Source: a virus. From it: DNA of 64,000 nt. Location: the IMG/VR virus record IMGVR_UViG_3300020175_000005, positions 1-64,000 of that record; one strand, 5' to 3'. The notes beneath the pieces were generated by a model that had not been told where the DNA came from, ran no database searches, and saw only the letters and a program-made list of their open reading frames with translations. Of the stretch, positions 1 to 64,000 are shown piece by piece (positions within the stretch are counted from its first letter, which is position 1; each line of letters starts with the position of its first letter). The position numbers and the translations under genes are program-made.

Positions 1-604
1 CAATACCAAAGTTATCATAGTCTATTGTTTCAAAGTCCATTCTTAGCACACCGTTTGGTGTTTGCGCCGTTGCTACAAACTCTTGTGAGTCACTAGGACC
101 TTTAAGATTGAATGGATAAGGATTGTCTAATGCTTCGTTAAATGCCTGTGTTGTTGCAGCTTTGGCACTTGCACCTGTTGGATGCTTAGGATTGATAGTT
201 ACAACATTGCCGTTCATCATATCACTTACACTAGCACTACGCCCAATCTTATCTAGTAACTGATGTAGTTTATCGTTTGCATCATATCCGTTAGTTTCAT
301 AACCCGGCTTGCCCCGTACTTCTGTGCGCTTACCAGTGTCAGTATCAGTAATGTGTAACACCATCATATCGGTGTCACGTTCTAATTGTAGCTTGTAACC
401 TTCTTCTACTTTCATTAGCTTACTAATGCGAGGCTTGAATAATTTTTGATCACCTTTGGTAGTTTTCAGCACAGGATGATTATGTTCGTCCTTGTCAAAA
501 CCTTTTACAACCGCTTTACGGTTCTTGAATTTCCCCACACGAACTTCGTCACCTATATTAATAGATGGTAGTTTTAGTGTGTCAGTGATCTCATTTATTT
601 TCAT
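1..604 (-). CDS. Partial phage protein, C-terminus outside window
   Basis: An open frame runs from an ATG at 604 to the left edge without a stop (about 201 residues visible). The first 70 residues are rich in Lys, Val and Gly with a KOW/SH3-like look (residues 17-32, GDEVRVGKFKNRKAVV). The remainder is hydrophilic, with no catalytic motif I recognise. Its ATG overlaps the stop of the preceding 53-aa gene (ATGA), so the two are translationally coupled in a minus-strand operon. Function unknown; a virion-associated or nucleic-acid-binding role is only a guess. Confidence 0.7.
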   Translation of the reverse strand, partial: MKINEITDTLKLPSINIGDEVRVGKFKNRKAVVKGFDKDEHNHPVLKTTKGDQKLFKPRISKLMKVEEGYKLQLERDTDMMVLHITDTDTGKRTEVRGKPGYETNGYDANDKLHQLLDKIGRSASVSDMMNGNVVTINPKHPTGASAKAATTQAFNEALDNPYPFNLKGPSDSQEFVATAQTPNGVLRMDFETIDYDNFGI

Positions 605-762
605 TTGCCAAACCTATTCATATCAAAACTAGTTTCTGCTCTAGTGCCTTGTAAGCTCTTCATATAGTTTTTCCAATATGTGCTTCTTTCATTAGTACTA
701 GCTCTGCGAGCTTCATGTTCTTTATATACTTTAACGTAATGTTTAATATCAATTTTAGTCAT
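601..762 (-). CDS. Small hypothetical protein (53 aa)
   Basis: ATG at 762, TGA at 601-603. The protein is short, basic and Tyr/Arg-rich (begins MTKIDIKHYVKVYKEHEARR) and looks helical. It overlaps the upstream 62-aa gene by 8 nt and the downstream gene by 4 nt, the coupling typical of this genome, which is the main reason to accept it. No family recognised. Confidence 0.6.
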   Translation of the reverse strand: MTKIDIKHYVKVYKEHEARRASTNERSTYWKNYMKSLQGTRAETSFDMNRFGK

Positions 763-943
763 TTGCTAATCCCATATTATACAGTGTGTGTACACTACTT
801 TTAACGCCCAGAGGCTTGGGTTTACCATTTCCGCCAAAAAACTTCTTGGCTTCCTTTTCAGTTTGCCCAGGTTTTTTTTCTACTGTGGTATTAACTCCCT
901 GCACAATTTTGCCAACACCTTCTGTGATTTCTACGATTTTCAT
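755..943 (-). CDS. Small hypothetical protein (62 aa)
   Basis: ATG at 943 is preceded by a strong ribosome site (AAGGAGATCT) and, further up, an ACTAAATACATAT late-promoter-like box at about 955-968. The protein is Lys/Gly-rich with an amphipathic N-terminus and no recognised domain. It opens a three-gene overlapping set that continues past the left edge of the window. Confidence 0.65.
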   Translation of the reverse strand: MKIVEITEGVGKIVQGVNTTVEKKPGQTEKEAKKFFGGNGKPKPLGVKSSVHTLYNMGLAND

Positions 944-954
944 AATAGATCTCC

Positions 955-2148
955 TTATATGTATTTAGTTAAATCTACAAATACTGTCCGCCAGTCAGTG
1001 TTTCTTATATTGTCAAGTTTATCGCAGAAGGATAAGAATTTCTTGTGGGAACGATCATCATAATCATTAATAGTGTCTTTTAGGTAATTAATTAAGTGAT
1101 CAGGAACATTATGCTGTTCGTACAATGTAATTAAATCTTGCTTTGCGGTTGCTGGTAACCAAGCACAGTCCAAGAACTCCGGTGAGCTTAGTATACGAAT
1201 GCTAACCTCATCATGTTTAAAGAAATTTAACAACTCTATAAATGTAAATGCATTTAATACTTGCCAAGTAAGGCTTACTTCCAAGCGTAAATCAGGTATA
1301 CTGTTTCTCAATGTAGATATATTACGTTCTATTATACTCCATTTACTTGGATAGCGTATATAGTCATTTTGTTCGCCATAATCATCCACACTTAAACGTA
1401 GGAATAACTTCTCAAAGTTTGTCCACAAGTCTAAAGCTCTAGTATGTACATTTGTGAGATTTGTGTCATATTCCAGTGTAATGTTTTTACTAACTCCAGC
1501 ATCTACTAACATTTGCAAAAATTCATAATGCTGTTCAATAATAGTAGGCTCGCCACCAACCAGATAAATGTGTTTTATGCTGTGTAGATTTTCTTGTAGT
1601 GCATCCCAAAATGCAGGGCTTTGCCACCAATTGTAAGTTTGATCTAGTTGTTGCTTGTCATCAAAGTAGATTGTTTTTCCGCTGTCAGTAAAATGATCAG
1701 TATCATATACCTTAGCCCAATCTTTATACCACATGCTACTACTTTGTGGTCCACACATTACACATTTTAAGTTACATAAATTTCCAAAACGTATATCCCA
1801 ATACTCAGGGGTTGCGTCTATTGTTCCGTCTGCATGTGTTTGTTCTTGAGCGTTTGCCAATGTATAATGACTGAATACACGATTGCTAAATTTGCGCCTG
1901 GATCCGCCGCCTGCTCGTTCTTTAACCCAGCAAGTGTTACACTCACCTGGTTGTTCATCAGAAAGTAGTTGCAGTCTTATTTTCTTATGAATATCACTGT
2001 TTAATATTGTTTGTGCATCATCAACTGCCCAGTTATGTCCAGTGAGTCCGCCGCTTTCATGGTTGCTCATTAAGCAACAAACCCTGGCGTCACCGTTTGT
2101 TTTAGTGGCTGCATGTATCCAGGGTATTACACAAAAGCTATCAGGCAT
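955..2148 (-). CDS. Radical SAM protein with N-terminal twitch-type Cys motif
   Basis: A 397-aa protein starting at the ATG at 2148, chosen over the longer frame from 2199 because GGAG lies just upstream, it overlaps the preceding stop by 8 nt, and the family typically begins near a FCVIPW motif. Near the N-terminus is a Cys-rich twitch-like segment (VCCLM, then CNTCW about 40 residues on). The core has the radical SAM motif CNLKCVMC (CxxxCxxC) and later VGGEPT, the usual GGE motif. The architecture matches the N-terminal twitch radical SAM group seen in marine phages. Such enzymes generate a 5'-deoxyadenosyl radical; the substrate here is unknown. Paired with a paralogue immediately upstream. 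Confidence 0.85.
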   Translation of the reverse strand: MPDSFCVIPWIHAATKTNGDARVCCLMSNHESGGLTGHNWAVDDAQTILNSDIHKKIRLQLLSDEQPGECNTCWVKERAGGGSRRKFSNRVFSHYTLANAQEQTHADGTIDATPEYWDIRFGNLCNLKCVMCGPQSSSMWYKDWAKVYDTDHFTDSGKTIYFDDKQQLDQTYNWWQSPAFWDALQENLHSIKHIYLVGGEPTIIEQHYEFLQMLVDAGVSKNITLEYDTNLTNVHTRALDLWTNFEKLFLRLSVDDYGEQNDYIRYPSKWSIIERNISTLRNSIPDLRLEVSLTWQVLNAFTFIELLNFFKHDEVSIRILSSPEFLDCAWLPATAKQDLITLYEQHNVPDHLINYLKDTINDYDDRSHKKFLSFCDKLDNIRNTDWRTVFVDLTKYI

Positions 2149-3316
2149 CTGCTCCGAGCCAATCGGAAAGTTCAGTATCAAAGTCTTGTATTTTGACACT
2201 GCCTACTTTTTCCCAATAGTCAACAAAATGCTTTACTTTTTTCTTCCTATCGGGATCAGCATTATGAGGTTTTCGCATCTCATGTATTACGTGCTCAATG
2301 CCTTCAACACCTGCTTTGTTTTCCTCAAAGAATTTTAAACTATCAGCCTTCATATGTTCTGGCAAGTTTTCCATTAATACTTCTGTCTTGTTTACCACAG
2401 GGCGCATTTGTATTTTTGTGCTAGGGTATCTATTGTGTAAATATTCTACTAATTGTGGGACATGTCTAACAGTAAATGCGTTTGCAGTAATGTCCCATAC
2501 ACCAACACCAAAGTGTTTGTGATACTGATCCATGATTACCAGCTTTTCTTCAAAGTTTGTTTCCTGACGAGTAAATTCATCTGCCAGTCCCCATCCATCT
2601 ACACTAAATCTAATCCTGATGTTAATGTCACTAAGTGCCTGCAAATCTTTATCACGTAATAATCTAGTTCCGTTAGTATTGATAACAATCTTAGCACTCG
2701 GAGCAACTGATCCAAGACGTCTTACAGTGTCAGGAAAGTTTCTCAGATAAAATGGTTCGCCACCGGCCAAATATACATGACGTAATGAACTATCAACACT
2801 GCTGATAATATTATTCCAGGCGCCTTCATCTTCAGTCCATTTATAGTTACGAGCATGATATTTGTGTTGCTCTTTTTCTAATGTACCATCCTTCCAGCCA
2901 AAGTGATCGCTCATACCCGGAAGGTGCTTATATAGCAGGTTACTGTTGCCAGCAAAACACATAATACATGCTAGGTTACAAATATTACCTAAACGCAAAT
3001 CAAGTGCATGAATCTTATGATCCTCAAACGGAACATTGTTATTAATCATACCAAGGGTCTTTTGTCTAAAACTTCTTACACCATTTCTTTCAGGCTCATA
3101 GCATTTAAAACAACCAGAAACTTCATCACCACGAGCCATTTCGTCTCTCACAGCGTTCATTTCTGGAGAGTTCCAAATGTCAATTAGTCGATGTTCGCTA
3201 ATATGATATTGTGTTAGTTTATTTTTTAGATTTTTGCAGCACATTGCTACATAACCATCGTTATCTATGAACGAATAATTGTTCATAAAGATACAATACT
3301 TTGCGGGGTCTATCAT
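2141..3316 (-). CDS. Radical SAM protein with N-terminal twitch-type Cys motif (paralogue)
   Basis: A 391-aa protein with GAGGACATC before the ATG. N-terminal Cys cluster (AMCC at about residue 26, CFKC at about 70) precedes the radical SAM motif CNLACIMC near residue 115 and a GGEP motif (LAGGEPFYL) near 183. Same layout as the next gene, which it overlaps by 8 nt, so the two are likely co-expressed and may act in one pathway. Neighbours give no substrate. Another related protein is encoded at 25988-27229. Confidence 0.87.
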   Translation of the reverse strand: MIDPAKYCIFMNNYSFIDNDGYVAMCCKNLKNKLTQYHISEHRLIDIWNSPEMNAVRDEMARGDEVSGCFKCYEPERNGVRSFRQKTLGMINNNVPFEDHKIHALDLRLGNICNLACIMCFAGNSNLLYKHLPGMSDHFGWKDGTLEKEQHKYHARNYKWTEDEGAWNNIISSVDSSLRHVYLAGGEPFYLRNFPDTVRRLGSVAPSAKIVINTNGTRLLRDKDLQALSDINIRIRFSVDGWGLADEFTRQETNFEEKLVIMDQYHKHFGVGVWDITANAFTVRHVPQLVEYLHNRYPSTKIQMRPVVNKTEVLMENLPEHMKADSLKFFEENKAGVEGIEHVIHEMRKPHNADPDRKKKVKHFVDYWEKVGSVKIQDFDTELSDWLGADA

Positions 3317-3326
3317 GATGTCCTCG

Positions 3327-5123
3327 TTATTTTAATTCGTCTGGAATTCCCATGCTTTGGATCTGTCCATTATCCATAAAGGATTTAACGATTTTAGTTT
3401 GTAGTTCTGGGCTATAGTTTTTTTTAATAGATGCTAACAGAGTTTCAAAACTATCTAAACTCTCTGGGCCATCCAAATTAAGTGTTTGTGCAATTTCTTC
3501 TGCACTTTTAAATGGTCCACTAATTATAACATTTTTGTTCTTTTTTGTATAGCCTGTTCCTGCTTTATTTGGTACTGGAGTTCGTTTAACTCGAATTAGC
3601 CCATCTGTTGGGCTCCACATCCAGCGTTCACTCACTTCTGGGCGTCCGTCCGGAATTTGTTCTGGGCTATTGTTTATATCAAAAGAAGCAGCAATTGCAG
3701 CAATCATTATATTACGATATACACCTTTATACTTACTGTCTTTTTCGTGTGGGCTATGATAATATGTTTTTAGCCAATCTGGATCTCCAGGCATAAAGTC
3801 TACTTGTACAAAGCCAGTACGTGGACGTCCATCTGATTTTTCTTCGTCATAATTAGCAATTCTAACTTTGGTCATAATCACAGAGCTTTTTGCAATATCC
3901 ATAATAAGTGGATTAGCTTTTAATTTTTCAACAAACTCTGGTATCTGGTCAGCGTCAATCTTTAATGCTACATCAATGTCTCCACTGAACTCTCTCTTGC
4001 CAACACTGCCCAGTGCATTGTTTACTAAATCAACACCAACTGATTTTTCTAGCTCACGCAATGTAGGTTCAATTTCATCAATATGAATTGCACCAACACC
4101 TGGCATACTGCCGCCTTCCATTAACATTTTTTTAAATGTATTAGTTGACTCATTTACAAACTTTTGATTATAAGCTGCTTCAAGCTCTTTGGAGTTTACA
4201 CCGTTGAACGCACGGGAAATATCAAATGCATATCCGCCAATACTTTGCTTATTGCCTTTTGATGTCACCAATCTATGCAATGCATCTAACGCCGCTTGCA
4301 TAAATTTTTCACGTTGTGAAGGTATATCTTCATTCTGTGGAATTGCATAATCAGCAATACGCTGACCTGTATTGCCAATAGTTGACTTGACTTTCTTGCG
4401 TAGTTGATTTAGTTTTTTTAGTCCTTTGCCAGTCTTTAGCGCAACTTTAAACATACCAACTAGTACATCAACACTTGTCTTTGCTACAACTGCCATAATG
4501 ATTAGTTCTGCTAACGGAGGCAATGATCCAAAATCTTCAGCAATCGTGTTTTCATTGATTTCCTGATTAATTAAATATCTATAATAATCTGCCTGTTGAT
4601 TATTAATATCCACAGGTTTGCCATTTTGATATGCTTCTATGTCTAGATAATCTTTTGCTACATTGGGATGATTTGAGCGTTGCCAATGGATTTCAACATT
4701 ATTTTTTTCATCTTTATAAACACCAGATTGATTATCATTCTCAACTGCAAATTCCTTATTAGACGACTTGAAGTCTTTTTTGCGCATAACTGTTTTAGCA
4801 ACTAGTTCTAGCATACCACTTCCGCTATTCCAGTTCAATACAAACGGAAGATTAATGTCACTTGACATATCTTTCATTACCGCCTGTGCGTCTGGACCCA
4901 TCTGCGCAATAGGCTTTGCATACTTCTGAAATTCTTTTTTAAATAAAACTGCCAGTTCTTGAATTGTGATTTGTCTCACGTTACGTTCATCATTTACTCG
5001 ATCTAGAAAATGTCTTGTAAACTCAACATCAATGCCCACTTGAGCAAATACTCTATCTAGAACAGTTTCTAAACTGTCAATTTGTGCCTGTGTGACTGGC
5101 TGGTCTACTTCATTGATTCTCAT
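3327..5123 (-). CDS. Large phage protein with nucleotidyltransferase-like motif
   Basis: A 598-aa protein. The C-terminal half contains GSVGKREFSGDIDVAL, which resembles the GS...DxD signature of polymerase-beta-type nucleotidyltransferases, with a further acidic residue in the QVDF strand about 70 residues on. The middle has a hydrophobic stretch (about 200-230) followed by a Lys-rich helix. The N-terminal 130 residues look helical. Which nucleotide or acceptor is used cannot be read. The start overlaps the stop of the 74-aa gene (ATGA). Proteins of this general plan occur in virion gene blocks of large marine phages, so a structural role is possible. Confidence 0.6.
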   Translation of the reverse strand: MRINEVDQPVTQAQIDSLETVLDRVFAQVGIDVEFTRHFLDRVNDERNVRQITIQELAVLFKKEFQKYAKPIAQMGPDAQAVMKDMSSDINLPFVLNWNSGSGMLELVAKTVMRKKDFKSSNKEFAVENDNQSGVYKDEKNNVEIHWQRSNHPNVAKDYLDIEAYQNGKPVDINNQQADYYRYLINQEINENTIAEDFGSLPPLAELIIMAVVAKTSVDVLVGMFKVALKTGKGLKKLNQLRKKVKSTIGNTGQRIADYAIPQNEDIPSQREKFMQAALDALHRLVTSKGNKQSIGGYAFDISRAFNGVNSKELEAAYNQKFVNESTNTFKKMLMEGGSMPGVGAIHIDEIEPTLRELEKSVGVDLVNNALGSVGKREFSGDIDVALKIDADQIPEFVEKLKANPLIMDIAKSSVIMTKVRIANYDEEKSDGRPRTGFVQVDFMPGDPDWLKTYYHSPHEKDSKYKGVYRNIMIAAIAASFDINNSPEQIPDGRPEVSERWMWSPTDGLIRVKRTPVPNKAGTGYTKKNKNVIISGPFKSAEEIAQTLNLDGPESLDSFETLLASIKKNYSPELQTKIVKSFMDNGQIQSMGIPDELK

Positions 5124-5344
5124 TTTTTATCCTTTACTGGCTTTTCTCCAGTTAGATAAGGTTTACTAAACCACAATTTAAACCATTCATCGGTGCCTGG
5201 TTTAATATCACGCTCACGTTGAATCCTGCCTTTATCACTACCAACAATACTAATATTGCTGCCGTCAGACTTTTCAACCTTTTCACCGTCCTTGTCTAAG
5301 ATGCCGGCAAGGCGTTGTAATTTATAAATCTCATCTAATTTCAT
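5120..5344 (-). CDS. Small hypothetical protein (74 aa), leaderless late transcript
   Basis: Begins MKLDEIYKLQRLAGIL, a start (short amphipathic helix with LAG) common in small virion-associated proteins of marine T4-like phages. The rest is charged and Gly/Lys-rich. A perfect TATAAATA box ends 5 nt before the ATG and there is no Shine-Dalgarno sequence, so the mRNA should begin at or near the A of the ATG. Function unknown. Confidence 0.65.
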   Translation of the reverse strand: MKLDEIYKLQRLAGILDKDGEKVEKSDGSNISIVGSDKGRIQRERDIKPGTDEWFKLWFSKPYLTGEKPVKDKK

Positions 5345-5349
5345 ATATG

Positions 5350-5357
5350 TATTTATA
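5350..5357 (-). promoter_or_regulatory. T4-type late promoter, leaderless
   Basis: TATAAATA on the minus strand, 5 nt before the ATG at 5344. With T4 late geometry (box about -13 to -6) transcription starts on the A of the ATG. Confidence 0.75.
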
Positions 5358-6080
5358 CTAAAAGGCTAGTATCTCATTCCAGGACATGTTTGCAATATCT
5401 TGTAATTCTGGATGACTGCATTGGTTGATGAAATTATAATCATCAATTTCCTTCTCCCAGGTGTCAATTAAATTATGCTTTCCAACAAACAAATCTACTT
5501 CTGGGCGCATAGCTTCAATTAACTGACTAAAATCTTTATTAAGCAATTTGCCAATATCTATAACCGAAAATCTATCATTTAGTTCTGACATAAGTGCAAC
5601 TTCACTGTTGTTCTTTTTAATCAGACGCTTGATTAATCTCGGTGTATCAATAGCTTGTGCATAATCCTGTGAATCTGCTGCTCCGATACTAAACTCCATC
5701 AATAAGTGGTGGTGCCTTGTACTAGACTGTGTCAAATCTATACATGCTGTAAGAAATATATCATCTGGATAATACTCTAATATTTTATTGGGATCAGTGG
5801 TATTAAAGTAAAGTGGAAGTTTTTTACCATTGGTCATTTCTTTAAATTCTGCCAGTCGATCTTCCTTTAATTGGTATCTGATATGCTGATTATAGAAACG
5901 CTCAATGTTGAGGTTATTGTGACCAAATACCCAACCATCGCTGTGTCTTGCGTAAAGTCCATATGGGCCTGGATACAATTGCCACATTGGTTTAATGTAA
6001 TCATACTCATTATAATAGATAGACACTAGTCTATTAATTAATTCATTTAAAGTATGTCCTGGACCAGCAGTGTATATCAT
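5358..6080 (-). CDS. Hypothetical protein, possibly sulfotransferase-like P-loop fold
   Basis: A 240-aa protein with GGAG 9 nt before the ATG. The N-terminus MIYTAGPGHTLNEL weakly resembles the P-loop at the start of small sulfotransferase-like proteins, and the C-terminal pattern (VIDIGKLL ... WEKEIDDYNF) also fits that group, like the gene at 31257-31871. No conserved PAPS-binding residues can be confirmed by eye. It stands alone between the 74-aa gene and uvsE. Assignment is tentative. Confidence 0.5.
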   Translation of the reverse strand: MIYTAGPGHTLNELINRLVSIYYNEYDYIKPMWQLYPGPYGLYARHSDGWVFGHNNLNIERFYNQHIRYQLKEDRLAEFKEMTNGKKLPLYFNTTDPNKILEYYPDDIFLTACIDLTQSSTRHHHLLMEFSIGAADSQDYAQAIDTPRLIKRLIKKNNSEVALMSELNDRFSVIDIGKLLNKDFSQLIEAMRPEVDLFVGKHNLIDTWEKEIDDYNFINQCSHPELQDIANMSWNEILAF

Positions 6081-6128
6081 AATGTTTACTCCATCAACCT
6101 TCTGTTAGCAAGATTATATATTTTTTTC

Positions 6129-7157
6129 TTAAATGTCATTAGCTTCAAACGGAATACTTGCCAAGTTCTTGGCTTTTGCTTCTACCATAATGTCAAAGTT
6201 TTCACGGAAGCTACTCGCCCACTCGTTAACTGCGCTATTCCACATATAATCACTGTGGGCTCTTAGTTTGCCTTTTTTGAAGCCTTGTTCTTCAAGCGCC
6301 GCAAAGTCTGGTTTTTGTGTCGTTGAGTGACCGGCCAGAAGATCTGCTCTACTAACACTATAATGCATAGCAGGCCTAACACCACGCCAGCTATCAATAA
6401 CACGTTTAATTCTATCATCTGTGGGTTCAATATATTCTCCTCTGCTGTGACACCAGTGGTGATGGATGTCTACAACCAGTGCAACATCCTTCTCTAGCTC
6501 TAGGCTAGAATCCAAACCCCAGGCGTTTTCGTCGTTTTCAATAGTAATACAGTTTCGTGCTTCTGGAGACAATCTTGGTAAGACGGCTTTGATACCGGCT
6601 GGACCTTGACGTCCTGAGATGTGGACGTTACACTTGAAGTCTTGCCAGTCTTTACCATAGCCCATCCACCTGATGATATCCGCATGATATTCAAACTCCT
6701 CTACACTTCTATTTACTATTTCAGGATTGTCACTAGCTAGCACAGTAAATTGTCCTGGGTGCATACTAACACGGACGTCTTGTTTGCGAGCAAGTTCGCC
6801 TACCTGTGCCCAACCTCGAGCAGCCATTTCACGAACGTCATTGCGATGATAAAAATGCCGCCAATCCGTATGTGTGTAAGCTGGCATCATGTTACTGCCT
6901 AGGCGTACCATGCGCTGTCCTTGTGGCAAGTTGCCCACATACTCGATTAGTCGATATGCATTCTGCCAGTTAGCATCTGTGCAATCCCACAGTTTCTGTT
7001 CAGCTACTTCGCGAATTTGTCGATTAAGCCAAGTAATAGTTGTACTCTTTTCGCTGTATGCGCCTTGGATTTCTTTGAGTATCTTGGGCTTTTGTGTTTG
7101 ATCTGGATGCATATACTTGCATGCAAAACCTACACGGCTAATATTAGGATTAAACAT
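6129..7157 (-). CDS. uvsE: UV damage endonuclease (UvsE/UvdE family)
   Basis: A 342-aa TIM-barrel protein. Family landmarks seen in order: VGFACKY at the N-terminus, RLGSNMMPAYTH, SMHPGQFTVLA, NVHISG, ITIENDENAW, VVDIHHHWCH and PAMHYSVSRA. These supply the His/Asp/Glu residues that bind the metal cluster in UvdE enzymes, which nick DNA 5' of UV photoproducts to start alternative excision repair. Length is normal for the family. The ATG overlaps the upstream stop by 8 nt. Repair of UV damage suits a surface-ocean phage. Confidence 0.93.
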   Translation of the reverse strand: MFNPNISRVGFACKYMHPDQTQKPKILKEIQGAYSEKSTTITWLNRQIREVAEQKLWDCTDANWQNAYRLIEYVGNLPQGQRMVRLGSNMMPAYTHTDWRHFYHRNDVREMAARGWAQVGELARKQDVRVSMHPGQFTVLASDNPEIVNRSVEEFEYHADIIRWMGYGKDWQDFKCNVHISGRQGPAGIKAVLPRLSPEARNCITIENDENAWGLDSSLELEKDVALVVDIHHHWCHSRGEYIEPTDDRIKRVIDSWRGVRPAMHYSVSRADLLAGHSTTQKPDFAALEEQGFKKGKLRAHSDYMWNSAVNEWASSFRENFDIMVEAKAKNLASIPFEANDI

Positions 7158-7428
7158 TTTGCATTACCTTATTATAGAATTTGCGGTGAGCAGCAATAAA
7201 CTGCGGAGAATTCATTTTAGGTAGTAAGTTGTGGATAAATTCTTTTGACTGTGTAAATTGCGCATACAACGTATTATACAATGATTCTGAAAAAGGTGCA
7301 ACAACAAATGCTTGCTTACCCCAAATTTCTTGGGCAGACACATATTCTTGTTTTGTTAACACTTTGCTGGTGTGCAATCCGGTTAAGCAAGGGTTAGTGA
7401 CAATGTAGGCTGGCATATTGTTTGACAT
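7150..7428 (-). CDS. Hypothetical protein (92 aa)
   Basis: First gene of a two-gene transcript with uvsE, from the strong promoter at 7460-7488; AGGAGA lies before the ATG. The sequence is soluble and alpha/beta-like with two short amphipathic helices near the C-terminus. No family recognised. Co-transcription with uvsE could mean a repair-related or simply an early function. Confidence 0.65.
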   Translation of the reverse strand: MSNNMPAYIVTNPCLTGLHTSKVLTKQEYVSAQEIWGKQAFVVAPFSESLYNTLYAQFTQSKEFIHNLLPKMNSPQFIAAHRKFYNKVMQNV

Positions 7429-7459
7429 AAGATTCTCCTGAATATCTTTCTATGTATTT

Positions 7460-7488
7460 AATATACACTAAGACATCTTGGTTGTCAA
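7460..7488 (-). promoter_or_regulatory. Sigma70-like early promoter with AAGATGTCTT in spacer
   Basis: Minus-strand TTGACA, 17-nt spacer, TATATT. The spacer contains AAGATGTCTT, a one-base variant of the palindrome AAGACGTCTT shared with several other promoters here. Drives 7150-7428 and uvsE. Confidence 0.85.
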
Positions 7489-7489
7489 G

Positions 7490-7521
7490 AAAAAAACGCA
7501 AGAAAGAATCCTGCGTTTTCT
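7490..7521 (-). terminator. Rho-independent terminator
   Basis: Minus strand AAACGCAGG ... TTGCGTTT stem of about 12 bp followed by a T-run, ending the 7646-8500 transcript. It directly abuts the next promoter and is preceded by the repeated ACAACCCATTGA element. Confidence 0.85.
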
Positions 7522-7645
7522 CAATGGGTTGTAAATTAATTTATAAAAATTTTATATTATCTATTCGCAAGCTATTGAAGGTTCCAATAAAACAGTTCGA
7601 TCTGCCATTGTATGCTCCTGTTTTAGGTATTTATTGTTTTAGGTT

Positions 7646-8500
7646 TTATAACCACTTTGGCTTTTTTATTTTGGGAGGTTTGATTTTTGGTGGATTGGTA
7701 ATAATGGTTTCAATTGGCTTTGTAACATTTTGAATTGGTTTAGTAACAGTATCAACTACGTCTTTTACTGGTGCAACCACTTCTTTTATTGGTTCTACTA
7801 TTGGTGTTACTTTATCTACCGTGTCATCGACTAGGCCCATAACTGGTTCTACAGTCATATCATATACTGGATCAACATCAACTGTTACTGTGCCGCCTGT
7901 TTTAACTCCTGCAATTAAAGCAATGTTTACATCGCCACCAACTGTAATTGGTTTACTGTCTTTGTTCCAGTCCGGCACTTGATAACCGCCACCAATTTTT
8001 GCTCCAACTTGAGTACCAACACTCACTGAGGTATCATTGTTTACTGCAAATGGAATTAGTCCATCATTGGTATAATAGGTTCTAGCACCGGCACCTGCTT
8101 TTGCACCTGCAATTGCGCCACCTTCGAACCAGCACCCGTCTTTGCCAACGTTTGCGCTGGCACCAGCCCAAGCGTACAATTCAGCATAGGCGTATAGTTC
8201 TACTCCTGCTGCATGATTGCCATGTTCCATTTCTGCTTTGATTGCTGCTTCGCAACGAAGTTTGGCTTCTGCTACTGCTTCGAGGTACAAGTTGTCGTTA
8301 CGATAACCAATGCCATATTTTGCAGTTGCATTTGCTTCTGCGTTCATAAGTGCTTTGCCTGTTAGAACAGTACCATCAGGACTGGTCCACTGCCCTTGAG
8401 CATTTACATAGATGCCAGCCCCGGCTCTGTATTCGCCGTTTAGACTTGTATCTGTGTTGTCTGTGCCTCCGCTAGCACCTGCGTCTGCGTTAATTGGCAT
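7646..8500 (-). CDS. Ala/Gly-rich repetitive protein with Val-Pro-rich C-terminus
   Basis: A 284-aa protein with AAGGATGG before the ATG. The N-terminal 200 residues are rich in Ala, Gly and Tyr with regularly spaced AYAELYAWAGA-like segments. The C-terminal 80 residues repeat a V-x-P/V-T-P-I pattern and end in a Pro-Lys tail. It has neither signal peptide nor catalytic motif. The low complexity suggests a structural or surface role, but its early-type cassette promoter argues for early expression, so function is open. Confidence 0.6.
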   Translation of the reverse strand: MPINADAGASGGTDNTDTSLNGEYRAGAGIYVNAQGQWTSPDGTVLTGKALMNAEANATAKYGIGYRNDNLYLEAVAEAKLRCEAAIKAEMEHGNHAAGVELYAYAELYAWAGASANVGKDGCWFEGGAIAGAKAGAGARTYYTNDGLIPFAVNNDTSVSVGTQVGAKIGGGYQVPDWNKDSKPITVGGDVNIALIAGVKTGGTVTVDVDPVYDMTVEPVMGLVDDTVDKVTPIVEPIKEVVAPVKDVVDTVTKPIQNVTKPIETIITNPPKIKPPKIKKPKWL

Positions 8501-8567
8501 TATTTTTCCATCCTTATTTAAAGTTCTTTTACTTTGAGTTCCAACCGTTCGTTTAACTTACTCTTAT

Positions 8568-8596
8568 AATATAGCACTAAGACGTCCTATTGTCAA
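8568..8596 (-). promoter_or_regulatory. Sigma70-like early promoter with GGACGTCTTA in spacer
   Basis: TTGACA, 17-nt spacer, TATATT on the minus strand, followed by the conserved AGTAAGTTAAAC leader segment. Drives 7646-8500. Confidence 0.85.
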
Positions 8597-8599
8597 GCA

Positions 8600-8628
8600 G
8601 AAAGCCAATAAAAGTATCCTTGGCTTTC
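8600..8628 (-). terminator. Rho-independent terminator
   Basis: Minus-strand stem AAAGCCAA ... TTGGCTTT with a following T-rich segment, ending the HNH gene transcript immediately before the next promoter. Confidence 0.8.
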
Positions 8629-8646
8629 AATGGGTTGTAAAATAAT

Positions 8647-9096
8647 TTAAATATTTTGATTACTGGGTGTCAAGTTATCGCCGTTTTCAATAGTCTTGAT
8701 ATTGTGGCAATTACTGCAAAGTGTTACCAAGTTTTCTGGCTCATTATTTTCATGATTTCCATCAATATGATCTACTGTTAGTGCAGCACGTAACAAACTG
8801 TTATATTTTTTGGGATCACTTTCTTTGTACTTGCTTACTCGCGGCAACAATGCAGGATCCCATCCACAATCATTACATGTTGATTGGCGTAGCTGACTGT
8901 ATACCTTGGCTGGAGTAGCCATACCACCAAATGTCGCAAAGTTGCGCTGATGTGTGTCGCAGTATTCTTTCTCACCAGGCCCCTTCCACAATGTTAAATG
9001 ATCAGTACAACCTGGTGCTTTGCACTTTCCACGTAATGCAGATTTCATTTCCGATGTTGATTTACGAATACGGTCTGTTGCTTCACGAATAGACAT
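8647..9096 (-). CDS. HNH endonuclease-like protein
   Basis: A 149-aa protein. Two Zn-ligand pairs near the N-terminus (CKAPGC at about 24, YCDTH at about 46), a middle CNDCGW pair, and a C-terminal HNH core LTVDHIDGNHENNEPENLVTL followed by CSNCH. The His, Asn and second His of the HNH motif are present. This could be a homing-type or packaging-associated nuclease; there is no sign of an interrupted neighbouring gene. Its ATG overlaps the stop of the ParB-like gene (TAATG), so the two are co-expressed. Confidence 0.85.
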   Translation of the reverse strand: MSIREATDRIRKSTSEMKSALRGKCKAPGCTDHLTLWKGPGEKEYCDTHQRNFATFGGMATPAKVYSQLRQSTCNDCGWDPALLPRVSKYKESDPKKYNSLLRAALTVDHIDGNHENNEPENLVTLCSNCHNIKTIENGDNLTPSNQNI

Positions 9097-10262
9097 TATG
9101 CTAAGTCCTCTGCGGTAAAATTAAACTGTTCATCAAACACTGGAAGCTTCTGACTAAATCCAGCATTTGCAAGTGCTTTGGCAATCCATACTGGGCCCAC
9201 TATCGTTTGGTTACAACGATATGTTTTGCCAGGTGTCATACGCTCTGCCGCTTGTTCGATAGCAACATGATTCTGATATGCAGTTTGTACTTTGCGATGC
9301 TTTACGCTACCAACTGCCCATGTGTTGCCTGTGATTATTGCCAACAACTTAGCCATTTCATCCAAGTATTCATCAGTAACTACAATGCCGTCATTCATAC
9401 ATTGCCGCACAAAGTGGCTCATGTTATCAATCTCCAATGCAATAAAAGGATTGGTGCTGTTGCTGACACTGTGAAAATACATCACACGCTCAAATACTTC
9501 GACTGGAAAGTTACGGTTCATAACTTCTGTCATACGTGACCATGCACCTGGGCGCTGTTCGTCGCCAAACTTATCACTAGTAGCAAAGAATCCGTAATTC
9601 TCAAAGTACTCTTGTAGTTTTACACAACGTTGATTCCAGAAGTCAGTAAGTCCATCATGACGGAACCCTGCTACATATTGCTTGTACAAGTCAATTGCTT
9701 CCAATTTTTTACTTGTGCGTCCGCTGTTAAACTCTACAAAGCGGCGGCGGATTGCAGCCCGATCATCACCTGGATATTGGTCAACTGGCACAGTTACTAG
9801 CTCTGGCATGACACCAAAACCATAAACACCAATAATGTATAATGCAATTGCAGTATGTTGTCCGTCCCATGCAACATGTCGAGTTGTTTCGCCGTCTTTA
9901 CGCTTGGTATCCAAATAAGTACGGATACGGTTAACAAAGTCTGGATTAAACTCGCTTACAATATCAATTAAATTTTCGCGATCTGGCCACCGCTGCATTG
10001 TATCGTTAATATCGATATTCGTAACAGGAACATACTGGATCTCTCCCATACCAACAATATCTTTAACCATATCATTATATGTTTCATAACCCATCGCTGA
10101 TACCATGCCTTTTGCCAAGCTGCGGAACAATGTTTCCAAGTCGCTGTCTTTGGCATAAAGTTCTTGCAGGCGCTGGTCAACTGTTACAAACAAATCTTCA
10201 TCGGTGTGATATGTTTGGTTAATTTGCGCTGCATATGATTGTTGTGTTGTAAATGACATCAT
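9096..10262 (-). CDS. ParB/sulfiredoxin-like domain protein
   Basis: About 388 aa from the ATG at 10262. A longer frame from 10322 would start inside the promoter, so it is rejected. Residues about 110-190 carry a ParB/Srx-type core with AWDGQHTAIALY (DGQHR-like motif) and a following IRRRFVEFNSGR segment. The C-terminal half is helical. Proteins of this kind in phages bind DNA or act as nucleases/NTPases, often in early takeover regions; the exact role cannot be told. Co-transcribed with the HNH gene. Confidence 0.65.
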   Translation of the reverse strand: MMSFTTQQSYAAQINQTYHTDEDLFVTVDQRLQELYAKDSDLETLFRSLAKGMVSAMGYETYNDMVKDIVGMGEIQYVPVTNIDINDTMQRWPDRENLIDIVSEFNPDFVNRIRTYLDTKRKDGETTRHVAWDGQHTAIALYIIGVYGFGVMPELVTVPVDQYPGDDRAAIRRRFVEFNSGRTSKKLEAIDLYKQYVAGFRHDGLTDFWNQRCVKLQEYFENYGFFATSDKFGDEQRPGAWSRMTEVMNRNFPVEVFERVMYFHSVSNSTNPFIALEIDNMSHFVRQCMNDGIVVTDEYLDEMAKLLAIITGNTWAVGSVKHRKVQTAYQNHVAIEQAAERMTPGKTYRCNQTIVGPVWIAKALANAGFSQKLPVFDEQFNFTAEDLA

Positions 10263-10293
10263 ATTCTTGTCTTTCTTTTTCTCTCTTGTGTTC

Positions 10294-10322
10294 ACTATAG
10301 CAGTAAAGTGTCTTGGTGTCAA
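10294..10322 (-). promoter_or_regulatory. Sigma70-like early promoter
   Basis: TTGACA, 17-nt spacer (contains AAGACACTTT, a degenerate form of the shared palindrome), TATAGT. Drives the ParB-like/HNH pair. Confidence 0.8.
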
Positions 10323-10328
10323 GTAAAA

Positions 10329-10538
10329 TCAGACACTCAATTTACCACCAAATTTACGGATACGTTCAGCGGCACGTTCCTGCTCCCATTCCCATTCTTT
10401 ATCCCACGAACGGGTGGAAGCCCATTTTCCACTGTTAGACATTTTACCGTGTAGCTTACGTGCCTCGCTTCGTGTAAGGCCGGACTGATAAAAGTAGTCT
10501 TTGTTCTCGCCGTAATTTTTTGCTTCAACTGCCCACAT
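10329..10538 (-). CDS. Small Trp/Arg-rich hypothetical protein (69 aa)
   Basis: Starts MWAVEAKNYG; AAAGGATATGCC precedes the ATG. Rich in Trp, Lys, Arg and Glu and predicted helical at the C-terminus. It is preferred over the overlapping 68-aa frame because its composition is more protein-like and its start is better spaced from the ribosome site. Monocistronic early gene; function unknown, possibly a host-takeover peptide. Confidence 0.6.
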   Translation of the reverse strand: MWAVEAKNYGENKDYFYQSGLTRSEARKLHGKMSNSGKWASTRSWDKEWEWEQERAAERIRKFGGKLSV

Positions 10539-10568
10539 GGCATATCCTTTCTTTTAACTTATACATAT

Positions 10569-10597
10569 AATATACAGTAAGACGTCTTGGTAGTCAA
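10569..10597 (-). promoter_or_regulatory. Sigma70-like early promoter with perfect AAGACGTCTT
   Basis: TTGACT, 17-nt spacer containing the 10-bp palindrome AAGACGTCTT, TATATT, then the conserved TATAAGTTAA leader. Confidence 0.87.
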
Positions 10598-10598
10598 G

Positions 10599-10630
10599 AA
10601 AAAAGCGAAGGGAAAAATCCTTCGCTTTCA
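10599..10630 (-). terminator. Rho-independent terminator
   Basis: Minus-strand stem AAAGCGAAGG ... CCTTCGCTTT plus T-run, ending the 11457-10679 transcript just before the next promoter. Confidence 0.85.
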
Positions 10631-10678
10631 ATAGGTTATAAAATAGTTTGAATTAATTTACATATATTTACATTAGTA

Positions 10679-10891
10679 TTACTTACCTAAAAATTCGTAT
10701 ATTCGGTCGACACCAGAAGAGATTATTACAATTAAAATTGTTGCCCAGCCGAGTGGCCCAGAAATAATTAGAAAAAGAAACATTTGAATTAGAGTAGCTT
10801 CCTTGCCCACTGTTCGCTTGGCTACTGTAAGTACTATCCAAAACCATAAAGTCATTAATAGTACTGAAAGTATAATCTCCAAAAATATCAT
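10679..10891 (-). CDS. Small membrane protein, two predicted TM segments (70 aa)
   Basis: Two hydrophobic segments (about residues 3-24 and 34-58) separated by a basic loop AKRTVGKEAT. It looks like a small inner-membrane protein; a holin-like role is possible but nothing beyond topology supports it. The ATG overlaps the stop of the RyR gene by 1 nt. Confidence 0.6.
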   Translation of the reverse strand: MIFLEIILSVLLMTLWFWIVLTVAKRTVGKEATLIQMFLFLIISGPLGWATILIVIISSGVDRIYEFLGK

Positions 10892-11454
10892 TAGATTATT
10901 TTATTCTTTTGTAGCCATTCAAGTATGTCTTGATTTGTAAACTGTGGCGAACGTCTGTGAGACTCTGGCAGTAAATCCCAATTTTTAAGAGCTGGGTGAG
11001 TTTTTTCTTTACTACTATAATAATTTCCAGCTCTCCAACCTTCTGAAATTTGTGCATCGACCCAACGGTTGTGGCTCCATTTTCCCATGTCATTAATAGC
11101 TTGCGCTTTAATATCTTCGTCGATTTCAATGCTGCTCTCAAAATCACCAAATGCATCAGCGTTATATTGATTTGAAATTTCTATATCAAAATCGCCATTG
11201 TACAAATATTCCCATGCTTGAACAATAAACATTGTTTCATCAGTAGTTAAATCACGTTGTAGTGGAACAGTATAGACGTTGGGCATTTCATCATCGTCTC
11301 TGGTACCATATTCCATAGCTACCTTTAAATCACCGGAATAATACGGTTGGATATTATTTTCTGGACCATATAGGATTACAGTTTCATACCAAGCCATAGC
11401 TGTATTGGTGTCTAACTTCTCTAAGGTTGTTAATTGTATGTGATGCTGATACAT
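10891..11454 (-). CDS. RyR-domain protein
   Basis: A 187-aa protein. The C-terminal 70 residues match the RyR repeat pattern: WSHNRWVDAQISEGWRAG, KTHPALKNWDLLPESHR, then a FTNQDILEWL helix. RyR modules occur in ryanodine receptors and in many bacterial and phage proteins, where ligand binding is suspected but mostly untested. The N-terminal 110 residues are unrecognised and acidic. It sits between a small EF-hand-like membrane protein and a two-TM protein in one operon, which hints at an envelope or signalling context. Confidence 0.8.
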   Translation of the reverse strand: MYQHHIQLTTLEKLDTNTAMAWYETVILYGPENNIQPYYSGDLKVAMEYGTRDDDEMPNVYTVPLQRDLTTDETMFIVQAWEYLYNGDFDIEISNQYNADAFGDFESSIEIDEDIKAQAINDMGKWSHNRWVDAQISEGWRAGNYYSSKEKTHPALKNWDLLPESHRRSPQFTNQDILEWLQKNKII

Positions 11455-11456
11455 CT

Positions 11457-11702
11457 TTATTCGTCCTTGCTGCTATTTAAATATAAACCAAACCATGCGG
11501 CGCCGGCGCCAACAATAACACTTACAAGCCCTGCCTGTTGTGTGTTGGGATCTTCAAGTGCCATAAACCATTGACATACATCATACAGTAGGTAAATGTA
11601 TACACTGATAAATGCTCTTGGGAATAAGCGTAGTCTATCAAACCAATAAGGAAATGATTCTAACCAACTGATTTTTCCATCTTCATTAAGATCCGTCTTC
11701 AT
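11457..11702 (-). CDS. Small membrane protein with EF-hand-like start (81 aa)
   Basis: Residues 3-15 (DLNEDGKISWLES) resemble a Ca-binding EF-hand loop (D-x-N-x-D-G-x-I-x-x-x-E). A basic linker and two hydrophobic stretches follow (about 28-45 and 60-74). AGGAGATC lies before the ATG and a TATAAATA late promoter upstream, so it is expressed late; holin-like candidates with this layout are common in marine phages. Assignment is by topology only. Confidence 0.6.
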   Translation of the reverse strand: MKTDLNEDGKISWLESFPYWFDRLRLFPRAFISVYIYLLYDVCQWFMALEDPNTQQAGLVSVIVGAGAAWFGLYLNSSKDE

Positions 11703-11725
11703 GATGATCTCCTTTATTATATATG

Positions 11726-11733
11726 TATTTATA
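11726..11733 (-). promoter_or_regulatory. T4-type late promoter
   Basis: Perfect TATAAATA on the minus strand with a 23-nt leader containing AAAGGAGAT before 11457-11702. Confidence 0.8.
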
Positions 11734-11743
11734 CTGAAGTCAA

Positions 11744-11774
11744 GAAAAAACCCAGTGTAAATTAATACACTGGG
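11744..11774 (-). terminator. Rho-independent terminator
   Basis: Minus-strand CCCAGTGTA ... TACACTGGG (9-bp perfect stem) followed by a T-run, after the 11801-12106 gene. Confidence 0.9.
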
Positions 11775-11800
11775 CTTGTAAGTTACTTATAAGCTAAAAC

Positions 11801-12106
11801 TTATAGGCCACCGTCTGTTACTGTTGCTGCTGCAAATACGCCGCCAGTTGCCTGGATTGCGTCTTCTAGGTCAGCTGCTGTCCATGATGCATTTTCCATG
11901 TATAGGTTAAATGCGCCACCTGCTTCAGCACCTAAGCCTACTACTGTGCCACGAAGTGCTGCTGCTTCTAGAGCTGCTTCTAGGTCTTCACCTGGTGCTA
12001 CTTGTGTGTCTACGCCTACGGCGCCTGCTACTGCGAATACTGAGATCGGTGCGCCAAAGTTTACTTTGCCGAATTCGATTACGTTTGCTGGGTTACGTGT
12101 TGCCAT
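11801..12106 (-). CDS. Putative small structural protein (101 aa)
   Basis: Strong AAGGAGT site before the ATG. The protein is very rich in Ala, Gly and Val, with many short beta-like segments and no Lys after residue 15. The composition suits a small virion protein such as a fibre-tip or decoration protein. Last gene of the tail-fibre block before a terminator. No family recognised. Confidence 0.55.
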   Translation of the reverse strand: MATRNPANVIEFGKVNFGAPISVFAVAGAVGVDTQVAPGEDLEAALEAAALRGTVVGLGAEAGGAFNLYMENASWTAADLEDAIQATGGVFAAATVTDGGL

Positions 12107-12175
12107 TTTAATGACTCCTTATCTTTAAATTATCTGTGCTTTTGCACTACTATTATTTATCTTTTTTTGTCAAAA

Positions 12176-14533
12176 TTAGCGAGTTACTTCAGTTAATTCT
12201 ACAAAAACAACCCAGTCCACTGTGGTGTTTTCTGAACCTTGTACTGTAACTTTAACACGATCATATGCTGGATTTACTGATACTGTACCAGTCCAGTTTA
12301 AATCGCTATCTTGTGTAATCTCATAACTATTGTTTCCAATTGCTACTAGATTTCCTGCCGTCTTGTGTACAATTCCGCTAATTGTGAAACTGCCGTGAGC
12401 TGTGCCACTGGTTGCAACAAAGGTTGCTGAAAACTTAGCTGTTGTATTGTCAGCCAAGGTAATAAAAGTACCATCATTAAATGATACTTCAGTGTCTATT
12501 GCATTGGTTGTTTCCACTGCAAATACTAAATCTCGCTTTTGTGCTGTGGTTGTTGAACTAGCTACAACTTGTTTTACATCCGCTCTAAACTCAACATTGT
12601 GTGTAAAGTTTCTGTCACCAGTGATGTTGGGCGCAGCATGCTTGTTATCAACATAATCTTCTGTTGCTAATCCTGCGATACTTGGAATGTATGGCTTGTT
12701 TGCCAAATCAAGGTAGTTGCCGCTAAACAAGTTAGGGCGGTTTACCAAATCAGTGTAATCGCCACTAAAAATATTAGGTAAGTTTTGAACTTCATGATAA
12801 TTGATATATGATGAGACCGCTTCGCCTAAATCATCCAGTGAAATTGAACTAATAATCGTATCTGGTTCTGGATCAATATTCTGTAGCTGTAAATCACTGC
12901 CGTTTAATACTAAACGCAGATCACTGTTATCAGCAGGTGCATTAGCCAAATCACGATAATCGCCACTGAACAGTACCGGAGTATTAACAAGATCGTGGTA
13001 GTTGCCGCTAAAGTGATAGCCACGTTCTACTAGTTTTTGCTCTACCCAGCTTTCACTTGCATAGCCTTCTAAGTCAATCGTACCATCAGTACTGAATGAA
13101 AGCAATTGCGCCGTTACATAATCTTTACTTGCCCAGTTTTCTGTTAAGTCAACATTTTCCCACATTGTACTAAAGCTATTATACATTAGTGCATGGGTGG
13201 CTGTTTCTGTTCCATCAATAGCAACATCATTCAAATCATTAATGTTGGCAATTGCGCCCAGTGTTGCTGAACTAATTTGTTGCTGTACAAATGTTTCAGT
13301 TGCATAACCAGTTAAGTCTACATTTCCTGATCCACTATTTAATGAAGCTGCTGAAATAGCAGCATTCATCTGTGCTGTTGTGCTGTAAGATGATAAGTCA
13401 ATTGACCCGCCGCTGGCTACGTTGGCAATACTACTATTGAGAGCTGCGACTTGGCTGTCCACATAAGCAATTGTTGATAATCCATTAATACTTGGAATAC
13501 TCGGCGCATTTGCCAAGTCATTATAGTCTCCACTAAAGAACGCAAGGTTTAGCAACTGGGTGTTCAGGGCAGTTTGAGTCACATAGCTGCTTAGGTCTGT
13601 TGGTGGGATATTAGAGATTTCGGTTGCTAGTTGTGCTGTTGATACATAGCCACTTAGGTCAATACTGGGCTGATAGTTACTTAGTGCTGTTGTTAGCTCG
13701 TTTTCAGTAACATATGAACTGAGATCAACTGTGCCGCCTGTTACTGCTGCCGCAAGTTTAGCATCAATTTGAGTTTCAGTTAAGAACTCTGAAATATCAG
13801 GCATTGTTGGCTTGTTGATTAAATCATTATAATTTCCACTAAACAGTGTTTGTGCATTTATTGCATTGGTGATCAGGGCATTAATTTGCTGTGTTGTGCT
13901 ATATGCTGTCAAGTCAACATTTCCGCCGCCATTTTGAATAGCTGAATTTACTATTGCAATTTGACTATCAACGTATGAAACAGAAGACAGTCCATCAACA
14001 CTTGGAATCGTTGGTTTGTTTGCTAAGTCATTATAGTCGCCACTGAACTGCTGTATATTCAGTATAGCACCATTTAGTTGTGATGAAGTGATATATGCAC
14101 TTAGGTCAGGAGCAGCTGGGATCGTCGGCTTGTTAGCTAGGTCATTATAATCACCGCTAAATGCAGCTGGGATCGTCGGCTTGTTAGCTAGGTCATTATA
14201 ATCACCACTAAAATGATTACCTAATGAAGCTTGGGCAAATAGTCCATCCACATATGTTTTTTGTGCATAGTTACCTAGATCAACTGTGCCGCCGTTACTG
14301 TTGCTAAGTACAGCGTTACCAATTGCTGCTTGCAATTGATAGTCAGTAACAAATTCTCTGTCGTTTTGCAGTTCACTTAATTTAGTTGGTAGTATAATTC
14401 CGGGTCCGCCACGGAAAATGTTTTTTTCCTTATCGAAATATAACATGTCTCCATTGTTTAATTCCGTTGTTACATCAACTACTGGAACTGAACTAGTGTC
14501 TTGTGTTCCTGATGAATATCCCCTAATTGCCAT
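12176..14533 (-). CDS. Tail fibre protein with FSGDYNDLANKPTIP repeats
   Basis: A 785-aa protein. At least nine copies of a motif close to FSGDYNDLANKPTIP, separated by 25-60 residues of Ser/Thr/Ala/Asn-rich sequence with YVDSQI/YATE-like helices. This is the classic signature of trimeric phage tail fibres. The last 150 residues differ (Thr/Val-rich beta sequence) and probably form the receptor-facing or capping domain. The near-identical tandem copies at 14106-14150 and 14166-14210 suggest recent duplication. It probably binds the host surface. Confidence 0.88.
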   Translation of the reverse strand: MAIRGYSSGTQDTSSVPVVDVTTELNNGDMLYFDKEKNIFRGGPGIILPTKLSELQNDREFVTDYQLQAAIGNAVLSNSNGGTVDLGNYAQKTYVDGLFAQASLGNHFSGDYNDLANKPTIPAAFSGDYNDLANKPTIPAAPDLSAYITSSQLNGAILNIQQFSGDYNDLANKPTIPSVDGLSSVSYVDSQIAIVNSAIQNGGGNVDLTAYSTTQQINALITNAINAQTLFSGNYNDLINKPTMPDISEFLTETQIDAKLAAAVTGGTVDLSSYVTENELTTALSNYQPSIDLSGYVSTAQLATEISNIPPTDLSSYVTQTALNTQLLNLAFFSGDYNDLANAPSIPSINGLSTIAYVDSQVAALNSSIANVASGGSIDLSSYSTTAQMNAAISAASLNSGSGNVDLTGYATETFVQQQISSATLGAIANINDLNDVAIDGTETATHALMYNSFSTMWENVDLTENWASKDYVTAQLLSFSTDGTIDLEGYASESWVEQKLVERGYHFSGNYHDLVNTPVLFSGDYRDLANAPADNSDLRLVLNGSDLQLQNIDPEPDTIISSISLDDLGEAVSSYINYHEVQNLPNIFSGDYTDLVNRPNLFSGNYLDLANKPYIPSIAGLATEDYVDNKHAAPNITGDRNFTHNVEFRADVKQVVASSTTTAQKRDLVFAVETTNAIDTEVSFNDGTFITLADNTTAKFSATFVATSGTAHGSFTISGIVHKTAGNLVAIGNNSYEITQDSDLNWTGTVSVNPAYDRVKVTVQGSENTTVDWVVFVELTEVTR

Positions 14534-14545
14534 GATTTATTTTTC

Positions 14546-14917
14546 CTATATTACTAGAACTGCTTTGTCAATTGAGCCGTGTACAGAAATGTCATATACT
14601 TGATTGGGTACATAAGTCCTGTCAACGTCTACTCTAATCCAGACAAAATTACCAACAACAGTTATACCACGAGCGCCAGTTTCTTGTATAAATTCAAGAT
14701 AAGGAACAGTAGTTTGTAGTTCAATATCAAACCAATCATCTTCTGTTGGTTCTTCAAGCAGTGTTGCTTGCAAATATATACGGGCAGTGAAGTTATTAAC
14801 ATGGAAACTTACTGTGTGTAATCCATCGCTAAACCCATAATACCCGTCACCCTGAAATGGTTCTCCTTTGAAGGACATTTCATTTTTGTTAGTTAAAATT
14901 ATCTTTGATCTGCTCAT
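14546..14917 (-). CDS. Putative fibre-associated structural protein (123 aa)
   Basis: Beta-rich sequence with aromatic strands (YYGFSDGLHTVSFHV, NFVWIRVDVDRTY), resembling short distal or accessory fibre proteins. It is directly upstream of the tail fibre gene and its ATG immediately abuts the 58-aa gene's stop. No enzymatic motif seen. The structural role is inferred from context and composition. Confidence 0.6.
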   Translation of the reverse strand: MSRSKIILTNKNEMSFKGEPFQGDGYYGFSDGLHTVSFHVNNFTARIYLQATLLEEPTEDDWFDIELQTTVPYLEFIQETGARGITVVGNFVWIRVDVDRTYVPNQVYDISVHGSIDKAVLVI

Positions 14918-15094
14918 CTATTGATTACCGTCAATTCTTTCGATCTCAACTAGTGCATTGCCGCCTGATAATTCTTTAACTACGGCTTCTAACTGTGCAA
15001 TTGATTCCTCACTTATAGGTGAGCCTTCTGCATCAGAATCTTTGACTAGTTCACTGACCTTAATTACGATAATAGATTCGTTAATTTTCGCCAT
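14918..15094 (-). CDS. Small hypothetical protein (58 aa)
   Basis: Start MAKINESIIVIKVSELV at 15094 with AAAGGAGATGTC upstream and a CATAAATA late promoter at 15120. Acidic, with an alternating beta N-terminus and a helical centre (ESIAQLEAVVKEL). The stop TAG abuts the ATG of the next structural gene. First gene of the fibre operon; a small fibre-associated or chaperone-like role is possible. Confidence 0.65.
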   Translation of the reverse strand: MAKINESIIVIKVSELVKDSDAEGSPISEESIAQLEAVVKELSGGNALVEIERIDGNQ

Positions 15095-15119
15095 CGTGAC
15101 ATCTCCTTTATTATATATG

Positions 15120-15127
15120 TATTTATG
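15120..15127 (-). promoter_or_regulatory. T4-type late promoter (CATAAATA)
   Basis: Minus-strand CATAAATACATATATAATAA lies 26 nt before the ATG of 14918-15094, overlapping the end of the upstream gene. Same extended form as at 11726. Confidence 0.75.
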
Positions 15128-15764
15128 CTTTTATGACATCTTTTAGGCAAACGATGGTTTCAATTTTGATAGTAAATTTCTCGTTGAATCCCATCTTAAA
15201 TAAAAACATACCAGCTTCATTGTTTGTAAATATTGTAGGCATTGTTATCCAACTAGATGCAGTGGTATATGGCGTGACATTATAATATTGCGCACCGAAA
15301 TGTCCATTCATTCTGCTTTCTTTACCAGAAAATGTTTCATCTATAAACTCGAGAGCTCTTTCTGCATCATCAGTGGACGTATCAACATGCTTGTATGTTT
15401 TATATACCGACATTTTGTGCTTATATTGTCCATACCAGAGTTTTTCTCTTACAATGATCTGACGATCCTTGTCACGCAAATAATTGTAATGATCTTGATT
15501 TATCAATCCAACCACTGATTGAACGTGCATGCGCAAGTATACATCAGATAGAATATAATCGATTACTTCATGATTATTGGTGTATACCGTATTTGTTACT
15601 TTGGATCCATAAACATAGTGATTTACTATTCTAAATCCCGATAAATGCTTAGGTATATATGCTGGAGAATGATACGGAAATGGTCCTATTTTAAACGCAG
15701 TATGGTACTTTCCATAGTATAGTTTAGTTGCAGGGCTCCAATTCTTGTGCTCAACCTTTTTCAA
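15123..15764 (-). CDS. Hypothetical phage protein (213 aa), TTG start
   Basis: The frame begins with TTG at 15764 inside the 3' end of clpA (overlap 14 nt), with GGAG about 9 nt upstream; the first internal ATG lies far downstream, so the TTG start is likely real. The protein is rich in Tyr, His and Lys and looks alpha/beta. No domain recognised. Position at the end of the clpA operon and just before the fibre block fits a virion or assembly role. Confidence 0.55.
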   Translation of the reverse strand: MKKVEHKNWSPATKLYYGKYHTAFKIGPFPYHSPAYIPKHLSGFRIVNHYVYGSKVTNTVYTNNHEVIDYILSDVYLRMHVQSVVGLINQDHYNYLRDKDRQIIVREKLWYGQYKHKMSVYKTYKHVDTSTDDAERALEFIDETFSGKESRMNGHFGAQYYNVTPYTTASSWITMPTIFTNNEAGMFLFKMGFNEKFTIKIETIVCLKDVIKA

Positions 15765-18039
15765 TTGCTATTTCTCCATCAACCAATTTAATATGGATTG
15801 TGAAGGATTTCGGATTATCTAACATAAATTTCGCTAAGGGAAGTTTGATCTTTTCATTAATCAAACGTGCTAGTGGACGGGCTCCCATTGCGGGATCATA
15901 GCCTTCAGTCTCCAACATAGTAATAACTGCTGGATCCCAATCCAGTAAGATGTGTCTTCCTTGTACGTATCCTTCTAGCTGTGCTAGGAATTTCTTAACG
16001 ATGCGTTTCATATTCTCTGGCTTGAGTGAATTGAATCTCACAATTCCATCAAGTCGGTTACGAAACTCAGGAGCAAAGAAATTATTAATCGCTTCATCTA
16101 CTGCACGATGGTTAAACGTTTCCTCGTTGAAGCCAACCTTTTTAATTGCACCATCTTTTGCACCCAAGTTACTCGTCATAATAATAATAGAGTTTTTAGC
16201 ACTTACCATTTTGCCTGTGCTTGATGTAATTGTGCCTTCATCTAGCAAACTTAGTAGTACACTCATCAAATCAGGATGTGCCTTTTCAACTTCATCAAGC
16301 AATAGTATACAGTTGGGATTATCTTCCAGGTTACTGATAAGTAACCCATCACCTGCTTTGCCATCACCATGCCCTACATATCCAGGAGGTGAGCCGATTA
16401 ATTTTGATACAGTGTGGCGTTCTTGATACTCTGCCATATCATAACGTACAAGTTTCATACCCATACCTTGGCTAAGGCGCTTGGCGAGTTCTGTTTTACC
16501 TACACCGGTCGGTCCTGCAAACAAGTAACTTGCTACTGGACGGTTTGGATCTTTCAACCCAGCAACACTAACTGTGATTGCATCAGTAACCTTGTCAATT
16601 GCTTGGTCCTGTCCAAACACTGTATTTTTCAAATACTCTTGTACTTCAGTGTGCTTTTTAACAATTGGATCTGAAGATTTCGTTCCCAGGTGTTCTTGTG
16701 GAATACCAGTCAAACGTGACACTTCCATACGGACTTCGTCCTCGTCAATAACAGTACTACGTTCCTCTTCAGGTAGTATTTTATTAAATGCACATGCACG
16801 ATCCAAGATATCAAATGCTTTGTCTGGTAGTTTTTTGTTAAAAATATATTCAGCACTTAGATCTACCGCTAGATCAGCAGCTTCTGGAAGAATCTCAACA
16901 TTGTGGTATGATTCATATCCAGCTAAACTGTTGCGTAAAATTTCCCTTGCGTCTTCTTTGCTTGGTTCATCAACTTGAATTTTAGTAAATCTGCGGGCTA
17001 ATGCAGTTTCCTTTTCAAACATTTTGCGATATTCTTCGTCAGTCGTTGCACCAATCACTTTAAGTTTTCCACTAGTCAAGCTAGGCTTCAGCATATTGCC
17101 AGCATCCATGCCGCCTCCGCCTGTGCTACCGGCTCCAATGATCATATGAATCTCATCAATAAAAAGCACAACATCTTCAACTTGTTCTAACGCTTCTGCT
17201 AGTTGTTTAATACGTTCCTCAAAGTCACCACGATACTTTGTGCCTGCAACTAATTTAGCCATGTCAAGACTCATAACAACTTTGTCTTTCATGGTGTCAG
17301 GAACACTACCTTCCTCGATAAGTTTAGCAAGTCCTTCAACGATTGCTGTTTTACCAACACCGCTACCGCCAACAAGAACTGCATTGCTTTTCTTTTTGCG
17401 GGCAAGTGTCTGCACTAGGTCACGCAATTCTTGGCGACGACCAACTACATCTTCATAATCCTGGCTAGCTACATTCATATCAACACAAAATTGCGCTAGA
17501 GTCTGAAATGCTTCAGCGTTCCGTTGTAAATTAGACTTTTTAGAATCATTAGCAATTTTAGCAGGCTGTCGACTTTTTGCATATCCATCACTTAAATTAG
17601 AAGATGCTGTCTGCGACATGGCATCCACAATCCAAGATGAAACTTTTTTCTTATCAAGTCCCATTTCGTAGCTAAATTTTACAGTTACACTATTTTCTTC
17701 ACTTAGAATACTCAACATTAGATCATATAAGTTAATTCCATGTTTACCTTGAAACAATGCTTGTGTTAATGCACGATTGAATACACGTTCTAGCATTTGT
17801 GTTTTACGTGGTTGAGATTCAGCAGTTTCATCATAAACAAGCTCTTTGCAATCTTCATGCAGATACAACATTAATGCTTCCTGAAGACCTTGAGCATCTG
17901 CCGCCACTTCATAGCACATTGATTTAATTGACGGTTCGTCAAGAACCACTAATGCCAAATGTTCAATTGTCACATACTCGTGATTAAACTTCTTGGCTAA
18001 TCCAATAGATTGGACTACTAATCTTTCAATATCTGTCAT
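15751..18039 (-). CDS. clpA: ClpA-type AAA+ unfoldase
   Basis: A 762-aa protein of ClpA length. Residues 1-145 form the double Clp N domain (the ClpS docking site in ClpA). D1 has Walker A GGSGVGKT (about 224) and Walker B LFIDEIH. D2 has GPTGVGKT, LLLDEVEKAHPD and the pore loop GSPPGYVGHGDG. There is no long middle coiled coil, which excludes ClpB. A VGF tripeptide in the D2 loop (KKVGFNEE) sits where ClpA carries its ClpP-binding IGL/IGF loop. It therefore should feed substrates into ClpP; the phage also encodes ClpP (48489-49103) and ClpS (40569-40880). Overlaps the J-protein gene by 4 nt. Confidence 0.95.
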   Translation of the reverse strand: MTDIERLVVQSIGLAKKFNHEYVTIEHLALVVLDEPSIKSMCYEVAADAQGLQEALMLYLHEDCKELVYDETAESQPRKTQMLERVFNRALTQALFQGKHGINLYDLMLSILSEENSVTVKFSYEMGLDKKKVSSWIVDAMSQTASSNLSDGYAKSRQPAKIANDSKKSNLQRNAEAFQTLAQFCVDMNVASQDYEDVVGRRQELRDLVQTLARKKKSNAVLVGGSGVGKTAIVEGLAKLIEEGSVPDTMKDKVVMSLDMAKLVAGTKYRGDFEERIKQLAEALEQVEDVVLFIDEIHMIIGAGSTGGGGMDAGNMLKPSLTSGKLKVIGATTDEEYRKMFEKETALARRFTKIQVDEPSKEDAREILRNSLAGYESYHNVEILPEAADLAVDLSAEYIFNKKLPDKAFDILDRACAFNKILPEEERSTVIDEDEVRMEVSRLTGIPQEHLGTKSSDPIVKKHTEVQEYLKNTVFGQDQAIDKVTDAITVSVAGLKDPNRPVASYLFAGPTGVGKTELAKRLSQGMGMKLVRYDMAEYQERHTVSKLIGSPPGYVGHGDGKAGDGLLISNLEDNPNCILLLDEVEKAHPDLMSVLLSLLDEGTITSSTGKMVSAKNSIIIMTSNLGAKDGAIKKVGFNEETFNHRAVDEAINNFFAPEFRNRLDGIVRFNSLKPENMKRIVKKFLAQLEGYVQGRHILLDWDPAVITMLETEGYDPAMGARPLARLINEKIKLPLAKFMLDNPKSFTIHIKLVDGEIAIEKG

Positions 18040-18713
18040 TTTTTAAACCTTGTTATGAATTCCTGTTTTTGTTTTTCAGTAGCAAGAGCTGGAATTTTTA
18101 CTTGTACTACTATATGCAAGTTGCCTCGCTTGTGCTTTTTTCTGTCCAGTAAACCAAATTGCTCAATAACAAACTGGCTTTTGTCAGTTGTGCCTGGTGC
18201 GATTGACAATGGTATAGTATCACCACATGGTGTTGTAACATCAATTTTTCCGCCGCACATTGCATCGATAATATCTAACTCTAAATCCAGTATACAGTTA
18301 AAACCGTGTCTTGTAAAGTGTTTATTTTTAAGTTCATGTATATTTAAGATATATTTTTTACCTTGGGCATTGACTTTAAACTTGTCACCTAGCTTTGCAC
18401 CGGGGGGAATACTTAATTGTATATCACCTACTTCTGGCACACTAATAATTTCGTTATTGACGCCGTGTATTTGCTGATATATGCTTAATTGTATGTTTAT
18501 TAACTTTAGATCTTGTCTGGGAACAATCGGAACATAAGTTTTATTTTTAAGTTGCTCATATGCTGTTTTGACTAACATAAACATTTCAGGATCTCCGCCA
18601 AATTTATCTGGGTGGTACCTTAATGCTTTTACTTTGTATGCAGCCTTGATTTCATCAAGAGTAGCCGATGTTTTAATTCCCAAAAGTTTCCAAGGATTCT
18701 TGTCAATTTTCAT
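18036..18713 (-). CDS. DnaJ-like co-chaperone (no zinc finger)
   Basis: Start taken at the ATG at 18713, which follows AAAGAGGCG; a longer frame from a GTG at 18749 overlaps the late promoter. Residues 5-65 are a J domain (PWKLLGIKTSATLDEIKAAYK, then YHPDKFGGDPEMF) with the HPD motif intact. The C-terminal 150 residues resemble the DnaJ substrate-binding domains (IPPGAKLGDKFKVNAQGKKY, RGNLHIVVQVKIP). It lacks the Cys-rich zinc finger, as in CbpA-type proteins. It would recruit host DnaK. Co-transcribed with clpA, suggesting a shared proteostasis task. Confidence 0.9.
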   Translation of the reverse strand: MKIDKNPWKLLGIKTSATLDEIKAAYKVKALRYHPDKFGGDPEMFMLVKTAYEQLKNKTYVPIVPRQDLKLINIQLSIYQQIHGVNNEIISVPEVGDIQLSIPPGAKLGDKFKVNAQGKKYILNIHELKNKHFTRHGFNCILDLELDIIDAMCGGKIDVTTPCGDTIPLSIAPGTTDKSQFVIEQFGLLDRKKHKRGNLHIVVQVKIPALATEKQKQEFITRFKK

Positions 18714-18733
18714 AGTGCGCCTCTTTCTAAACT

Positions 18734-18741
18734 TATTTATT
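18734..18741 (-). promoter_or_regulatory. T4-type late promoter (AATAAATA)
   Basis: Minus-strand TCAATAAATAAG, 20 nt before the ATG of the J-protein gene, heading the dnaJ-like/clpA operon. Confidence 0.55.
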
Positions 18742-18768
18742 GAAGGCACCTATCTAGTTAAATGTGTG

Positions 18769-19119
18769 TTAATCTTGTTGGTAATATTCCTCGTATGCAA
18801 TATTGATAGCCTTTTGTTGCTGTACTAGCTTTAACAAATCTGCCATATTGAGCGTTAAGTTTTCCCAACCGTCCTCAGTTAATGCAAAAATTACTATTGG
18901 GCTGCCCTCAGCTTCTAATTTATCAAATACTTCTTGTACATTATCGGGAGTAACTACTATCCATTTTACATTACGTGAAGAAAATTGATCAGCTTGTGGC
19001 AAAACAAGCGGACTTCTTTCTATTGGTTTTGTGTTTACAACAACCTGATCTGGTCTACTGCTGCACGCCGTTACCAGTAACAGTGTTGATACAATTAATA
19101 TACTTTGGATCATTTTCAT
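18769..19119 (-). CDS. Putative outer-membrane spanin lipoprotein (o-spanin)
   Basis: Start taken at the ATG at 19119 (AGG upstream). A short basic N-terminus and hydrophobic segment end in the lipobox LVTAC|SS, a signal-peptidase II site. The mature part has a Pro-containing linker and two helices. The gene begins inside the upstream coiled-coil TM gene in a different frame, the classic Rz/Rz1 arrangement. At about 95 mature residues it is long for an o-spanin, so another lipoprotein role remains possible. Confidence 0.65.
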   Translation of the reverse strand: MKMIQSILIVSTLLLVTACSSRPDQVVVNTKPIERSPLVLPQADQFSSRNVKWIVVTPDNVQEVFDKLEAEGSPIVIFALTEDGWENLTLNMADLLKLVQQQKAINIAYEEYYQQD

Positions 19120-19534
19120 CTGTGTTATTACCTGATAGTATTTCAAAACATGAAAATACTTCATTGGTTCCTATGTTAATTTCGTTTTCAATGTATTCTG
19201 GGTCTTCAATTGCACGTTCACCTACATTGAGATAGCGGCCGTCAGTTCCACGCTGTAGTAAAGATTCTAAGTCTTGCACTCGCTGTCTACTAGCGGTAAA
19301 GTCATCATTTAATGTATTGAGGGTGGTCCCCATAATAGCAATATCTCTTTTTAGAGACATAGTTGCTGATTGTTGAGAGCGTAACGCTTCTTCAAGTCTT
19401 GCTTGATTTTCAGCATATTGTATAATTGCCGCTTGACTGTCTCGATAATACCAGTATGCAACACCGGAAAATGCTGCGAATGCCGCAAACATAATTAAAT
19501 AAACTTTTAATTTTCCCATGATTTTAAACATCAT
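19055..19534 (-). CDS. Putative inner-membrane spanin (i-spanin)
   Basis: A 159-aa protein. One N-terminal TM segment (about 9-28) with Lys before it, then a long heptad-like periplasmic coiled coil (about 30-95: [20 protein letters not shown] and onwards). This topology is that of Rz-type i-spanins. The 3' part overlaps the lipoprotein gene in another frame. Together they would fuse inner and outer membranes at lysis. The ATGA overlap with infA places lysis and translation genes in one operon. Confidence 0.7.
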
Positions 19535-19749
19535 TTATACCTAAAAGTAATACGTCCTTTGGAAAGATCGTAAGGTGTCATTTCAACATCAACGACATCG
19601 CCTTGTAATATTTTAATTCTATTTTTACGGATTTTTCCGCTTATAATACCAAGTATAACATTTCCAGATTCTAGTTCTACTTTAAATGTAGCACCAGGTA
19701 GACACTCTATAACAGTGCCTTTCATTGCAATTGGATCTTCTTTTGCCAT
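19531..19749 (-). CDS. infA: Translation initiation factor IF-1 homologue
   Basis: A 72-aa protein, the exact length of bacterial IF-1 and alignable throughout: [19 protein letters not shown] at the start, KVELESGN, a central [12 protein letters not shown] and terminal [15 protein letters not shown]. All OB-fold landmarks that contact the 30S A site are kept. IF-1 cooperates with IF-2 and IF-3 in initiation. A full-length copy in a phage is rare; with phage IF-3 and bS21 it suggests active steering of host initiation. Overlaps neighbours on both sides by 1-4 nt. Confidence 0.95.
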
Positions 19750-20252
19750 TAATAATCTTTTAAAAACTTTAGTCTATTGCTAATAGCTTTTTTCTCTGTA
19801 ATTTCTTCTGCCTTGGGATTGTGTTTAATCTCATACTCATATGCATCAGTTTCTACTGCCGCATTGAACGCTTCAAGTGACCAAGGTTTTGGATTTTTGT
19901 CATTATACGAAGTAAACAACCAGTTTTCAACCGCATTATCCACACGTTGTACGTCATCTAAAATTCGTTGTATTTTTTTACCTGACTTGCTATCACGACT
20001 AATTTCTATATACAACTTGTAAAAACCATCTTCATCTGGACCTGGGCTAGGCTCTACATCAATTAAATCTAATCCAGTTTCCAAAAACTGACTTAAATCC
20101 ATTGCTGGATTTCGGTCTTTAATTTTAATAGCAACGACAATAACATTTTTGTCGTCACCCAGTTTACTTTTGTACTGGTCAATACTTGCGATATTATCAA
20201 CATGATTGGACAAATCATTTTTTGATATTGATTCATTAAGATTGGATGGCAT
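19749..20252 (-). CDS. Hypothetical protein (167 aa)
   Basis: Soluble alpha/beta sequence with an acidic-Pro loop ([20 protein letters not shown]) in the middle and a charged helical C-terminus. It overlaps the upstream gene by 17 nt and infA by 1 nt. Similar unnamed proteins are common in T4-like marine phages, but I cannot name a function. Confidence 0.6.
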
Positions 20253-20766
20253 CGTCGTCTCCTAGTCCGGCATCTTGAGCTGAATCAACTGCATCTTGGT
20301 CAATTGACAAATTAACGTCAGTGTTGTCAAGCTCAACAGTATCAGCAGTAATTGAGTCCATAAATTGGCGTGGAATAACAAGTGTCACTAGCCAAATTTT
20401 CTTTTTAATTTTTTTGGCTGCTGACTGACCAATACGCCTTTCATCGCCATTTGGATCACGATCTTCAGGCTCTACTAGTTTAGCTGCTGTAATTAATTCG
20501 TCTTTTGCATAATAAACTTTGCAACCTTTGCGGGTTAGTCTTTCAGCACCATCTGGATCTGGCATAGATTTATACGGATACATCAGTGTTACTGTTACCC
20601 AGTAACGCTCAATATCCGGACCATCAACAACTTCGCCTTCGATCCAATTGTCGTAAGCATATACATTGAGACGGTCAAGAACACCTTCAACCTGCATTAA
20701 TACTTCAAGAGCACTACTACGATTACTGTTATCCAGCAATTTGTCTATAATTTTCATTTGATCCAT
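20236..20766 (-). CDS. Hypothetical protein (176 aa)
   Basis: First gene of the operon that includes infA and the spanins; AAGAGGAAT precedes the ATG. The core holds alternating strands (WIEGEVVDGPDIERYWVTVTLMYPYK), a Lys-rich patch (AAKKIKKKIW) and a very acidic C-terminal tail. No catalytic motif. Possibly structural or regulatory; function unknown. Confidence 0.6.
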   Translation of the reverse strand: MDQMKIIDKLLDNSNRSSALEVLMQVEGVLDRLNVYAYDNWIEGEVVDGPDIERYWVTVTLMYPYKSMPDPDGAERLTRKGCKVYYAKDELITAAKLVEPEDRDPNGDERRIGQSAAKKIKKKIWLVTLVIPRQFMDSITADTVELDNTDVNLSIDQDAVDSAQDAGLGDDDAIQS

Positions 20767-20785
20767 AATGTTATTCCTCTTATCG

Positions 20786-20830
20786 TATTTATGCTTAATA
20801 GCATTATAATGGTTATTTTTATTTTGTCAA
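20786..20830 (-). promoter_or_regulatory. Overlapping early and late promoters
   Basis: Minus strand: TTGACA, 16-nt spacer, TATAAT (20803-20830), followed 9 bases downstream by the late box CATAAATA (20786-20793). The operon with infA could thus be read both early and late. Confidence 0.65.
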
Positions 20831-20920
20831 GCGTCTTTGTGTGCTAGGTTAATTATCTTGCCAAAGTGTTAAATACATATGCGAGTAGCTCATAAGGGTT
20901 ATTACAAACTAGGAGTTAAA

Positions 20921-21676
20921 ATGGCTAAACGAGCTCGTAAAACTAAAAAACAAGAACATTATCAAAAAGATCATCAAGGCGGAAGATCGCCTGATGTAAT
21001 TCAGATAAACAACTACAAACAACGTCACAGTCAAGTTAATATTATACCACGTAACTTGTCACAAGAAACGTATGTTGACTTATTAGATGACGACAGTAAA
21101 AGTATTATTTTTGCTATGGGACCGGCAGGTACCGGTAAAACACTATTGGCAGTACTTTCAGCAATCCGTGCGCTTAAAAACGGCGAGATTGATAAAATTG
21201 TAGTTACACGACCAGCTGTGAGTGTTGATGAACAACACGGCTTCCTACCAGGATCATTAGTAGAGAAAATGGCACCATGGACTCGTCCAATATTTGATGT
21301 ATTTGAAGAGTACTGGAGCCCGCTGCAAATTGAAAGTATGATCGCAGACAATATTATTGAAATTGCGCCACTTGCTTATATGCGAGGTAGAACTTTCAAG
21401 AATTCATGGATTTTAGCAGACGAAATGCAAAACGCAACACCTTCGCAAATGAAGATGCTGCTTACACGTATTGGCGAAAATTCACGTATTGTAGTGACAG
21501 GTGACCTTGCACAACATGACAGAGGATTTGAACAAAATGGCTTAAAAGATTTTATTAAACATCTGGCAACTAAGAAAAGCACTATGATTGACTATGTAGA
21601 ATTTGCTAGAAAAGACGTCGAAAGACACCCAGCTGTTCAAGAAGTATTGGACATTTATGGAGACGAAGATATTTAA
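20921..21676 (+). CDS. phoH: PhoH-like ATPase
   Basis: Start placed at the ATG at 20921 after TAGGAGTTAAA; an upstream ATG at 20879 has no such site. 251 aa. Walker A FAMGPAGTGKTLLA, VVTRPAVSVDEQHGFLPG, MRGRTFKNSWILADEMQN (Walker B) and VVTGDLAQHD are the PhoH landmarks. PhoH is very common in marine phages, with suspected RNA-related ATPase or phosphate-stress roles that are not settled. It is one of the few plus-strand genes and converges with the HAD gene, overlapping its 3' end by 4 nt. Confidence 0.93.
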   Translation: MAKRARKTKKQEHYQKDHQGGRSPDVIQINNYKQRHSQVNIIPRNLSQETYVDLLDDDSKSIIFAMGPAGTGKTLLAVLSAIRALKNGEIDKIVVTRPAVSVDEQHGFLPGSLVEKMAPWTRPIFDVFEEYWSPLQIESMIADNIIEIAPLAYMRGRTFKNSWILADEMQNATPSQMKMLLTRIGENSRIVVTGDLAQHDRGFEQNGLKDFIKHLATKKSTMIDYVEFARKDVERHPAVQEVLDIYGDEDI

Positions 21677-22251
21677 TCGTTGACGATAACGTCAACAATT
21701 TCAGCCCAATTGGCTACTCGCACAATATCATCGTTAACATAGTTGCTGTTGTGATCATGTTCGATAAGAATGCTTTTAAGTCCTAGCTTGAGACCACACT
21801 CGGCGTTCTCAGCCTTGTCTTCAAGCCAATACATTCCAGTACCCTCGTATGGAGCCAGTGCATCATCTTTATCTGCACCAGTATCCAAACAAACAACATC
21901 CAAAAACACATTTTTACCGAACAGATTCTTTAGGTTGCTTATACGCAACATACGAGCCTTTTCATCCAAGCTCAGGCTAGTAATACACACAAACTGGTAT
22001 CCAGCTTCAACTAGCTTTGCGACACCGCTACGTGCATCACGTAAAGCTGGCAGGAAGCCCATCCAAGCACTTTCGTTAAATTCACGGATTAACTTTTTGC
22101 ATTCTGGCCGACTAATACCGAATGCTACATCCATTTCATAAACGCCTTCTACGACACGAACGTATCCTTTGGAAGACATCCAATCAAAAAAGGTGTCTGC
22201 CCAATCGCAAAGTACACCATCACAGTCGGTTAGGATAATTTTGTCTGTCAT
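21673..22251 (-). CDS. HAD-superfamily phosphatase
   Basis: A 192-aa protein. Motif I LTDCDGVLCDW (DxD), motif II ITSLS, and a late acidic motif YWLEDKAEN give a HAD hydrolase with a small cap. Short phage members are often 5'-nucleotidases or polynucleotide 3'-phosphatases; specificity cannot be read. Driven by its own early promoter at 22287-22315. Confidence 0.82.
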   Translation of the reverse strand: MTDKIILTDCDGVLCDWADTFFDWMSSKGYVRVVEGVYEMDVAFGISRPECKKLIREFNESAWMGFLPALRDARSGVAKLVEAGYQFVCITSLSLDEKARMLRISNLKNLFGKNVFLDVVCLDTGADKDDALAPYEGTGMYWLEDKAENAECGLKLGLKSILIEHDHNSNYVNDDIVRVANWAEIVDVIVND

Positions 22252-22286
22252 ATTCTCATCTTTCTTCTTTATTAACTTATATTATT

Positions 22287-22315
22287 AGTATACAGTAAGG
22301 CGTCTTGGTTGTCAA
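22287..22315 (-). promoter_or_regulatory. Sigma70-like early promoter with AAGACGCCTT
   Basis: TTGACA, 17-nt spacer with AAGACGCCTT (one change from the shared palindrome), TATACT. Drives the HAD phosphatase. Confidence 0.85.
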
Positions 22316-22330
22316 GCCTTTTTTTAATTT

Positions 22331-22603
22331 TTATGCCGGTGCTAACATGCTAGCAGTTACTTTCCACTGTGTAGACGAGCTGTTATCCATTACAACTACA
22401 GTCTTTTGATTAACTTTGGTAACACGGCCTGTTACTTTAACATTACGACGTCCAGTAAATGATACAGTGTCACCTATTACAAACGAACGTGATGCTTGAC
22501 GAGCAAGGTATGTTTGGCGCAACTTGATTGCCTCGATTGCTTGGTTAAGCTCTTCGCGGTCCATACGTGCAATTTGATCTACTACTGTTTTTACCATAGC
22601 CAT
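22331..22603 (-). CDS. Small SH3-like hypothetical protein (90 aa)
   Basis: Helical N-terminus (MDREELNQAIEAIKLRQTYLARQ) followed by a KOW/SH3-like barrel: VIGDTVSFTGRRNVKVTGRVTKV and KTVVVMD. Such modules bind RNA or ribosomal proteins, but here that is inference. AAGGAATAAC precedes the ATG. Early monocistronic gene in a cassette promoter setting, so a host-takeover role is plausible. Confidence 0.6.
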   Translation of the reverse strand: MAMVKTVVDQIARMDREELNQAIEAIKLRQTYLARQASRSFVIGDTVSFTGRRNVKVTGRVTKVNQKTVVVMDNSSSTQWKVTASMLAPA

Positions 22604-22639
22604 TGTGTTATTCCTTGCTTTTGTTTAACTTACTCATAT

Positions 22640-22668
22640 AATATAGCAGTAAGACGTCTTGATGTCAA
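22640..22668 (-). promoter_or_regulatory. Sigma70-like early promoter with perfect AAGACGTCTT
   Basis: TTGACA, 17-nt spacer with the perfect 10-bp palindrome, TATATT, then the conserved GTAAGTTAAACAAAAG leader. Confidence 0.87.
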
Positions 22669-22700
22669 GAAAAAACGCAAGAAAGGTTTCCTGCGTTTTC
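22669..22700 (-). terminator. Rho-independent terminator
   Basis: Minus-strand AAAACGCAGGAAA and TTTCTTGCGTTTT form a 13-bp stem (one G-U), followed by T residues; preceded by the repeated TATAACCCATTGA element. Ends the 22716-24026 transcript. Confidence 0.88.
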
Positions 22701-22715
22701 AATGGGTTATAATTT

Positions 22716-24026
22716 TTATTGGTTAGTTCGATATACTGCATTAAGGTCGATAAAAACTTGACCTGGTATCATCCAGTACTCCCCAGGCTTGGTTATGTGC
22801 TTGGTTGTCCAAGTACCAACCCTACCATCAAAGGCATTCTCATATCCAAACTCTCTGCCCAATCCTGGCTCATATTTTTTCCAATAGCGTAATGAATGCC
22901 TGACTGCCAGTTGCGGACCCGCTGTATTTTTTTCACGTTGCTTCCAAGGCTTGAGCAAATCTGTCCAAGGAATATTATCTGGGCCAGTTCCGATATCCTT
23001 CTTTGCGTATTCCAAAAATATACCAGCGTCGTCATTCCAAACATTGTCAAATGCAATACGCAATGCCTCATGCACTTTTTTACCTTCAGGCATAGTATGG
23101 TTAAGGAAGTCATACCCCAATGTATCAAGAATTTCCACATACATACTCATATAATAAGGCACATCTTTGTAGTAAGACATTGCTCGGTTACCACGTGATG
23201 CCATACCAGCATGTATTCCACGGGAATCAAAGATAGTGGTTACATATTGCAAACTATCAATACCTTCATCCCAAAGCTCTTGGTTACTAAAAAGTAGTCC
23301 GCCCAACATCTTTGCATAGGTGTAACGGAAACGTGTGCTACCACAATCATCAACGAATGTAGTTTTGATAATTTTTACACATCGTGGTCGAGATTGATTG
23401 TCACTGGAAAAGTTGACCAGTGTTAGTTTATTTAATTCTGACTGTATCCATTTGTCTACTTGGACTCGCTGCTTGGGAGTGAAATCAAATCTAGGATATT
23501 CAATAGCATATGCTTCCATCAAATATGCCCAAAATTCATGATACTCATATGATCCATGAAACGAGCGTGGATGACGAATACTTTTGTTGTCGCTCCAGTA
23601 AAGCATAAGATTTTTTAGCATATCACGATCACCGTGATACTGTCTATGTTGCAAGTCAGTCCAACAGTCAATTATTTGCGAATCGCCTTTTCCGGCATAC
23701 TTGTTCCAATTTTGGAATTTGCTTTCGCACACTCCACGTGCTGGATTGTTTGCCTTGCCGCGTAGTCTAACAAACTTGTTCTGACGAGTGATACTATCGT
23801 ACTTCTGATAATCTGAGATAAACTGCCATTGATCTGGAAGTTCAATATCCATCAGCGGTGTTCTCAAATTTGTCCACCTTTTCGGCACACTATAACTACT
23901 AGTAGTTCTGCCGTATTTGTCACCAGTGAATGATGATATTGGTGCCGATTTCGGCGAGCTGTCGCCTGTCGTTGTCTGGCAAGCAGATATAGTTAGTGAT
24001 AAAATTATTAAGAGTACGTATTTCAT
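22716..24026 (-). CDS. Lipoprotein, possible polysaccharide lyase (alginate-lyase-like)
   Basis: A 436-aa protein. The N-terminus is a lipoprotein signal (LTISAC|QTT). The mature part is rich in Trp, Tyr and Arg and appears mainly alpha-helical: HEFWAYLMEAYAIEYPRFDF, FRYTYAKMLGGLLFSNQELW, RGNRAMSYYKDVPYYMSMYVE. This pattern resembles alpha/alpha-toroid lyases of the alginate lyase type, but catalytic residues cannot be placed with certainty. A phage lipoprotein of this size expressed from an early-type promoter could alter the host surface, for example capsule removal or superinfection exclusion. Confidence 0.55.
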   Translation of the reverse strand: MKYVLLIILSLTISACQTTTGDSSPKSAPISSFTGDKYGRTTSSYSVPKRWTNLRTPLMDIELPDQWQFISDYQKYDSITRQNKFVRLRGKANNPARGVCESKFQNWNKYAGKGDSQIIDCWTDLQHRQYHGDRDMLKNLMLYWSDNKSIRHPRSFHGSYEYHEFWAYLMEAYAIEYPRFDFTPKQRVQVDKWIQSELNKLTLVNFSSDNQSRPRCVKIIKTTFVDDCGSTRFRYTYAKMLGGLLFSNQELWDEGIDSLQYVTTIFDSRGIHAGMASRGNRAMSYYKDVPYYMSMYVEILDTLGYDFLNHTMPEGKKVHEALRIAFDNVWNDDAGIFLEYAKKDIGTGPDNIPWTDLLKPWKQREKNTAGPQLAVRHSLRYWKKYEPGLGREFGYENAFDGRVGTWTTKHITKPGEYWMIPGQVFIDLNAVYRTNQ

Positions 24027-24055
24027 GACTCATCCTTTTGTTAATTACTAATAAG

Positions 24056-24084
24056 AGTATATAACAAAGTATTTTGGTTGTCAA
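24056..24084 (-). promoter_or_regulatory. Sigma70-like promoter for the lipoprotein gene
   Basis: TTGACA, 17-nt spacer, TATACT; the -35 overlaps the stop of the Smr gene. The spacer AACCAAAATACTTTGTTA keeps only traces of the shared palindrome. Confidence 0.75.
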
Positions 24085-24380
24085 TGATTTTTGTTGAATT
24101 TTTTGTAAAGACCAGTTAAGTCCACTGGTTGACTGTTTTCTTTGGGGATAAGTTTATTTTTATTTAACAGAACCTTGTATGCGCCAGTGTTTGGATCCAT
24201 ACGTGAGCATGATTTGGTATATTGATTATTGTGTACCCAAGCGACTAGTTCAGATCCAATCTGTCCATGCCCAGTGATAATTACAGTACTTTTGCTGCCA
24301 TTATGATAGCAGTTAGCGACATGTTGATTAAACTTTCTCCAAGCACTATGTACAGTATAACCATGCAAATCTAAAGTCAT
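24081..24380 (-). CDS. Smr-domain protein
   Basis: Start placed at the ATG at 24380 (ATGA overlap with the upstream stop) rather than the longer frame from 24419. 99 aa. Begins TLDLHGYTVHSAWRKFNQHV, then STVIITGHGQIGSELVAWV and GAYKVLL: the LDLHG and TGHG motifs of the small MutS-related domain, a nuclease fold that cuts RNA or branched DNA. In bacteria Smr proteins can cleave mRNA at collided ribosomes, which would be meaningful beside a phage tmRNA, but that link is speculative. Fifth gene of a tightly overlapping operon. Confidence 0.82.
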   Translation of the reverse strand: MTLDLHGYTVHSAWRKFNQHVANCYHNGSKSTVIITGHGQIGSELVAWVHNNQYTKSCSRMDPNTGAYKVLLNKNKLIPKENSQPVDLTGLYKKFNKNH

Positions 24381-24574
24381 CCGCCGCCTTGGAATCTTCC
24401 ATCCCTTGGCACATACCAATTCTTTTGATTATGTATTTTTCCCATAAGGGAAGTGATTTCACGTACAGTATCGAAGTCTCCACGGTTACTTGCCATAGAG
24501 ATCATATTTAGAAGTGCCTTTTCAATAAGAGCTAGTTCAGCTACTGATATGTTAAATTGTTCGTTGGGCTTCAT
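24377..24574 (-). CDS. Small hypothetical protein (65 aa)
   Basis: Predicted helical (VAELALIEKALLNMISMASN) with a Gly-rich end. Overlaps both neighbours by 4 nt within a five-gene operon. No family recognised. Confidence 0.6.
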   Translation of the reverse strand: MKPNEQFNISVAELALIEKALLNMISMASNRGDFDTVREITSLMGKIHNQKNWYVPRDGRFQGGG

Positions 24575-24774
24575 AATTTCATCACAAACTCCATGCCACT
24601 AAAATTAGCAACATAAACACCAGGCTTGATGCGATGGAAATTTAATGGAATAGTTTCAAAAGCACATCGTATTGTACCGTTTTGTTGACTAATAAAATCA
24701 ACTTCTACTTCCTGGTCACGATCAGTGCACCATACTTTGATACGATCAGGTATAGTAATTTTTCCATTTTTCAT
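24571..24774 (-). CDS. Small hypothetical protein (67 aa)
   Basis: A compact beta-rich protein (ITIPDRIKVWCTDRDQEVEV, then YVANFSGMEFVM). ATGA overlaps on both sides. Function unknown. Confidence 0.6.
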   Translation of the reverse strand: MKNGKITIPDRIKVWCTDRDQEVEVDFISQQNGTIRCAFETIPLNFHRIKPGVYVANFSGMEFVMKL

Positions 24775-24965
24775 TTTTTTTCCTCATCAAAAGGAACGAC
24801 TACTGCGTTCTTCCAAATTTTTGAAGCTTCTAAGGCTTCATCTACAGTGTCATATGTTTGTACTTGTAAATCCCAACATCTGCCACCATTATCCTTTGTT
24901 ACATATATAACATCATCAGGAGAAAGTTCCAATAGTATTGCCCACTTGTGGTCCGAGGTTGTCAT
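24771..24965 (-). CDS. Small hypothetical protein (64 aa)
   Basis: Acidic alpha/beta peptide with a helix DTVDEALEASKIWKN near the C-terminus. ATGA overlaps on both sides in the Smr operon. Function unknown. Confidence 0.6.
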   Translation of the reverse strand: MTTSDHKWAILLELSPDDVIYVTKDNGGRCWDLQVQTYDTVDEALEASKIWKNAVVVPFDEEKK

Positions 24966-25360
24966 CGTCTCATACTCGCAATGTCTTTTGCGTCTTCTTT
25001 TTTATCAGCAAAGATTGGAACCATGTTTGATTTGTGCATGGTTGCGATGCCAAGCAACTGTCTTTCACCGCTATAAGTGTTACCTTCACGGGCTGGACCA
25101 TGTCCTGCAATCTGATCGCTAGTTGGCACGGTATTGCGACTATCTGACTTATAATCTGGGATACCATGAATACCTAGGCGCTTTCCTTGTGCATTACGTT
25201 TGGCTTTTAATTCTAATTGTTCGGGATGTACTCCCATTTTACGCAGATATTTATCGTGATCCGCTTCTGCTTTTAATTGCTTGGCAGTTTTTTTACGATT
25301 GGATTTTTTACTGTTGTATTTTGTTGTGGTCATATAAGGACCAACTAAGTGCATAGACAT
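24962..25360 (-). CDS. Conserved phage-type basic protein (132 aa)
   Basis: TTTGGAGGTATCGTA precedes the ATG. The first 70 residues are very Lys/Arg-rich (YNSKKSNRKKTAKQLKAEAD) and the rest is polar. It looks like a nucleic-acid-binding protein with disordered ends. First gene of the operon that ends with the Smr protein. Confidence 0.6.
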   Translation of the reverse strand: MSMHLVGPYMTTTKYNSKKSNRKKTAKQLKAEADHDKYLRKMGVHPEQLELKAKRNAQGKRLGIHGIPDYKSDSRNTVPTSDQIAGHGPAREGNTYSGERQLLGIATMHKSNMVPIFADKKEDAKDIASMRR

Positions 25361-25392
25361 TACGATACCTCCAAAGTAAATATTATAGTACT

Positions 25393-25421
25393 ATATTAGA
25401 GCAATTAGTATACTATGTCAA
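25393..25421 (-). promoter_or_regulatory. Sigma70-like promoter of the Smr operon
   Basis: TTGACA, 17-nt spacer, TAATAT on the minus strand, about 30 nt before the ATG at 25360. Confidence 0.8.
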
Positions 25422-25428
25422 GTATTAA

Positions 25429-25998
25429 TTAACCATCCCATAGTTGGTCGGCGTCTCTCCAGTCGCCCTGTACATAATTAATGATCACACTATATCTCAA
25501 GTCAGTAACAACTTCAGGCTTAACACCATGAATAATTTCGCCGCCTGCGTGAGTCATCCATCCAGTGTTGTTTACAAATGGAACAGTATAGAATTGTGTA
25601 TCCCAATCCTTGTATATTGTTGTACCCCAATTTGGTTCACCGTCACCCATATAAATTTGCAAAGTGATTAGTTTTTCAGGTATGTCGATGTGCTTGTCTA
25701 GATGACTTCCCAGATTATCCGCAACCAGTTCAACACGTAACTTCCCATGAGTACAGTCGACACCAGTAATATCAGTAAACAAGTCTTTTTTATTCAAATA
25801 TGGTTCAAAAACTGAACGGATGTCAGCTGAGCTATTCTTAGTAACAAATGTTCTAATCGAACTTGCATCTCCACGATTGCCATTGATATCAATCGGCGTT
25901 TGTGGAACATGATTCATAATAATTTGTTGTTCTTCTTGGTTGAAGACTTTTTTTACATGGAACCACTTGCCTGGCTCTGTGTGTAGATCAATCTGCAT
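25429..25998 (-). CDS. 2OG-Fe(II) oxygenase-like protein
   Basis: A 189-aa protein. HIDIPEKLITLQIYMGDG supplies an HxD metal pair, GGEIIHGV the distal His, and LRYSVIINYV the Arg that would hold 2-oxoglutarate, all in the order of a prolyl-hydroxylase-type double-stranded beta-helix. Substrate unknown. It overlaps the upstream radical SAM gene by 11 nt, so an oxygenase and a radical SAM enzyme are translationally coupled. Confidence 0.8.
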   Translation of the reverse strand: MQIDLHTEPGKWFHVKKVFNQEEQQIIMNHVPQTPIDINGNRGDASSIRTFVTKNSSADIRSVFEPYLNKKDLFTDITGVDCTHGKLRVELVADNLGSHLDKHIDIPEKLITLQIYMGDGEPNWGTTIYKDWDTQFYTVPFVNNTGWMTHAGGEIIHGVKPEVVTDLRYSVIINYVQGDWRDADQLWDG

Positions 25999-27229
25999 CG
26001 TTTTTTAAGCCTTCTGCTAGCAACGGCAAGTAATCATCAACATATCTTTCTCGATATTGATCTTGGGCTTTAGTGTATCTCTGTAACCTGTCATACATAA
26101 CGTCAACCGGCTCACGCTCAAGCATTGTCAAGCAATCGTTAATAACACGATGTTCATTGGGATCTGCAATTTTTTCATTTTCCAACAAGCGTTGAATATT
26201 TTCCTTGGCCACTTCTTTGAAGTTCGCTGGACAATTACGTGCCTGAAAATGTTGAGGTCCTACTAATACACGCATATTTACATGTCCGCGCCCGAAGTAT
26301 TTACTGACGTATTCATAAAACTCATATAGGTTATTTGCGTTGTATACCTGGAAGCTGCTGTTCACACTAACATAAAACCAAGTATGGTTTCTTTCTGCAT
26401 TTGCATATGATGCCAATTCTTCTACAAAGTTATCAAAGTCGTTCCATGAAAAAGCACCATCACTGCGCATGTACTCAAACAAGTCGCCGACTGCATCCAT
26501 ACTAAGATCAAAATTTAGCTTCTTGAATATTTTAAATCTATCAAGTTGTTTGATACTAACTTTACTGCCGTTAGTGGTAATACTAATACGAATCTTTGAC
26601 GGATCAGCATATTCTTCCAATAAGTCAATTGCACGCCAAATACTGTCACCCATAAATGGTTCGCCGCCTGTGATCCAAATACTTACAACATCTTTTAGTT
26701 TGTGTTTGTTTGCAAGTAAAAATTCTTCAACATTGTTGATATTTTTATGATTTTCTGGCTCATGCTTGTGCCATGGAAAATCGTTTTCTTGCAACCAGCG
26801 ATGCTCAGGTATTAAGCTATTACTGTATCTAGGACTGCACATACGACACTTAAAGTTGCAAACGTTGTTGAAGTTTAAGAATAGGTGCTTAATAGTATTG
26901 TCAGTGATTTGGGGATTATCCCATGCATCATCAGAAAAGTTTTTTCTTGCATCACCATAAAGCCAATTCTGGCGTTGACTTCTAACACCAGATTCTTCTT
27001 TCATCTTACAGTTAATACAGCCTTCGTCATCCCATTCTCCGCGAAGCATGTCTTTTCTTAATTTTTGGAAACTTGGATTATCCCAATCCAAATCTTCACG
27101 ATTAGACATATATTCTTCACTCATCATACAACGAGTCAAAGCACCAGTTGGGTGTAAACTCACTGCATTGAAAGGAATAGGACACCATGAGTCACTGTGC
27201 ATGTTGCCTTTTTTTAAGTGATCAGTCAT
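25988..27229 (-). CDS. Radical SAM protein with N-terminal twitch-type Cys motif
   Basis: Start taken at the ATG at 27229, which overlaps the endolysin stop by 8 nt; the family start WCPIPF follows at once. 413 aa. N-terminal Cys residues (LTRCMM, CINCKM), then the radical SAM motif CNFKCRMC, then TGGEPFMGD. Third protein of the same type in the window. A coupled 2OG oxygenase follows. It may modify a peptide or protein; no precursor peptide is evident nearby. Confidence 0.87.
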   Translation of the reverse strand: MTDHLKKGNMHSDSWCPIPFNAVSLHPTGALTRCMMSEEYMSNREDLDWDNPSFQKLRKDMLRGEWDDEGCINCKMKEESGVRSQRQNWLYGDARKNFSDDAWDNPQITDNTIKHLFLNFNNVCNFKCRMCSPRYSNSLIPEHRWLQENDFPWHKHEPENHKNINNVEEFLLANKHKLKDVVSIWITGGEPFMGDSIWRAIDLLEEYADPSKIRISITTNGSKVSIKQLDRFKIFKKLNFDLSMDAVGDLFEYMRSDGAFSWNDFDNFVEELASYANAERNHTWFYVSVNSSFQVYNANNLYEFYEYVSKYFGRGHVNMRVLVGPQHFQARNCPANFKEVAKENIQRLLENEKIADPNEHRVINDCLTMLEREPVDVMYDRLQRYTKAQDQYRERYVDDYLPLLAEGLKNDAD

Positions 27230-28076
27230 TAGCGATTGATGCCTTGAACAAGTATCCACTGTGTACCCACATCTCTTGTCCTGTTTCGTTCTCCACAAAC
27301 CACCAAGTACCCTGGCGTTGAATGACTTCAACTTTACTATCTAGAGCGAGTTTATCTACGACATCAAATTTAGTACCTGGTCCGCTTCTTCCGTTAAGAT
27401 AGTTGGATACCTTGTGTACTTTCCAAACCCAATCAATATCAACATCATTACGACTGTTGTTAATCAAATCATAAACTCGTCCATCCATGCATGGTCCTGG
27501 ATCTGTTTTGCGTCCTGGTGCAATCATATCATGGCCCACTGCTTCCATAAGAGTGTACTCTGCCATCATCTCCTGCCCTACTGCAATAAGTGCATTAACC
27601 TGCTCAGGCGTAAAGGGAACCCACCCAAAAACTTGCCCGTTTGGATTGTTGGGGTGTGGTGCTTCAATAATGTTGGAGTCGTTAATTGTTTCTCCCCACC
27701 ATGCCTTGAAGTTTCCGTTTGCTGTTTTAGTAAGCGGACCTGGATTGCATACTTCAATACCAATTGAATGTTTATTGAGGTTTGTCATGCCTGCCCAACT
27801 ACTTTTGCCTGCATGCCATGCTTTGCGATCTAGTTCAACATTCTGTGCCCATGTGCCATCAGTATCCAAGCATAAATGCGCTGATGTTTTAGCTGACGGT
27901 TTTTGAAAATATTGAGCTGTGCCTTTTGCACTACTTTTACCTGCTGTATAGTGAATTACCAAAAACTTTGGTTCAATTTTGTCACCTTGGTTTGGTGTTG
28001 GATAAAAGTCTACCTGTTGCCAATCACCACCATCTTGGATAGTGTAGAGCAATCCGTTTTTAATTTTATATTCCAT
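27222..28076 (-). CDS. Endolysin: N-acetylmuramoyl-L-alanine amidase with SH3 domain
   Basis: A 284-aa protein. Residues 30-205 are an amidase_2 domain: FLVIHYTAGKSS (Zn His), KTSAHLCLDTDG, AWHAGKSSW, SIGIEVCNPG and the late GHDMIAPGRKTDPGP with the second Zn His and catalytic Lys. The last 65 residues are a bacterial SH3 domain (YLNGRSGPGTKFDVVDKL, WWFVEN). It has no signal peptide, so it depends on a holin for release. The adjacent upstream 54-aa membrane protein is a good holin candidate. Confidence 0.93.
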   Translation of the reverse strand: MEYKIKNGLLYTIQDGGDWQQVDFYPTPNQGDKIEPKFLVIHYTAGKSSAKGTAQYFQKPSAKTSAHLCLDTDGTWAQNVELDRKAWHAGKSSWAGMTNLNKHSIGIEVCNPGPLTKTANGNFKAWWGETINDSNIIEAPHPNNPNGQVFGWVPFTPEQVNALIAVGQEMMAEYTLMEAVGHDMIAPGRKTDPGPCMDGRVYDLINNSRNDVDIDWVWKVHKVSNYLNGRSGPGTKFDVVDKLALDSKVEVIQRQGTWWFVENETGQEMWVHSGYLFKASIAND

Positions 28077-28240
28077 TATTCAGCCTTCCAGAATGTCCAT
28101 GCGCCATATGCGATTGCTGCATATGCAAATAGGTCGAGAGGCATGATAAGCATTAATACACCGACAGCAACGAGCATTGCTCCGTCCCATGATGTACGTT
28201 CATCTAGTCTTGTTTTTAGCCAATTGATTGGATTAAACAC
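28076..28240 (-). CDS. Putative holin (54 aa), GTG start
   Basis: The frame starts with GTG at 28240, with AAAGGAGATATTATT upstream, and its TAA overlaps the endolysin ATG by one base. A Trp-rich soluble N-terminus (NPINWLKTRLDERTSWDG) leads into a 30-residue hydrophobic region that could make one or two TM segments, ending TFWKAE. Size, topology and direct coupling to the endolysin support a holin role; this is inference from context. Confidence 0.7.
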   Translation of the reverse strand: MFNPINWLKTRLDERTSWDGAMLVAVGVLMLIMPLDLFAYAAIAYGAWTFWKAE

Positions 28241-28280
28241 AATAATATCTCCTTTATTAACTGCTAATATTATTTATCCT

Positions 28281-28379
28281 TGGAGATGGGGAGGGAATCG
28301 AACCCTGCTTGAACACTCTGCTTCATCCGCCTGCCCTGGATTTAACGAAACAGCATAGCACACCTTGCCAGCCCATCAG
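28281..28379 (-). tRNA. tRNA-like element of uncertain identity
   Basis: The minus strand shows a T-arm-like CAGGGTTCGATTCCCT, a possible acceptor pairing GATGGG/CCCATC and a CCA. Between them, GTTTC/GAAGC could be an anticodon stem, but the loop would be 22 nt and holds a small ATCC/GGAT hairpin instead of a normal 7-nt loop. It may be a degenerate tRNA, a tRNA with an insertion, or a tRNA-like RNA. It heads the cluster tRNA-Met/Ser. Confidence 0.35.
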
Positions 28380-28388
28380 TTGTATTTA

Positions 28389-28465
28389 TGGTACTCCCCG
28401 AGGGACTCGAACCCCCAACCAAAGCGTTATGAGCGCTCTGCTCTAACCAATTGAGCTAGAGGAGT
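28389..28465 (-). tRNA. tRNA-Met(CAT) or tRNA-Ile2(CAT)
   Basis: Complete cloverleaf, 77 nt with encoded CCA: acceptor ACTCCTC/GGGGAGT, anticodon stem GAGCG/CGCTT around CTCATAA. A1-U72 argues against an initiator. Elongator Met and lysidine-modified Ile cannot be separated by eye; the anticodon arm resembles Ile2. Confidence 0.92.
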
Positions 28466-28472
28466 ATTATTT

Positions 28473-28560
28473 TGGCAGACAGGGTGGGATTCGAACCCAC
28501 GGAACCTTTCGGTTCGCCGGATTAGTAATCCGGTGCCTTAAGCCTCTCGGCCACCTGTCC
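28473..28560 (-). tRNA. tRNA-Ser(ACT), unusual anticodon
   Basis: Type II tRNA of 88 nt with long variable arm, G73 discriminator and CCA. The anticodon arm CCGGATTACTAATCCGG is a perfect palindrome whose loop TTACTAA puts ACT at 34-36, instead of the usual GCT for AGC/AGU codons. A34 is very rare in bacterial tRNAs outside Arg(ACG). Confidence 0.9.
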
Positions 28561-28566
28561 TAAAAA

Positions 28567-28764
28567 TTAATCTTCTAGTTTCTTCTCGTGATTTTCCTCA
28601 ATGCGCTTTTGTACAGCTGCTTTGGGTCTTCCACGTTGCCATTTCAAGATAATATCCTCATCTTCTGTCTTTGCGCCAGGTGGACATTTAGTAATTTTAT
28701 TTCCCCTTGCCAACCATTGTTTAACGGCCTTACTTTCAGCTTCTGATGTTTTAAGTCTTGCCAT
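28567..28764 (-). CDS. Conserved small phage protein (65 aa)
   Basis: MARLKTSEAE start, then KQWLARGNKITKCPPGAKTEDE and a basic helical tail. This WLARGNxITxCPPGxxT pattern recurs in marine T4-like phages and looks like a small nucleic-acid-binding or regulatory protein. It lies between tRNA genes. Function unknown. Confidence 0.65.
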   Translation of the reverse strand: MARLKTSEAESKAVKQWLARGNKITKCPPGAKTEDEDIILKWQRGRPKAAVQKRIEENHEKKLED

Positions 28765-28787
28765 ATATGTTTTTTACTTCCTTGTTT

Positions 28788-28872
28788 TGGTACCCGCGGC
28801 CGGACTCGAACCGGCACGCCATGAAGGCCACAGATTTTAAGTCTGTTATGTCTACCATTCCATCACGCGGGC
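28788..28872 (-). tRNA. tRNA-Leu(TAA)
   Basis: 85-nt type II tRNA; acceptor GCCCGCG/CGCGGGT, anticodon stem ACAGA/TCTGT around CTTAAAA, variable arm, CCA encoded. Confidence 0.95.
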
Positions 28873-28875
28873 AAT

Positions 28876-29178
28876 TTATTCTTGAGTATGGCTAGGTGTT
28901 GTTTCCAACATTGTCGCCATTTTGTTAATATAATTTTCTATCTGATGAGGTTTTAAAAACCCTCTTACTTGATCATCAGAATGTGTTACTGGAGGAAACG
29001 ATACCATTGTATCTCCTTTAAAGATGCCTAGCTCATATCGTTCTAATTCAAAACCATAGCTACCAGCATGTCTTACAATGCTCATACGATAGTCAGAATC
29101 TTGAAATTTAACAATTGCTTGAATAGCATTGTTTCCTAAATGAGGAACATCATTAAATTTTAGATCATCAAACTTCAT
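28876..29178 (-). CDS. Hypothetical protein (100 aa)
   Basis: AAAGGAAGAAACG precedes the ATG. Predicted beta N-terminus (NAIQAIVKFQDSDYRMSIVRH, then YGFELERYEL) and a helical C-terminus with a Thr/His/Gln tail. It sits between tRNA-Arg and tRNA-Leu. No family recognised. Confidence 0.6.
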   Translation of the reverse strand: MKFDDLKFNDVPHLGNNAIQAIVKFQDSDYRMSIVRHAGSYGFELERYELGIFKGDTMVSFPPVTHSDDQVRGFLKPHQIENYINKMATMLETTPSHTQE

Positions 29179-29193
29179 CGTTTCTTCCTTTAT

Positions 29194-29270
29194 TGGCGAC
29201 CCCTGGAGGATTCGAACCCCCGGCCTAGTGCTTAGAAGGCACTTGCTCTATCCAGCTGAGCTAAGGAGTC
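29194..29270 (-). tRNA. tRNA-Arg(TCT)
   Basis: 77-nt cloverleaf; anticodon stem AGTGC/GCACT around CTTCTAA; CCA encoded. Decodes AGA, a codon favoured by AT-rich genomes. Confidence 0.95.
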
Positions 29271-29280
29271 ATGTTTGTAG

Positions 29281-29502
29281 TTATTTGAAAACTTTTTCAA
29301 TTTCCTTAAGATGTTCACTTTTGGATTTATATTCTGAACGTCGTTCAGTAACCAAAGAAGTTTTGTTCATATTTACGTATTCAATTTCTTCCAAAATTTC
29401 AATACGCTCACGAAGCTTTTTCAATGCCAATCTTGCATCTTCGCTTTTGGATTTAGAAATTTCACTGCGTATAATATCAATAATTTGGCGGCTAGTAATC
29501 AT
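29281..29502 (-). CDS. Small coiled-coil protein (73 aa)
   Basis: CTGAGGAGAACAGCA precedes the ATG. Almost entirely helical and charged, with heptad spacing (ALKKLRERIEILEEIEYVNM). No motif beyond the coiled coil. Own promoter at 29529-29557. Function unknown. Confidence 0.6.
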   Translation of the reverse strand: MITSRQIIDIIRSEISKSKSEDARLALKKLRERIEILEEIEYVNMNKTSLVTERRSEYKSKSEHLKEIEKVFK

Positions 29503-29528
29503 TGCTGTTCTCCTCAGTTGTTATATAC

Positions 29529-29557
29529 AATATACTATATAAGATAACCTAAGTCAA
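29529..29557 (-). promoter_or_regulatory. Sigma70-like promoter
   Basis: TTGACT, 17-nt spacer, TATATT; drives 29281-29502 and may read into the tRNA/holin/endolysin region. Confidence 0.75.
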
Positions 29558-30628
29558 CAAGTATTTTAGCTTTTCTTGTATATCTGGGCAAATTTCTTCT
29601 ATCATGCTGATGTTTGTTTTGTGATAATCTTCAGCCAGCTTCACCAATTCGGATACTGTATAATCACTATTTGTAAACTCAGCAAACTTCTCCCAGGATC
29701 GAGTATCTTGTTTTACAATCAAATCAATATAGTCAAGAGCCAATACATCAATGCCATGCTTGGAAGCATAATGCTGCATAATGTTCATGTGCTTATTTGT
29801 TCTTGATCTCAACTGCCGGTGTGCAATATTAGCTAGTATCCGTTGTACTGTATTTGAATCTGGTACACGAAGATTTTTTGATTGATAAAAATCTCGATTG
29901 GCATCATGCTTGAAGTTCATTAACAACTCTCCCCAGATTCCCCATTTACCATCATTTATTACTAGAACTTTGTGCTTACTATATCTCAACAATTGTGTTT
30001 GATAGTTTTTCTTGCTAACTTTGTCAAAGAATTTAGTTAGAATATTATGCGGATGTTCACTGACCACACGTTGATAATTTTTCCAATATTTGTTTTCATA
30101 AAAATATTCGCCATTCTTTATAAAACTATCATACGGATCTTTGTTAATCATGAATGCAAAGAAATTTTTTCCCATCCCACTATTGGACAATACCAAAGTA
30201 GTAGGAAGAGTGTACTCATAGTTAACGGTATCTGCGTTCACTTGTAACTCAATAGCACCATTTTTTAGATGAAATCTACGTGCCATATCAGTGGGAGGAC
30301 TAAGAGTAACAAATCTTTTAATACTGGGCTGTGCTAATTTGATTTCTTCTACTGCCGCAAAAATAATATCTCTGCCAGCGCCACGGTCGTAACTCCACAC
30401 AGTGTAAAACATGGCAACTTTATTTCCAGCATTGTGCAACTCCTGTTCAGTAGTTGCTACATCAGAGGTATATGCGACACACACCACTGCTCTGGGTTTT
30501 TCATTGTCATCCAACAAGACAAAATTATCCTTATTAGGTTGCATCCTAACCTCAAGGGGAATATGATTACGCACAGGGTCATCTGCTAATAACTCATTAT
30601 AGTGATTTTGGTGTATAGTTTTTAACAT
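29549..30628 (-). CDS. GNAT-like acetyltransferase domain protein
   Basis: Start placed at the ATG at 30628; a longer GTG frame would begin inside a hairpin. About 359 aa. Residues 20-160 look like a GNAT fold (FVLLDDNEKPRAVVCVAY, then VWSYDRGAGRDIIFAAVEEI, RFVTLSPPTDMARRFHLKNG); the RGAGRDI segment could be the acetyl-CoA loop. This order resembles the GNAT part of malonyl-CoA decarboxylase. The C-terminal 200 residues are helical and unrecognised. Acceptor unknown. Confidence 0.5.
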   Translation of the reverse strand: MLKTIHQNHYNELLADDPVRNHIPLEVRMQPNKDNFVLLDDNEKPRAVVCVAYTSDVATTEQELHNAGNKVAMFYTVWSYDRGAGRDIIFAAVEEIKLAQPSIKRFVTLSPPTDMARRFHLKNGAIELQVNADTVNYEYTLPTTLVLSNSGMGKNFFAFMINKDPYDSFIKNGEYFYENKYWKNYQRVVSEHPHNILTKFFDKVSKKNYQTQLLRYSKHKVLVINDGKWGIWGELLMNFKHDANRDFYQSKNLRVPDSNTVQRILANIAHRQLRSRTNKHMNIMQHYASKHGIDVLALDYIDLIVKQDTRSWEKFAEFTNSDYTVSELVKLAEDYHKTNISMIEEICPDIQEKLKYLLT

Positions 30629-30649
30629 TTTTACAAACTCATTAAGTAG

Positions 30650-30675
30650 TAGTGGAGCCCTTGAGGGCTCCACTA
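30650..30675. terminator. Strong hairpin between peroxiredoxin and GNAT-like genes
   Basis: AGTGGAGCCC/GGGCTCCACT stem with a 4-6-nt loop. The T-run lies on the plus side only, so on the minus strand it may act as a processing or pausing hairpin. Confidence 0.6.
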
Positions 30676-30690
30676 TTTTTTAAATTGCTG

Positions 30691-31212
30691 CTAGTACAGT
30701 CTCTGGTGCTGATTCACCATTGGATCCGGATCACTGTCTTGACAACGACCTGGCTCCTCGAACCAACCTGTGATAGTACCATCTTCTACTACCATTGCAA
30801 ACCGCCACGACCGTAGACCAAAGCCACGATTGTTAAAGGTAACACTCATATCAAGTGCTTCAGTTAGTTCTGCATTGCCGTCGGGAATTACTTTCACATT
30901 CTGCAATCCGCCTTCGACTACTGTTGCTGCCCATTTGTTCATAACAAAGGAATCGTTTACTGACACACAATAAATGTCATCAACACCTTTGTCTTTAAAC
31001 GCTTGGGCATTTGCTTCATAGCCCGGTACTTGCATAGTTGAGCAAGTGGGCGTAAAGGCACCGGGTAGTGAAAACACTACCACTTTTTTACCGCTGAACA
31101 TGTCGTCGGTAGTGACGTCCTGCCAACGGAAAGGGTTATCACCGCCTACAGACTCGTCACGTACTCGAGTCTTAAATGTAATAGCAGGGATCTTAGTTCC
31201 AATTTTAGTCAT
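30691..31212 (-). CDS. Peroxiredoxin (Prx5-like)
   Basis: A 173-aa protein. FSLPGAFTPTCSTMQVPGYE carries the peroxidatic Cys (about residue 57) in the PxxxTxxC context, with VNDSFVMNKWA and the conserved LRSWRFAMVVEDG of Prx5-type enzymes. It reduces peroxides with a thiol donor. Phage copies may protect the infected cell, or the phage Fe-S and radical enzymes, from oxidation. AAGGAGAT precedes the ATG; own promoter. Confidence 0.92.
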   Translation of the reverse strand: MTKIGTKIPAITFKTRVRDESVGGDNPFRWQDVTTDDMFSGKKVVVFSLPGAFTPTCSTMQVPGYEANAQAFKDKGVDDIYCVSVNDSFVMNKWAATVVEGGLQNVKVIPDGNAELTEALDMSVTFNNRGFGLRSWRFAMVVEDGTITGWFEEPGRCQDSDPDPMVNQHQRLY

Positions 31213-31241
31213 TAATATCTCCTTGATTTTATATATACCTA

Positions 31242-31270
31242 ATAATACTACTGCGCCTATTCAATGTCAA
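31242..31270 (-). promoter_or_regulatory. Sigma70-like promoter for peroxiredoxin
   Basis: TTGACA, 17-nt spacer, TATTAT; the -35 overlaps the end of the upstream gene. Confidence 0.8.
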
Positions 31271-31871
31271 GCATTAAATCAATATTATTTTGGTGGTAGC
31301 TTTCTAAAGACTGGGGGAATAGTGTGGATATTCCAACTGCATGGGCTATCAAGTCCCATTCTGATTGTTCTTTTTTGACAAATAGCTCACTATAGTCTAT
31401 GTTTATCACCTCACCAGTTAACAGATTACTAAAATGTTTATAATGTTGGTTTTGTTTAAGATGACATTTGTGATTAGGATATCCTCGATCACGTTGGGCT
31501 CTCAAATATATGTCAGTGTCGCCGCCATCACGGTGCCACTTCTTAACCAGTGCCAAGCAGTCGACGAACCCAGCGTATTCATCTGGATGTATGATAATAG
31601 TTAACCGGTCTTGCAAATAATTTAATATTTCTTGATAGCGTGTTGCAGTATATACTTTAACTGTTTGATCTTTTAATTTAAAAAACTCATGTAAATGACA
31701 TAGTCCTACTTGGCTATTTGGGCGCAATGACCATTCGTTATTTCTTATTGGAAAATAACTATCACTTTCCATTCCCAGATAATCATTTATTATTTGACAT
31801 AATAGATTTCCACCAGTGCCTGGAGGGAAAACAATATTCACTTCGCTATTATTAAATAATCTATAAACCAT
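31257..31871 (-). CDS. P-loop sulfotransferase-like protein
   Basis: Start at the ATG at 31871, 5 nt after a TTATAAATA late box, so leaderless; longer frames cross into the divergent gene. About 204 aa. VNIVFPPGTGGNLLCQIINDYL looks like the PAPS-binding P-loop at the start of a sulfotransferase fold, with a late VINIDYSELF strand. Acceptor unknown. Short proteins of this type are frequent in marine phages, possibly acting on glycans or virion components. Confidence 0.6.
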   Translation of the reverse strand: MVYRLFNNSEVNIVFPPGTGGNLLCQIINDYLGMESDSYFPIRNNEWSLRPNSQVGLCHLHEFFKLKDQTVKVYTATRYQEILNYLQDRLTIIIHPDEYAGFVDCLALVKKWHRDGGDTDIYLRAQRDRGYPNHKCHLKQNQHYKHFSNLLTGEVINIDYSELFVKKEQSEWDLIAHAVGISTLFPQSLESYHQNNIDLMLDIE

Positions 31872-31876
31872 AGTGT

Positions 31877-31899
31877 TATTTATAATCGTAGGATAAATA
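31877..31899. promoter_or_regulatory. Divergent pair of leaderless late promoters
   Basis: Minus-strand TATAAATA (31877-31884) lies 5 nt before the ATG at 31871. Plus-strand GATAAATA (31892-31899) lies 5 nt before the ATG at 31905. Both should give mRNAs starting at the AUG. Confidence 0.75.
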
Positions 31900-31904
31900 G
31901 TATT

Positions 31905-32228
31905 ATGGAAAAAGAAGCTGAAACAATTGTACAATTTTTAACTCCATACTTAGTATTACTGTTAGCTGGTATACTAGGACTTTGGATGAAAGATCTTATT
32001 GGTGATTTAGTCGCAGGCATACGATGGAAAATGAAACCAGGATTCGAGCCTGGTGATCAAGTTTTTCTAGATGGTGAAAAGGCTATTATCGTAAGCATAG
32101 GGATCACCCAAACTATATTTCAAATTGACAATGGCAGAGGGACAGTGTGGAGATATGTACCAAACACAAGAGTACATTATCTAAGACTGGAACGAATAGT
32201 TAAACTACCGGTGACGAAAAATGATTGA
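31905..32228 (+). CDS. Small MscS-like membrane protein
   Basis: A 107-aa protein. One TM segment (about 12-32), then PGFEPGDQVFLDGEKAIIVSIGITQTIFQIDNGRGTVWRYVPN, which follows the beta-domain pattern of MscS-family mechanosensitive channels (GDxV, IG, T, VPN). It contains only the pore-like helix and beta domain, so it is a minimal or truncated form. First gene of a plus-strand island with a lipase and a radical SAM protein, overlapping the lipase by 8 nt. Confidence 0.65.
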   Translation: MEKEAETIVQFLTPYLVLLLAGILGLWMKDLIGDLVAGIRWKMKPGFEPGDQVFLDGEKAIIVSIGITQTIFQIDNGRGTVWRYVPNTRVHYLRLERIVKLPVTKND

Positions 32229-32958
32229 TTGGAATTTAGCAAGACTTTGCGCTGAACTAAGTGAAGAAAGCTATTATGGCTTGGAAAAATTTAAAAAGTT
32301 TTTATTTAAACGTGTCATCATACATACCAAACTAAAGTTTTTTGATCAAGACGGCGCACAGGCCTATGGGATTGAAACTCCCGATTATATATTTGTAGTT
32401 TTTAGAGGAACGCAGCCTACTGAATTTAGTGATATAATTGCTGACATAAAGGCATGGCCAAGAGACAGTGACACTGTGGGGCATGTACACAGTGGGTTCA
32501 AAGGAGAACTTGACAAGATACATGACCCTATAGTAAAATGGTTGGGTGGGACAAACAAACAACTTGTTATCTGCGGACACAGTTTAGGAGCAGCAATGGC
32601 AACATTATTTGCTAGTAGAATGCATTTAATGGGAATAGACTTACAATTATACACATATGGTTCGCCAAGAGTTGGCTGTCGTGTATGGGCTAAACAGTTT
32701 AAAACTATCAAAGCATATCGTTTCCAAAATACAAATGACATTATATGCGCTGTTCCTCCATTCGGTTATTATAAACACATTGGACAATTATATTATCTGA
32801 CTTACTCAGGAAAAATAATAACTGGATTTAAATGGTACCAGCGTACATATGATAAATTACGTGGTAGAATACGTGCATTAGCCAAACGTGAAGTCTTTAG
32901 TGGTTTATACGATCACATTGGATTTCGTTATATTGATAAAATATCAAACAAAAAGTAA
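32221..32958 (+). CDS. Lipase (class 3 family)
   Basis: A 245-aa protein. Oxyanion strand IFVVFRGTQ, nucleophile elbow VICGHSLGAAMATLFA (catalytic Ser), Asp in FQNTNDIICAVPP and a late His (YDHIGFRY or YYKHIGQL). It matches the lipase_3 alpha/beta-hydrolase. No signal peptide, so it would act in the cytoplasm or on the inner membrane after release. A lipase overlapping a membrane channel gene suggests a task in membrane remodelling or lysis. Confidence 0.88.
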   Translation: MIDWNLARLCAELSEESYYGLEKFKKFLFKRVIIHTKLKFFDQDGAQAYGIETPDYIFVVFRGTQPTEFSDIIADIKAWPRDSDTVGHVHSGFKGELDKIHDPIVKWLGGTNKQLVICGHSLGAAMATLFASRMHLMGIDLQLYTYGSPRVGCRVWAKQFKTIKAYRFQNTNDIICAVPPFGYYKHIGQLYYLTYSGKIITGFKWYQRTYDKLRGRIRALAKREVFSGLYDHIGFRYIDKISNKK

Positions 32959-32960
32959 AA

Positions 32961-33827
32961 ATGACATCTTTTAATCCGCAACAACACATTGTGTCAAGAC
33001 AAAAACGACACGATGCTGCAAATATACACAGTGTTAACCTTCCAGGACTAGCAACAATAGAACTCAATATTACTGAGTTATGCAATCGCACGTGTAGCTT
33101 TTGCCCGAGAGCTGACCCAGAAATTTACCCCAACGAAAAAAAGTTTATGTCTTTGGATACTGTTCGATTATTAGTAGAACAATTAAACAACACCGACTGG
33201 TATGGTGACATTCACATTACTGGATTTGGTGAGCCTCACACCCATCCACAATTGCGTGAGATTATTAGTATACTAAATCAAGCAAATGTTTATATCGAAG
33301 TTACCACTAACGGTGATAGACTTATTGATACGCACATAGATTACGCTGTATCCATGTTTAAGGCTGGTTTGGATAAATTAACAGTTGATTGTTATGATGG
33401 GGATCAGCAATACAACGACCGACAAGAAAAGATGCTGTCAGAATTTCAGGACATTTATGAGTGGCGTTTAAGAAATCATTATGACGATGGCAATGCACAA
33501 AACTTAATAACTGAATACGGCTTCAATAACCGTGGAGGTTTAATGGGAGGATCTGGTATACAGAATAAATGTTACTTGCCATTCTACAAAACGTTAATTG
33601 ATTGGAACGGAAATATTGTCATGTGCTGTAATGATTGGCATCGTCAAGCAGGCAGCATGGGAAATATACTAACTGAAGGTTTTGTCAATTGCTGGAATAG
33701 TGATAAGTTAACAAGTATCCGCCATGGACTAGCATCAGGAACACGCAAGGGAGTATGCGCTAGTTGTAGCATCAATGGTACTAAATTCGGTCAGTCTAGT
33801 TTTGATTTACTGATGGCTACTTCATAA
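32961..33827 (+). CDS. Radical SAM protein with SPASM-like C-terminus
   Basis: A 288-aa protein. ELNITELCNRTCSFCPRADP holds the CxxxCxxC motif near residue 48; HITGFGEPHTHP is the GE-type motif. The C-terminal Cys set (NKCYLPF, VMCCND, GVCASC) resembles a SPASM auxiliary-cluster domain, as in peptide-modifying enzymes. The ATG lies 2 nt after the lipase stop. Its 3' end overlaps the convergent ligase-like gene by 37 nt. Confidence 0.88.
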   Translation: MTSFNPQQHIVSRQKRHDAANIHSVNLPGLATIELNITELCNRTCSFCPRADPEIYPNEKKFMSLDTVRLLVEQLNNTDWYGDIHITGFGEPHTHPQLREIISILNQANVYIEVTTNGDRLIDTHIDYAVSMFKAGLDKLTVDCYDGDQQYNDRQEKMLSEFQDIYEWRLRNHYDDGNAQNLITEYGFNNRGGLMGGSGIQNKCYLPFYKTLIDWNGNIVMCCNDWHRQAGSMGNILTEGFVNCWNSDKLTSIRHGLASGTRKGVCASCSINGTKFGQSSFDLLMATS

Positions 33828-34789
33828 CTAGTTACACCAGTACGCCAAGTGCCACTAAAGTCTTTTAACACAACATCACCGAGCTCGTCAGATATATCAA
33901 TTGCTTGTTGTAGATTTTCAACAATACGTTGCTGAGGTAGTCCATAAATTGGATCAGAAACCTGATCAACAGACAAAAACATCATATGTTCTAGTCCATT
34001 AAATCTCCAGTTATATCCAATTCTACTATCTTCGCCTTCAACAAATCCGTCAAACCTAATGCTATCCCAGAGTATAAATCTGATATAATCAATATCATAT
34101 GATAGTATTTCTTCATCTTCTAGATCTGCAATTGGATTGTTTTTTTCATCAATTGCAACGGCATGTCCGTCAAAAACTATATTTCCATTTTGTGCGAGTG
34201 CTGAAAACTGTGAAGCGAATTTATCAAATTCATGAAATATCTCTCCTTGCTTATTTCTAAACTGCACAATATCTCCTTTAACAACAATATTTACTCTCAT
34301 ACCGGAAGACATTTTCTGTACAACGCAGGGATATGTGAATTTTTTCACTGAGTCTTTATTAAACATCGCCACCTGCTGTAGTGGATATCCTGGAATCATA
34401 CCGCCATATGCTTTGTTAATAGTATCATTTTCCAAACCCAAGTCTAATGTTTTAGTTAAAATTCCCTTGAAAATATCTGCCTCTGTGCTATTGATATGTC
34501 CCATTGCAATTTGACATGCAAAGTTCGCCTCTTGGATTGTTAAATTATTGTTGATAATGTCATCAAAAATATGCATAAATTTACTAATACCGAGTCCATG
34601 AGGTGTTCCGGTTTTGGTAGTATGAAAATTATTCATATCAAATTGTATCATTGGATTATATGCAAAAAATACAATCCTCCTAAAGAGTGACTCTTTATTA
34701 TACTTCTGCAACACTGCAAGTTTTTCGTCTTGAGACTCTGCAGATATAATTTGGTCGTATATGCTTCTAGTTAATCCAGACTTGCTCAT
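33791..34789 (-). CDS. Divergent DNA-ligase-like nucleotidyltransferase
   Basis: Start set at the ATG at 34789 (AAGGTGAAG upstream); a GTG three codons earlier is less likely. 332 aa. YPCVVQKMSSGMRVNIVVKG corresponds to ligase motif I (K-x-D-G-x-R) but the Asp-Gly reads Ser-Gly; NIVFDGHAVAI resembles motif III and DVVLKDFSGTWRTG motif V, followed by a late Lys-rich end. The nucleotidyl Lys and Arg are kept. It may be a ligase or a relative with altered chemistry. Confidence 0.65.
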   Translation of the reverse strand: MSKSGLTRSIYDQIISAESQDEKLAVLQKYNKESLFRRIVFFAYNPMIQFDMNNFHTTKTGTPHGLGISKFMHIFDDIINNNLTIQEANFACQIAMGHINSTEADIFKGILTKTLDLGLENDTINKAYGGMIPGYPLQQVAMFNKDSVKKFTYPCVVQKMSSGMRVNIVVKGDIVQFRNKQGEIFHEFDKFASQFSALAQNGNIVFDGHAVAIDEKNNPIADLEDEEILSYDIDYIRFILWDSIRFDGFVEGEDSRIGYNWRFNGLEHMMFLSVDQVSDPIYGLPQQRIVENLQQAIDISDELGDVVLKDFSGTWRTGVTSYEVAISKSKLD

Positions 34790-34811
34790 TTGCTTCACCT
34801 TATGTTACTAG

Positions 34812-34819
34812 TATTTATC
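34812..34819 (-). promoter_or_regulatory. T4-type late promoter (GATAAATA)
   Basis: Minus-strand GATAAATACTAG, 22 nt before the ATG at 34789. Confidence 0.7.
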
Positions 34820-34841
34820 TATATAGTTAACTGCAATCATA

Positions 34842-34870
34842 GAAAAAGGGAGCAGTATGCTCCCTTTTTT
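34842..34870. terminator. Bidirectional rho-independent terminator
   Basis: GGGAGCAGTATGCTCCC hairpin flanked by A- and T-runs on both sides; ends the DUF1127-type operon on the minus strand. Confidence 0.88.
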
Positions 34871-34889
34871 CACTTATGTGTTTGTTATA

Positions 34890-35000
34890 CTAGTCTAGCA
34901 TAAGAGCTCTGGCTGCTTCAATGTCGCCTGCTTCGGCAAGAATAGATGCACGTTTATATACAGCGAGCTTATCAAAAAATTCAATTATTAATTTAAGCAT
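34890..35000 (-). CDS. Very small protein (36 aa), DUF1127-operon partner
   Basis: MLKLIIEFFDKLAVYKRASI followed by LAEAGDIEAARALMLD. Overlaps the upstream gene by 8 nt. The ASxLAExGDIExAR pattern resembles short Arg/Ala-rich proteins that accompany DUF1127 genes in alphaproteobacteria. Small, but coupling and composition support it. Confidence 0.55.
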   Translation of the reverse strand: MLKLIIEFFDKLAVYKRASILAEAGDIEAARALMLD

Positions 35001-35190
35001 TTGCTGTTTTACCAAAACGTTGTTCTTTAGCTTGTGCTTTTAGTTCACGTAACTTTGCTTCTGATACAGCACGGGCTTCATATAGGCTTTTAACATGTGC
35101 AGCAGTAATTCCTGGTTGTCCTACCATTGCGCCAATTGCACGTGAGTATCCAATAATTTCTAAGCGAAGATTTAATTTTTCCATAAACAT
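34993..35190 (-). CDS. Small helical protein (65 aa)
   Basis: GAGAGGATTTG precedes the ATG, and TAATG couples it to the DUF1127 gene. Helical and Ala/Arg/Lys-rich (VSEAKLRELKAQAKEQ). Possibly RNA-binding by analogy with its operon neighbour; no family recognised. Confidence 0.6.
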   Translation of the reverse strand: MFMEKLNLRLEIIGYSRAIGAMVGQPGITAAHVKSLYEARAVSEAKLRELKAQAKEQRFGKTANA

Positions 35191-35426
35191 TATACAAATC
35201 CTCTCAAGTTTTCATTTACTTTTACTTGTTCTGCTTTAACCGTCACTTTAGCTGGCTTCTTGAATGATTTATGTGCAATGTCATAAATCTCACCACGTGA
35301 GATACCAATATCATTTAGTTCGTGATTGTTTAGTGCTGAAAGTTGGTTGTAAGTGTCGCGTACTTGCTTGTTGTATTCCATTGTGTTACGAATGTTTGTT
35401 AGTAGTGCTTGAAGTTGTTTAATCAT
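35190..35426 (-). CDS. DUF1127 small protein
   Basis: Start at the ATG at 35426 (TAATG overlap with the upstream gene); longer frames are shadows. 78 aa. QLSALNNHELNDIGISRGEI is the DUF1127 core (L-x-x-L-x-x-x-E-L-x-D-I-G-I-x-R). DUF1127 proteins are typical of alphaproteobacteria, where some bind RNA and affect RNA maturation and turnover. The C-terminal 30 residues are Lys/Val-rich. This supports an alphaproteobacterial host and suggests phage control of host RNA metabolism. Confidence 0.8.
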   Translation of the reverse strand: MIKQLQALLTNIRNTMEYNKQVRDTYNQLSALNNHELNDIGISRGEIYDIAHKSFKKPAKVTVKAEQVKVNENLRGFV

Positions 35427-35614
35427 TAGTTTATCCCTTGTGTGTATCTGTATGATGGACCATTTCCATTGTGTGTTAACATATAATTGTATGCAAATTG
35501 CCAATCATTGCGATATTCTGTTTTTGCATATGTCATTAAGTCTGTGCGATAAGTGGCAGAATCTTTGCGTCCGCCAAGAAAATTAGTTATCGCACTAAAA
35601 AAGTTTAGTGTCAT
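35426..35614 (-). CDS. Small hypothetical protein (62 aa)
   Basis: GGAGAACTAAA before the ATG. Hydrophobic start (LNFFSAITNFLGG) then polar and Tyr/Asn-rich (NDWQFAYNYML). First well-supported gene of the DUF1127 operon, preceded by a hairpin-rich segment. Function unknown. Confidence 0.6.
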   Translation of the reverse strand: MTLNFFSAITNFLGGRKDSATYRTDLMTYAKTEYRNDWQFAYNYMLTHNGNGPSYRYTQGIN

Positions 35615-35699
35615 TTTAGTTCTCCATTCTGTTTTCGGATGCTTGAGGGAAGCAATACCCCTAGTCTTTTCTAGGCGTCAATCTCTTTTAAGGCATGGA

Positions 35700-35852
35700 T
35701 CATGCCACGGTCTTTCCCAGTTGCCACTCATTTTTTCTAAGCTGAGGTCGCTTGTAAAAGTAAACGTTGTTTCCTTCTACACCTTTATTTATATCAATAT
35801 AACACGAAAAATCCGTGTTTACTACTGCTATCCATGCAAACACGATATGCAT
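35700..35852 (-). CDS. Possible small protein (50 aa)
   Basis: An ATG at 35852 opens a 50-codon frame beginning MHIVFAWIAVVNTDFSCYID and ending at 35700. A TATAAATA box (35786-35793) lies inside it, so part of the segment could instead be promoter and leader for the 35614 gene. The 85 bp between its stop and 35614 hold three small hairpins (GGCATG/CATGCC, CCTAG/CTAGG, TGCTT/AAGCA). Either reading is possible. Confidence 0.35.
   Translation of the reverse strand: MHIVFAWIAVVNTDFSCYIDINKGVEGNNVYFYKRPQLRKNEWQLGKTVA
35786..35793 (-). promoter_or_regulatory. T4-type late promoter
   Basis: Perfect TATAAATA on the minus strand about 170 nt before the ATG at 35614, giving a long, hairpin-rich leader if used. 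Confidence 0.6.
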
Positions 35853-35882
35853 CTTATGCAACTGTGCAGATCTGCGCAGGTA

Positions 35883-35912
35883 GAAAAAGGGAGCATTAGA
35901 TGCCCCCTTTTT
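35883..35912 (-). terminator. Rho-independent terminator
   Basis: Minus-strand GGGGGCATCTAATGCTCCC hairpin with a following T-run, 40 nt after the propeller gene. Confidence 0.85.
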
Positions 35913-35952
35913 ATTTTTATTTCTGTACTGTTGTAGTATTATGCGTAAAATC

Positions 35953-37590
35953 TCAGCCAGCTGTAAAGATATATGCTTTACCTGAACTAGTACCACCAGC
36001 ATCATCTTCATCATATGCACTAACAATAGCACGGCCGTCTGATATTGCTACTGATCGACCAAACCTATCATTTACTTCGGTGTCATATGCATTTGGATTA
36101 TCTAATGTTTCAACTAAGGCACCTGAAGTGACATTGTAAATATATACTTTTCCTGAATTGTAATTAGTCGGCGTTTTCGGCGACTCATCTTCTCCTGTCG
36201 CAGAGACAATTGCATAGTCGCCTGATATTGCTACAAATCGTCCAAATTCATCACCAAGACTTGAGCCATCAGGATTTGGATTGTCTAGTGTATGAACTAG
36301 CGCACCAGTTGTTACATCAAAGATGTATGCTTTGCCTGAATAGTCACCGCCATTATCGCTTTCTGCATAAGCACCTACAATAGCATAGTCGCCTGATATT
36401 GCTACTGAATTACCAAAGTAATCATCGTCACTGTTACTATGAGCATTCGGGTTGTCTAGTGTATGAACTAGGGCACCAGTTGTTACATCAAAGATGTATG
36501 CTTTACCACTACCAAAGCCGACAATAAATTCTTCATCACCATCATCATTTTCAAAAGCAACAGCATCATCTTCCATTTCAGCACCTACAATAGCGTAGTT
36601 ACCTGATATTGCTACCGCACCGCCAAACCTATCACCAGCACTTGTACCATAAGCAGTAGGGTTATCTAGTGTATAAAGTAAAGCACCAGTAGTAACATCA
36701 AAGATATACGCCTTACCAGAAGCACTACCGTCTGCATCGTCTTCAGCATAAGCACCTACAATAGCATAGTCACCTGATATTGCTACTGAAATGCCAAAGT
36801 AATCACTAGTACTCGTTCCATAAACATTCGGGTTGTCTAGTGTATGAACTAGGGCACCAGTTGTTACATCAAATATGTATGCTTTACCTGAAGTAGAACC
36901 ACTTACATCGTCTTCTCTACTAGCACCTACAATAGCATAGTTACCAGATATTGCAACTGAGTTACCAAATTGATCTTCGGAACTTGAACTAAAATCATTA
37001 GGGTTATCTAATGTATGAACTAACGAACTAGTTGATACATTGTAGATATATGCTTTACCTGAATTACCGCCACCTGCATCATCTTCATAAATAGCAGAAA
37101 CAATAGCATAGTCTCCATCGACTGCAACTGAATAGCCAAAGCGATCATTAAGACTTGTACCATAAGGATTTGGATTGTCTAATGTATATGCTAGTGTAGA
37201 TGCTGACCAATCACTCCACTCAAATGTATTGCCTGATCCTGTATCGCCTGATGTTTCTGTACCAACGCTAACTATAGCAGTTGTGCTTAACAGCATATTG
37301 CCGTCTGTGTCTTGTGTAAATGTCCAGTCGCTGATCTGAAAACCTGCATCAGCAATGAAAGGTCTCTGTGAACCAGCCATTGCTCTGTTTTCTGTAACAG
37401 ATAGCTCATCACCGTCTGCATACATTTCCCAGTTGCCAATTTTAATGCCGTGGTCAGCTCTAAATGCTCGTTGCGCATTGTTTGCATCAACTGCTACGTG
37501 ACCTGCTGTTAAATCGCCATCTGAGTTTTGAGTAAGTAACCAGTCGCCTAGTCTAATACCCATGTCTGAAATAAATGGTTTTTGTGCCAT
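35953..37590 (-). CDS. Seven-repeat FG-GAP-like beta-propeller protein
   Basis: A 545-aa protein. After about 130 N-terminal residues with two QRPFISD-like repeats, seven repeats of about 55-65 residues follow, each LVHTLDNPN ... DRFGxSVAISGDYAIVGA ... SGKAYIFDVTTG. Seven FG-x-SVA blades match a seven-bladed propeller, as in FG-GAP/integrin-alpha domains; acidic DD(A/D)GG loops could bind Ca. Likely a virion surface or adhesion protein. Strong TAGGAGATATAAC site before the ATG. Confidence 0.85.
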   Translation of the reverse strand: MAQKPFISDMGIRLGDWLLTQNSDGDLTAGHVAVDANNAQRAFRADHGIKIGNWEMYADGDELSVTENRAMAGSQRPFIADAGFQISDWTFTQDTDGNMLLSTTAIVSVGTETSGDTGSGNTFEWSDWSASTLAYTLDNPNPYGTSLNDRFGYSVAVDGDYAIVSAIYEDDAGGGNSGKAYIYNVSTSSLVHTLDNPNDFSSSSEDQFGNSVAISGNYAIVGASREDDVSGSTSGKAYIFDVTTGALVHTLDNPNVYGTSTSDYFGISVAISGDYAIVGAYAEDDADGSASGKAYIFDVTTGALLYTLDNPTAYGTSAGDRFGGAVAISGNYAIVGAEMEDDAVAFENDDGDEEFIVGFGSGKAYIFDVTTGALVHTLDNPNAHSNSDDDYFGNSVAISGDYAIVGAYAESDNGGDYSGKAYIFDVTTGALVHTLDNPNPDGSSLGDEFGRFVAISGDYAIVSATGEDESPKTPTNYNSGKVYIYNVTSGALVETLDNPNAYDTEVNDRFGRSVAISDGRAIVSAYDEDDAGGTSSGKAYIFTAG

Positions 37591-37681
37591 GTTATATCTC
37601 CTAAAAAATAAAAAGAAATAGATTCTTACTATTATTTAACCGATATTCACCATGAATAAACTATCTATATTATGGATGCAT

Positions 37682-38818
37682 CTATAGTTTAGTGGTTGTA
37701 CTCTCATATGTACGATTGAACTGATTATTTACACGGACAAATGTTGTACATTTGGTTAGTTGTTTTAATTCTTTTGCACCAACATATGTACAAGTTGAAC
37801 GAATGCCACCCAAGATATTTTGCACTGTTCCAGCAATTGCGCCTCGATAAGGTACAAGGACTTCACGTCCTTCGCTACTGCGATAATCTTTTAAACCACC
37901 AAAGTGTTTTGTGTTTGCCGCATCTGAACTCATACCGTAAAACTGCACAAACTGTTTTTTATCAAACTTTCGAGTATTCCCGTCAATAAATTCATTTGTA
38001 ATATAACTTTTAGTAATAACTTCGCCGCCGCCTTCGTCGTGACCGGCAAGCATACCACCTAGCATCACAAAGTCAGCGCCAGCAGCAAATGCTTTTGCTA
38101 CATCCCCAGGACAAGTGCAACCACCATCGGCAATAATATGACCGCCGAGACCATGCGCAGCATCTGCACATTCGATGACAGCGGAGAGTTGAGGATAACC
38201 AACACCAGTCTGTATGCGAGTAGTGCATACACTACCAGGACCAATGCCAACTTTAACGATATCAGCTCCATTTAAGATTAACTCCTGTGTTTGGTCTGCG
38301 GTAACAACATTACCCCCGATAATTACTAGATGTGGATAAGTTTCACGGAAATGTTTCACATAATCAACAAATCGTTCACTATATCCGTTAGCAACATCGA
38401 TACACACATACTTTAGATTTTCACCAATTTGTGCGTAAACATCACTAAACTTTTTTTCGTCTCGTTCAGTAATACCAACACTCACTGCAACATGTGAGGT
38501 ACGCTTAAAGCGGTCACTACCAGTATTAAAATACGCAACCAGTTCTTCTACACTGTATGTCTTTACTAGACAAGTAAACATATTCATGTCTGCTAATGCA
38601 TCTGCTTGTTCAAATGTACCAACACCATCCATGTTACTTGCCATAATAGGAGTACCATAGTAGTGTACTGGTTCTACATTATCTGGGAAGTCTGGTACAT
38701 AATTTACAAATTTAAACTTGCGGTTCAAATCTACATCTTTGCGAGACCCTAGTGTACTACGCTTAGGACGAATAAGAACGTCACTGTAGTCTAGTAGAAC
38801 TTCATTTTCAATTCTCAT
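37682..38818 (-). CDS. guaC: GMP reductase / IMP dehydrogenase family
   Basis: Start at the ATG at 38818 (ATGA overlap with the exonuclease gene). 378 aa. [15 protein letters not shown] at the N-terminus, then [14 protein letters not shown] with the catalytic Cys, [30 protein letters not shown] and the flap [13 protein letters not shown]. There is no CBS insert, as in GuaC. GMP reductase converts GMP to IMP with NADPH, shifting purines toward the adenylate pool, which suits an AT-rich phage. GMPR and IMPDH can be confused at this level. Confidence 0.88.
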
Positions 38819-39354
38819 CGTACTGTTAACTCCAATTGTTGTAATACTTGTTGTACACACAATGCCTGCACTTTGCAGTCTTCTAGTGCGTTGTGTGCTT
38901 CAAAATTCATCGCCTTGCGTGGATCGCTGGGCATGATTTGCATAAGTGTTCGTGCATCACGGATCTTCCAGAAAGGCCAAGGAACGTGTTTCTCATATTG
39001 TTTAAATAAGTTCTCCATAATGGGTATATCAAAGGTACTTCCTTGAGCCCAGATCGCATCAACACCTACGCACCATCTAGTTAGGTCAGTTAATACTTGG
39101 TCCACAGAAGTACGATTTCCTTCGCCCATCGCTTCTTCCATTACCTTGGGATCCTGGCGCCCCCACCATTCCAACGTGCTTTCATCAGTTGTTCGTCCTC
39201 GAGCAATTTGCTCATCTACTTCTAAACGATGATAAAAATGCTGATATGTTTCACTAATGCTATTAGGGTCAAACTTGACTCCACCAAAAGTTAGCACCAC
39301 AGTATTGTTTTGGGCACCTAATGTTTCTAGGTCAATCATGGCATGTGTTGTCAT
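38815..39354 (-). CDS. 3'-5' exonuclease (DexA-like, DEDD family)
   Basis: A 179-aa protein. [12 protein letters not shown] (DxE motif), [15 protein letters not shown] (middle Asp), [13 protein letters not shown] (final His and Asp). These match the four acidic residues and His of DnaQ-like exonucleases such as T4 DexA. Likely used in nucleotide recycling or repair. AAGGAGAATC precedes the ATG. Confidence 0.9.
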
Positions 39355-39393
39355 TGCGGATTCTCCTTAATCCAAATACACTCTGAAATATCT

Positions 39394-39537
39394 TCAGGTT
39401 TTAGCATTTTCTTCTTCCGTAACCACAAAGTGAACTTTTACAATACCGCCTTTTTGTTTTTTAACATAGTATTCGAGACCTGCATCTCTAAATATTTTTC
39501 TAAGCTCGTTGATGGTAGGATCAGACTTTTTAATCAT
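39394..39537 (-). CDS. Small hypothetical protein (47 aa)
   Basis: ATG at 39537 overlaps the upstream stop by 8 nt. MIKKSDPTINELRKIFRDAG then a Lys-rich beta hairpin and an acidic tail. It resembles a small winged or HicA-like beta-alpha fold, but it is too short to assign. Coupling to the cytidylyltransferase gene supports it being real. Confidence 0.55.
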   Translation of the reverse strand: MIKKSDPTINELRKIFRDAGLEYYVKKQKGGIVKVHFVVTEEENAKT

Positions 39538-39949
39538 TCTTTTCTCTTTCTGCTACTCGTCGCCTCAAGTCGCTTGAGCTAAAACGATGATCTCTTTTGT
39601 TGAAGTACAAGGATATTCCTCTGCTTCGACATATGTCTTTTCCAGTAAAATCCTTATTTCTATACTCTTCACCTAGTATTCTAACATCAATACTAAACAT
39701 TGTCAAGATGTCTTCTAGATCCTTTTCGCTAGAATAAGGGATAATTTCATCAACAAAGTGTATTGCATTAAGTTGGGTGTATCTTTCCACAATACTTTGT
39801 ACTGGAGGATTCTTTTCCGGACGATCTGGACTAGGATCCATCTGTAAACCGCAAATTAAATAGTCACAATGCTCTCTTGCTTCACGTAGCATTTGTACGT
39901 GGCCTGCATGTAGTAAATCAAATGTGCTACAGGTAAATCCAACTTTCAT
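39530..39949 (-). CDS. Cytidylyltransferase-like protein
   Basis: A 139-aa protein. GFTCSTFDLLHAGHVQML holds the HxGH motif and RFSSSDLRRRV the late S/T-rich motif of TagD/RfaE-type nucleotidyltransferases. These transfer CMP or AMP to small phosphorylated substrates such as glycerol-3-phosphate or sugars. Length fits TagD. Possible use: activating a precursor for glycan or lipid modification. GAGGAGAGC lies before the ATG. Confidence 0.88.
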   Translation of the reverse strand: MKVGFTCSTFDLLHAGHVQMLREAREHCDYLICGLQMDPSPDRPEKNPPVQSIVERYTQLNAIHFVDEIIPYSSEKDLEDILTMFSIDVRILGEEYRNKDFTGKDICRSRGISLYFNKRDHRFSSSDLRRRVAEREKND

Positions 39950-39976
39950 TCAGCTCTCCTCTTTGGCTGCATGACT

Positions 39977-40005
39977 AATATAACATAAAAAATTTAGGCT
40001 GTCAA
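39977..40005 (-). promoter_or_regulatory. Sigma70-like promoter
   Basis: TTGACA, 17-nt spacer, TATATT, directly upstream of the cytidylyltransferase gene; likely reads through exonuclease and guaC. Confidence 0.82.
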
Positions 40006-40568
40006 GATAATAAAAACAATGCCTCGTCTGGCATCCAATGATCTATCATCCGTTCAGGGTGCCATAACATAGTTACTATATTATCTAATTTCCAACTTTC
40101 GCAATTACCCTGTGGATCTCGGGCAAGTACTGTTGCTCCTGGGGGAATAGTTCCCAATATTTCACCATGTCTACTGCATACATTTTTAGTAATGTCTTTA
40201 TAGTATACAATGTGATCTCGGGCATGCCGATCATTTTTATCTATTGATCCACCAAGACTAGTCGTTAAGAATTGACAACCTCTGCTAATACCCAGTATGG
40301 GTTTATTGTACAGTCTTGCCAAATCTAAAGTGTGTTTCTCTACCTGTAGGCGTTCTTGATTATATTGCCAATCTCCAGTAATCATACTATTGCCGCCAGT
40401 AAACACTACGATATCGCTATCATGTATCCAATCTGTGCGATAATGATCTAATTTGTTTGGAATCGGCCTCAAAGTATGATCCTTGAACATGGAATAAAAT
40501 CCATGATCAAGTGCATCATATGGCCCGTTGCGATAGTCAATCACACGTTGCGTGATTGCTATTTTCAT
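40002..40568 (-). CDS. Class I glutamine amidotransferase-like protein
   Basis: A 188-aa protein. VVFTGGNSMI (oxyanion region), ILGISRGCQFLTTSLGG with the nucleophile Cys, and MLWHPERM with the catalytic His-x-Glu. It is a stand-alone glutaminase fold as in gamma-glutamyl hydrolases (peptidase C26). Partner domain and substrate unknown. The start lies just after the clpS stop. Confidence 0.85.
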   Translation of the reverse strand: MKIAITQRVIDYRNGPYDALDHGFYSMFKDHTLRPIPNKLDHYRTDWIHDSDIVVFTGGNSMITGDWQYNQERLQVEKHTLDLARLYNKPILGISRGCQFLTTSLGGSIDKNDRHARDHIVYYKDITKNVCSRHGEILGTIPPGATVLARDPQGNCESWKLDNIVTMLWHPERMIDHWMPDEALFLLS

Positions 40569-40880
40569 TTACTCATTTTCTTCGATAATAACGTCCAACG
40601 GATATCCAGCTGAACGGGACTCGGTAATAGTTTCGGTACTCTTCTGTTCTGCGATTTCAAAGCTATATGTACCCACAATGCACCGTCCTTTTTCGTGAAC
40701 TTCCAGCATAATTTCTTTAGCTCTTTCCAGATCATGTCTGTAAATAACCATTAGAATCTGTACTACAAAATCCATGGGCGTAGATTCATCATTTAGCATA
40801 ATGATATTATACTTGTTGGGTGCTTTTAATTTAATTGCAGTGTTTTCTTGGTTAGCCGCTTGAGTCATTATATTTTCCAT
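40569..40880 (-). CDS. clpS: ClpS adaptor for ClpA
   Basis: A 103-aa protein (a start at the internal ATG, residue 5, is also possible). YNIIMLNDESTPMDFVVQIL matches the ClpS N-degron pocket (NDxxTPM), and ERAKEIMLEVHEKGRCIVGTYSFEIAEQK the rest of the domain, including the conserved His. ClpS delivers N-end-rule substrates to ClpA, whose phage copy lies at 15751-18039. Phage ClpS is a rare find and implies that the phage re-aims proteolysis. Position: between Hsp20 and an amidotransferase. Confidence 0.93.
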   Translation of the reverse strand: MENIMTQAANQENTAIKLKAPNKYNIIMLNDESTPMDFVVQILMVIYRHDLERAKEIMLEVHEKGRCIVGTYSFEIAEQKSTETITESRSAGYPLDVIIEENE

Positions 40881-40886
40881 TTAGTT

Positions 40887-40912
40887 ACAGTGGGGAATAA
40901 TTTCCCCACTGT
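40887..40912 (-). terminator. Hairpin between hsp20 and clpS
   Basis: Perfect ACAGTGGGGAA/TTCCCCACTGT stem (11 bp, 4-nt loop) with no T-run on the minus strand; it ends 6 nt before the clpS ATG. It may attenuate or stabilise rather than terminate. Confidence 0.6.
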
Positions 40913-40923
40913 GTTAGTTATAC

Positions 40924-41352
40924 TTATTTAATTTTGATAGTCTTTGCTTTTTTCTCTTCTGGAACAATGCGTTCTAGTTCAATATAAAGCATGCCATTTT
41001 CCATTGTGGCTCCGTTTACAACTACGTCATCTGACAGTGTCCATGTACGTTTAAACTTGCGCTGTGCAATGCCACGATGTAGCCATTCACCTGCCTGTTC
41101 AACTTCTTGTGGATTATGTGTAATTGTTAGTTTGCCACCTTCAGCAGTGATATCCAAATCATCTTTGGTAACGCCAGCTAATGCAATTTCAATTTGAAAT
41201 TTGTTTTCATTCTGGCGAATGTTGTATGGTGGATAACCAGTGCTTGCCACATTATTTTCGGCATACTGAAACATATCAGTAATGATTTTATCAAAACCCA
41301 CCGCATACGGTGTAATTTTATTTAAATCAAGTGTGGTTAATCTTGTATTCAT
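40924..41352 (-). CDS. Small heat-shock protein (Hsp20/IbpA family)
   Basis: A 142-aa protein. YPPYNIRQNENKFQIEIALAGVTKDDLDI starts the alpha-crystallin domain; RGIAQRKFKRTWTLSDDVVV and NGMLYIELER complete it, with an I-x-I-like KTIKIK tail. It holds unfolded proteins. Common in marine T4-like phages. ATGA overlap with the 74-aa gene puts it under the double-operator promoter at 41638-41689. Confidence 0.92.
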   Translation of the reverse strand: MNTRLTTLDLNKITPYAVGFDKIITDMFQYAENNVASTGYPPYNIRQNENKFQIEIALAGVTKDDLDITAEGGKLTITHNPQEVEQAGEWLHRGIAQRKFKRTWTLSDDVVVNGATMENGMLYIELERIVPEEKKAKTIKIK

Positions 41353-41573
41353 TTCGTTACCCCTGTTGCTTTGATTGCATCTGCAACTGTTGCACCAACT
41401 GCATCACCCATATCAGTTGCTGTCTTTGCAAGCTCTTTGGTGTATGTTGTTTGTGCATCAACAAAGTTATTCATAGGCTTTGCTAGTGATTCGGTTTTAA
41501 CGAAAGTTTTAATCCATTCACGCTTGGCATTCTGCACAGCATCAATGAACATGTTTGTCATGTATGTATTCAT
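41349..41573 (-). CDS. Small helical protein (74 aa) in the hsp20 operon
   Basis: AAAGGAGATAAAAG precedes the ATG. Helical, with regularly spaced Ala/Thr (TTYTKELAKTATDMGDAVGA), reminiscent of phasin-like proteins but short. It is the first gene after the double operator and is coupled to Hsp20, so it may be a stress-related partner. Function unknown. Confidence 0.6.
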   Translation of the reverse strand: MNTYMTNMFIDAVQNAKREWIKTFVKTESLAKPMNNFVDAQTTYTKELAKTATDMGDAVGATVADAIKATGVTK

Positions 41574-41637
41574 CTTTTATCTCCTTTTAAGCAAGATGTA
41601 TTTTTAGGACCCAGCTTAACTGGCATCCTGTTTTATT

Positions 41638-41689
41638 TATACGCTAGAGCGTATAAAACTATAATATACGCTAGAGCGTATATAGTCAA
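41638..41689 (-). promoter_or_regulatory. Promoter with two copies of an 18-bp palindromic operator
   Basis: Minus strand: TTGACT (41684-41689), 17-nt spacer, TATTAT (41661-41666). The perfect palindrome TATACGCTCTAGCGTATA occurs twice: at 41665-41682, filling the spacer and touching the -10, and at 41638-41655, over the start site and initial transcribed region. Centres are 27 bp apart. This is textbook repressor geometry. Confidence 0.85.
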
Positions 41690-41690
41690 G

Positions 41691-41912
41691 TTAAGAATTA
41701 TTAATCTTAGCTTGTTTTTTACGCCAACGTGCTTTTCCAGCCGCCGCGGCTCTCAGACGTTTCTCAGTGTTAGTCGTAAACTGTGTACGATCCCTTAACT
41801 CTTGGAAAATGCCCTCGTTGGTTAAAACTTTTTTCAATCGGCGCATTGCCTGATCTACATTATTATTGCGAACGTCTACTGCCGCTCTTTCTGATTTAGG
41901 ATGTTTTGACAT
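41691..41912 (-). CDS. rpsU: Ribosomal protein bS21 homologue
   Basis: A 73-aa protein. AAVDVRNNNVDQAMRRLKKVLTN followed by a basic stretch and RLRAAAAGKARWRKKQ matches bS21 (VxVxxNExxDxAxRRFKR). bS21 sits near the anti-Shine-Dalgarno region of the 30S subunit and influences start selection. Phage bS21 genes are known from marine and huge phages and may specialise ribosomes. Overlaps infC by 17 nt. Confidence 0.92.
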   Translation of the reverse strand: MSKHPKSERAAVDVRNNNVDQAMRRLKKVLTNEGIFQELRDRTQFTTNTEKRLRAAAAGKARWRKKQAKINNS

Positions 41913-42435
41913 TATTTTTTATCTTGGCACTTACTCGATTGCCAGCCCTGCTAATATTTTCTAATTCAACATCAATTAAGTTAGCAAATCTATGTAATAC
42001 TTCTATTGCTAAATGATGCTTTGCTCTCTCCCTGCCACGTAAGATAACAGTTAATGTAACTGTGGCTTGTTTTTCTAAAAACTTCTGAGCATGTTTCGCT
42101 TTGGTATTCAAGTCATTTAGATCAGTGTTGATACCTAATCGTATCTCTTTCTGTTCTGTCGCTGACTCCCGCTGACGTTTCTTTGATTCTTTAGCCTTTT
42201 GTTTTTGTTCATAAAGATACTTATTTAGGTCCACTATTTTACAAACTGGCGGATCTGCTTTTTCCACAATCAAAACCAAGTCAAGCTCTAATTGTTTAGC
42301 AAGAGCAAGTGCTTCTGTGGTCTTCATAATTTCGCTATTATCATCCCAATTGACACGTATCGTTGATTGCGTGATGTTTCTATTTGCTATAACCCTTGGG
42401 CCTTTATCCTTGGAATTATTATACTTATTACTCAA
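41896..42435 (-). CDS. infC: Translation initiation factor IF-3 homologue
   Basis: A 179-aa protein with both IF-3 domains. The N-domain has VIANRNITQSTIRV, TTEALALAKQLELDLVLIVEKADPPVCKIVDL; a Lys-rich linker follows; the C-domain has EIRLGINTDLNDLNTKAKHAQKFLEKQATVTLTV, LRGRE and a late AxK end. IF-3 controls start-codon choice and rejects many leaderless mRNAs; a phage variant could relax or redirect this. Overlaps clpX by 8 nt and rpsU by 17 nt. Confidence 0.94.
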   Translation of the reverse strand: MSNKYNNSKDKGPRVIANRNITQSTIRVNWDDNSEIMKTTEALALAKQLELDLVLIVEKADPPVCKIVDLNKYLYEQKQKAKESKKRQRESATEQKEIRLGINTDLNDLNTKAKHAQKFLEKQATVTLTVILRGRERAKHHLAIEVLHRFANLIDVELENISRAGNRVSAKIKNNVKTS

Positions 42436-43666
42436 TATTACTGCCTTTTTGCATGTGTGGTTTCTTACCTTTATTTATCACTTCGTCAGTAATTAACACA
42501 CTAGTAAACCCCCTGGCATGATTGTCGGGAAGATTATACTGTGTGTCCATTAGTGCATCGTCTAAAATTTTTCGTAATCCCCTAGCACCAAGACCTTGAT
42601 TAATCGCAATGTTAGCCACTGCCTTAACACTTTCTATTGTAAACTCTAAATTAAATTTGTCAAGTGCAAATAGAGCTTTATATTGTTCTACTAAGCTATT
42701 CTTGGGTTCTGTTAGTACTTTGACCAAGTCATCTTCAGTTAATTCACGCAATACACTTACACATGGAATTCTACCAACAAATTCTGGTATTAATCCGTAC
42801 TGTACTAAGTCTCGTGTTTCCAGGTGTTCTTCCCATTGGTGTTCACTTAGTGATTTGTCAGTAAATCCAATCTTACTTTTACCTAACCGTTGCATTACCT
42901 GATTGTCTAAACCAACAAATGCTCCACTTACAATAAACAAGATATCCTTGGTATTTATTTCTATAGTTTCTGGATTAGCTTGTGGCTTATTTGGTACCTT
43001 TACCACAGTGCCTTCCATTAACTTGAGTAAACTTTGCTGTACGCCTTCGCCACTCACATCTCTGCTCAGTGATACCATGTCGTTACGCTTTGCTTTTTTA
43101 TCAATCTCGTCTACATAGATAATACCAATTTGTGCTTTTTCAATATTATAATCAGCAGCTTGAACTAGGCGCTGGATTAGTACCTCAGCATCGTCCCCGG
43201 CATATCCACTCTCAGTAATAGTAGTTGCATCAGTAATAACAAACGGCACTTCCAGTACTTTACTTAGAGTTTGGGCAATCAAAGTTTTACCTACGCCTGT
43301 GGGTCCTAATAATAACAAGTTACTTTTTTGTATGTCAACATCACCATCATTTAATAATACCCGCTTGTAATGGTTATATACTGCTACGCTTACACCTTTT
43401 TTAACATGATCCTGACCAATTATATATTTGTTTAAATGCTCGTGTATTTTTGGAGGAGATATTCCACCAATATTTCGTTTAATATTATTAATAATTTTAG
43501 TTCGACTATGGCGGCGCCGCTTCTTTTCTAGAATGTCATGACTCAACCCAACACATTTATCACAAATATGTATCTGCGGCGATTCGCCTTGCAGTAACTG
43601 GCTTACTTCATCATTTGCTTTTCCACAAAAGTTGCAGTAGGGGTTATTGGATATCAGCTGGACCAT
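42428..43666 (-). CDS. clpX: ClpX AAA+ unfoldase
   Basis: A 412-aa protein, full length. Four-Cys zinc domain (C11, C14, C35, C38), Walker A LLLLGPTGVGKT, ESGYAGDDAE (pore-1 region, GYAG in place of GYVG), Walker B IIYVDEIDK, sensor residues and LGARGLRKI. The ClpP-docking IGF loop is present (SKIGFTDKS). It unfolds ssrA-tagged proteins for ClpP. With phage tmRNA, ClpP and ClpA this completes a tagging-and-degradation route. Overlaps the next upstream gene by 23 nt. Confidence 0.95.
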   Translation of the reverse strand: MVQLISNNPYCNFCGKANDEVSQLLQGESPQIHICDKCVGLSHDILEKKRRRHSRTKIINNIKRNIGGISPPKIHEHLNKYIIGQDHVKKGVSVAVYNHYKRVLLNDGDVDIQKSNLLLLGPTGVGKTLIAQTLSKVLEVPFVITDATTITESGYAGDDAEVLIQRLVQAADYNIEKAQIGIIYVDEIDKKAKRNDMVSLSRDVSGEGVQQSLLKLMEGTVVKVPNKPQANPETIEINTKDILFIVSGAFVGLDNQVMQRLGKSKIGFTDKSLSEHQWEEHLETRDLVQYGLIPEFVGRIPCVSVLRELTEDDLVKVLTEPKNSLVEQYKALFALDKFNLEFTIESVKAVANIAINQGLGARGLRKILDDALMDTQYNLPDNHARGFTSVLITDEVINKGKKPHMQKGSNIE

Positions 43667-44081
43667 AAAATTCTTTTTTTATCATTTGTTCGACTTCTTC
43701 CCAGTTTTGTAGTATCGGATATTTAGCTTGAACATTCAACAAGCGAATTGCATCTAATTTTTTATTTTTGGGAGAGTAAAATGCAACAAAACCGTTCTCT
43801 TTTGCAGTTGCAGCTAAAATATCAGTCCACTGGCACGTGTCTAGATCAACAATCATAATATCAACTGAACGGCTAACATACCAGAGCCAAGGGAGAGATT
43901 GCTCATTGGTTGGTGTTTGTTGTACATAAAATATAATACTACTGGTAATACACTTTTCAATTAGTAGTTTTACATCATCAACAAACTTTTTTTGATTACT
44001 AATTATCATTATACTAATGCCATTGTCTGTCAGCATTAAGTCGGGGCTAGTTACAGTGTAACTGCTGTTGTCTCGTTTCAT
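43644..44081 (-). CDS. Hypothetical protein (145 aa)
   Basis: Alternating strands and helices (ISIMIISNQKKFVDDVKLLI, then VDIMIVDLDTCQWTDILAAT) suggest a receiver-like or small Rossmann fold. No catalytic motif certain. Lies between the large membrane protein and ClpX, overlapping both. Function unknown. Confidence 0.6.
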   Translation of the reverse strand: MKRDNSSYTVTSPDLMLTDNGISIMIISNQKKFVDDVKLLIEKCITSSIIFYVQQTPTNEQSLPWLWYVSRSVDIMIVDLDTCQWTDILAATAKENGFVAFYSPKNKKLDAIRLLNVQAKYPILQNWEEVEQMIKKEFYGPADIQ

Positions 44082-45955
44082 TTTTTACCTATATTAATTT
44101 CTTTGGTTAATGCTTGATACACTTGTTGTATAGTTTCTTCATCTGCGACTTCGAGCATTTTCTCAATTTCACCGGTTCCATCTGCATTAATAATATCTTT
44201 TACTGCAATGCGTTCAGTAGGTACATTGGATGACGGCCATAAGCCTTCTTGTTTCATATTAGCTACTGTTTTTCCAACTTGATTCAGGGTTGCTTCTCTA
44301 TGCGCTTGCTTTCTTGATTTGTTGTTTAATTCATACTGTTGTTGATCAATAAGGTAGTTTTTCTTGCCTGTTTCTTCGTCAATAGTGTATTGCTGTCCTT
44401 GGTCGTCAACAAACACTACTGACTCAGCTACAGTCTGTGGTTCTGGTTTTTCTGTGACTGCTGGTTCTACAATTGGCTCTGGTTCTATCTTTTTATCTTT
44501 TATTACTTTCTTTCGCTTGCTTGGATTGTTTTCTACAAGTGTGATACCAGCAATAACAAGAACAATTGCTAATGGATCAAATACAAATACCAATAGTAAT
44601 ATAACCCAACGTACTGCCTCCTCCAACATGTTTTCTGCACCGGATCCATATACCAACTCAGCAATATATTTAACTGGACCAACCTCTGCTTCAAGTTGTC
44701 TTGCAGTTGCCTCTAAAGTATACTTTTGTTCAATGAGAATGTCAATAGCAGAATTAGCAGATTTAATTTTATCAGTCTCTGCTTGAATAGTGTCTTCAAC
44801 TTGATTGTCGGCACCGATTTGTATATTATTACGCAGGCGCTGTATTAGTTCTTGGCTTGCCAATACCTGTGCATCTGCACTATTTCTAATTCTAGCAATT
44901 TCATCTCTTGCTGTTGCGATTGCAGGAGACTCTGTAGAACGCACTTCTTCAATCTTACCCAGCATTGTTACTTCACGTTGTTTAAGTGTAGGTATTTGTG
45001 TTGTGCGAATGTTGTCAACCACGTTAGCTAATCGCTTACGTTCAGCTTCAACTTGTCCAGTTGCATCTACCCGTATTTTAGATACATCTGTTTGTATTTG
45101 TGTGATGCGCTCACGTTGTGCATCAACCCAAGCTACCAATGCTCTGCGTGTGTTGTTACCAAATGCTCCGTCACTTGTTACTCCGATAATCGCCTGTCCA
45201 GCACGTACTTGTTCACGCTCTTTGCTTTGTAGTTGATTGGTTACACGGATAATTTCTTGCTCAATGCTTGTGATGTTGTTTAGTAACGGCTCAACTGTTG
45301 AAGTATCTGCATTTAGTGTTGTAATTTTTTGTTCATATTCATTGGCAGTTGCCTCGAGCCTTAATACTTCTGCTTTTATGCTAGTAAGTTGTTCTTCATA
45401 CGGGGCAGTACGAGTTGCATCATCAGATCTTGCATTTTGTATAATAAGGTTTTGTTCTTCAATTGCAGGTTGAATGCGGATGTATGTGTTGTCAATACGC
45501 TGTTGTTCAGTATTGATTTGTTCTTGCAGACTGTCATTTTCATTACCAGTACTGGTTTCTGCTTTTATAATTTTTTGTTCCGCTCTAGCAATGATTGATT
45601 CATTACGTGCGATATCAGTATTAATACGTTCAATCTGAGCCACGCCCTCAGTCGCTAAACTTGTTTGTTCAATATGTGCTTTGGATAGGAAACCAAAGAT
45701 TCCCATGCTCGTGATGAACATTAATGTTAATACTGCTACAGTCAAATATGTTTTAATGAGAAATGCTGCTTGCTTCCAATACAAATGTAACCACACTGCT
45801 GAAGTTAGCTTTCCTATTTCCAACACAACACCCATAATAATAATAGGCACCATGGCACTAGCAAAGATTGCCACTAACCCAATAATACTATAATATGCTG
45901 CAACTATACTAATTGACAGGGCGGCAAATATTGTCCAAAAGCCGTATAATCTCAT
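44078..45955 (-). CDS. Large membrane protein with coiled-coil domain (DUF4407-like)
   Basis: A 625-aa protein. Three N-terminal TM segments (about 8-30, 32-52, 68-92), a 340-residue soluble coiled coil (many QIERINTDIARNE-like heptads) containing a peptidoglycan-binding-like SDGAFGNNTRRALVAW segment, another hydrophobic pair (about 448-475), then a Pro/Glu-rich linker and helical end. The plan resembles DUF4407 membrane proteins. It may organise the phage or host envelope during infection. First of a chain overlapping through ClpX to bS21. Confidence 0.65.
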   Translation of the reverse strand: MRLYGFWTIFAALSISIVAAYYSIIGLVAIFASAMVPIIIMGVVLEIGKLTSAVWLHLYWKQAAFLIKTYLTVAVLTLMFITSMGIFGFLSKAHIEQTSLATEGVAQIERINTDIARNESIIARAEQKIIKAETSTGNENDSLQEQINTEQQRIDNTYIRIQPAIEEQNLIIQNARSDDATRTAPYEEQLTSIKAEVLRLEATANEYEQKITTLNADTSTVEPLLNNITSIEQEIIRVTNQLQSKEREQVRAGQAIIGVTSDGAFGNNTRRALVAWVDAQRERITQIQTDVSKIRVDATGQVEAERKRLANVVDNIRTTQIPTLKQREVTMLGKIEEVRSTESPAIATARDEIARIRNSADAQVLASQELIQRLRNNIQIGADNQVEDTIQAETDKIKSANSAIDILIEQKYTLEATARQLEAEVGPVKYIAELVYGSGAENMLEEAVRWVILLLVFVFDPLAIVLVIAGITLVENNPSKRKKVIKDKKIEPEPIVEPAVTEKPEPQTVAESVVFVDDQGQQYTIDEETGKKNYLIDQQQYELNNKSRKQAHREATLNQVGKTVANMKQEGLWPSSNVPTERIAVKDIINADGTGEIEKMLEVADEETIQQVYQALTKEINIGKK

Positions 45956-46305
45956 TTTAAATAATATGGATTAGCAAATCCACGCTCCACCAATGTATCA
46001 TTTATATTAGTCGTTTCCTGTGTTTCAGGATCAATAGAATATATAATTCCCAAGATCCTTCCAAACTTTCCTCGTTTATTTAATATAGTTTCAACAATAA
46101 ATTCAGAGGTCAATAATTCAGTTAAGCATTGTTTTGATCCCAAGCCTAATATTTTTTCTTCTTCATTTTTAGATCTACTAGTGGGAGTATCAATACCATA
46201 TAATCGGATCCGCTGTTTGACAAAAACACTAAATCCAAGATCAATCTCAGCATCGATTGTGTCACCATCAATGACTCTAATTAATTTTGCTTTATATGTA
46301 TACAT
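45952..46305 (-). CDS. Staphylococcal-nuclease-like protein (cytoplasmic)
   Basis: A 117-aa protein. AKLIRVIDGDTIDAEIDLGF, QRIRLYGIDTPT and NKRGKFGRILG are the thermonuclease OB-fold motifs with the catalytic Arg (IRLYGID) and Asp (DGDT). No signal peptide, unlike the second copy at 60134-60583. Probably degrades host nucleic acids. Length is slightly short for the family. Confidence 0.85.
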   Translation of the reverse strand: MYTYKAKLIRVIDGDTIDAEIDLGFSVFVKQRIRLYGIDTPTSRSKNEEEKILGLGSKQCLTELLTSEFIVETILNKRGKFGRILGIIYSIDPETQETTNINDTLVERGFANPYYLK

Positions 46306-46390
46306 GCGCTTTACCTTTGTTTAAAAAAAGATACACATGTATCTTCCATATATTATTTATTACTTTATCAGCAATCCAAATATTACTACT

Positions 46391-47074
46391 TTATTTTTTA
46401 TTATCCTGTATCCAACGTTTGGCGGCTGGCATCTTGGGAGGTGTACCCAAAAATTTACGTAGATTTTTGTCTACTTCTTGGAAGTTTTCTGCGCGATCTG
46501 GATCTTCCAATCCACCCGAATTATCAACAACTAGGAAATTTGCCGCGCCAAACAGTTGTTGAAATTTCATAAGGTTCTGTTGTACAGATTGCCACATTTT
46601 AGTGACCATCTCAGCGGGTATACTTCTTGCTCGAGCTTGGTTACGTTGTTGTGCTACTGCTTCGCTGGTGTTGACAAAAATCATCAGTGTGTCATAGCCA
46701 AGTTCTTTGAGTGCTTTGTTTGCTTTGGATACTTTGGCAACATCTTTACCAGTGCCGTCGATAATAAGACCCAAGCGTCCATCCAGGTAGATATTTTCAC
46801 GCTTTTTAGTAAGTGACTTGGCACGGTCTCGTGTCTCTTGTCCTTGTGGACTAGCAATAACTTCTGGATCACTCATATCCATGTCATGCTTTTGCATCAA
46901 ATATTCGTAGATTTCATCACTATTGACACTTTTAAGACCAGAACCAGCAAGCATCCGGTTGGCGACAAAACTTTTGCCACTGCCAGGACCACCTGCTAGG
47001 AATACTGCTTTAAAAATGTGAGGATCGTTGGGACCTTCTTCAATCTGCTGTTCTAGTATATCATGTATTTTCAT
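46391..47074 (-). CDS. P-loop kinase (zeta-toxin/AAA_33-like)
   Basis: A 227-aa protein. AVFLAGGPGSGKSFVANRML is the Walker A loop; VNSDEIYEYL, LIIDGTGKDVAKV and MIFVNTSEAVAQQRNQAR fit the zeta-toxin/polynucleotide-kinase group. Substrate unknown. The late promoter sits exactly 5 nt before the ATG, so the mRNA is probably leaderless. It starts MKIHDILEQQ, as several small virion-block proteins here do. Confidence 0.82.
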   Translation of the reverse strand: MKIHDILEQQIEEGPNDPHIFKAVFLAGGPGSGKSFVANRMLAGSGLKSVNSDEIYEYLMQKHDMDMSDPEVIASPQGQETRDRAKSLTKKRENIYLDGRLGLIIDGTGKDVAKVSKANKALKELGYDTLMIFVNTSEAVAQQRNQARARSIPAEMVTKMWQSVQQNLMKFQQLFGAANFLVVDNSGGLEDPDRAENFQEVDKNLRKFLGTPPKMPAAKRWIQDNKK

Positions 47075-47079
47075 GCCGA

Positions 47080-47087
47080 TATTTATG
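47080..47087 (-). promoter_or_regulatory. T4-type late promoter, leaderless (CATAAATA)
   Basis: Minus-strand CATAAATA ends 5 nt before the ATG at 47074; no Shine-Dalgarno sequence between. Confidence 0.65.
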
Positions 47088-47931
47088 CAGGGTTGTCAAT
47101 TAGGATTACACAAAATGAACTACTTACTAGTGAATTATTTGTAGTACTGTAAGCACGAACTTCAATATCATCACATTCATTTACTACAATTGGGATATTA
47201 TAGTTTTTAGCATATGTTGTTGCGCTTACTGTGATAATATCACGAGCATTCCAACTACCGTCGCCTGGTGCATCTGGATCACGTGTCATAAGCATTGCAA
47301 TTGCATCTGTATTTTGTTTACCAGCACCAACAGTCCATTGTGTAATATAACCTGTCTTACCTGCCGGAATTGTATATTGTGCCATAAACGTTTGTCCACG
47401 TCCTGCTGCATTTGAACCTGTTCCATCAATGCCGATAATTGCTAATACTGTTGATGTATCATCACTAGTAATACTGATAGTTCCTTCGTTAACACCACTA
47501 GAACCTGCTGTTAATATTTTAACACGAAACACACGTTTAAATGCTCCAATGGTGGTTGTGCCAACATCAACTGTTTCCACAACAACTTCACCTGCTTGAT
47601 TCATGCCTTGTATCTCTACAATTCTAGCACCAGAACCAGCTGGCGCATCTTCTATGCTATCACTTGTTACAGTAAGTGTTTCGGCTGTTTCAATGTATGT
47701 GTAAATTCCGCCGCCGTCCCAGATGGTTTCTTTATCACTGTCTACGTCTAGGTTCATACCAAACTTTTCAATATGGCTTACGCCGTCAATATCGCCGTCT
47801 GCTAGTTGTATACCCCAACCAAAGTTATTTCCAATAACTCGTAGTGCAGGAAGTCCTGCAGCGTTGTATTCCATTGCGCGGTTTGGTCCGCTTAAATTTG
47901 GATCTTTATGTGGATGTTGATAATCACTCAT
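47083..47931 (-). CDS. Putative virion structural protein (282 aa)
   Basis: AAGGAATTAAAC precedes the ATG. Beta-rich throughout, with Gly/Thr/Ser-rich loops; VFRVKILTAGSSGVNEGTIS and TGYITQWTVGAGKQNTDAIA look like jelly-roll or Ig-like strands. N-terminal motif YNAAGLPALRVIGNNFGWG is typical of small head or fibre proteins of marine phages. Specific role unknown. Confidence 0.65.
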   Translation of the reverse strand: MSDYQHPHKDPNLSGPNRAMEYNAAGLPALRVIGNNFGWGIQLADGDIDGVSHIEKFGMNLDVDSDKETIWDGGGIYTYIETAETLTVTSDSIEDAPAGSGARIVEIQGMNQAGEVVVETVDVGTTTIGAFKRVFRVKILTAGSSGVNEGTISITSDDTSTVLAIIGIDGTGSNAAGRGQTFMAQYTIPAGKTGYITQWTVGAGKQNTDAIAMLMTRDPDAPGDGSWNARDIITVSATTYAKNYNIPIVVNECDDIEVRAYSTTNNSLVSSSFCVILIDNPA

Positions 47932-47942
47932 TGTTTAATTCC

Positions 47943-48419
47943 TTACCATTTTCTACAAGACCAATAACGTGCTTTTGTCTTTGGTCCTGGATTGTCACAA
48001 TTATGTCTTGCTCTAAAACTCTTACGTGCTTTGGGATTATTTTTTCGAATCTTCATAGCTTTGCCTTTGACACTGCTTCCGCCGTGACCAAAGTTAACTT
48101 TCTTAACGTTTCCTGTTTTTGGGTCCTTAACATATACTTTAAACTTCTTTACATCGCCTTGCATTGGCTTGTTTAGTTTAACAGTACGTCCTTGATATTC
48201 CGCTTCAAAAAGTTCACTTTCGCACAGGCTATAACCCAAGTAACCATAATCTTCAAAAAATTCTTCGTCACATTCATAAGTGTATTCTGTTTCACTTACT
48301 TTAACACAATTATTAACACGCTTGCCACCTTTCATTTTGGTGCCATCCTTACGGTAGCCCTTCCAACATGATGGATCTAAACGTTGTTCTGCTTCTGTTA
48401 CGAATTCATCAATTTTCAT
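47943..48419 (-). CDS. Virion-block protein with basic Cys-containing C-terminal domain
   Basis: Start at the ATG at 48419; the longer frame runs through a terminator hairpin. 158 aa. Begins MKIDEFVTEAEQRLDPSCWKGYRKDGTK; C-terminal KVNFGHGGSSVKGKAMKIRKNNPKARKSFRARHNCDNPGPKTKARYW is a basic domain (DUF5872-like) recurrent in marine phage genes. Probably virion-associated nucleic-acid binding. Function not proven. Confidence 0.65.
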   Translation of the reverse strand: MKIDEFVTEAEQRLDPSCWKGYRKDGTKMKGGKRVNNCVKVSETEYTYECDEEFFEDYGYLGYSLCESELFEAEYQGRTVKLNKPMQGDVKKFKVYVKDPKTGNVKKVNFGHGGSSVKGKAMKIRKNNPKARKSFRARHNCDNPGPKTKARYWSCRKW

Positions 48420-48441
48420 TTTATGCTTCCTTAGATGATAA

Positions 48442-48460
48442 AGGGGAGCAGAAGCTCCCC
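48442..48460. terminator. Terminator-like hairpin
   Basis: AGGGGAGCAGAAGCTCCCCT between clpP and the 48419 gene; ends clpP transcription on the minus strand. Confidence 0.75.
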
Positions 48461-48488
48461 TACTATACATCTATTTATGCATATTTAA

Positions 48489-49103
48489 TTATTTTTTAAC
48501 GATAACCTTGTCTGCCAAGCCCCATTCAACTGCTTCTGATGCTGATAGGAATGTATCAAACTTCATTGTCTCAAACATATCTTCATATGTCTTGCCCGCT
48601 GTATTGTGCTTGACATATGTTTCAGTAAGCTGACGATTTAGTTTTTTGCTTTCTTCAAAGCTGCGGATTGCGTCTTCCATCTCAAGTTCTTGTACATGTA
48701 CACTGCCGCTTGTACCACGTGTACCTGAGCTAACACGGTGAATCATTGTACGACTGTTGGGCAATACAAGACGCTTGCCGGGTTCACCTGCCATTGCCAA
48801 GAAGCTGCCCATACTGCATGCTTGTCCCATTACAATTGTTGATACTGGTGCATTGATAAACTGCATTGTATCGTAAATCGCAAGGCCGCTTGTTACACTA
48901 CCGCCTGGGCTGTTAATATAGAAGTTGATATCTTCTTCACTGTTTTGTGATTCTAGGAAAAGCATTTGTGCTACTACTAAGTTTGCACTGTTATCGTTTA
49001 CTTCGCCGTTGAGCATTACAATACGGTCTTTGAGTAGACGGCTGTAAATGTCGTATGAACGTTCACCACGTCCTGTTTGTTCTACCACCATAGGTACTAG
49101 CAT
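48489..49103 (-). CDS. clpP: ClpP protease subunit
   Basis: A 204-aa protein. Catalytic triad visible: Ser97 in [11 protein letters not shown], His122 in SRTMIHRVS, Asp183 in [34 protein letters not shown] and the N-terminal [23 protein letters not shown] are typical. It forms the chamber into which ClpX and ClpA feed proteins. With both unfoldases and ClpS in the same phage, the complete Clp machine could be phage-made or mixed with host subunits. Own promoter at 49136-49164. Confidence 0.96.
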
Positions 49104-49135
49104 GTTTGTTTTCCTTTTTAGATTGTATACTATAT

Positions 49136-49164
49136 AATTTATAGTATGACTGTGTTTATGTCAA
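49136..49164 (-). promoter_or_regulatory. Sigma70-like promoter of clpP
   Basis: TTGACA, 17-nt spacer, TAAATT on the minus strand, about 32 nt before the clpP ATG. Confidence 0.75.
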
Positions 49165-50033
49165 TATATTTTTTTTGTATTGTACCTAGCTTGTAAATCA
49201 AAGATAATACTGTAACGGGTATCTAAATTTGGATCTGGGTTGTGTGTCATGCCATGTGTAGTAACTTTCCAGCCGCTTCGTTCTGCATGCTCGCCGAACA
49301 TCCACAGCATCTGGTTGTTTTCCAAACCATCCATTGTTTCCCATTTCTCAGTTTTTGTATTTTTTGCATGAAACTCCACATAATTTTCTCCTAGATGTAA
49401 ACCAGCCAATGTCTCGTCACAATGCTCGTCACCAAAACGTTCAGTATTGTGAGCTCTGTGTTCTGATCTATTTGCATCATTGGCTGTAGGAGTACTGTAC
49501 TCAATAATCATTAGTTTATGCAATACACGTCCCCAATCGGGCTTTTGTTCACTATAGCATTCGTCGGTATAATATTCAAGAATTGGTTTAAAATCCGTAT
49601 GCATGTTTACAAAATACTGCAATTCTTCAGGTGCCGTTTCATTTAACTTGTCCGCAGTCCAATCAAAGATATACACTTTGCGGCGCTGGACATAGTCATC
49701 AGCATCGCCAATATCACCATGCCAGTCAGTTGGTCCCACCATCGTGTCTATATCATAACCGTACACAGGTCCCTGATGCCAGTGAGAAAAACTTTTATCA
49801 GGAATGTTTTCATCCTTCCAATTCTCAACTACTGGAGATTCATCATTCTCAATATTATTGATTTCAAAAAATACATCTGTATTCATCTTCTTCATTAGAC
49901 GTTCAGCCATCGCAAACCGATCTTTATACTTGGTTGCCAATAGTTGACTATCCACAATAGGCCACTCTCCAGTTTCCTGCATTGACCTCAATTCTTCATT
50001 TTGAAATACTTTTTCATTCATATTGTTTTGCAT
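49161..50033 (-). CDS. 2OG-Fe(II) oxygenase-like protein
   Basis: A 290-aa protein. DEHCDETLAGLHLG provides an HxD pair, WKVTTHGMTH the distal His, and LDTRYSIIFDLQ the Arg. The N-terminal half is acidic and unrecognised, with a YIFDWTADKLNET strand. Substrate unknown. Overlaps the 109-aa gene by 20 nt. Confidence 0.7.
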   Translation of the reverse strand: MQNNMNEKVFQNEELRSMQETGEWPIVDSQLLATKYKDRFAMAERLMKKMNTDVFFEINNIENDESPVVENWKDENIPDKSFSHWHQGPVYGYDIDTMVGPTDWHGDIGDADDYVQRRKVYIFDWTADKLNETAPEELQYFVNMHTDFKPILEYYTDECYSEQKPDWGRVLHKLMIIEYSTPTANDANRSEHRAHNTERFGDEHCDETLAGLHLGENYVEFHAKNTKTEKWETMDGLENNQMLWMFGEHAERSGWKVTTHGMTHNPDPNLDTRYSIIFDLQARYNTKKIY

Positions 50034-50343
50034 ACTTTGCTTTTACCTTTCCAGCTTTCGTAAAGAATTCTTTTCTTACACTTTGTAAACTGCCTCCAAC
50101 CCGTCCGGGATATTCACCGAGATATGTTCCTGCGCTTAAATCATCTTTACTGATATAATGCTTATGAAAATGTTCAATATCATCCCATACAGCTAGCATC
50201 GTTTTTCCCATCTCATCAAAGAATCCATCACTTAATATAGCATCATCTTCTTTATAATAGGCATATGACGCCATGAGGTACCATGGGACCATCATATTTA
50301 TATTTTTTCTAAAAAGAGATGCAGCATGGTTATCAAGATTCAT
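50014..50343 (-). CDS. Hypothetical protein (109 aa), ligase-Ia-like pattern
   Basis: The start at 50343 follows AAGGATTTACTG, a clear ribosome site; longer frames lack one. MNLDNHAASLFRKNINMMVPWYLMASYAYY then DDAILSDGFFDEM resemble the small N-terminal (Ia-like) segment of NAD ligases that recurs as stand-alone proteins in marine phages. No nucleotide-binding lysine domain follows. Function uncertain. Confidence 0.55.
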   Translation of the reverse strand: MNLDNHAASLFRKNINMMVPWYLMASYAYYKEDDAILSDGFFDEMGKTMLAVWDDIEHFHKHYISKDDLSAGTYLGEYPGRVGGSLQSVRKEFFTKAGKVKAKYAKQYE

Positions 50344-50497
50344 CAGTAAATCCTTTTTTAACATGCTTGGGCCTACGCTTGTATTCATTTGCAGACTTAA
50401 TAGATTTTTCTCGAAACGGACCGCCGGGATCTCTTACCTGCTGTGCCAACCAATTACGTTGCTTGGGCGCTTGGGGACGTTTCACTTTCTTGGACAT
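50333..50497 (-). CDS. Small basic protein (54 aa)
   Basis: AAGGATATTTACA before the ATG. Strongly basic: MSKKVKRPQAPKQRNWLAQQ, then RDPGGPFREKSIKSANEYKR. Overlaps the next start by 11 nt. Probably nucleic-acid-binding; function unknown. Confidence 0.65.
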   Translation of the reverse strand: MSKKVKRPQAPKQRNWLAQQVRDPGGPFREKSIKSANEYKRRPKHVKKGFTDES

Positions 50498-50509
50498 TGT
50501 AAATATCCT

Positions 50510-50743
50510 TCACCTTACTTCCATACCAGTGAAGCCGGTTTGAGTCCACCCACGTGCCTTGGCATGTGCATCAACAATATCTTTATATTCAGCTGATTCC
50601 CACATTCCAACTTTAATTGCCCATGCTTTCATGTCAAGTTGAATCATAATAGATTGCTCACCTTGTGTTGGTTGAGCATAGATGCGTTCAGCTTCACACT
50701 CTACCATGTTCCACTTTGCATTTTCATTTTCAAATTTAGACAT
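50510..50743 (-). CDS. Hypothetical protein (77 aa)
   Basis: CAGGAGACTACA precedes the ATG. Mixed alpha/beta with several Trp and Met, ending WTQTGFTGMEVR. No family recognised. In the minus-strand series downstream of the promoter at 51401-51429. Confidence 0.6.
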   Translation of the reverse strand: MSKFENENAKWNMVECEAERIYAQPTQGEQSIMIQLDMKAWAIKVGMWESAEYKDIVDAHAKARGWTQTGFTGMEVR

Positions 50744-50756
50744 TGTAGTCTCCTGA

Positions 50757-50990
50757 TTATACTTCTATTGTCGAATGAAAGTAGTTAGATTCAGCAATAC
50801 CGTAACGGTACACAGGATCATTTACAGTTTCAAGCAAGTCTGCTCTATATCGCTTGCTCATTTTAGTTAGTGCAGTTTTAGCTGCTGGCATTGTCTTGTA
50901 AGACTTAGTAGCATCTGGACGTACTAAGCCTGTACGCTGATTCATTTTACCCATGATAAAAGTGCTTGAACGTTCATAGATATAATACAT
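50757..50990 (-). CDS. Hypothetical protein (77 aa)
   Basis: Start at the ATG at 50990, coupled by TAATG to the upstream gene. MYYIYERSSTFIMGKMNQRT, then a Lys/Ala-rich helix PAAKTALTKMSKRYRADLLE. Looks like a small DNA- or RNA-binding protein. Function unknown. Confidence 0.6.
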   Translation of the reverse strand: MYYIYERSSTFIMGKMNQRTGLVRPDATKSYKTMPAAKTALTKMSKRYRADLLETVNDPVYRYGIAESNYFHSTIEV

Positions 50991-51364
50991 TACGCTGCTT
51001 CCAGTTCGTTTGCTGCACAAACATAAGCTCGGTTGTACTGTCCAATTTCAATGTCCGTGTAGTGCGAACGATGAAAGTAATCAGACATTGCGTCATCATT
51101 GTTGAAGTACTTGGGACCTTTCATAGCGTCCAGCAGTTCGTTAAGGAAGTCACGTGCTACACCATTGTAGTGTGTGTCGATCCAGTATACGTTTACATCT
51201 TCGTAACCGTCACGGATATCAAAGTCAATAACACCGCTCTTAACTTTAACAACCAAGGTGCTGTGGTTGCGAATAGCAATAGTAGCTTTCATGTTGTACT
51301 TTTTAAGCACGGCTTTGATAGCTGGAGCAAGTTCTTTTTTATCTGCTTGGGATACGTATGCCAT
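50990..51364 (-). CDS. LPD29-like small protein (124 aa)
   Basis: MAYVSQADKKELAPAIKAVL followed by KKYNMKATIAIRNHSTLVVK strongly resembles the start of large-polyvalent-protein-associated domain 29, found in phages and plasmids. The C-terminal half (NVYWIDTHYNGVARDFLNEL) is alpha/beta. Polyvalent-protein domains are injected or early anti-host factors, so a takeover or antidefence role is plausible but unproved. Cassette promoter upstream. Confidence 0.6.
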   Translation of the reverse strand: MAYVSQADKKELAPAIKAVLKKYNMKATIAIRNHSTLVVKVKSGVIDFDIRDGYEDVNVYWIDTHYNGVARDFLNELLDAMKGPKYFNNDDAMSDYFHRSHYTDIEIGQYNRAYVCAANELEAA

Positions 51365-51400
51365 TTTGTGCGTCCTTTGTTTTGCTTAACTTATACATAT

Positions 51401-51429
51401 AATATAACACCAAGACGTCTTGATGTCAA
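51401..51429 (-). promoter_or_regulatory. Sigma70-like early promoter with perfect AAGACGTCTT
   Basis: TTGACA, 17-nt spacer with the 10-bp palindrome, TATATT, conserved TATAAGTTAA leader. Drives 51364-50757. Confidence 0.87.
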
Positions 51430-51479
51430 GAGAAAAGTGAACAAAGGTTATTAATGATTACAATAGGTTATAAAATAAT

Positions 51480-51977
51480 TTAAATTTTATTTCTGCTGTC
51501 AATTACTTCAAATGTGGGAGTAATTATATCCTGTGATTTGATGTCTGTAAAGATGCCGTGCTTGCACACATACTTTCCACTGAATGTGGGAGACCATAAT
51601 CCAACAGTGAGAGTTTCTGGAATTCTTAGTGAAAAGTTTACTGGTATATTTTTGCCAGGATACATGCTGGCAGAGGGCGCCTTTACCAAATGCCGTGGAG
51701 TTAATACGATCATATCGCCATTTTCTGTATTGGTAAGATACACTTTGAAATCTATCAAGTTACACATTACTGGTCTATCAAGTGTTCCTGAAGTTTCTAA
51801 CACAGTGTCGGTGGCGAGATCTACTGGAGTCACAACATAACCGGTAAAGTTTTCCAATGGACTTGCATATTGTAGTTTCATAAAGGTGTGAAACATAATC
51901 GTGATAAATGTAATCATGGCAACTGTGATTAGTGCCAAAAGTATATTCACTCCATGTATGCTAAAGATTGCTTTCAT
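51480..51977 (-). CDS. Membrane-anchored protein (165 aa), leaderless
   Basis: N-terminal TM anchor (about 9-33) then a beta-rich exterior domain (FTGYVVTPVDLATDTVLETS, IVLTPRHLVKAPSASMYPGK). No lipobox. ACTAAATA lies 5 nt before the ATG with no Shine-Dalgarno. Perhaps an envelope protein involved in exclusion or lysis control; function unknown. Confidence 0.6.
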   Translation of the reverse strand: MKAIFSIHGVNILLALITVAMITFITIMFHTFMKLQYASPLENFTGYVVTPVDLATDTVLETSGTLDRPVMCNLIDFKVYLTNTENGDMIVLTPRHLVKAPSASMYPGKNIPVNFSLRIPETLTVGLWSPTFSGKYVCKHGIFTDIKSQDIITPTFEVIDSRNKI

Positions 51978-51982
51978 ATATG

Positions 51983-51990
51983 TATTTAGT
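51983..51990 (-). promoter_or_regulatory. Late-promoter variant, leaderless (ACTAAATA)
   Basis: Minus-strand ACTAAATACATAT with the box 5 nt before the ATG at 51977. It departs from TATAAATA at the first two bases, so the call is weaker than at 5350 or 31877. Confidence 0.5.
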
Positions 51991-52379
51991 TAATCCCAAT
52001 GATTTTTTTCCGTTAACTGACGTTGGAATTCTGCCATAATACTACGCCAATAATCTGTAGAGTATCGCAAACTCCAACCTCCAATGTTTACTACTACAAA
52101 GTCAGCTGAAACACGTTCTGGGCGAGGACCGCTTCTGCTACGATAAATCCAATACTTGCCATCACGTGTGTGTAAACCTTGTACGCCTTCGCCATCAGGA
52201 CCATGTTCCCAATTGTCAGCAATATGTTGAAATTGTTCAATTGACATTTGACGACTAAAGTTTACATAGTCAGTAACACGGAAACTGATTTTTACCGTGC
52301 TTTCGTCTTTAAAAACATAAATCTTCAGCGGCTCGCTCATTCGCCATACATTATTTTCGTCTAAATTTGGATGTGTCAT
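51990..52379 (-). CDS. Hypothetical protein (129 aa)
   Basis: Beta-strand pairs (KIYVFKDESTVKISFRVTDY, FVVVNIGGWSLRYSTDYW) around an Arg/Gly-rich loop (YRSRSGPRPERV). ATGA overlap with the coiled-coil gene. No family recognised. Confidence 0.6.
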   Translation of the reverse strand: MTHPNLDENNVWRMSEPLKIYVFKDESTVKISFRVTDYVNFSRQMSIEQFQHIADNWEHGPDGEGVQGLHTRDGKYWIYRSRSGPRPERVSADFVVVNIGGWSLRYSTDYWRSIMAEFQRQLTEKNHWD

Positions 52380-52651
52380 TCGATTGATTTTCTTTTCTCT
52401 TTTATGGCTTCTTCAATATCCATTATTTGTTCATTTTCAATTAATCTAATAATTGTTTCTGTTACGCCAATTTCGTGTTGTAACATTCCCATCTTATCCA
52501 TTAGCTTTTGTAATTCAGTTGTATAAAACTCAAGTTCTTTTCTTTTCCGGGATCTCTGATCATATATGTCGGTAATGTCAATTATTAGCCTGGGAGACTT
52601 TAATTCATCGCCACCACTATTGTGTCCTATTAAACTCATTTTAAACTCCAT
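52376..52651 (-). CDS. Small coiled-coil protein (91 aa)
   Basis: Begins MEFKMSLIGHNSGGDEL; the SLIGHNSG motif is frequent at the N-terminus of phage proteins. Residues 35-85 are heptad-like (ELEFYTTELQKLMDKMGMLQ). An internal ATG (residue 5) is an alternative start. Preceded by a structured leader at 52655-52748. Function unknown. Confidence 0.6.
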   Translation of the reverse strand: MEFKMSLIGHNSGGDELKSPRLIIDITDIYDQRSRKRKELEFYTTELQKLMDKMGMLQHEIGVTETIIRLIENEQIMDIEEAIKEKRKSIE

Positions 52652-52654
52652 TTT

Positions 52655-52748
52655 TAAAAGAAGCAGGTTGTGCTGTCCGCTGACGCTATTCCTCTCGGGG
52701 GTTCAAGACCCGGGCCAATTAATGCCAACCCGCTTGTGGTTATTTATT
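52655..52748 (-). promoter_or_regulatory. Late promoter plus structured leader RNA
   Basis: AATAAATA (52741-52748) is followed by AAGCGGGTTG, which pairs with CAACCTGCTT about 65 nt later (10 bp, one G-U). Inside are a GGGT/ACCC hairpin and GC-rich segments. The closing stem ends a few nt before the ATG at 52651. Base composition is far more GC-rich than the surroundings. Confidence 0.5.
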
Positions 52749-52749
52749 A

Positions 52750-53514
52750 TCAGATAGTTTCCACAAAAGCTCGCTCTTGAACAAAATGACCGGGTGATCT
52801 CATTGTACCATGTTCCCAACCAGCAGCTTCTAGCATGTCACGAATTTCATTGTTAAAGGCAGGCCCGCCACAAATCATTATTCTGTCTCTGCTTTTGTCG
52901 AAGAATTCTTGGTCAATTCCCAGGTCACGGAACACGCTACCGTCGGCGATGTTGTCCGTAATTCTTCCAGTGAATCTACCCTCTCCAGGTTCTTCTCTAG
53001 TGACGGTTTGATACACTCGAGCTCCGTGTGCTTCAATTTCTTCCCGGAACACGAGCTCATCGTTAGTACGACAAGTGTGAGTAACGATAACTTCTTCATA
53101 ATATTCATATACCTCTGGATGTCTTGCTAGACTTAAGAAAGGTGCTAGTCCTGTACCTGTGCTAACCATCCAAAGTCTACCATTTTCATTAATACATGGC
53201 TCTGGATCAAGATTACGAAGCAACAATGTACCGATAGCACGATGACTCACTTCTACAATATCTCCAACTTTAATGTGTTGTAGTTTACTTGTTAGTGGAC
53301 CGTCTTGTACTTTGATACTAAAGAACTCTAAGAATTCGTCATCTGGAGAATTAGCAATTGAGTATGCACGTGTTACATCCGCATCCGGTATACCAATCAT
53401 AGTAAACTCGCCAGGCTGGAAGTTTTTCTTTTCCCACTCTGGGCCTTTTGTGGTTTTAAACCAAAACAAATCATCTGTGAAATGTTTAATCTCTAATACT
53501 GTTTCTTCGTTCAT
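52750..53514 (-). CDS. Ferredoxin/flavodoxin-NADP+ reductase
   Basis: A 254-aa protein of Fpr length. FAD-binding TRAYSIANSP, NADP-binding VSTGTGLAPFLSL, VTHTCRTNDELVF, MICGGPAFNNEIRDML, and the C-terminal FVQERAFVE typical of bacterial Fpr. It moves electrons between NADPH and flavodoxin or ferredoxin, the usual reductants of radical SAM clusters. Five radical SAM loci in this window make it a plausible electron source. The stop overlaps none; the ATG abuts the oxygenase stop. Confidence 0.92.
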   Translation of the reverse strand: MNEETVLEIKHFTDDLFWFKTTKGPEWEKKNFQPGEFTMIGIPDADVTRAYSIANSPDDEFLEFFSIKVQDGPLTSKLQHIKVGDIVEVSHRAIGTLLLRNLDPEPCINENGRLWMVSTGTGLAPFLSLARHPEVYEYYEEVIVTHTCRTNDELVFREEIEAHGARVYQTVTREEPGEGRFTGRITDNIADGSVFRDLGIDQEFFDKSRDRIMICGGPAFNNEIRDMLEAAGWEHGTMRSPGHFVQERAFVETI

Positions 53515-54281
53515 TATACTTCCTTATAGAATTGTATGTTTATCCCACTCTTTAGCCAACGATAATTTGGCTTGCTTCTGCGTGTGCAACTGGCATGTAT
53601 CTGACAAGCATCAAAAAGCATCACATCACCAGGCGTGTATGTAAAAACTTTTTCTATGCTCAAGCCTCTTAAATTACCAGAAGGTATTTGTGGAAATAAA
53701 AACTCAGTTTCTCTTTTATATTCTTTCTGCATGTCTGCTATTTTACCATCAATAGTAGTACATTCAGGATATTCTCTTGCAACAGTATAGTCGCTGTTGC
53801 CTTGCTCACTTTTATGCAATCTGTCCAAAGTAACACTGTAACCAATGTGTCTCTGATCAAAAAAGGCAGTTTGTGCGTCACTCCAATTGGTAATCATAAG
53901 TGGTATCACACAGCTCTTGTATGGTATGATATTGTTAGTCCACTCCTCGTTGCATTCACGCTCACTCAATAAGTCAACATGAGCATCATGTAACTGTGTG
54001 GTTATGTAAAAGTTTCCGCTGTGATTGTCGCTAAATTCACCTATTTCTTTCTGAAACTTTTCTTTTAGGACTGGCATGTGTTCAAAAAGTTTGTTGACAT
54101 CACATACTGGTTGCATATTGTTGCTGCTAGGTGCCCACTTTAGACGATCAGCTAACTGAAATTGTAACAAACTTAATTGTTCAATTTCGTCAGGGGTAAA
54201 CATATTGTTGACCAGCCTAGCAGGCTCATAATTGTCAACAATGGTCCGTTGATGTTTTTTGCAATTTTCTATATATGTCAT
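53514..54281 (-). CDS. 2OG-Fe(II) oxygenase-like protein
   Basis: A 255-aa protein. TTQLHDAHVDLLSE gives an HxD pair, LFDACQIHASC the distal His, with Arg in the RRSKPNYRW segment. PGDVMLFD before the distal His is typical of this fold. It overlaps its upstream paralogue by 4 nt (TAAAATGA). Substrate unknown. Confidence 0.72.
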   Translation of the reverse strand: MTYIENCKKHQRTIVDNYEPARLVNNMFTPDEIEQLSLLQFQLADRLKWAPSSNNMQPVCDVNKLFEHMPVLKEKFQKEIGEFSDNHSGNFYITTQLHDAHVDLLSERECNEEWTNNIIPYKSCVIPLMITNWSDAQTAFFDQRHIGYSVTLDRLHKSEQGNSDYTVAREYPECTTIDGKIADMQKEYKRETEFLFPQIPSGNLRGLSIEKVFTYTPGDVMLFDACQIHASCTRRSKPNYRWLKSGINIQFYKEV

Positions 54282-55003
54282 TTTAAATATGTAAAAACAC
54301 TAAGTCCTAATTTTTTACTAATACCGTTTTTATTAAAATTGGCGCCGCAGTGTATTCTTGCTGTATCAAATACAATAATATCGCCTGGCTTCCAGGTAAC
54401 AATATTTTCCACACTCAATCCATGAAATGCATCATAATGCTGGTGTGAAAAATATTCAGTGTGCGTCTCTCGACAAAATTCCTTACCAGTATTATACTTT
54501 AACAAACTGTTATCTGTCAAGTCTTGATTGTAATATACACTGGGAGATTGGTGACCAGGTCTGCGTATTTTTACAGGACCATTAAGGTAACACTGATCAA
54601 AAACTCCAAATTGTGTGGGCTCTATAATATCTAGAGGTATTACAACTGTTTTGTGTAATCTAGGCCATAGTCGCTTATTATCATCATTGTGCAATATATG
54701 TGGCTTTCTGACTTCATAAAAATTACCAGCAAATGTCCCATGTGGCCCTATAAGGTCAGTAATAAGACGATCAACATCAAACCACCAACCAGGTAATACG
54801 TCAGTTCTCTCTGGCCAAAAATCCACTGTTACTGGTCCAGTATTCTTGTAATTCTTTTCACTATTCTGGAAGGCGTGAATTAGCCTTTCCAGCAAGCGTT
54901 CACTTACTACATTTTCATGAACCACAGTCGGTTCAAGTCTGGATAATATTTCTCTTTTTTCTGATACTGTTCTTGTCATAATGATAAATAGCTTTATATA
55001 CAT
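54278..55003 (-). CDS. 2OG-Fe(II) oxygenase-like protein (paralogue)
   Basis: A 241-aa protein if started at 55003; the ATG at 54979 is an alternative. VRKPHILHNDDNK supplies HxD, WKPGDIIVFDTARIHCG the distal His, matching the neighbour's PGD...FD...IH pattern. A TATAAATA box ends 3 nt before the first ATG, and no ribosome site precedes the second, so a leaderless start at 55003 is preferred. Likely acts with the next gene on related substrates. Confidence 0.72.
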   Translation of the reverse strand: MYIKLFIIMTRTVSEKREILSRLEPTVVHENVVSERLLERLIHAFQNSEKNYKNTGPVTVDFWPERTDVLPGWWFDVDRLITDLIGPHGTFAGNFYEVRKPHILHNDDNKRLWPRLHKTVVIPLDIIEPTQFGVFDQCYLNGPVKIRRPGHQSPSVYYNQDLTDNSLLKYNTGKEFCRETHTEYFSHQHYDAFHGLSVENIVTWKPGDIIVFDTARIHCGANFNKNGISKKLGLSVFTYLK

Positions 55004-55014
55004 ACTTATTTATA
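54983..55014. promoter_or_regulatory. Divergent late promoters
   Basis: Plus-strand GATAAATA (54983-54990) serves the gene at 55030, with AGGAG before its ATG. Minus-strand TATAAATA (55007-55014) serves the oxygenase pair. The two are back to back and partly crossed. Confidence 0.7.
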
Positions 55015-55029
55015 CTAGGAGAAAAATTC

Positions 55030-56382
55030 ATGGAAAAATTTATAGGTACTGAAACCCCATCTGAATTCATTAAACATAACTTGGTAGTAGGAATTCTTGC
55101 CAACAATCGTATCAAAGACCAAATAGCTGACGGATACTTGAAAAACCTAACTGAATTTTATACTCAGGAATTTTTCCTAGGAGGACTAACAGTAATATAC
55201 GGAGAAAATCCAGAAGACTTGATGGCTCAAACAAGCGAATTAGGAAAATCACATCTAGTTGCATTAAAGGTCGGTAATATCACTACATCTTTCCTAGACA
55301 CTCTCATTAACTTTTTTGAAAGGTTTTATGATGATGAAGTTTTAATTGGTCACATCTTAGACAGGGGAGATAGCTATTATGAGATACACCCGCAATTCTT
55401 CCTAATAGATATTAAATGGTGGGAAAGTGTTGGAAAACCAATGTTTGGTATTCGTAGACACAACACTGAGTGGGAAGCTACTATTCCCGAAAGAAGCAAT
55501 GACAATTGGCATGACGATTACACTCCTAAATGGATTAAAAATGGATCAACAAAAAGAACATATACCTCCAAAGAGTATGGCTGGAACATTATATCTCTTG
55601 CATTAGATAGTGGCAAAAAAGTAGGGGTATGGCAAAAGTATATGCGCGACAGTAAAAAATATCTTTATCCCGAAGTCGAAGAAGCATATGCAGGAAACAT
55701 TAATGAAGTTCTTAGATTGTTAGATACATCAAAGTTTTTTTGCTCAAATACCGAAGACATTCATGTTAGTGGAAACATTGTTGCAGATACAGTAATATGT
55801 ACCGCAGGTGGACCATCGCCAATTCTACATGCGTTTGCTTATAACATGAAATCTGGAGGAAACTTAGTAGTAGTAGATGTTAGTGAGCTTGCATTAAATA
55901 TTATGCAAGATATGTTTGCTACATGGGATGGCAGAGATTACCATAGTTGGCTAGAAGAATATAGAAAAAACTCTTCAGCAATTCGTGGTCGTATGATAGC
56001 ATTTGAAAGAGTGGAAAAGCAAAGTAAATGGATGGACGAAATTCCAGGTTTTGAAGAGTGGTATAATGAAGTTTGGCCGCATATCAATAAACAGTTCATT
56101 AAACAAAGTATTTTAGATGTTGACCAATTCACAAAACGCATTGATAGTTTTTTCCAACCTGATAATATAGTAGTAGTGCATACCAGTAATATTTTCCATT
56201 ATTTGCCAACTTCATTGTTTTACAACTATAATATAAGATGGCATTTGTTTTGGAAACTAAAAAATTATGTAACGAGAAAACAAGCTACTGTTGAAGGTCT
56301 AAAAGTTATTCAGAGAATACTGTTTAATGATCATCATAGAAAGATAATGGAGATTTTACCATGGTACAAGAAGATAGACTAG
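55030..56382 (+). CDS. Two-domain protein, possible methyltransferase-like C-terminus
   Basis: A 450-aa protein. TAGGAGAAAAATTC before the ATG. The N-terminal 220 residues have glycosyltransferase-like strands (LVVGILANNRI, LTVIYG, FFLIDIKWWESVG). The next part has VADTVICTAGGPSPILHAFA, GGNLVVVDVSELALNIMQDM and later IVVVHTSNIFHYLP, a Rossmann pattern like SAM-dependent methyltransferases (acid residue after the second strand). No family named. Directly coupled (22-nt overlap) to a hydroxylase, so it may build or modify the hydroxylase substrate. Confidence 0.55.
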   Translation: MEKFIGTETPSEFIKHNLVVGILANNRIKDQIADGYLKNLTEFYTQEFFLGGLTVIYGENPEDLMAQTSELGKSHLVALKVGNITTSFLDTLINFFERFYDDEVLIGHILDRGDSYYEIHPQFFLIDIKWWESVGKPMFGIRRHNTEWEATIPERSNDNWHDDYTPKWIKNGSTKRTYTSKEYGWNIISLALDSGKKVGVWQKYMRDSKKYLYPEVEEAYAGNINEVLRLLDTSKFFCSNTEDIHVSGNIVADTVICTAGGPSPILHAFAYNMKSGGNLVVVDVSELALNIMQDMFATWDGRDYHSWLEEYRKNSSAIRGRMIAFERVEKQSKWMDEIPGFEEWYNEVWPHINKQFIKQSILDVDQFTKRIDSFFQPDNIVVVHTSNIFHYLPTSLFYNYNIRWHLFWKLKNYVTRKQATVEGLKVIQRILFNDHHRKIMEILPWYKKID

Positions 56383-57110
56383 CAAAAGTTTTAGATTTCA
56401 TACAAGAATGCAAGCAACATAAACACTACGCATATATTGAGTCGCCGCCAGAAGCGTATAGTTATTGGAAAGAAATAAGACAAACACGACAGTTATATTT
56501 TAAATGGATCATGAAACACAGTAATTGTCCCAGTTTACGTTTGAGCATTGATATACCACACCGAGAAATACTAGCAGAAGCAGAAAATGCAAACGAATAC
56601 TTCGTAAAGCATCGTGGAAATAATCATCCTGGCTGGGAGAGTATGACATTGCATGGCCAAGGAATACATTATACCGACAACATAAAACAATATCCAGATG
56701 CGCCACAAGAATATAATTGGACTGAATTAACAAAATATTGTCCTATAACAACTGAGTGGTTCAAAGATGTGTGGCCTAATTCAGGCAATATGCAACGTGT
56801 TAGATTTATGATGCTGCGTCCTGGAGGTTGGATTACACCACATCAAGATTTAGATCGTCGAGAAATTAGTGCATTTAATATCGCTCTCAGCAATCCAGAA
56901 GGATGTGAATTTGCAATGGAAGATGCAAATATTATTCCTTGGAAACCAGGAGATGTTAGAGGGATTGATGTTGGGAGAAAGCACTGCGTATACAACGGAA
57001 GCAATCAGGATCGCATACATATGATTGTTCATGACAACTGGAGTCCAAACAAATATGACCTCGTTTGTCAAGCATATGATGACTTGTTAATAGAGAATAA
57101 CACTTTGTAA
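56361..57110 (+). CDS. Aspartyl/asparaginyl beta-hydroxylase-like protein
   Basis: A 249-aa protein. RFMMLRPGGWITPHQDLDRR carries HxD, NIIPWKPGDVRGIDVGRKHCVYN the distal His, and QDRIHMIVHDNW the 2OG-binding Arg. This order is that of the Asp/Asn hydroxylase family. Part of a two-gene plus-strand operon; its stop directly abuts the 3' end of the convergent tmRNA. Target protein or small molecule unknown. Confidence 0.78.
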   Translation: MVQEDRLAKVLDFIQECKQHKHYAYIESPPEAYSYWKEIRQTRQLYFKWIMKHSNCPSLRLSIDIPHREILAEAENANEYFVKHRGNNHPGWESMTLHGQGIHYTDNIKQYPDAPQEYNWTELTKYCPITTEWFKDVWPNSGNMQRVRFMMLRPGGWITPHQDLDRREISAFNIALSNPEGCEFAMEDANIIPWKPGDVRGIDVGRKHCVYNGSNQDRIHMIVHDNWSPNKYDLVCQAYDDLLIENNTL

Positions 57111-57287
57111 TGTGCGACTATTCTGTTGCTAGGTCAGTCGCCAACCCCCACGTGCTTAAATTAAGCCGCTAATGCCATTTCTGGCGCTTTATTTGCGTTT
57201 GCAATTAAAAAGTTTGTTCGCGGTAACGGCGCTTACATCCCGGTAACTCCACTCTTCTATCCTGCCTGTCGATCCTATTTCGACCCC
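57111..57287 (-). ncRNA. ssrA: tmRNA coding piece (two-piece, permuted ssrA)
   Basis: 5' end GGGGTCGAAATAGGATCGAC at 57287. GGGGTCG pairs with CGACTCC of the acceptor piece over 7 bp including G3-U70, the Ala identity pair. The resume codon GCA at 57202 opens a tag of 13 codons, ANANKAPEMALAA, stop TAA at 57161-57163. The -LAA end is the ClpX/ClpA degron. A GCGACT/AGTCGC hairpin closes the 3' end near 57114. Order and parts match alphaproteobacterial permuted tmRNA. Confidence 0.93.
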
Positions 57288-57299
57288 ATCATAAACACA

Positions 57300-57533
57300 C
57301 TATTCAAACCAAAGTAGGAAATCCATACTTCCTGTAATATTATATAATACGATTAGTATCATACAAAACCACAGTAGCCAAAATAACCAAAAGCCTAAAA
57401 ATCTGTACACCTTTTCCATAGGCAAATACTTTTCTAGAAGTGTAGTGATATCCCACACATATCTAAATTGTAGGAACCAACAAAACCATCTTACGTATTT
57501 GTTAGGTGTATTTTCTTTTGTTATCTTAGTCAT
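57300..57533 (-). CDS. Small Trp-rich membrane protein inside the tmRNA gene
   Basis: A 77-aa frame filling almost the whole intervening segment between the acceptor and coding pieces (ATG 19 nt after the CCA, stop 13 nt before the coding 5' end). AGGGAATA lies before the ATG. A basic N-terminus is followed by an aromatic-rich TM stretch (about 44-66, FLGFWLFWLLWFCMILIVLY). If real, it is translated from the precursor or from the excised segment. No family recognised. Confidence 0.6.
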   Translation of the reverse strand: MTKITKENTPNKYVRWFCWFLQFRYVWDITTLLEKYLPMEKVYRFLGFWLFWLLWFCMILIVLYNITGSMDFLLWFE

Positions 57534-57551
57534 TATTCCCTAATGTGTTTA

Positions 57552-57615
57552 TGGTGGAGTCGCTGGGTACCGCCCCCAGGTCCAGTTCAGTCGTCAAATT
57601 GCTTCAACGTTACAA
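57552..57615 (-). ncRNA. ssrA: tmRNA acceptor piece (two-piece, permuted ssrA)
   Basis: Ends ...CGACTCC-A-CCA with the encoded CCA at 57552-57554. Upstream, CTGGG/CCCAG with loop GGCGGTA forms the T-arm equivalent seen in alphaproteobacterial two-piece tmRNA. The 5' end (about 57610-57615) is inferred from the promoter at 57621-57649. The acceptor piece precedes the coding piece, as expected for a permuted gene. Confidence 0.9.
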
Positions 57616-57620
57616 TACTA

Positions 57621-57649
57621 TTTATAACATATGTATTCAGAGTTGTCAA
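57621..57649 (-). promoter_or_regulatory. tmRNA promoter (early type with late-type box)
   Basis: TTGACA, 17-nt spacer, TATAAA on the minus strand; TATAAATA overlaps the -10, so both host and late-modified polymerase might use it. Confidence 0.8.
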
Positions 57650-57655
57650 GTATTA

Positions 57656-57687
57656 AATAAAAAAAGGGAGCATTAAGCTCCCCTTTA
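57656..57687 (-). terminator. Rho-independent terminator
   Basis: Minus-strand AGGGGAGC/GCTCCCT hairpin followed by seven T, ending the outer-membrane protein gene just before the tmRNA promoter. Confidence 0.9.
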
Positions 57688-57710
57688 ATAATAACAATGT
57701 TATTGTTAGA

Positions 57711-58103
57711 TTAGAATGCGAATGATGCTGTAAGTGTAATCTCACCACGTTCTTCTGCTTCTAAGTCATATGATGTCACTGCTTCGATTGTAAGATCGTC
57801 ACGTAGTGCATATGAACCACCAAACTCTAGTACTGGAAGATGATCGAATTCGTCATCCATTGTAAAATCATTTGTGTTATCCCATACTGACAATTTAGTG
57901 CCTGTTGTTAGCTCTAGGCCGTCAACCTGTGGTACCACAAATGTTAGCTCTGGGTTGATTGTGATAATTGATGTATCAGCATCTACTTTACGTTCTGCTT
58001 TTACTTCTGTTTCTAGTGAGAAACCATTACCCAATTGTGTTTCAGCTTGTGCTGTGCCAGCCAAAAGTGTCGCTACAACTGTAGCTGCGAAAATATTTTT
58101 CAT
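57711..58103 (-). CDS. Small outer-membrane beta-barrel protein
   Basis: A 130-aa protein. Signal peptide MKNIFAATVVATLLAGTAQA|ET. The mature part alternates polar and hydrophobic residues in about eight strands and ends in EITLTASFAF, a beta-signal with terminal Phe recognised by the Bam complex. Phage-encoded outer-membrane proteins can alter receptor access or permeability. TAAGGATTT precedes the ATG and its own terminator follows. Specific function unknown. Confidence 0.78.
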   Translation of the reverse strand: MKNIFAATVVATLLAGTAQAETQLGNGFSLETEVKAERKVDADTSIITINPELTFVVPQVDGLELTTGTKLSVWDNTNDFTMDDEFDHLPVLEFGGSYALRDDLTIEAVTSYDLEAEERGEITLTASFAF

Positions 58104-58266
58104 TTTTGTAAATCCTTATTAATAATGAAAACCGGCGCAAATCAACGCCGGTGCGGTATTATTTAATACTATAATACTTATCACTAATATAAGCTATAAT
58201 TAAAATTTTGCAAGTTATTCAGGAATTAATTATATATGTGTGTTAATTATGTTACAAAATATATTT

Positions 58267-58343
58267 TGGTCTCGGTGGTAGGATTCGAACCTACGGTCTC
58301 CTGGTCCCAAACCAGGCGCTTTACCATACTAAGCTACACCGAG
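58267..58343 (-). tRNA. tRNA-Pro(TGG)
   Basis: Cloverleaf with acceptor CTCGGTG/CACCGAG, anticodon stem CCTGG/CCAGG around TTTGGGA, CCA encoded. Confidence 0.95.
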
Positions 58344-58349
58344 TAAACT

Positions 58350-58423
58350 TGGCAAAGGTGAGGAGAATCGAACTCCTGCTTCTGGTTTTGGAGACCAGCG
58401 TGATACCATTTCACTACACCCTC
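58350..58423 (-). tRNA. tRNA-Trp(CCA)
   Basis: Anticodon stem CTGGT/ACCAG around CTCCAAA; G73 discriminator and encoded CCA. The acceptor GAGGGTG/CACCTTT has two G-U pairs. The D-arm resembles a Gly tRNA but the anticodon is clearly CCA. Confidence 0.88.
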
Positions 58424-58435
58424 ATTTTTTAAAAA

Positions 58436-58503
58436 CACACTAACCTCAATCCTTTCGGGATCTATGTTCTGCAAAACTTCCCATTGCAGTGGGACATAGT
58501 GTG
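58436..58503 (-). ncRNA. Compact structured RNA with predicted pseudoknot
   Basis: 68 nt on the minus strand. Outer stem CACACTA/TAGTGTG, alternative inner pairing CTATGT/ACATAG, a TCCCA-CTGCAA-TGGGA hairpin whose loop CTGCAA can pair with the downstream TTGCAG, and ATCC-CGAAA-GGAT. It lies between a terminator and tRNA-Trp. Not recognised as a known riboswitch or ribozyme. Confidence 0.5.
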
Positions 58504-58506
58504 CTT

Positions 58507-58545
58507 ATAAAAAAGCCCCTAATGAATTAACACTAGGGGCTTGCT
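58507..58545 (-). terminator. Terminator/attenuator between leader peptide and tRNA-Trp/Pro
   Basis: Minus-strand AGCCCCTAGTG ... CATTAGGGGCT hairpin followed by TTTTTT, 30 nt after the 19-aa frame's stop and upstream of the structured RNA and tRNA-Trp. Confidence 0.85.
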
Positions 58546-58572
58546 TAAAATAACTTTTGTTAAAAAGTCACG

Positions 58573-58632
58573 TCAAAACATTCCCCAATCTCTTGGCGGC
58601 CAACAAGTAATATATGTTGTAGTATTTGACAT
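58573..58632 (-). CDS. 19-aa leader-like peptide rich in Trp and Pro
   Basis: AGAGAGATAATAAC then ATG; peptide MSNTTTYITCWPPRDWGMF, stop TGA. A strong promoter lies 28 nt upstream and a terminator 30 nt downstream; the next genes are tRNA-Trp and tRNA-Pro. The WPP and W codons make it look like an attenuation leader for those tRNAs, though it could simply be a tiny functional peptide. Confidence 0.5.
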   Translation of the reverse strand: MSNTTTYITCWPPRDWGMF

Positions 58633-58659
58633 GTTATTATCTCTCTTTGTTATACACTT

Positions 58660-58688
58660 AATATAGTACATGTTGTACCGAATGTCAA
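58660..58688 (-). promoter_or_regulatory. Sigma70-like promoter of the leader peptide
   Basis: TTGACA, 17-nt spacer, TATATT on the minus strand, with start site about 21 nt before the ATG at 58632. Confidence 0.85.
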
Positions 58689-58718
58689 GTGTTTTCTTAA
58701 AAATATTTATCTTTTATA

Positions 58719-58795
58719 TGGTAGAGACAAGTGGACTCGAACCACCGACCTTTCGCTTATCAGGCGAATGCTCTAACCAACTGAGCTATGTCTCT
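58719..58795 (-). tRNA. tRNA-Ile(GAT)
   Basis: Anticodon stem TTCGC/GCGAA around CTGATAA; acceptor AGAGACA/TGTCTCT; CCA encoded. Confidence 0.95.
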
Positions 58796-58799
58796 ATAA

Positions 58800-58874
58800 T
58801 GGCTGGAACGATAGGACTCGAACCTATACTCTGCGCTACCAAAAAGCGATGCATTACCATTATGCTACGTTCCA
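58800..58874 (-). tRNA. tRNA-Gln(TTG)
   Basis: Acceptor TGGAACG/CGTTCCA with U1-A72 and G73, as in Gln; anticodon loop TTTTGGT; CCA encoded. One mismatch at the top of the anticodon stem (27-43). Confidence 0.9.
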
Positions 58875-58890
58875 TTACCATTATGATTTA

Positions 58891-58965
58891 TGGTACTCCC
58901 TAGGGGAATCGAACCCCTCTTTCCAGGTTGAAAACCTGGCGTCCTAACCGATAGACGAAGGGAGC
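58891..58965 (-). tRNA. tRNA-Glu(TTC)
   Basis: Anticodon stem CCAGG/CCTGG around TTTTCAA; acceptor GCTCCCT/AGGGAGT; CCA encoded. Confidence 0.95.
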
Positions 58966-58977
58966 GTACTATAAAAA

Positions 58978-59054
58978 TGGCGCGGTTGACGGGACTCGAA
59001 CCCGCGACCCCCGGCGTGACAGGCCGGTACTCTAACCAACTGAGCTACAACCGC
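58978..59054 (-). tRNA. tRNA-Asp(GTC)
   Basis: Anticodon stem CCGGC/GCCGG around CTGTCAC; acceptor GCGGTTG/CAACCGC; CCA encoded. Confidence 0.95.
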
Positions 59055-59074
59055 TTTTAAACAATTTATAAACT

Positions 59075-59103
59075 AACGTAACACATTGTCTTTATTGTGT
59101 CAA
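59075..59103 (-). promoter_or_regulatory. Sigma70-like promoter for tRNA Asp-Glu-Gln-Ile
   Basis: TTGACA, 17-nt spacer, TACGTT on the minus strand, 20 nt before tRNA-Asp. Confidence 0.7.
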
Positions 59104-59108
59104 CAAAA

Positions 59109-59504
59109 TTATTTATCTTTTTTAATTAATGCACTTATATCATTTGTTGAACGTGCATGTTCTTGTCCAGTTAATTGATCAATTTCCACACTGCACTCTT
59201 TAACACATATAGCTGATGGATTGTCACTTTCCCAACCAGGATACCATATATAATCGTTATAAAACTCGTGGTTAACAATTTCGTCTAGTGTATAGTTATC
59301 CAAATTATTCCAATTCGGATCTTGATCGTGTGCTGCGATATATTTTTCATCATTTAGTAAGCGAGGTGGTTCATTTGCCTCATTAGCGAATCTCTTATCC
59401 CAAGCATTGGCAAAATAACAACAAGGCCAAAGTCTACCATCACTGGTAACTTCCCAATCTCTGGTAGAGCCGTTAATAGCCATACAATCAATCTTGCACT
59501 TCAT
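59109..59504 (-). CDS. SPASM-like Cys-rich protein (131 aa), radical SAM partner
   Basis: Cys placed as CKIDCMA at the start, LWPCCYFANAW, and ICVKECSVE near the end: a SPASM/twitch-like auxiliary-cluster set with no radical SAM core. It follows the radical SAM core gene with a 17-nt overlap, so the two together equal one complete SPASM radical SAM enzyme encoded as two chains. Could be a natural split or an ancient frameshift. Confidence 0.7.
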   Translation of the reverse strand: MKCKIDCMAINGSTRDWEVTSDGRLWPCCYFANAWDKRFANEANEPPRLLNDEKYIAAHDQDPNWNNLDNYTLDEIVNHEFYNDYIWYPGWESDNPSAICVKECSVEIDQLTGQEHARSTNDISALIKKDK

Positions 59505-60165
59505 AACCAGTATCCTGTAATAACTCGTAAACGTATTTTAAATTATTCTCTGATATCAATCCATATGATCGATTATTCAATTTAAGCCAGAGCCTTGCGT
59601 TTATTTGTTGTGCCATTTTAATAGCATCAGAGACTTGATGCCAATTCCATTCAAATATAATAAATTGCCAAGATCCGTGTCCTTGATTTGCAAACCATGC
59701 CGTCATGTTATCCATTGCACGTTGCCAATCAACGCCTTCACGATACATCCAGTTAGTGTCGTGATCAGTGCCGTCAACAGCAAAATGTATATAGAGCTTC
59801 CTAGGATATTTTTGTGATAGTTTATTATACCATTCAGGATTTCTTAATCCACCATTAGTATTGATACAAACGTTATCGGAATATTGCATAGCAACATCAA
59901 TAAAGTCTTCAATTTGTGGATGCATCATTGGATCCCCAAGCTCTCCACAAAAAACAATTTCATTAATTTTTAATGACGTGTTTTCAAGTCTCTTTTTGAA
60001 TACGTCCAGGTCCATATGCTGTAACTGAACCCAAGATTCTTTCTGGCCCGTGTCTTCGTTTGTCCTAGCACAGGATCGACATCTGGCTTGACAATGAGTA
60101 GTTATTGCAAAATCAAAGCTATGTTTAGTTATTTCAGTCACACCAAGATTCTTTTTTATCACCAT
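59488..60165 (-). CDS. Radical SAM core protein (split from its SPASM part)
   Basis: Start at the ATG at 60165; longer frame less likely. 225 aa. FAITTHCQARCRSCARTNED carries CxxxCxxC; IVFCGELGDPMMHP is the GE motif; VCINTNGGLRN follows. It ends after the partial barrel, and the next frame supplies the C-terminal Cys domain. Overlaps the secreted nuclease gene by 32 nt. Confidence 0.85.
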   Translation of the reverse strand: MVIKKNLGVTEITKHSFDFAITTHCQARCRSCARTNEDTGQKESWVQLQHMDLDVFKKRLENTSLKINEIVFCGELGDPMMHPQIEDFIDVAMQYSDNVCINTNGGLRNPEWYNKLSQKYPRKLYIHFAVDGTDHDTNWMYREGVDWQRAMDNMTAWFANQGHGSWQFIIFEWNWHQVSDAIKMAQQINARLWLKLNNRSYGLISENNLKYVYELLQDTGYEVQD

Positions 60166-60583
60166 AATATTCACGGGCAAAGTTATTTTCAATTAGTAAA
60201 AGGCGTAAACTCACGCCATCAATAATAATATCACCTAATACTCTGCCGCCATATTTGTCCCAATTGTAAATTGCAACTTTGATAGTGGTAGCACTATCAA
60301 TTGCATCTTGTGTAAACTGACTTGCTGCTGCACCTAATATTTTTTCAGCATCACATTTGCCGCGCCAGGACTTTTCTGGAGTATCTACCCCGTATACTCG
60401 AATACTTAATTCCTGCTTTAGTGGCTCAGGCAAAAAATCAGCTTTGAATGCCACAGTGTCTCCGTCAATCACACGGGTGACTTCAAAATCATATTCTACC
60501 ATATCTGGCATATTTTCTTCGGCATAAACACTAGCTGTGCTGATTAATACAAGCATTATACTTGTTATTAGATTCTTAAACAT
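60134..60583 (-). CDS. Secreted staphylococcal-nuclease-like protein
   Basis: Start at the ATG at 60583 (AAGGAAGCCCCA upstream). 149 aa. Signal peptide MFKNLITSIMLVLISTASVYA|EE, then VTRVIDGDTVAFKADF, IRVYGVDTPEKSW and NWDKYGGRVLGDI with the catalytic Asp, Arg and Glu/Arg positions. A periplasmic nuclease may destroy incoming DNA of competing phages or scavenge nucleotides. Second thermonuclease in the window. Confidence 0.87.
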   Translation of the reverse strand: MFKNLITSIMLVLISTASVYAEENMPDMVEYDFEVTRVIDGDTVAFKADFLPEPLKQELSIRVYGVDTPEKSWRGKCDAEKILGAAASQFTQDAIDSATTIKVAIYNWDKYGGRVLGDIIIDGVSLRLLLIENNFAREYYGDKKESWCD

Positions 60584-60593
60584 TGGGGCTTCC

Positions 60594-61502
60594 TTAGATA
60601 TATTGCTTGAATATTCGATCAAACTGTTCTTTTTTACTATTGTATTTATCAATGTATATTTTTAAATTTTCTTCTAATACATTGCTATTACTTATTTCTA
60701 AATAATCCAGAATATACTCTGGACGATCGAACCAATCATCACCAACAACAATATGACTTTTATTTAATTTTTGATAAGTTTTTATAGTATAATTGATATC
60801 ATCTGCATCATTATCTTCTTGAAACTTTTTAAACAGCCTATCTGAATCGTCAGCCAATGTAATATCATTTGATCCATTTAATTGAGCATGATACAAATCC
60901 CAATGTGCAAAATTAAGTTGCCACATATACTTCAAAAGACCAGAATCAATTTGCTTGTGCATGTAGTCGTGATACTGATCATACCATACCTTTTTCCATT
61001 CACCAATGTTTGATCCATCCATAAGCATATGATCTTGCCACCACAAATTTGTGTGACTATCTACATGCTGGTGTGATATAGGGTTAAAGGCGTACTGGCT
61101 AATATAAAAAAACTGAAACTCTTGTGCTGAAGTATTGTTAATAATAGTTTTTTCAACATTTATTGCGGTGGAGGTATCTTTAAGGCATCCAAAATAATTA
61201 CTCCACACGCATATATTATAATCGTTTTCAATTTCATTAAATGGTGAAACGCAATCACTTATTTGATCTTCGGCATCCAAATTTTCCATGCGGCGAAGAG
61301 ATTCTTGATGCAAGTCGTAAACTCTTTTGGATACAATACTGTTACCCCTGTCTTCAATTATAATTCCACCAATGTTTTTATCATTATCTGATTGTCTCGA
61401 TTCGAATTCATATAACTGGGGACCAAATCTACTATCTGATGCTAGCCACCAGGCTATAGCAGGTGCGCTTCCATTTACTGAATTGTACACTGCTACTTTC
61501 AT
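60594..61502 (-). CDS. Hypothetical protein (302 aa)
   Basis: AAAGGACTAAAAA precedes the ATG. N-terminus MKVAVYNSVNGSAPAIAWWL, rich in Asp, Asn, Tyr and Trp; the C-terminal third is helical (ILDYLEISNSNVLEENLKIY). Similar overall look to the sulfotransferase-like proteins here but without a clear P-loop. Function unknown. Confidence 0.55.
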   Translation of the reverse strand: MKVAVYNSVNGSAPAIAWWLASDSRFGPQLYEFESRQSDNDKNIGGIIIEDRGNSIVSKRVYDLHQESLRRMENLDAEDQISDCVSPFNEIENDYNICVWSNYFGCLKDTSTAINVEKTIINNTSAQEFQFFYISQYAFNPISHQHVDSHTNLWWQDHMLMDGSNIGEWKKVWYDQYHDYMHKQIDSGLLKYMWQLNFAHWDLYHAQLNGSNDITLADDSDRLFKKFQEDNDADDINYTIKTYQKLNKSHIVVGDDWFDRPEYILDYLEISNSNVLEENLKIYIDKYNSKKEQFDRIFKQYI

Positions 61503-61519
61503 TTTTTAGTCCTTTTGTA

Positions 61520-61594
61520 TGGAGCGGGTGAAGAGATTCGAACTCTCGACATTCTCGTTGGCAACGAGATGCTCTACCACTGAGCTACACCCGC
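61520..61594 (-). tRNA. tRNA-Gly(GCC)
   Basis: Anticodon loop TTGCCAA on stem TCTCG/CGAGA; acceptor GCGGGTG/CACCCGC; CCA encoded. Confidence 0.95.
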
Positions 61595-61598
61595 ATCG

Positions 61599-61674
61599 TG
61601 GTGGGTAATAAGAGACTTGAACTCCTGACATCCTGCGTGTAAAGCAGGCGCTCTACCAACTGAGCTAATCACCC
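61599..61674 (-). tRNA. tRNA-Val(TAC)
   Basis: Anticodon loop TTTACAC on stem CCTGC/GCAGG; acceptor GGGTGAT/ATTACCC; CCA encoded. T-loop begins TTCAAGT. Confidence 0.93.
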
Positions 61675-61679
61675 TATTA

Positions 61680-61767
61680 TGGCGGAGAGACAGGGATTCG
61701 AACCCTGGGAACCTCGCAGTTCAACGGTTTTCAAGACCGCCGCATTCGACCACTCTGCCACCTCTCC
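61680..61767 (-). tRNA. tRNA-Ser(TGA)
   Basis: Type II tRNA, 88 nt; anticodon loop CTTGAAA; long variable arm; G73 and CCA. Acceptor GGAGAGG/TCTCTCC. Confidence 0.95.
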
Positions 61768-61772
61768 TGTAT

Positions 61773-61848
61773 TGGCTCCTTGTGTTGGGCTCGAACCAAC
61801 GACCTACTGATTAACAGTCAGTTGCTCTACCAACTGAGCTAACAAGGA
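61773..61848 (-). tRNA. tRNA-Asn(GTT)
   Basis: Anticodon loop CTGTTAA on stem ACTGA/TCAGT; acceptor TCCTTGT/ACAAGGA; CCA encoded. Confidence 0.95.
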
Positions 61849-61853
61849 ATATT

Positions 61854-62057
61854 TTACCTAGTAAAGTATTTAGTTAATACTTCTATTTGATCATCATACT
61901 CTGCGATGACTTTTAATTCTACTTCAATTGCTTCCAGGATATCGGAATGTTCTCCAATACCCACAGGGTTAGCTAAGTACACCTCAACATTTGCTTTGTG
62001 TTTAGCAATATGTCCTTGGGCATGCGCAATTGCAGCTTGGATTAGAGTCTCTCTCAT
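61854..62057 (-). CDS. Conserved small phage protein (67 aa)
   Basis: MRETLIQAAIAHAQGHIAKH followed by KANVEVYLANPVGIGEHSDI and a helical end. This is a well-conserved small protein of marine T4-like phages with no known function. The gene lies between tRNA-Ala and tRNA-Asn. Confidence 0.7.
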   Translation of the reverse strand: MRETLIQAAIAHAQGHIAKHKANVEVYLANPVGIGEHSDILEAIEVELKVIAEYDDQIEVLTKYFTR

Positions 62058-62059
62058 AT

Positions 62060-62231
62060 CATATCTTTCTGTGATTAAAATGAGAGCGTTTAACGTCTGC
62101 TCTCATAAGACGGCACGGGTTTGCCGGCATCATTCATTCAATTATTTCAAAAGAGGAATGAAACTCTTTACAGTCCTGATACCTAACCGTAGGTATTGGC
62201 GTGCTTATTAAGTAGCAACCCTTATTATAAT
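62060..62231 (-). other. Hairpin-rich spacer after tRNA-Ala
   Basis: 172 nt without a convincing frame. Minus-strand hairpins: ATACCTA/TAGGTAT, CGGCA/TGCCG, and ATGAGAGC/GCTCTCAT followed by TTTTAAT, the last a probable terminator for the tRNA transcript. Confidence 0.5.
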
Positions 62232-62307
62232 TGGTGGAGCGTATCGGGATCGAACCGATGACCCCCTGCTTGCAAAGCAGGTGCTCTCCCATCTGAGCTA
62301 ACGCCCC
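62232..62307 (-). tRNA. tRNA-Ala(TGC)
   Basis: Anticodon loop TTTGCAA on stem CCTGC/GCAGG; acceptor GGGGCGT/ACGCTCC with G3-U70-type wobble; CCA encoded. Confidence 0.95.
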
Positions 62308-62673
62308 AATTAAAATTTACTCTTCTATGTCTTTCCTAACGTGTGTGGCTCGACACTGTCCATTTTAAATATTACCATATTGGTACGAGCTTCCTAATTA
62401 CTATATATCTATTTATGATATTAGTGTGTATATGCTAACAGTTCAACGCTTTCGCTCCACGCTTCGCACTAACGACAAACACCTGCCGGCATACTTGCAT
62501 CGACCCTTTTGTTGTGACTGCGAACTCACTTCATCATATGGGACTTGGTAACCCATACTAGTTAGTGGCAAACTAACGTGTCCTTTAAACACCGAGCAGT
62601 TTTGGGACCTACTCAGGTCATCCTGGGCACCATTTGCTCAATTGTTTAACAAGGGGAACAAAACCCTTTAACT
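62308..62673 (-). other. Hairpin-rich spacer between tRNA-Leu and tRNA-Ala
   Basis: 366 nt with only tiny frames (17-21 codons). Minus-strand hairpins include GACCT/AGGTC, TTAGT/ACTAA, ATGGG/CCCAT and GCGAAGCG/AGCGAAAGC-like pairing; a CATAAATA box lies at 62410-62417. It is more GC-rich than the genome average, which suggests a structured RNA and not an empty spacer. No family recognised. Confidence 0.4.
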
Positions 62674-62758
62674 TGGTACGAGTAAGAGGACTTGAACCTC
62701 CACGCATTGCTGCACTAGAACCTAAATCTAGCGTGTCTACCAATTCCACCATACTCGC
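62674..62758 (-). tRNA. tRNA-Leu(TAG)
   Basis: Type II tRNA, 85 nt; anticodon loop TTTAGGT on stem CTAGA/TCTAG; acceptor GCGAGTA/TACTCGT; CCA encoded. Confidence 0.95.
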
Positions 62759-62761
62759 ACG

Positions 62762-62837
62762 TGGTGCCCCCACACGGACTCGAACCGCGGACCTACTGAT
62801 TACAAATCAGTTGCTCTACCAGCTGAGCTATAGGGGC
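62762..62837 (-). tRNA. tRNA-Thr(TGT)
   Basis: Anticodon loop TTTGTAA on stem ACTGA/TCAGT; acceptor GCCCCTA/TGGGGGC; CCA encoded. It starts 4 nt after the inverted repeat at 62841-63008. Confidence 0.94.
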
Positions 62838-62840
62838 ATT

Positions 62841-63008
62841 AAACTACTTACTAGATGCGCCCTCAGTATCTCCAATCTCTCCGCACGGCCTTATTGACAT
62901 TGCCGCTCTAGTTCGACTGAAACTAGTAAAACTTGACATCTAAGCCTAACAGTTTTAGAGTTTTTAGCTGATCAACGCCTCTACACGGACGTATCTAGTA
63001 AGTAGTTT
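62841..63008 (-). ncRNA. 168-nt structured RNA closed by a perfect 16-bp stem
   Basis: AAACTACTTACTAGAT and its exact complement ATCTAGTAAGTAGTTT bound 136 nt that contain CTAGTT/AACTAG and CGGC/GCCG hairpins. It is the first thing transcribed from the promoter at 63065-63093 and runs straight into tRNA-Thr. Either a processed ncRNA or an RNase III-type leader of the tRNA transcript. Confidence 0.6.
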
Positions 63009-63064
63009 ATTCTTATTCAATTGTCAAATAACGTGTTAATGTCTTTGCATCAACTTATGTATTC

Positions 63065-63093
63065 AATATAACGTATAATGATGTCGTTGTCAA
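63065..63093 (-). promoter_or_regulatory. Sigma70-like promoter of the right tRNA cluster
   Basis: TTGACA, 17-nt spacer, TATATT on the minus strand; reads into the 168-nt RNA and tRNA Thr, Leu, Ala. Confidence 0.85.
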
Positions 63094-63149
63094 CACCTTT
63101 TTTATTTTTCCTACGTTTTATTTATCCTTTTTATCTACGTAGATAATTA

Positions 63150-63674
63150 TTATTCTTGTATAGATGCAGATAGATTAATAATTACCGTTTGACCCTCATA
63201 AAATCTACGAGTAGTTTTTTGTGTAATTGTGGCACCACCATATTCTACAGTTGTGGTCCAGCCGCTTGCTACACTTCGTGTCTCGTTTACGTGGACTGTG
63301 CGACAACTTTCTTCCTGGCGGTAGCCAACAATTTCACGTCCGGGTTTTGCGCCTGATTTATCTGCACCAATAACACCACCTAATATTGCGCCGGCTGCTG
63401 CGCCGCCGTCGTTTCCACCAATTGCTTTACCGAGGATGCCGCCAATAATCATACCAGCTAGGGCGCCTTCACCAGCACTCCCTTTATTTTTAGAGTAGAT
63501 AGGTATATCTTTAATAGTACATTTTGTAGATGGTACTTTAACCGTTTTGTTATGATAATGAGGCACGCTGCTCAATACTGTTCCACGAACAGTAGTAGTG
63601 TTGTCATAACTTTCAGCATTGACGATAGATGTGGTCATCGCCACTGCTGTCATCGCTATCAAAAACTTTTTCAT
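63150..63674 (-). CDS. Glycine-zipper outer-membrane protein (17 kDa antigen-like)
   Basis: A 174-aa protein. Signal peptide MKKFLIAMTAVAMTTSIVNA|ES. Middle Gly zipper (GALAGMIIGGILGKAIGGND, then GAAAGAILGGVIGADK) as in Rick_17kDa_Anti/2TM glycine-zipper proteins, with Cys residues on both sides. Likely an outer-membrane or periplasm-facing envelope protein. Strong AAGGAAGTTAGAAG before the ATG. Role in infection unknown. Confidence 0.82.
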   Translation of the reverse strand: MKKFLIAMTAVAMTTSIVNAESYDNTTTVRGTVLSSVPHYHNKTVKVPSTKCTIKDIPIYSKNKGSAGEGALAGMIIGGILGKAIGGNDGGAAAGAILGGVIGADKSGAKPGREIVGYRQEESCRTVHVNETRSVASGWTTTVEYGGATITQKTTRRFYEGQTVIINLSASIQE

Positions 63675-63777
63675 CTTCTAACTTCCTTACTATATCTATT
63701 CCGAGTTCCCTATCTATATCAGACATGACTAGTTGCACACTGTGCATAAACCATTCATCTGATATATCATTTATCAT
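63613..63777 (-). CDS. Possible small acidic protein (54 aa)
   Basis: ATG at 63777 overlaps the upstream stop (ATGA-type). MINDISDEWFMHSVQLVMSD then an acidic, helical sequence. Its 3' 62 nt overlap the start of the glycine-zipper gene in another frame, longer than most overlaps here, so confidence is moderate. Confidence 0.4.
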   Translation of the reverse strand: MINDISDEWFMHSVQLVMSDIDRELGIDIVRKLEDEKVFDSDDSSGDDHIYRQC

Positions 63778-64000
63778 AGCAACTCTGGAAACATTCTCTT
63801 TACATAATTATTGACAATTACCTGGGTATCTCGATCCACTTGAGATATATTGCCTCTGGGGGCATCAACGCCTTGTGTTCGAATTTCACCCTTGGCTACA
63901 CGCAAAAGTTCACGCTTGTTTAGTTCTTGTACTTGATCTAAGGTGACTTGTCGTTGAGCGATTGCACTTATAATATATTCGGATACATCGCCGTGAGTCA
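63774..64000 (-). CDS. Partial gene, C-terminal 74 residues
   Basis: An open frame enters from the right edge and stops at 63774-63776. The visible part is helical and charged (AQRQVTLDQVQELNKRELLR, then GNISQVDRDTQVIVNNYVKR). N-terminus lies outside the window; function cannot be judged. Confidence 0.6.
   Translation of the reverse strand, partial: THGDVSEYIISAIAQRQVTLDQVQELNKRELLRVAKGEIRTQGVDAPRGNISQVDRDTQVIVNNYVKRMFPELL

Follow-up and report, generated by a model that had tools for sequence, protein, structure and literature searches.

The 64,000-nucleotide stretch of viral DNA analyzed here (positions 1 to 64,000 of IMG/VR record IMGVR_UViG_3300020175_000005; below, the window) carries on its minus strand, at 57653-57111, a permuted two-piece tmRNA gene of the alphaproteobacterial type, identified by Rfam and by its sequence, in which the intervening segment (IVS) between the two tmRNA pieces is occupied by a small protein gene. 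The explanation that we favor, and regard as probable, is that this is a late-expressed phage tmRNA gene whose IVS is used as a cargo slot, the transcript acting both as an mRNA and as the tmRNA precursor. To judge from the viral sequences collected, the arrangement is no singleton: it represents one of at least 11 cargo families.

The tmRNA gene and its surroundings

The Rfam alpha_tmRNA model matched 57653-57111 (minus strand) with 108.1 bits (gathering score, 50) over model positions 1-355 of 355, covering both pieces, and the tmRNA_permuted model matched 57613-57161 with 95.4 bits (cut-off, 47); the alphaproteobacterial permuted (two-piece) tmRNA is represented by RF01849 and RF04321. ARAGORN made no call of the window tmRNA. 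The acceptor piece, which is the 3' part of the tRNA-like domain, lies at 57552..57613 (minus; 5' end approximate) and ends in an encoded CCA at 57554-57552. The coding piece, containing the 5' part of the tRNA-like domain and the mRNA-like domain, begins with GGGGTCG at 57287 and occupies 57111..57287 (minus; 3' end, from Rfam, approximate). Together the pieces form an acceptor stem (GGGGUCG with CGACUCC-A-CCA) that has 7/7 pairs, a G3-U70 pair, and a 3' CCA. The tag frame (57161..57202, minus) encodes ANANKAPEMALAA at 57202-57164, ends in a hydrophobic LAA-type signal, and is closed by TAA at 57163-57161. The 264-nt IVS between the pieces (57288..57551, minus) is placed by the sequence and Rfam and is expected, by analogy, to be absent from the mature tmRNA; it would presumably be removed by tRNA-processing enzymes, which cleave other permuted tmRNAs according to PMC11915505. 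The preliminary description, made from the sequence alone, had proposed a two-piece phage tmRNA at this site, and the covariance model bears it out on both pieces; its coordinates, CCA, coding-piece start, 7-bp stem with G3-U70, tag, and IVS length are all correct on the minus strand. Identical sequence is present in contigs from two other metagenome samples (L002 and L003), and the arrangement is therefore no assembly artifact.

The window phage is T4-like, with a terminase that is <60% identical to that of any isolate. No SmpB gene was found on the 98.5-kb record, which may be a fragment, SmpB being supplied by the host; function of the window tmRNA would thus rely on host SmpB or on an unsequenced part. 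A gene with an aspartyl/asparaginyl beta-hydroxylase domain (56361-57110, plus strand) is convergent with the tmRNA gene, its end lying one base away from the tmRNA 3' end as set by Rfam.

Genes for ClpP and ClpX, both above the NCBIfam cut-offs, and for a ClpA-like ATPase, below the equivalog cut-off, lie at 48489-49103, 42428-43666, and 15751-18039, respectively, on the minus strand of the window, and ClpP is also encoded in the near-identical record G010. With the tmRNA, these genes would place most of a tag-and-degrade route on the phage. A phage gene for translation initiation factor IF-3 (41896-42435, minus; TIGR00168, above cut-off) adjoins clpX.

The IVS contains a gene under coding selection

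The open reading frame (ORF) at 57533-57300 (minus strand) runs from ATG to TAG over 77 codons and fills the IVS. The sequence AGGGA at 57537..57541 (minus), just upstream of the ATG, is its putative Shine-Dalgarno (SD) site, and an equivalent site is found in relatives. The 77-amino-acid product, the founder of what we term family A, is Trp rich and is predicted to have one strongly hydrophobic helix and one amphipathic helix. A chance ORF in a long noncoding spacer has to be considered here, since frames covering ≥85% of the window IVS arose in 20 of 20,000 dinucleotide shuffles, that is, in 0.1% of them. Conservation is much stronger evidence for the ORF than this shuffle statistic. Relatives of the protein were found at 30 viral loci, at 25 of which (L002-L026) the gene lies between tmRNA acceptor and coding pieces, starting 17 to 18 nt after the CCA in nearly every case. 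Over 12 distinct IVS copies, pN/pS was 0.14 (a pairwise measure, calculated without a tree) and variable sites were distributed 24/8/55 over the three codon positions (third-position excess, P = 1e-8). The protein is 79 to 92% identical across divergent IVS copies despite a mean synonymous difference of 0.56, while the tmRNA shells around it diverge strongly and carry different tags, for example ANANKAPEMALAA, ANDNFAPEMRLAA, ANDNYAPEMAIAA, and ANDNFAPLAAAA. Because much the same protein is retained while tmRNAs and tags diverge, the IVS ORF is a real gene, as the preliminary description had suspected of a 77-codon frame with a ribosome site; codon-level selection and the stand-alone homologues described below rule out a chance origin, to which we assign virtually no probability.

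In L024-L026 the IVS is 388 nt long and holds two genes; the first of them ('...DMAQHRVHSVKYEDLCK') extends over the GTG at which the family A gene starts. Family A had no match in Pfam, no significant match in PHROG, no homologue found in phage isolates, and no relative among PDB sequences. AlphaFold returned a moderate two-helix model (pLDDT, 74), with which Foldseek found no match at an E value of ≤0.001, and, with regard to a possible host origin of the cargo, a search of 289 alphaproteobacterial genomes gave one weak match (E value, 3.8e-4).

IVS genes in other viral tmRNAs

Two-piece tmRNA genes are carried by many marine phages. Viral acceptor and coding pieces were collected by DNA patterns and protein searches, which gave 241 distinct genes among the matches listed. 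The survey is a sample, drawn from contigs that may be incomplete, and not a census, and the 7/7 acceptor pairing of all 241 genes is largely forced by detection patterns that fix parts of both pieces. The DNA-pattern sample, for which ORFs played no part in the selection, comprised 221 distinct viral two-piece tmRNA genes, of which 44 (20%) had an ORF in the IVS that starts with ATG and has an SD site. Viral IVSs were mostly 20 to 135 nt long, with a tail to 388 nt. At least 60% of the IVS was covered by an ORF starting ≤50 nt from the CCA in 57 of the 77 viral IVSs of ≥120 nt (shuffled expectation, 5.7); 12 of the 33 IVSs of 120 to 159 nt lacked such an ORF. All of these figures are for the matches listed. 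The strict ORF filter misses some real cases, namely two-gene IVSs, cargo with a TTG start, and L253.

Clustering of the cargo candidates gave 10 multi-member groups, which became 11 families after one was split, and about 10 credible singletons; at least 11 multi-member families are thus present. The group that was split had joined family A with DUF2061-like cargo by single linkage, a composition artifact, and is counted as two families. Examples of other cargo are B ('MEIIWHILLTVCSGSTC'), C ('MDAKIFVLVVSMWG'), A2 ('HRKYHSLYEDLC'), and J ('MKNPLVKKISVVMFKLYITWSICADI'). The cargo of L142 is a PGDYG-domain protein (Pfam, above cut-off), and that of L205 and L610 resembles DUF2061 membrane proteins (Pfam, below cut-off). 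No endonuclease domain was found by Pfam in nine other cargo proteins and one stand-alone homologue, in which, besides noise, only the PGDYG and the subthreshold DUF2061-like matches appeared. The RNA genes around varied cargo passed the Rfam tmRNA cut-offs at 20 of 20 loci tested.

Two further observations concern unusual loci. In J-type IVSs (L557, minus strand; L567; L573; L605) two ORFs in different frames overlap: one is a short, acidic leader (MVIEMLGDSDEEPSSKKNIGGNV), the SD of which lies in the helix closing the IVS, and the other is membrane-like. At positions 1058-1077 of L046 (minus), a coding-piece start is soon followed by a terminator-like sequence and has an open frame upstream; it looks like a truncated tmRNA remnant.

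Cargo and tmRNA shells recombine

Comparison of tmRNA sequences without their IVSs (shells) revealed near-identical shells with different contents. The L111 shell, which holds cargo B in a 205-nt IVS, is 99% identical to the shells of L067, L102, and L133, which have 29-nt IVSs; the L096 shell (cargo C) is 98% identical to that of L116 (cargo F); and the L013 shell (cargo A) matches, at 95 to 96% identity, shells that hold other ORFs or have an IVS of 29 nt. The shells nearest to that of the window, L134 (90%) and L073 (89%), have a short IVS and no ORF. Cargo also occurs outside tmRNA genes. Family A is found as a stand-alone gene, often with a longer N terminus (L403-L445), and directly upstream of tmRNA in L394, L397, and L399, and family B lies inside an IVS at 23 of 80 loci and outside at 55. 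In phage Melnitz, family B is gene 85, which ends 4 nt before ssrA, and the ssrA IVS itself (MZ577097.1, 45780-46436; L619) contains an unannotated A2-like frame (tblastn E value, 2e-9), the C-terminal part of which is lost and which continues into the mature coding piece.

Since near-identical shells hold different cargo or none, and since members of families A and B are found as ordinary phage genes as well, cargo and tmRNA are separable; the IVS ORF is an exchangeable cassette that recombines independently of the RNA around it. The preliminary description had counted a short IVS in related tmRNAs against its reading, and the shells without an ORF do rule out an obligatory coupling of gene and tmRNA. 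Coupling is then optional, and the gene itself stands under clear coding selection.

Transcription of the unit

The unit is set apart from the gene upstream of it (57711-58103) by a terminator-like hairpin and T run (57662..57686, minus), in which a 10-pair stem with a 5-nt loop precedes TTTATTT. The putative promoter at 57619..57649 (minus) consists of TTGACA (57649-57644), a 17-nt spacer, and TATAAATA (57626-57619); its spacing suits sigma-70, and it also conforms to the T4 late promoter. The late promoter sequence of T4, TATAAATA, recurs in 176 of 237 viral two-piece tmRNA genes some 80 nt ahead of the CCA end, with little variation in this distance (range searched, -120 to -65) and often together with a TTGAC -35-like box; among the same 237 genes it was absent from -200 to -145, and it was absent from the first 60 nt of the ORF-bearing IVSs. 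This placement suggests late expression, in contrast to the early use of phage tmRNA that is postulated in the Melnitz paper (PMC9004378). With a terminator upstream and the promoter in front of the acceptor piece, the simplest view is that the IVS ORF is transcribed solely within the tmRNA precursor, although readthrough from the upstream gene could also transcribe it. We infer that the IVS gene is cotranscribed as part of the precursor.

A covarying helix closes the IVS

A feature that the preliminary description had missed is a helix that joins the two ends of the IVS. Over 208 viral genes, compensatory changes mark the pairing of IVS positions 1 to 10 with positions -5 to -14; pair 5, for example, is C-G in 81 genes, U-A in 68, and G-C in 32 (96% paired, versus 49% after shuffling), and most of the helix pairs beat every shuffle also in the 77 IVSs of ≥120 nt. 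In the window, where covariation and the MFE fold place it, the helix is 8 to 11 bp long, its 5' arm (UAAACACAUUA) lying at 57541..57551 and its 3' arm (UAGUGUGUUUA), which includes the UAG stop of the ORF, at 57292..57302, both on the minus strand. The predicted MFE fold of the window precursor consists of the acceptor stem and this closing helix around the ORF (z score, -6.4), and a precursor with cargo B is predicted to fold likewise.

The helix also bears on whether the tmRNA is still functional. The Rfam model spans the whole gene in seven family A-bearing tmRNAs, six of which exceed the family cut-off. A decayed tmRNA shell in which only the ORF retains a function might be suspected from members that score near the cut-off (L019, 58 bits; L026, 49 bits); we consider it highly improbable, in view of the full acceptor pairing, the LAA-type tag that is intact in the window and most relatives, the helix kept by compensatory changes, and the retained promoter.

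Translation signals are placed within or next to the helix in many genes. Of the 44 ORF-bearing genes, 23 have an SD-like 5-mer within IVS positions 1 to 11, compared with 5 of the 160 genes that lack an ORF, and these early 5-mers sit inside the closing helix, AAGGA being paired with UCUUU or UCCUU. In 50 of the 59 genes scored, the ORF stops in conserved tmRNA sequence at one of three positions counted from the coding piece, -1 (23 genes), -12 (16 genes), or +13 (11 genes), and GGGNCGAAAUAG supplies the final UAG of at least three multi-member cargo families. Genes of the +13 class have their last codons and stop inside the mature tmRNA, so that maturation would leave a nonstop mRNA.

The preliminary description had suggested that the precursor could be both mRNA and tmRNA, with processing switching between them. 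A single transcript would agree with the inferred cotranscription; the switch is plausible in several families by way of the SD-containing helix, and only marginally so in the window. In its regulated form, the closing helix would incorporate SD and stop, so that a precursor could either load ribosomes or fold but not both, and, in the +13 class, RNase P cleavage would create a nonstop mRNA that is tagged by the tmRNA itself, giving feedback. We regard this as possible but lean against it. The SD-like 5-mers inside the covarying helix, the recurrent stop positions, the shared UAG, and the Melnitz frame that runs into the coding piece all speak for it; however, the SD of the window lies mostly just beyond the helix and only the UAG stop is fully paired, the recurrent stop positions may reflect stops that conserved tmRNA sequence offers in all frames, and the helix SD of J-type genes belongs to the short leader frame and not to the main ORF. 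Alternatively, the IVS may be a free spacer in which a compact phage stores a gene, with processing and translation independent of each other. To this passive arrangement we give an even chance: many unrelated proteins occupy the slot and the same tmRNA shells exist without cargo, but the SD in the helix across unrelated families exceeds what it predicts, although selection for a minimal 5' leader could explain this. Some of this anatomy would also result from selection for the shortest possible leader and for stop codons that are already at hand.

For the cargo-slot explanation that we favor, the following course of events can be envisioned. One transcript would start just upstream of the acceptor piece and run through the acceptor piece, the ORF, and the coding piece. 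Ribosomes would make the small protein from either the intact precursor or the IVS once excised, initiating by way of the SD that closely follows the CCA, while host tRNA-processing enzymes would excise the IVS (RNase P cutting at the 5' end of the coding piece, with 3' processing at the CCA), so that the tmRNA remains as two pieces. With its ends joined by the closing helix whatever lies between them, the spacer could hold 29 or 388 nt, and cargo would be exchanged by recombination, independently of the tmRNA. We speculate that initiation and IVS folding compete and thereby set the ratio of protein to tmRNA. A further and rather unlikely extension is that the pre-tmRNA is a bistable dual-function RNA, in which the maturation helix sequesters the nested SD and stop and, in some families, maturation removes the stop and makes the mRNA a substrate of the same tmRNA; the choice between small protein and rescue RNA would then depend, late in infection, on the availability of ribosomes.

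Comparison with hosts and known systems

The window gene shares with alphaproteobacterial permuted tmRNA the acceptor-IVS-coding order, the CM score, the Ala-type acceptor stem, and the tag, and differs in its 264-nt IVS with a protein gene, whereas host IVSs are nearly all <75 nt. Such IVSs could be measured at 113 of 118 bacterial loci with an alpha coding piece, and all but a few fell below that length; none of the 113 resolved host genes had an ORF in its IVS. An apparent host IVS of 306 nt (L373) was rejected as a misdetected acceptor. The tmRNA matches listed in the 289 alphaproteobacterial genomes span 293 to 439 nt, compared with 543 nt in the window, and a distance of 75 to 125 bp between tmRNA pieces has been published (PMC2704228). 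Within this sample, and by sequence comparison, the IVS-gene arrangement looks phage specific.

The two-piece tmRNA of Melnitz and pelagimyophages (PMC9004378) likewise belongs to marine T4-like phages and is an alpha-type ssrA. Melnitz differs in that its IVS frame has lost the C-terminal part and runs into the coding piece; the available part of PMC9004378 describes the phage two-piece tmRNA with no mention of an IVS protein gene.

The 2025 tmRNA database paper (PMC11915505), in the part available, includes 79 phage sequences and distinguishes standard, intron, and permuted forms, with homing-endonuclease genes in group I introns. Those introns also place a protein gene inside an RNA gene from which it is removed in maturation; however, they lie in the T-loop, self-splice, and encode mobility enzymes, whereas the insert in the window is the permutation IVS. 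A group I intron or homing-endonuclease reading of the window was rejected: the T-loop is intact, the insert follows the CCA, no intron family reaches its Rfam cut-off in the window, and there is no endonuclease match. The same part of PMC11915505 notes two IVS oddities, one with a tRNA gene and one with a repeat, and does not mention an IVS protein gene. The former, a tRNA-Ala gene, is again a second gene within a tmRNA IVS, but it is an RNA gene and a single case from a nominally archaeal genome, with no protein gene and no recurrent slot. The statement in the preliminary description that no ssrA gene with an internal protein gene had been described was thus too strong, in view of the intron-encoded endonucleases. 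For a permuted IVS, no description of a protein gene was found in searches of the open-access literature.

Implications

Alongside the tmRNA gene forms already known (standard, intron, and permuted), these results place one with a nested gene, in which phages use a housekeeping RNA gene as a recurrent slot for small proteins. Permutation creates a spacer that can be used and may thereby benefit the permuted tmRNA in its own right. Also exposed are phage small proteins, with few if any relatives in databases, at a site that annotation passes over when genes are sought. Finally, the coupling of translation and RNA processing becomes testable in one molecule, for which the cultured phage Melnitz offers a laboratory entry point.
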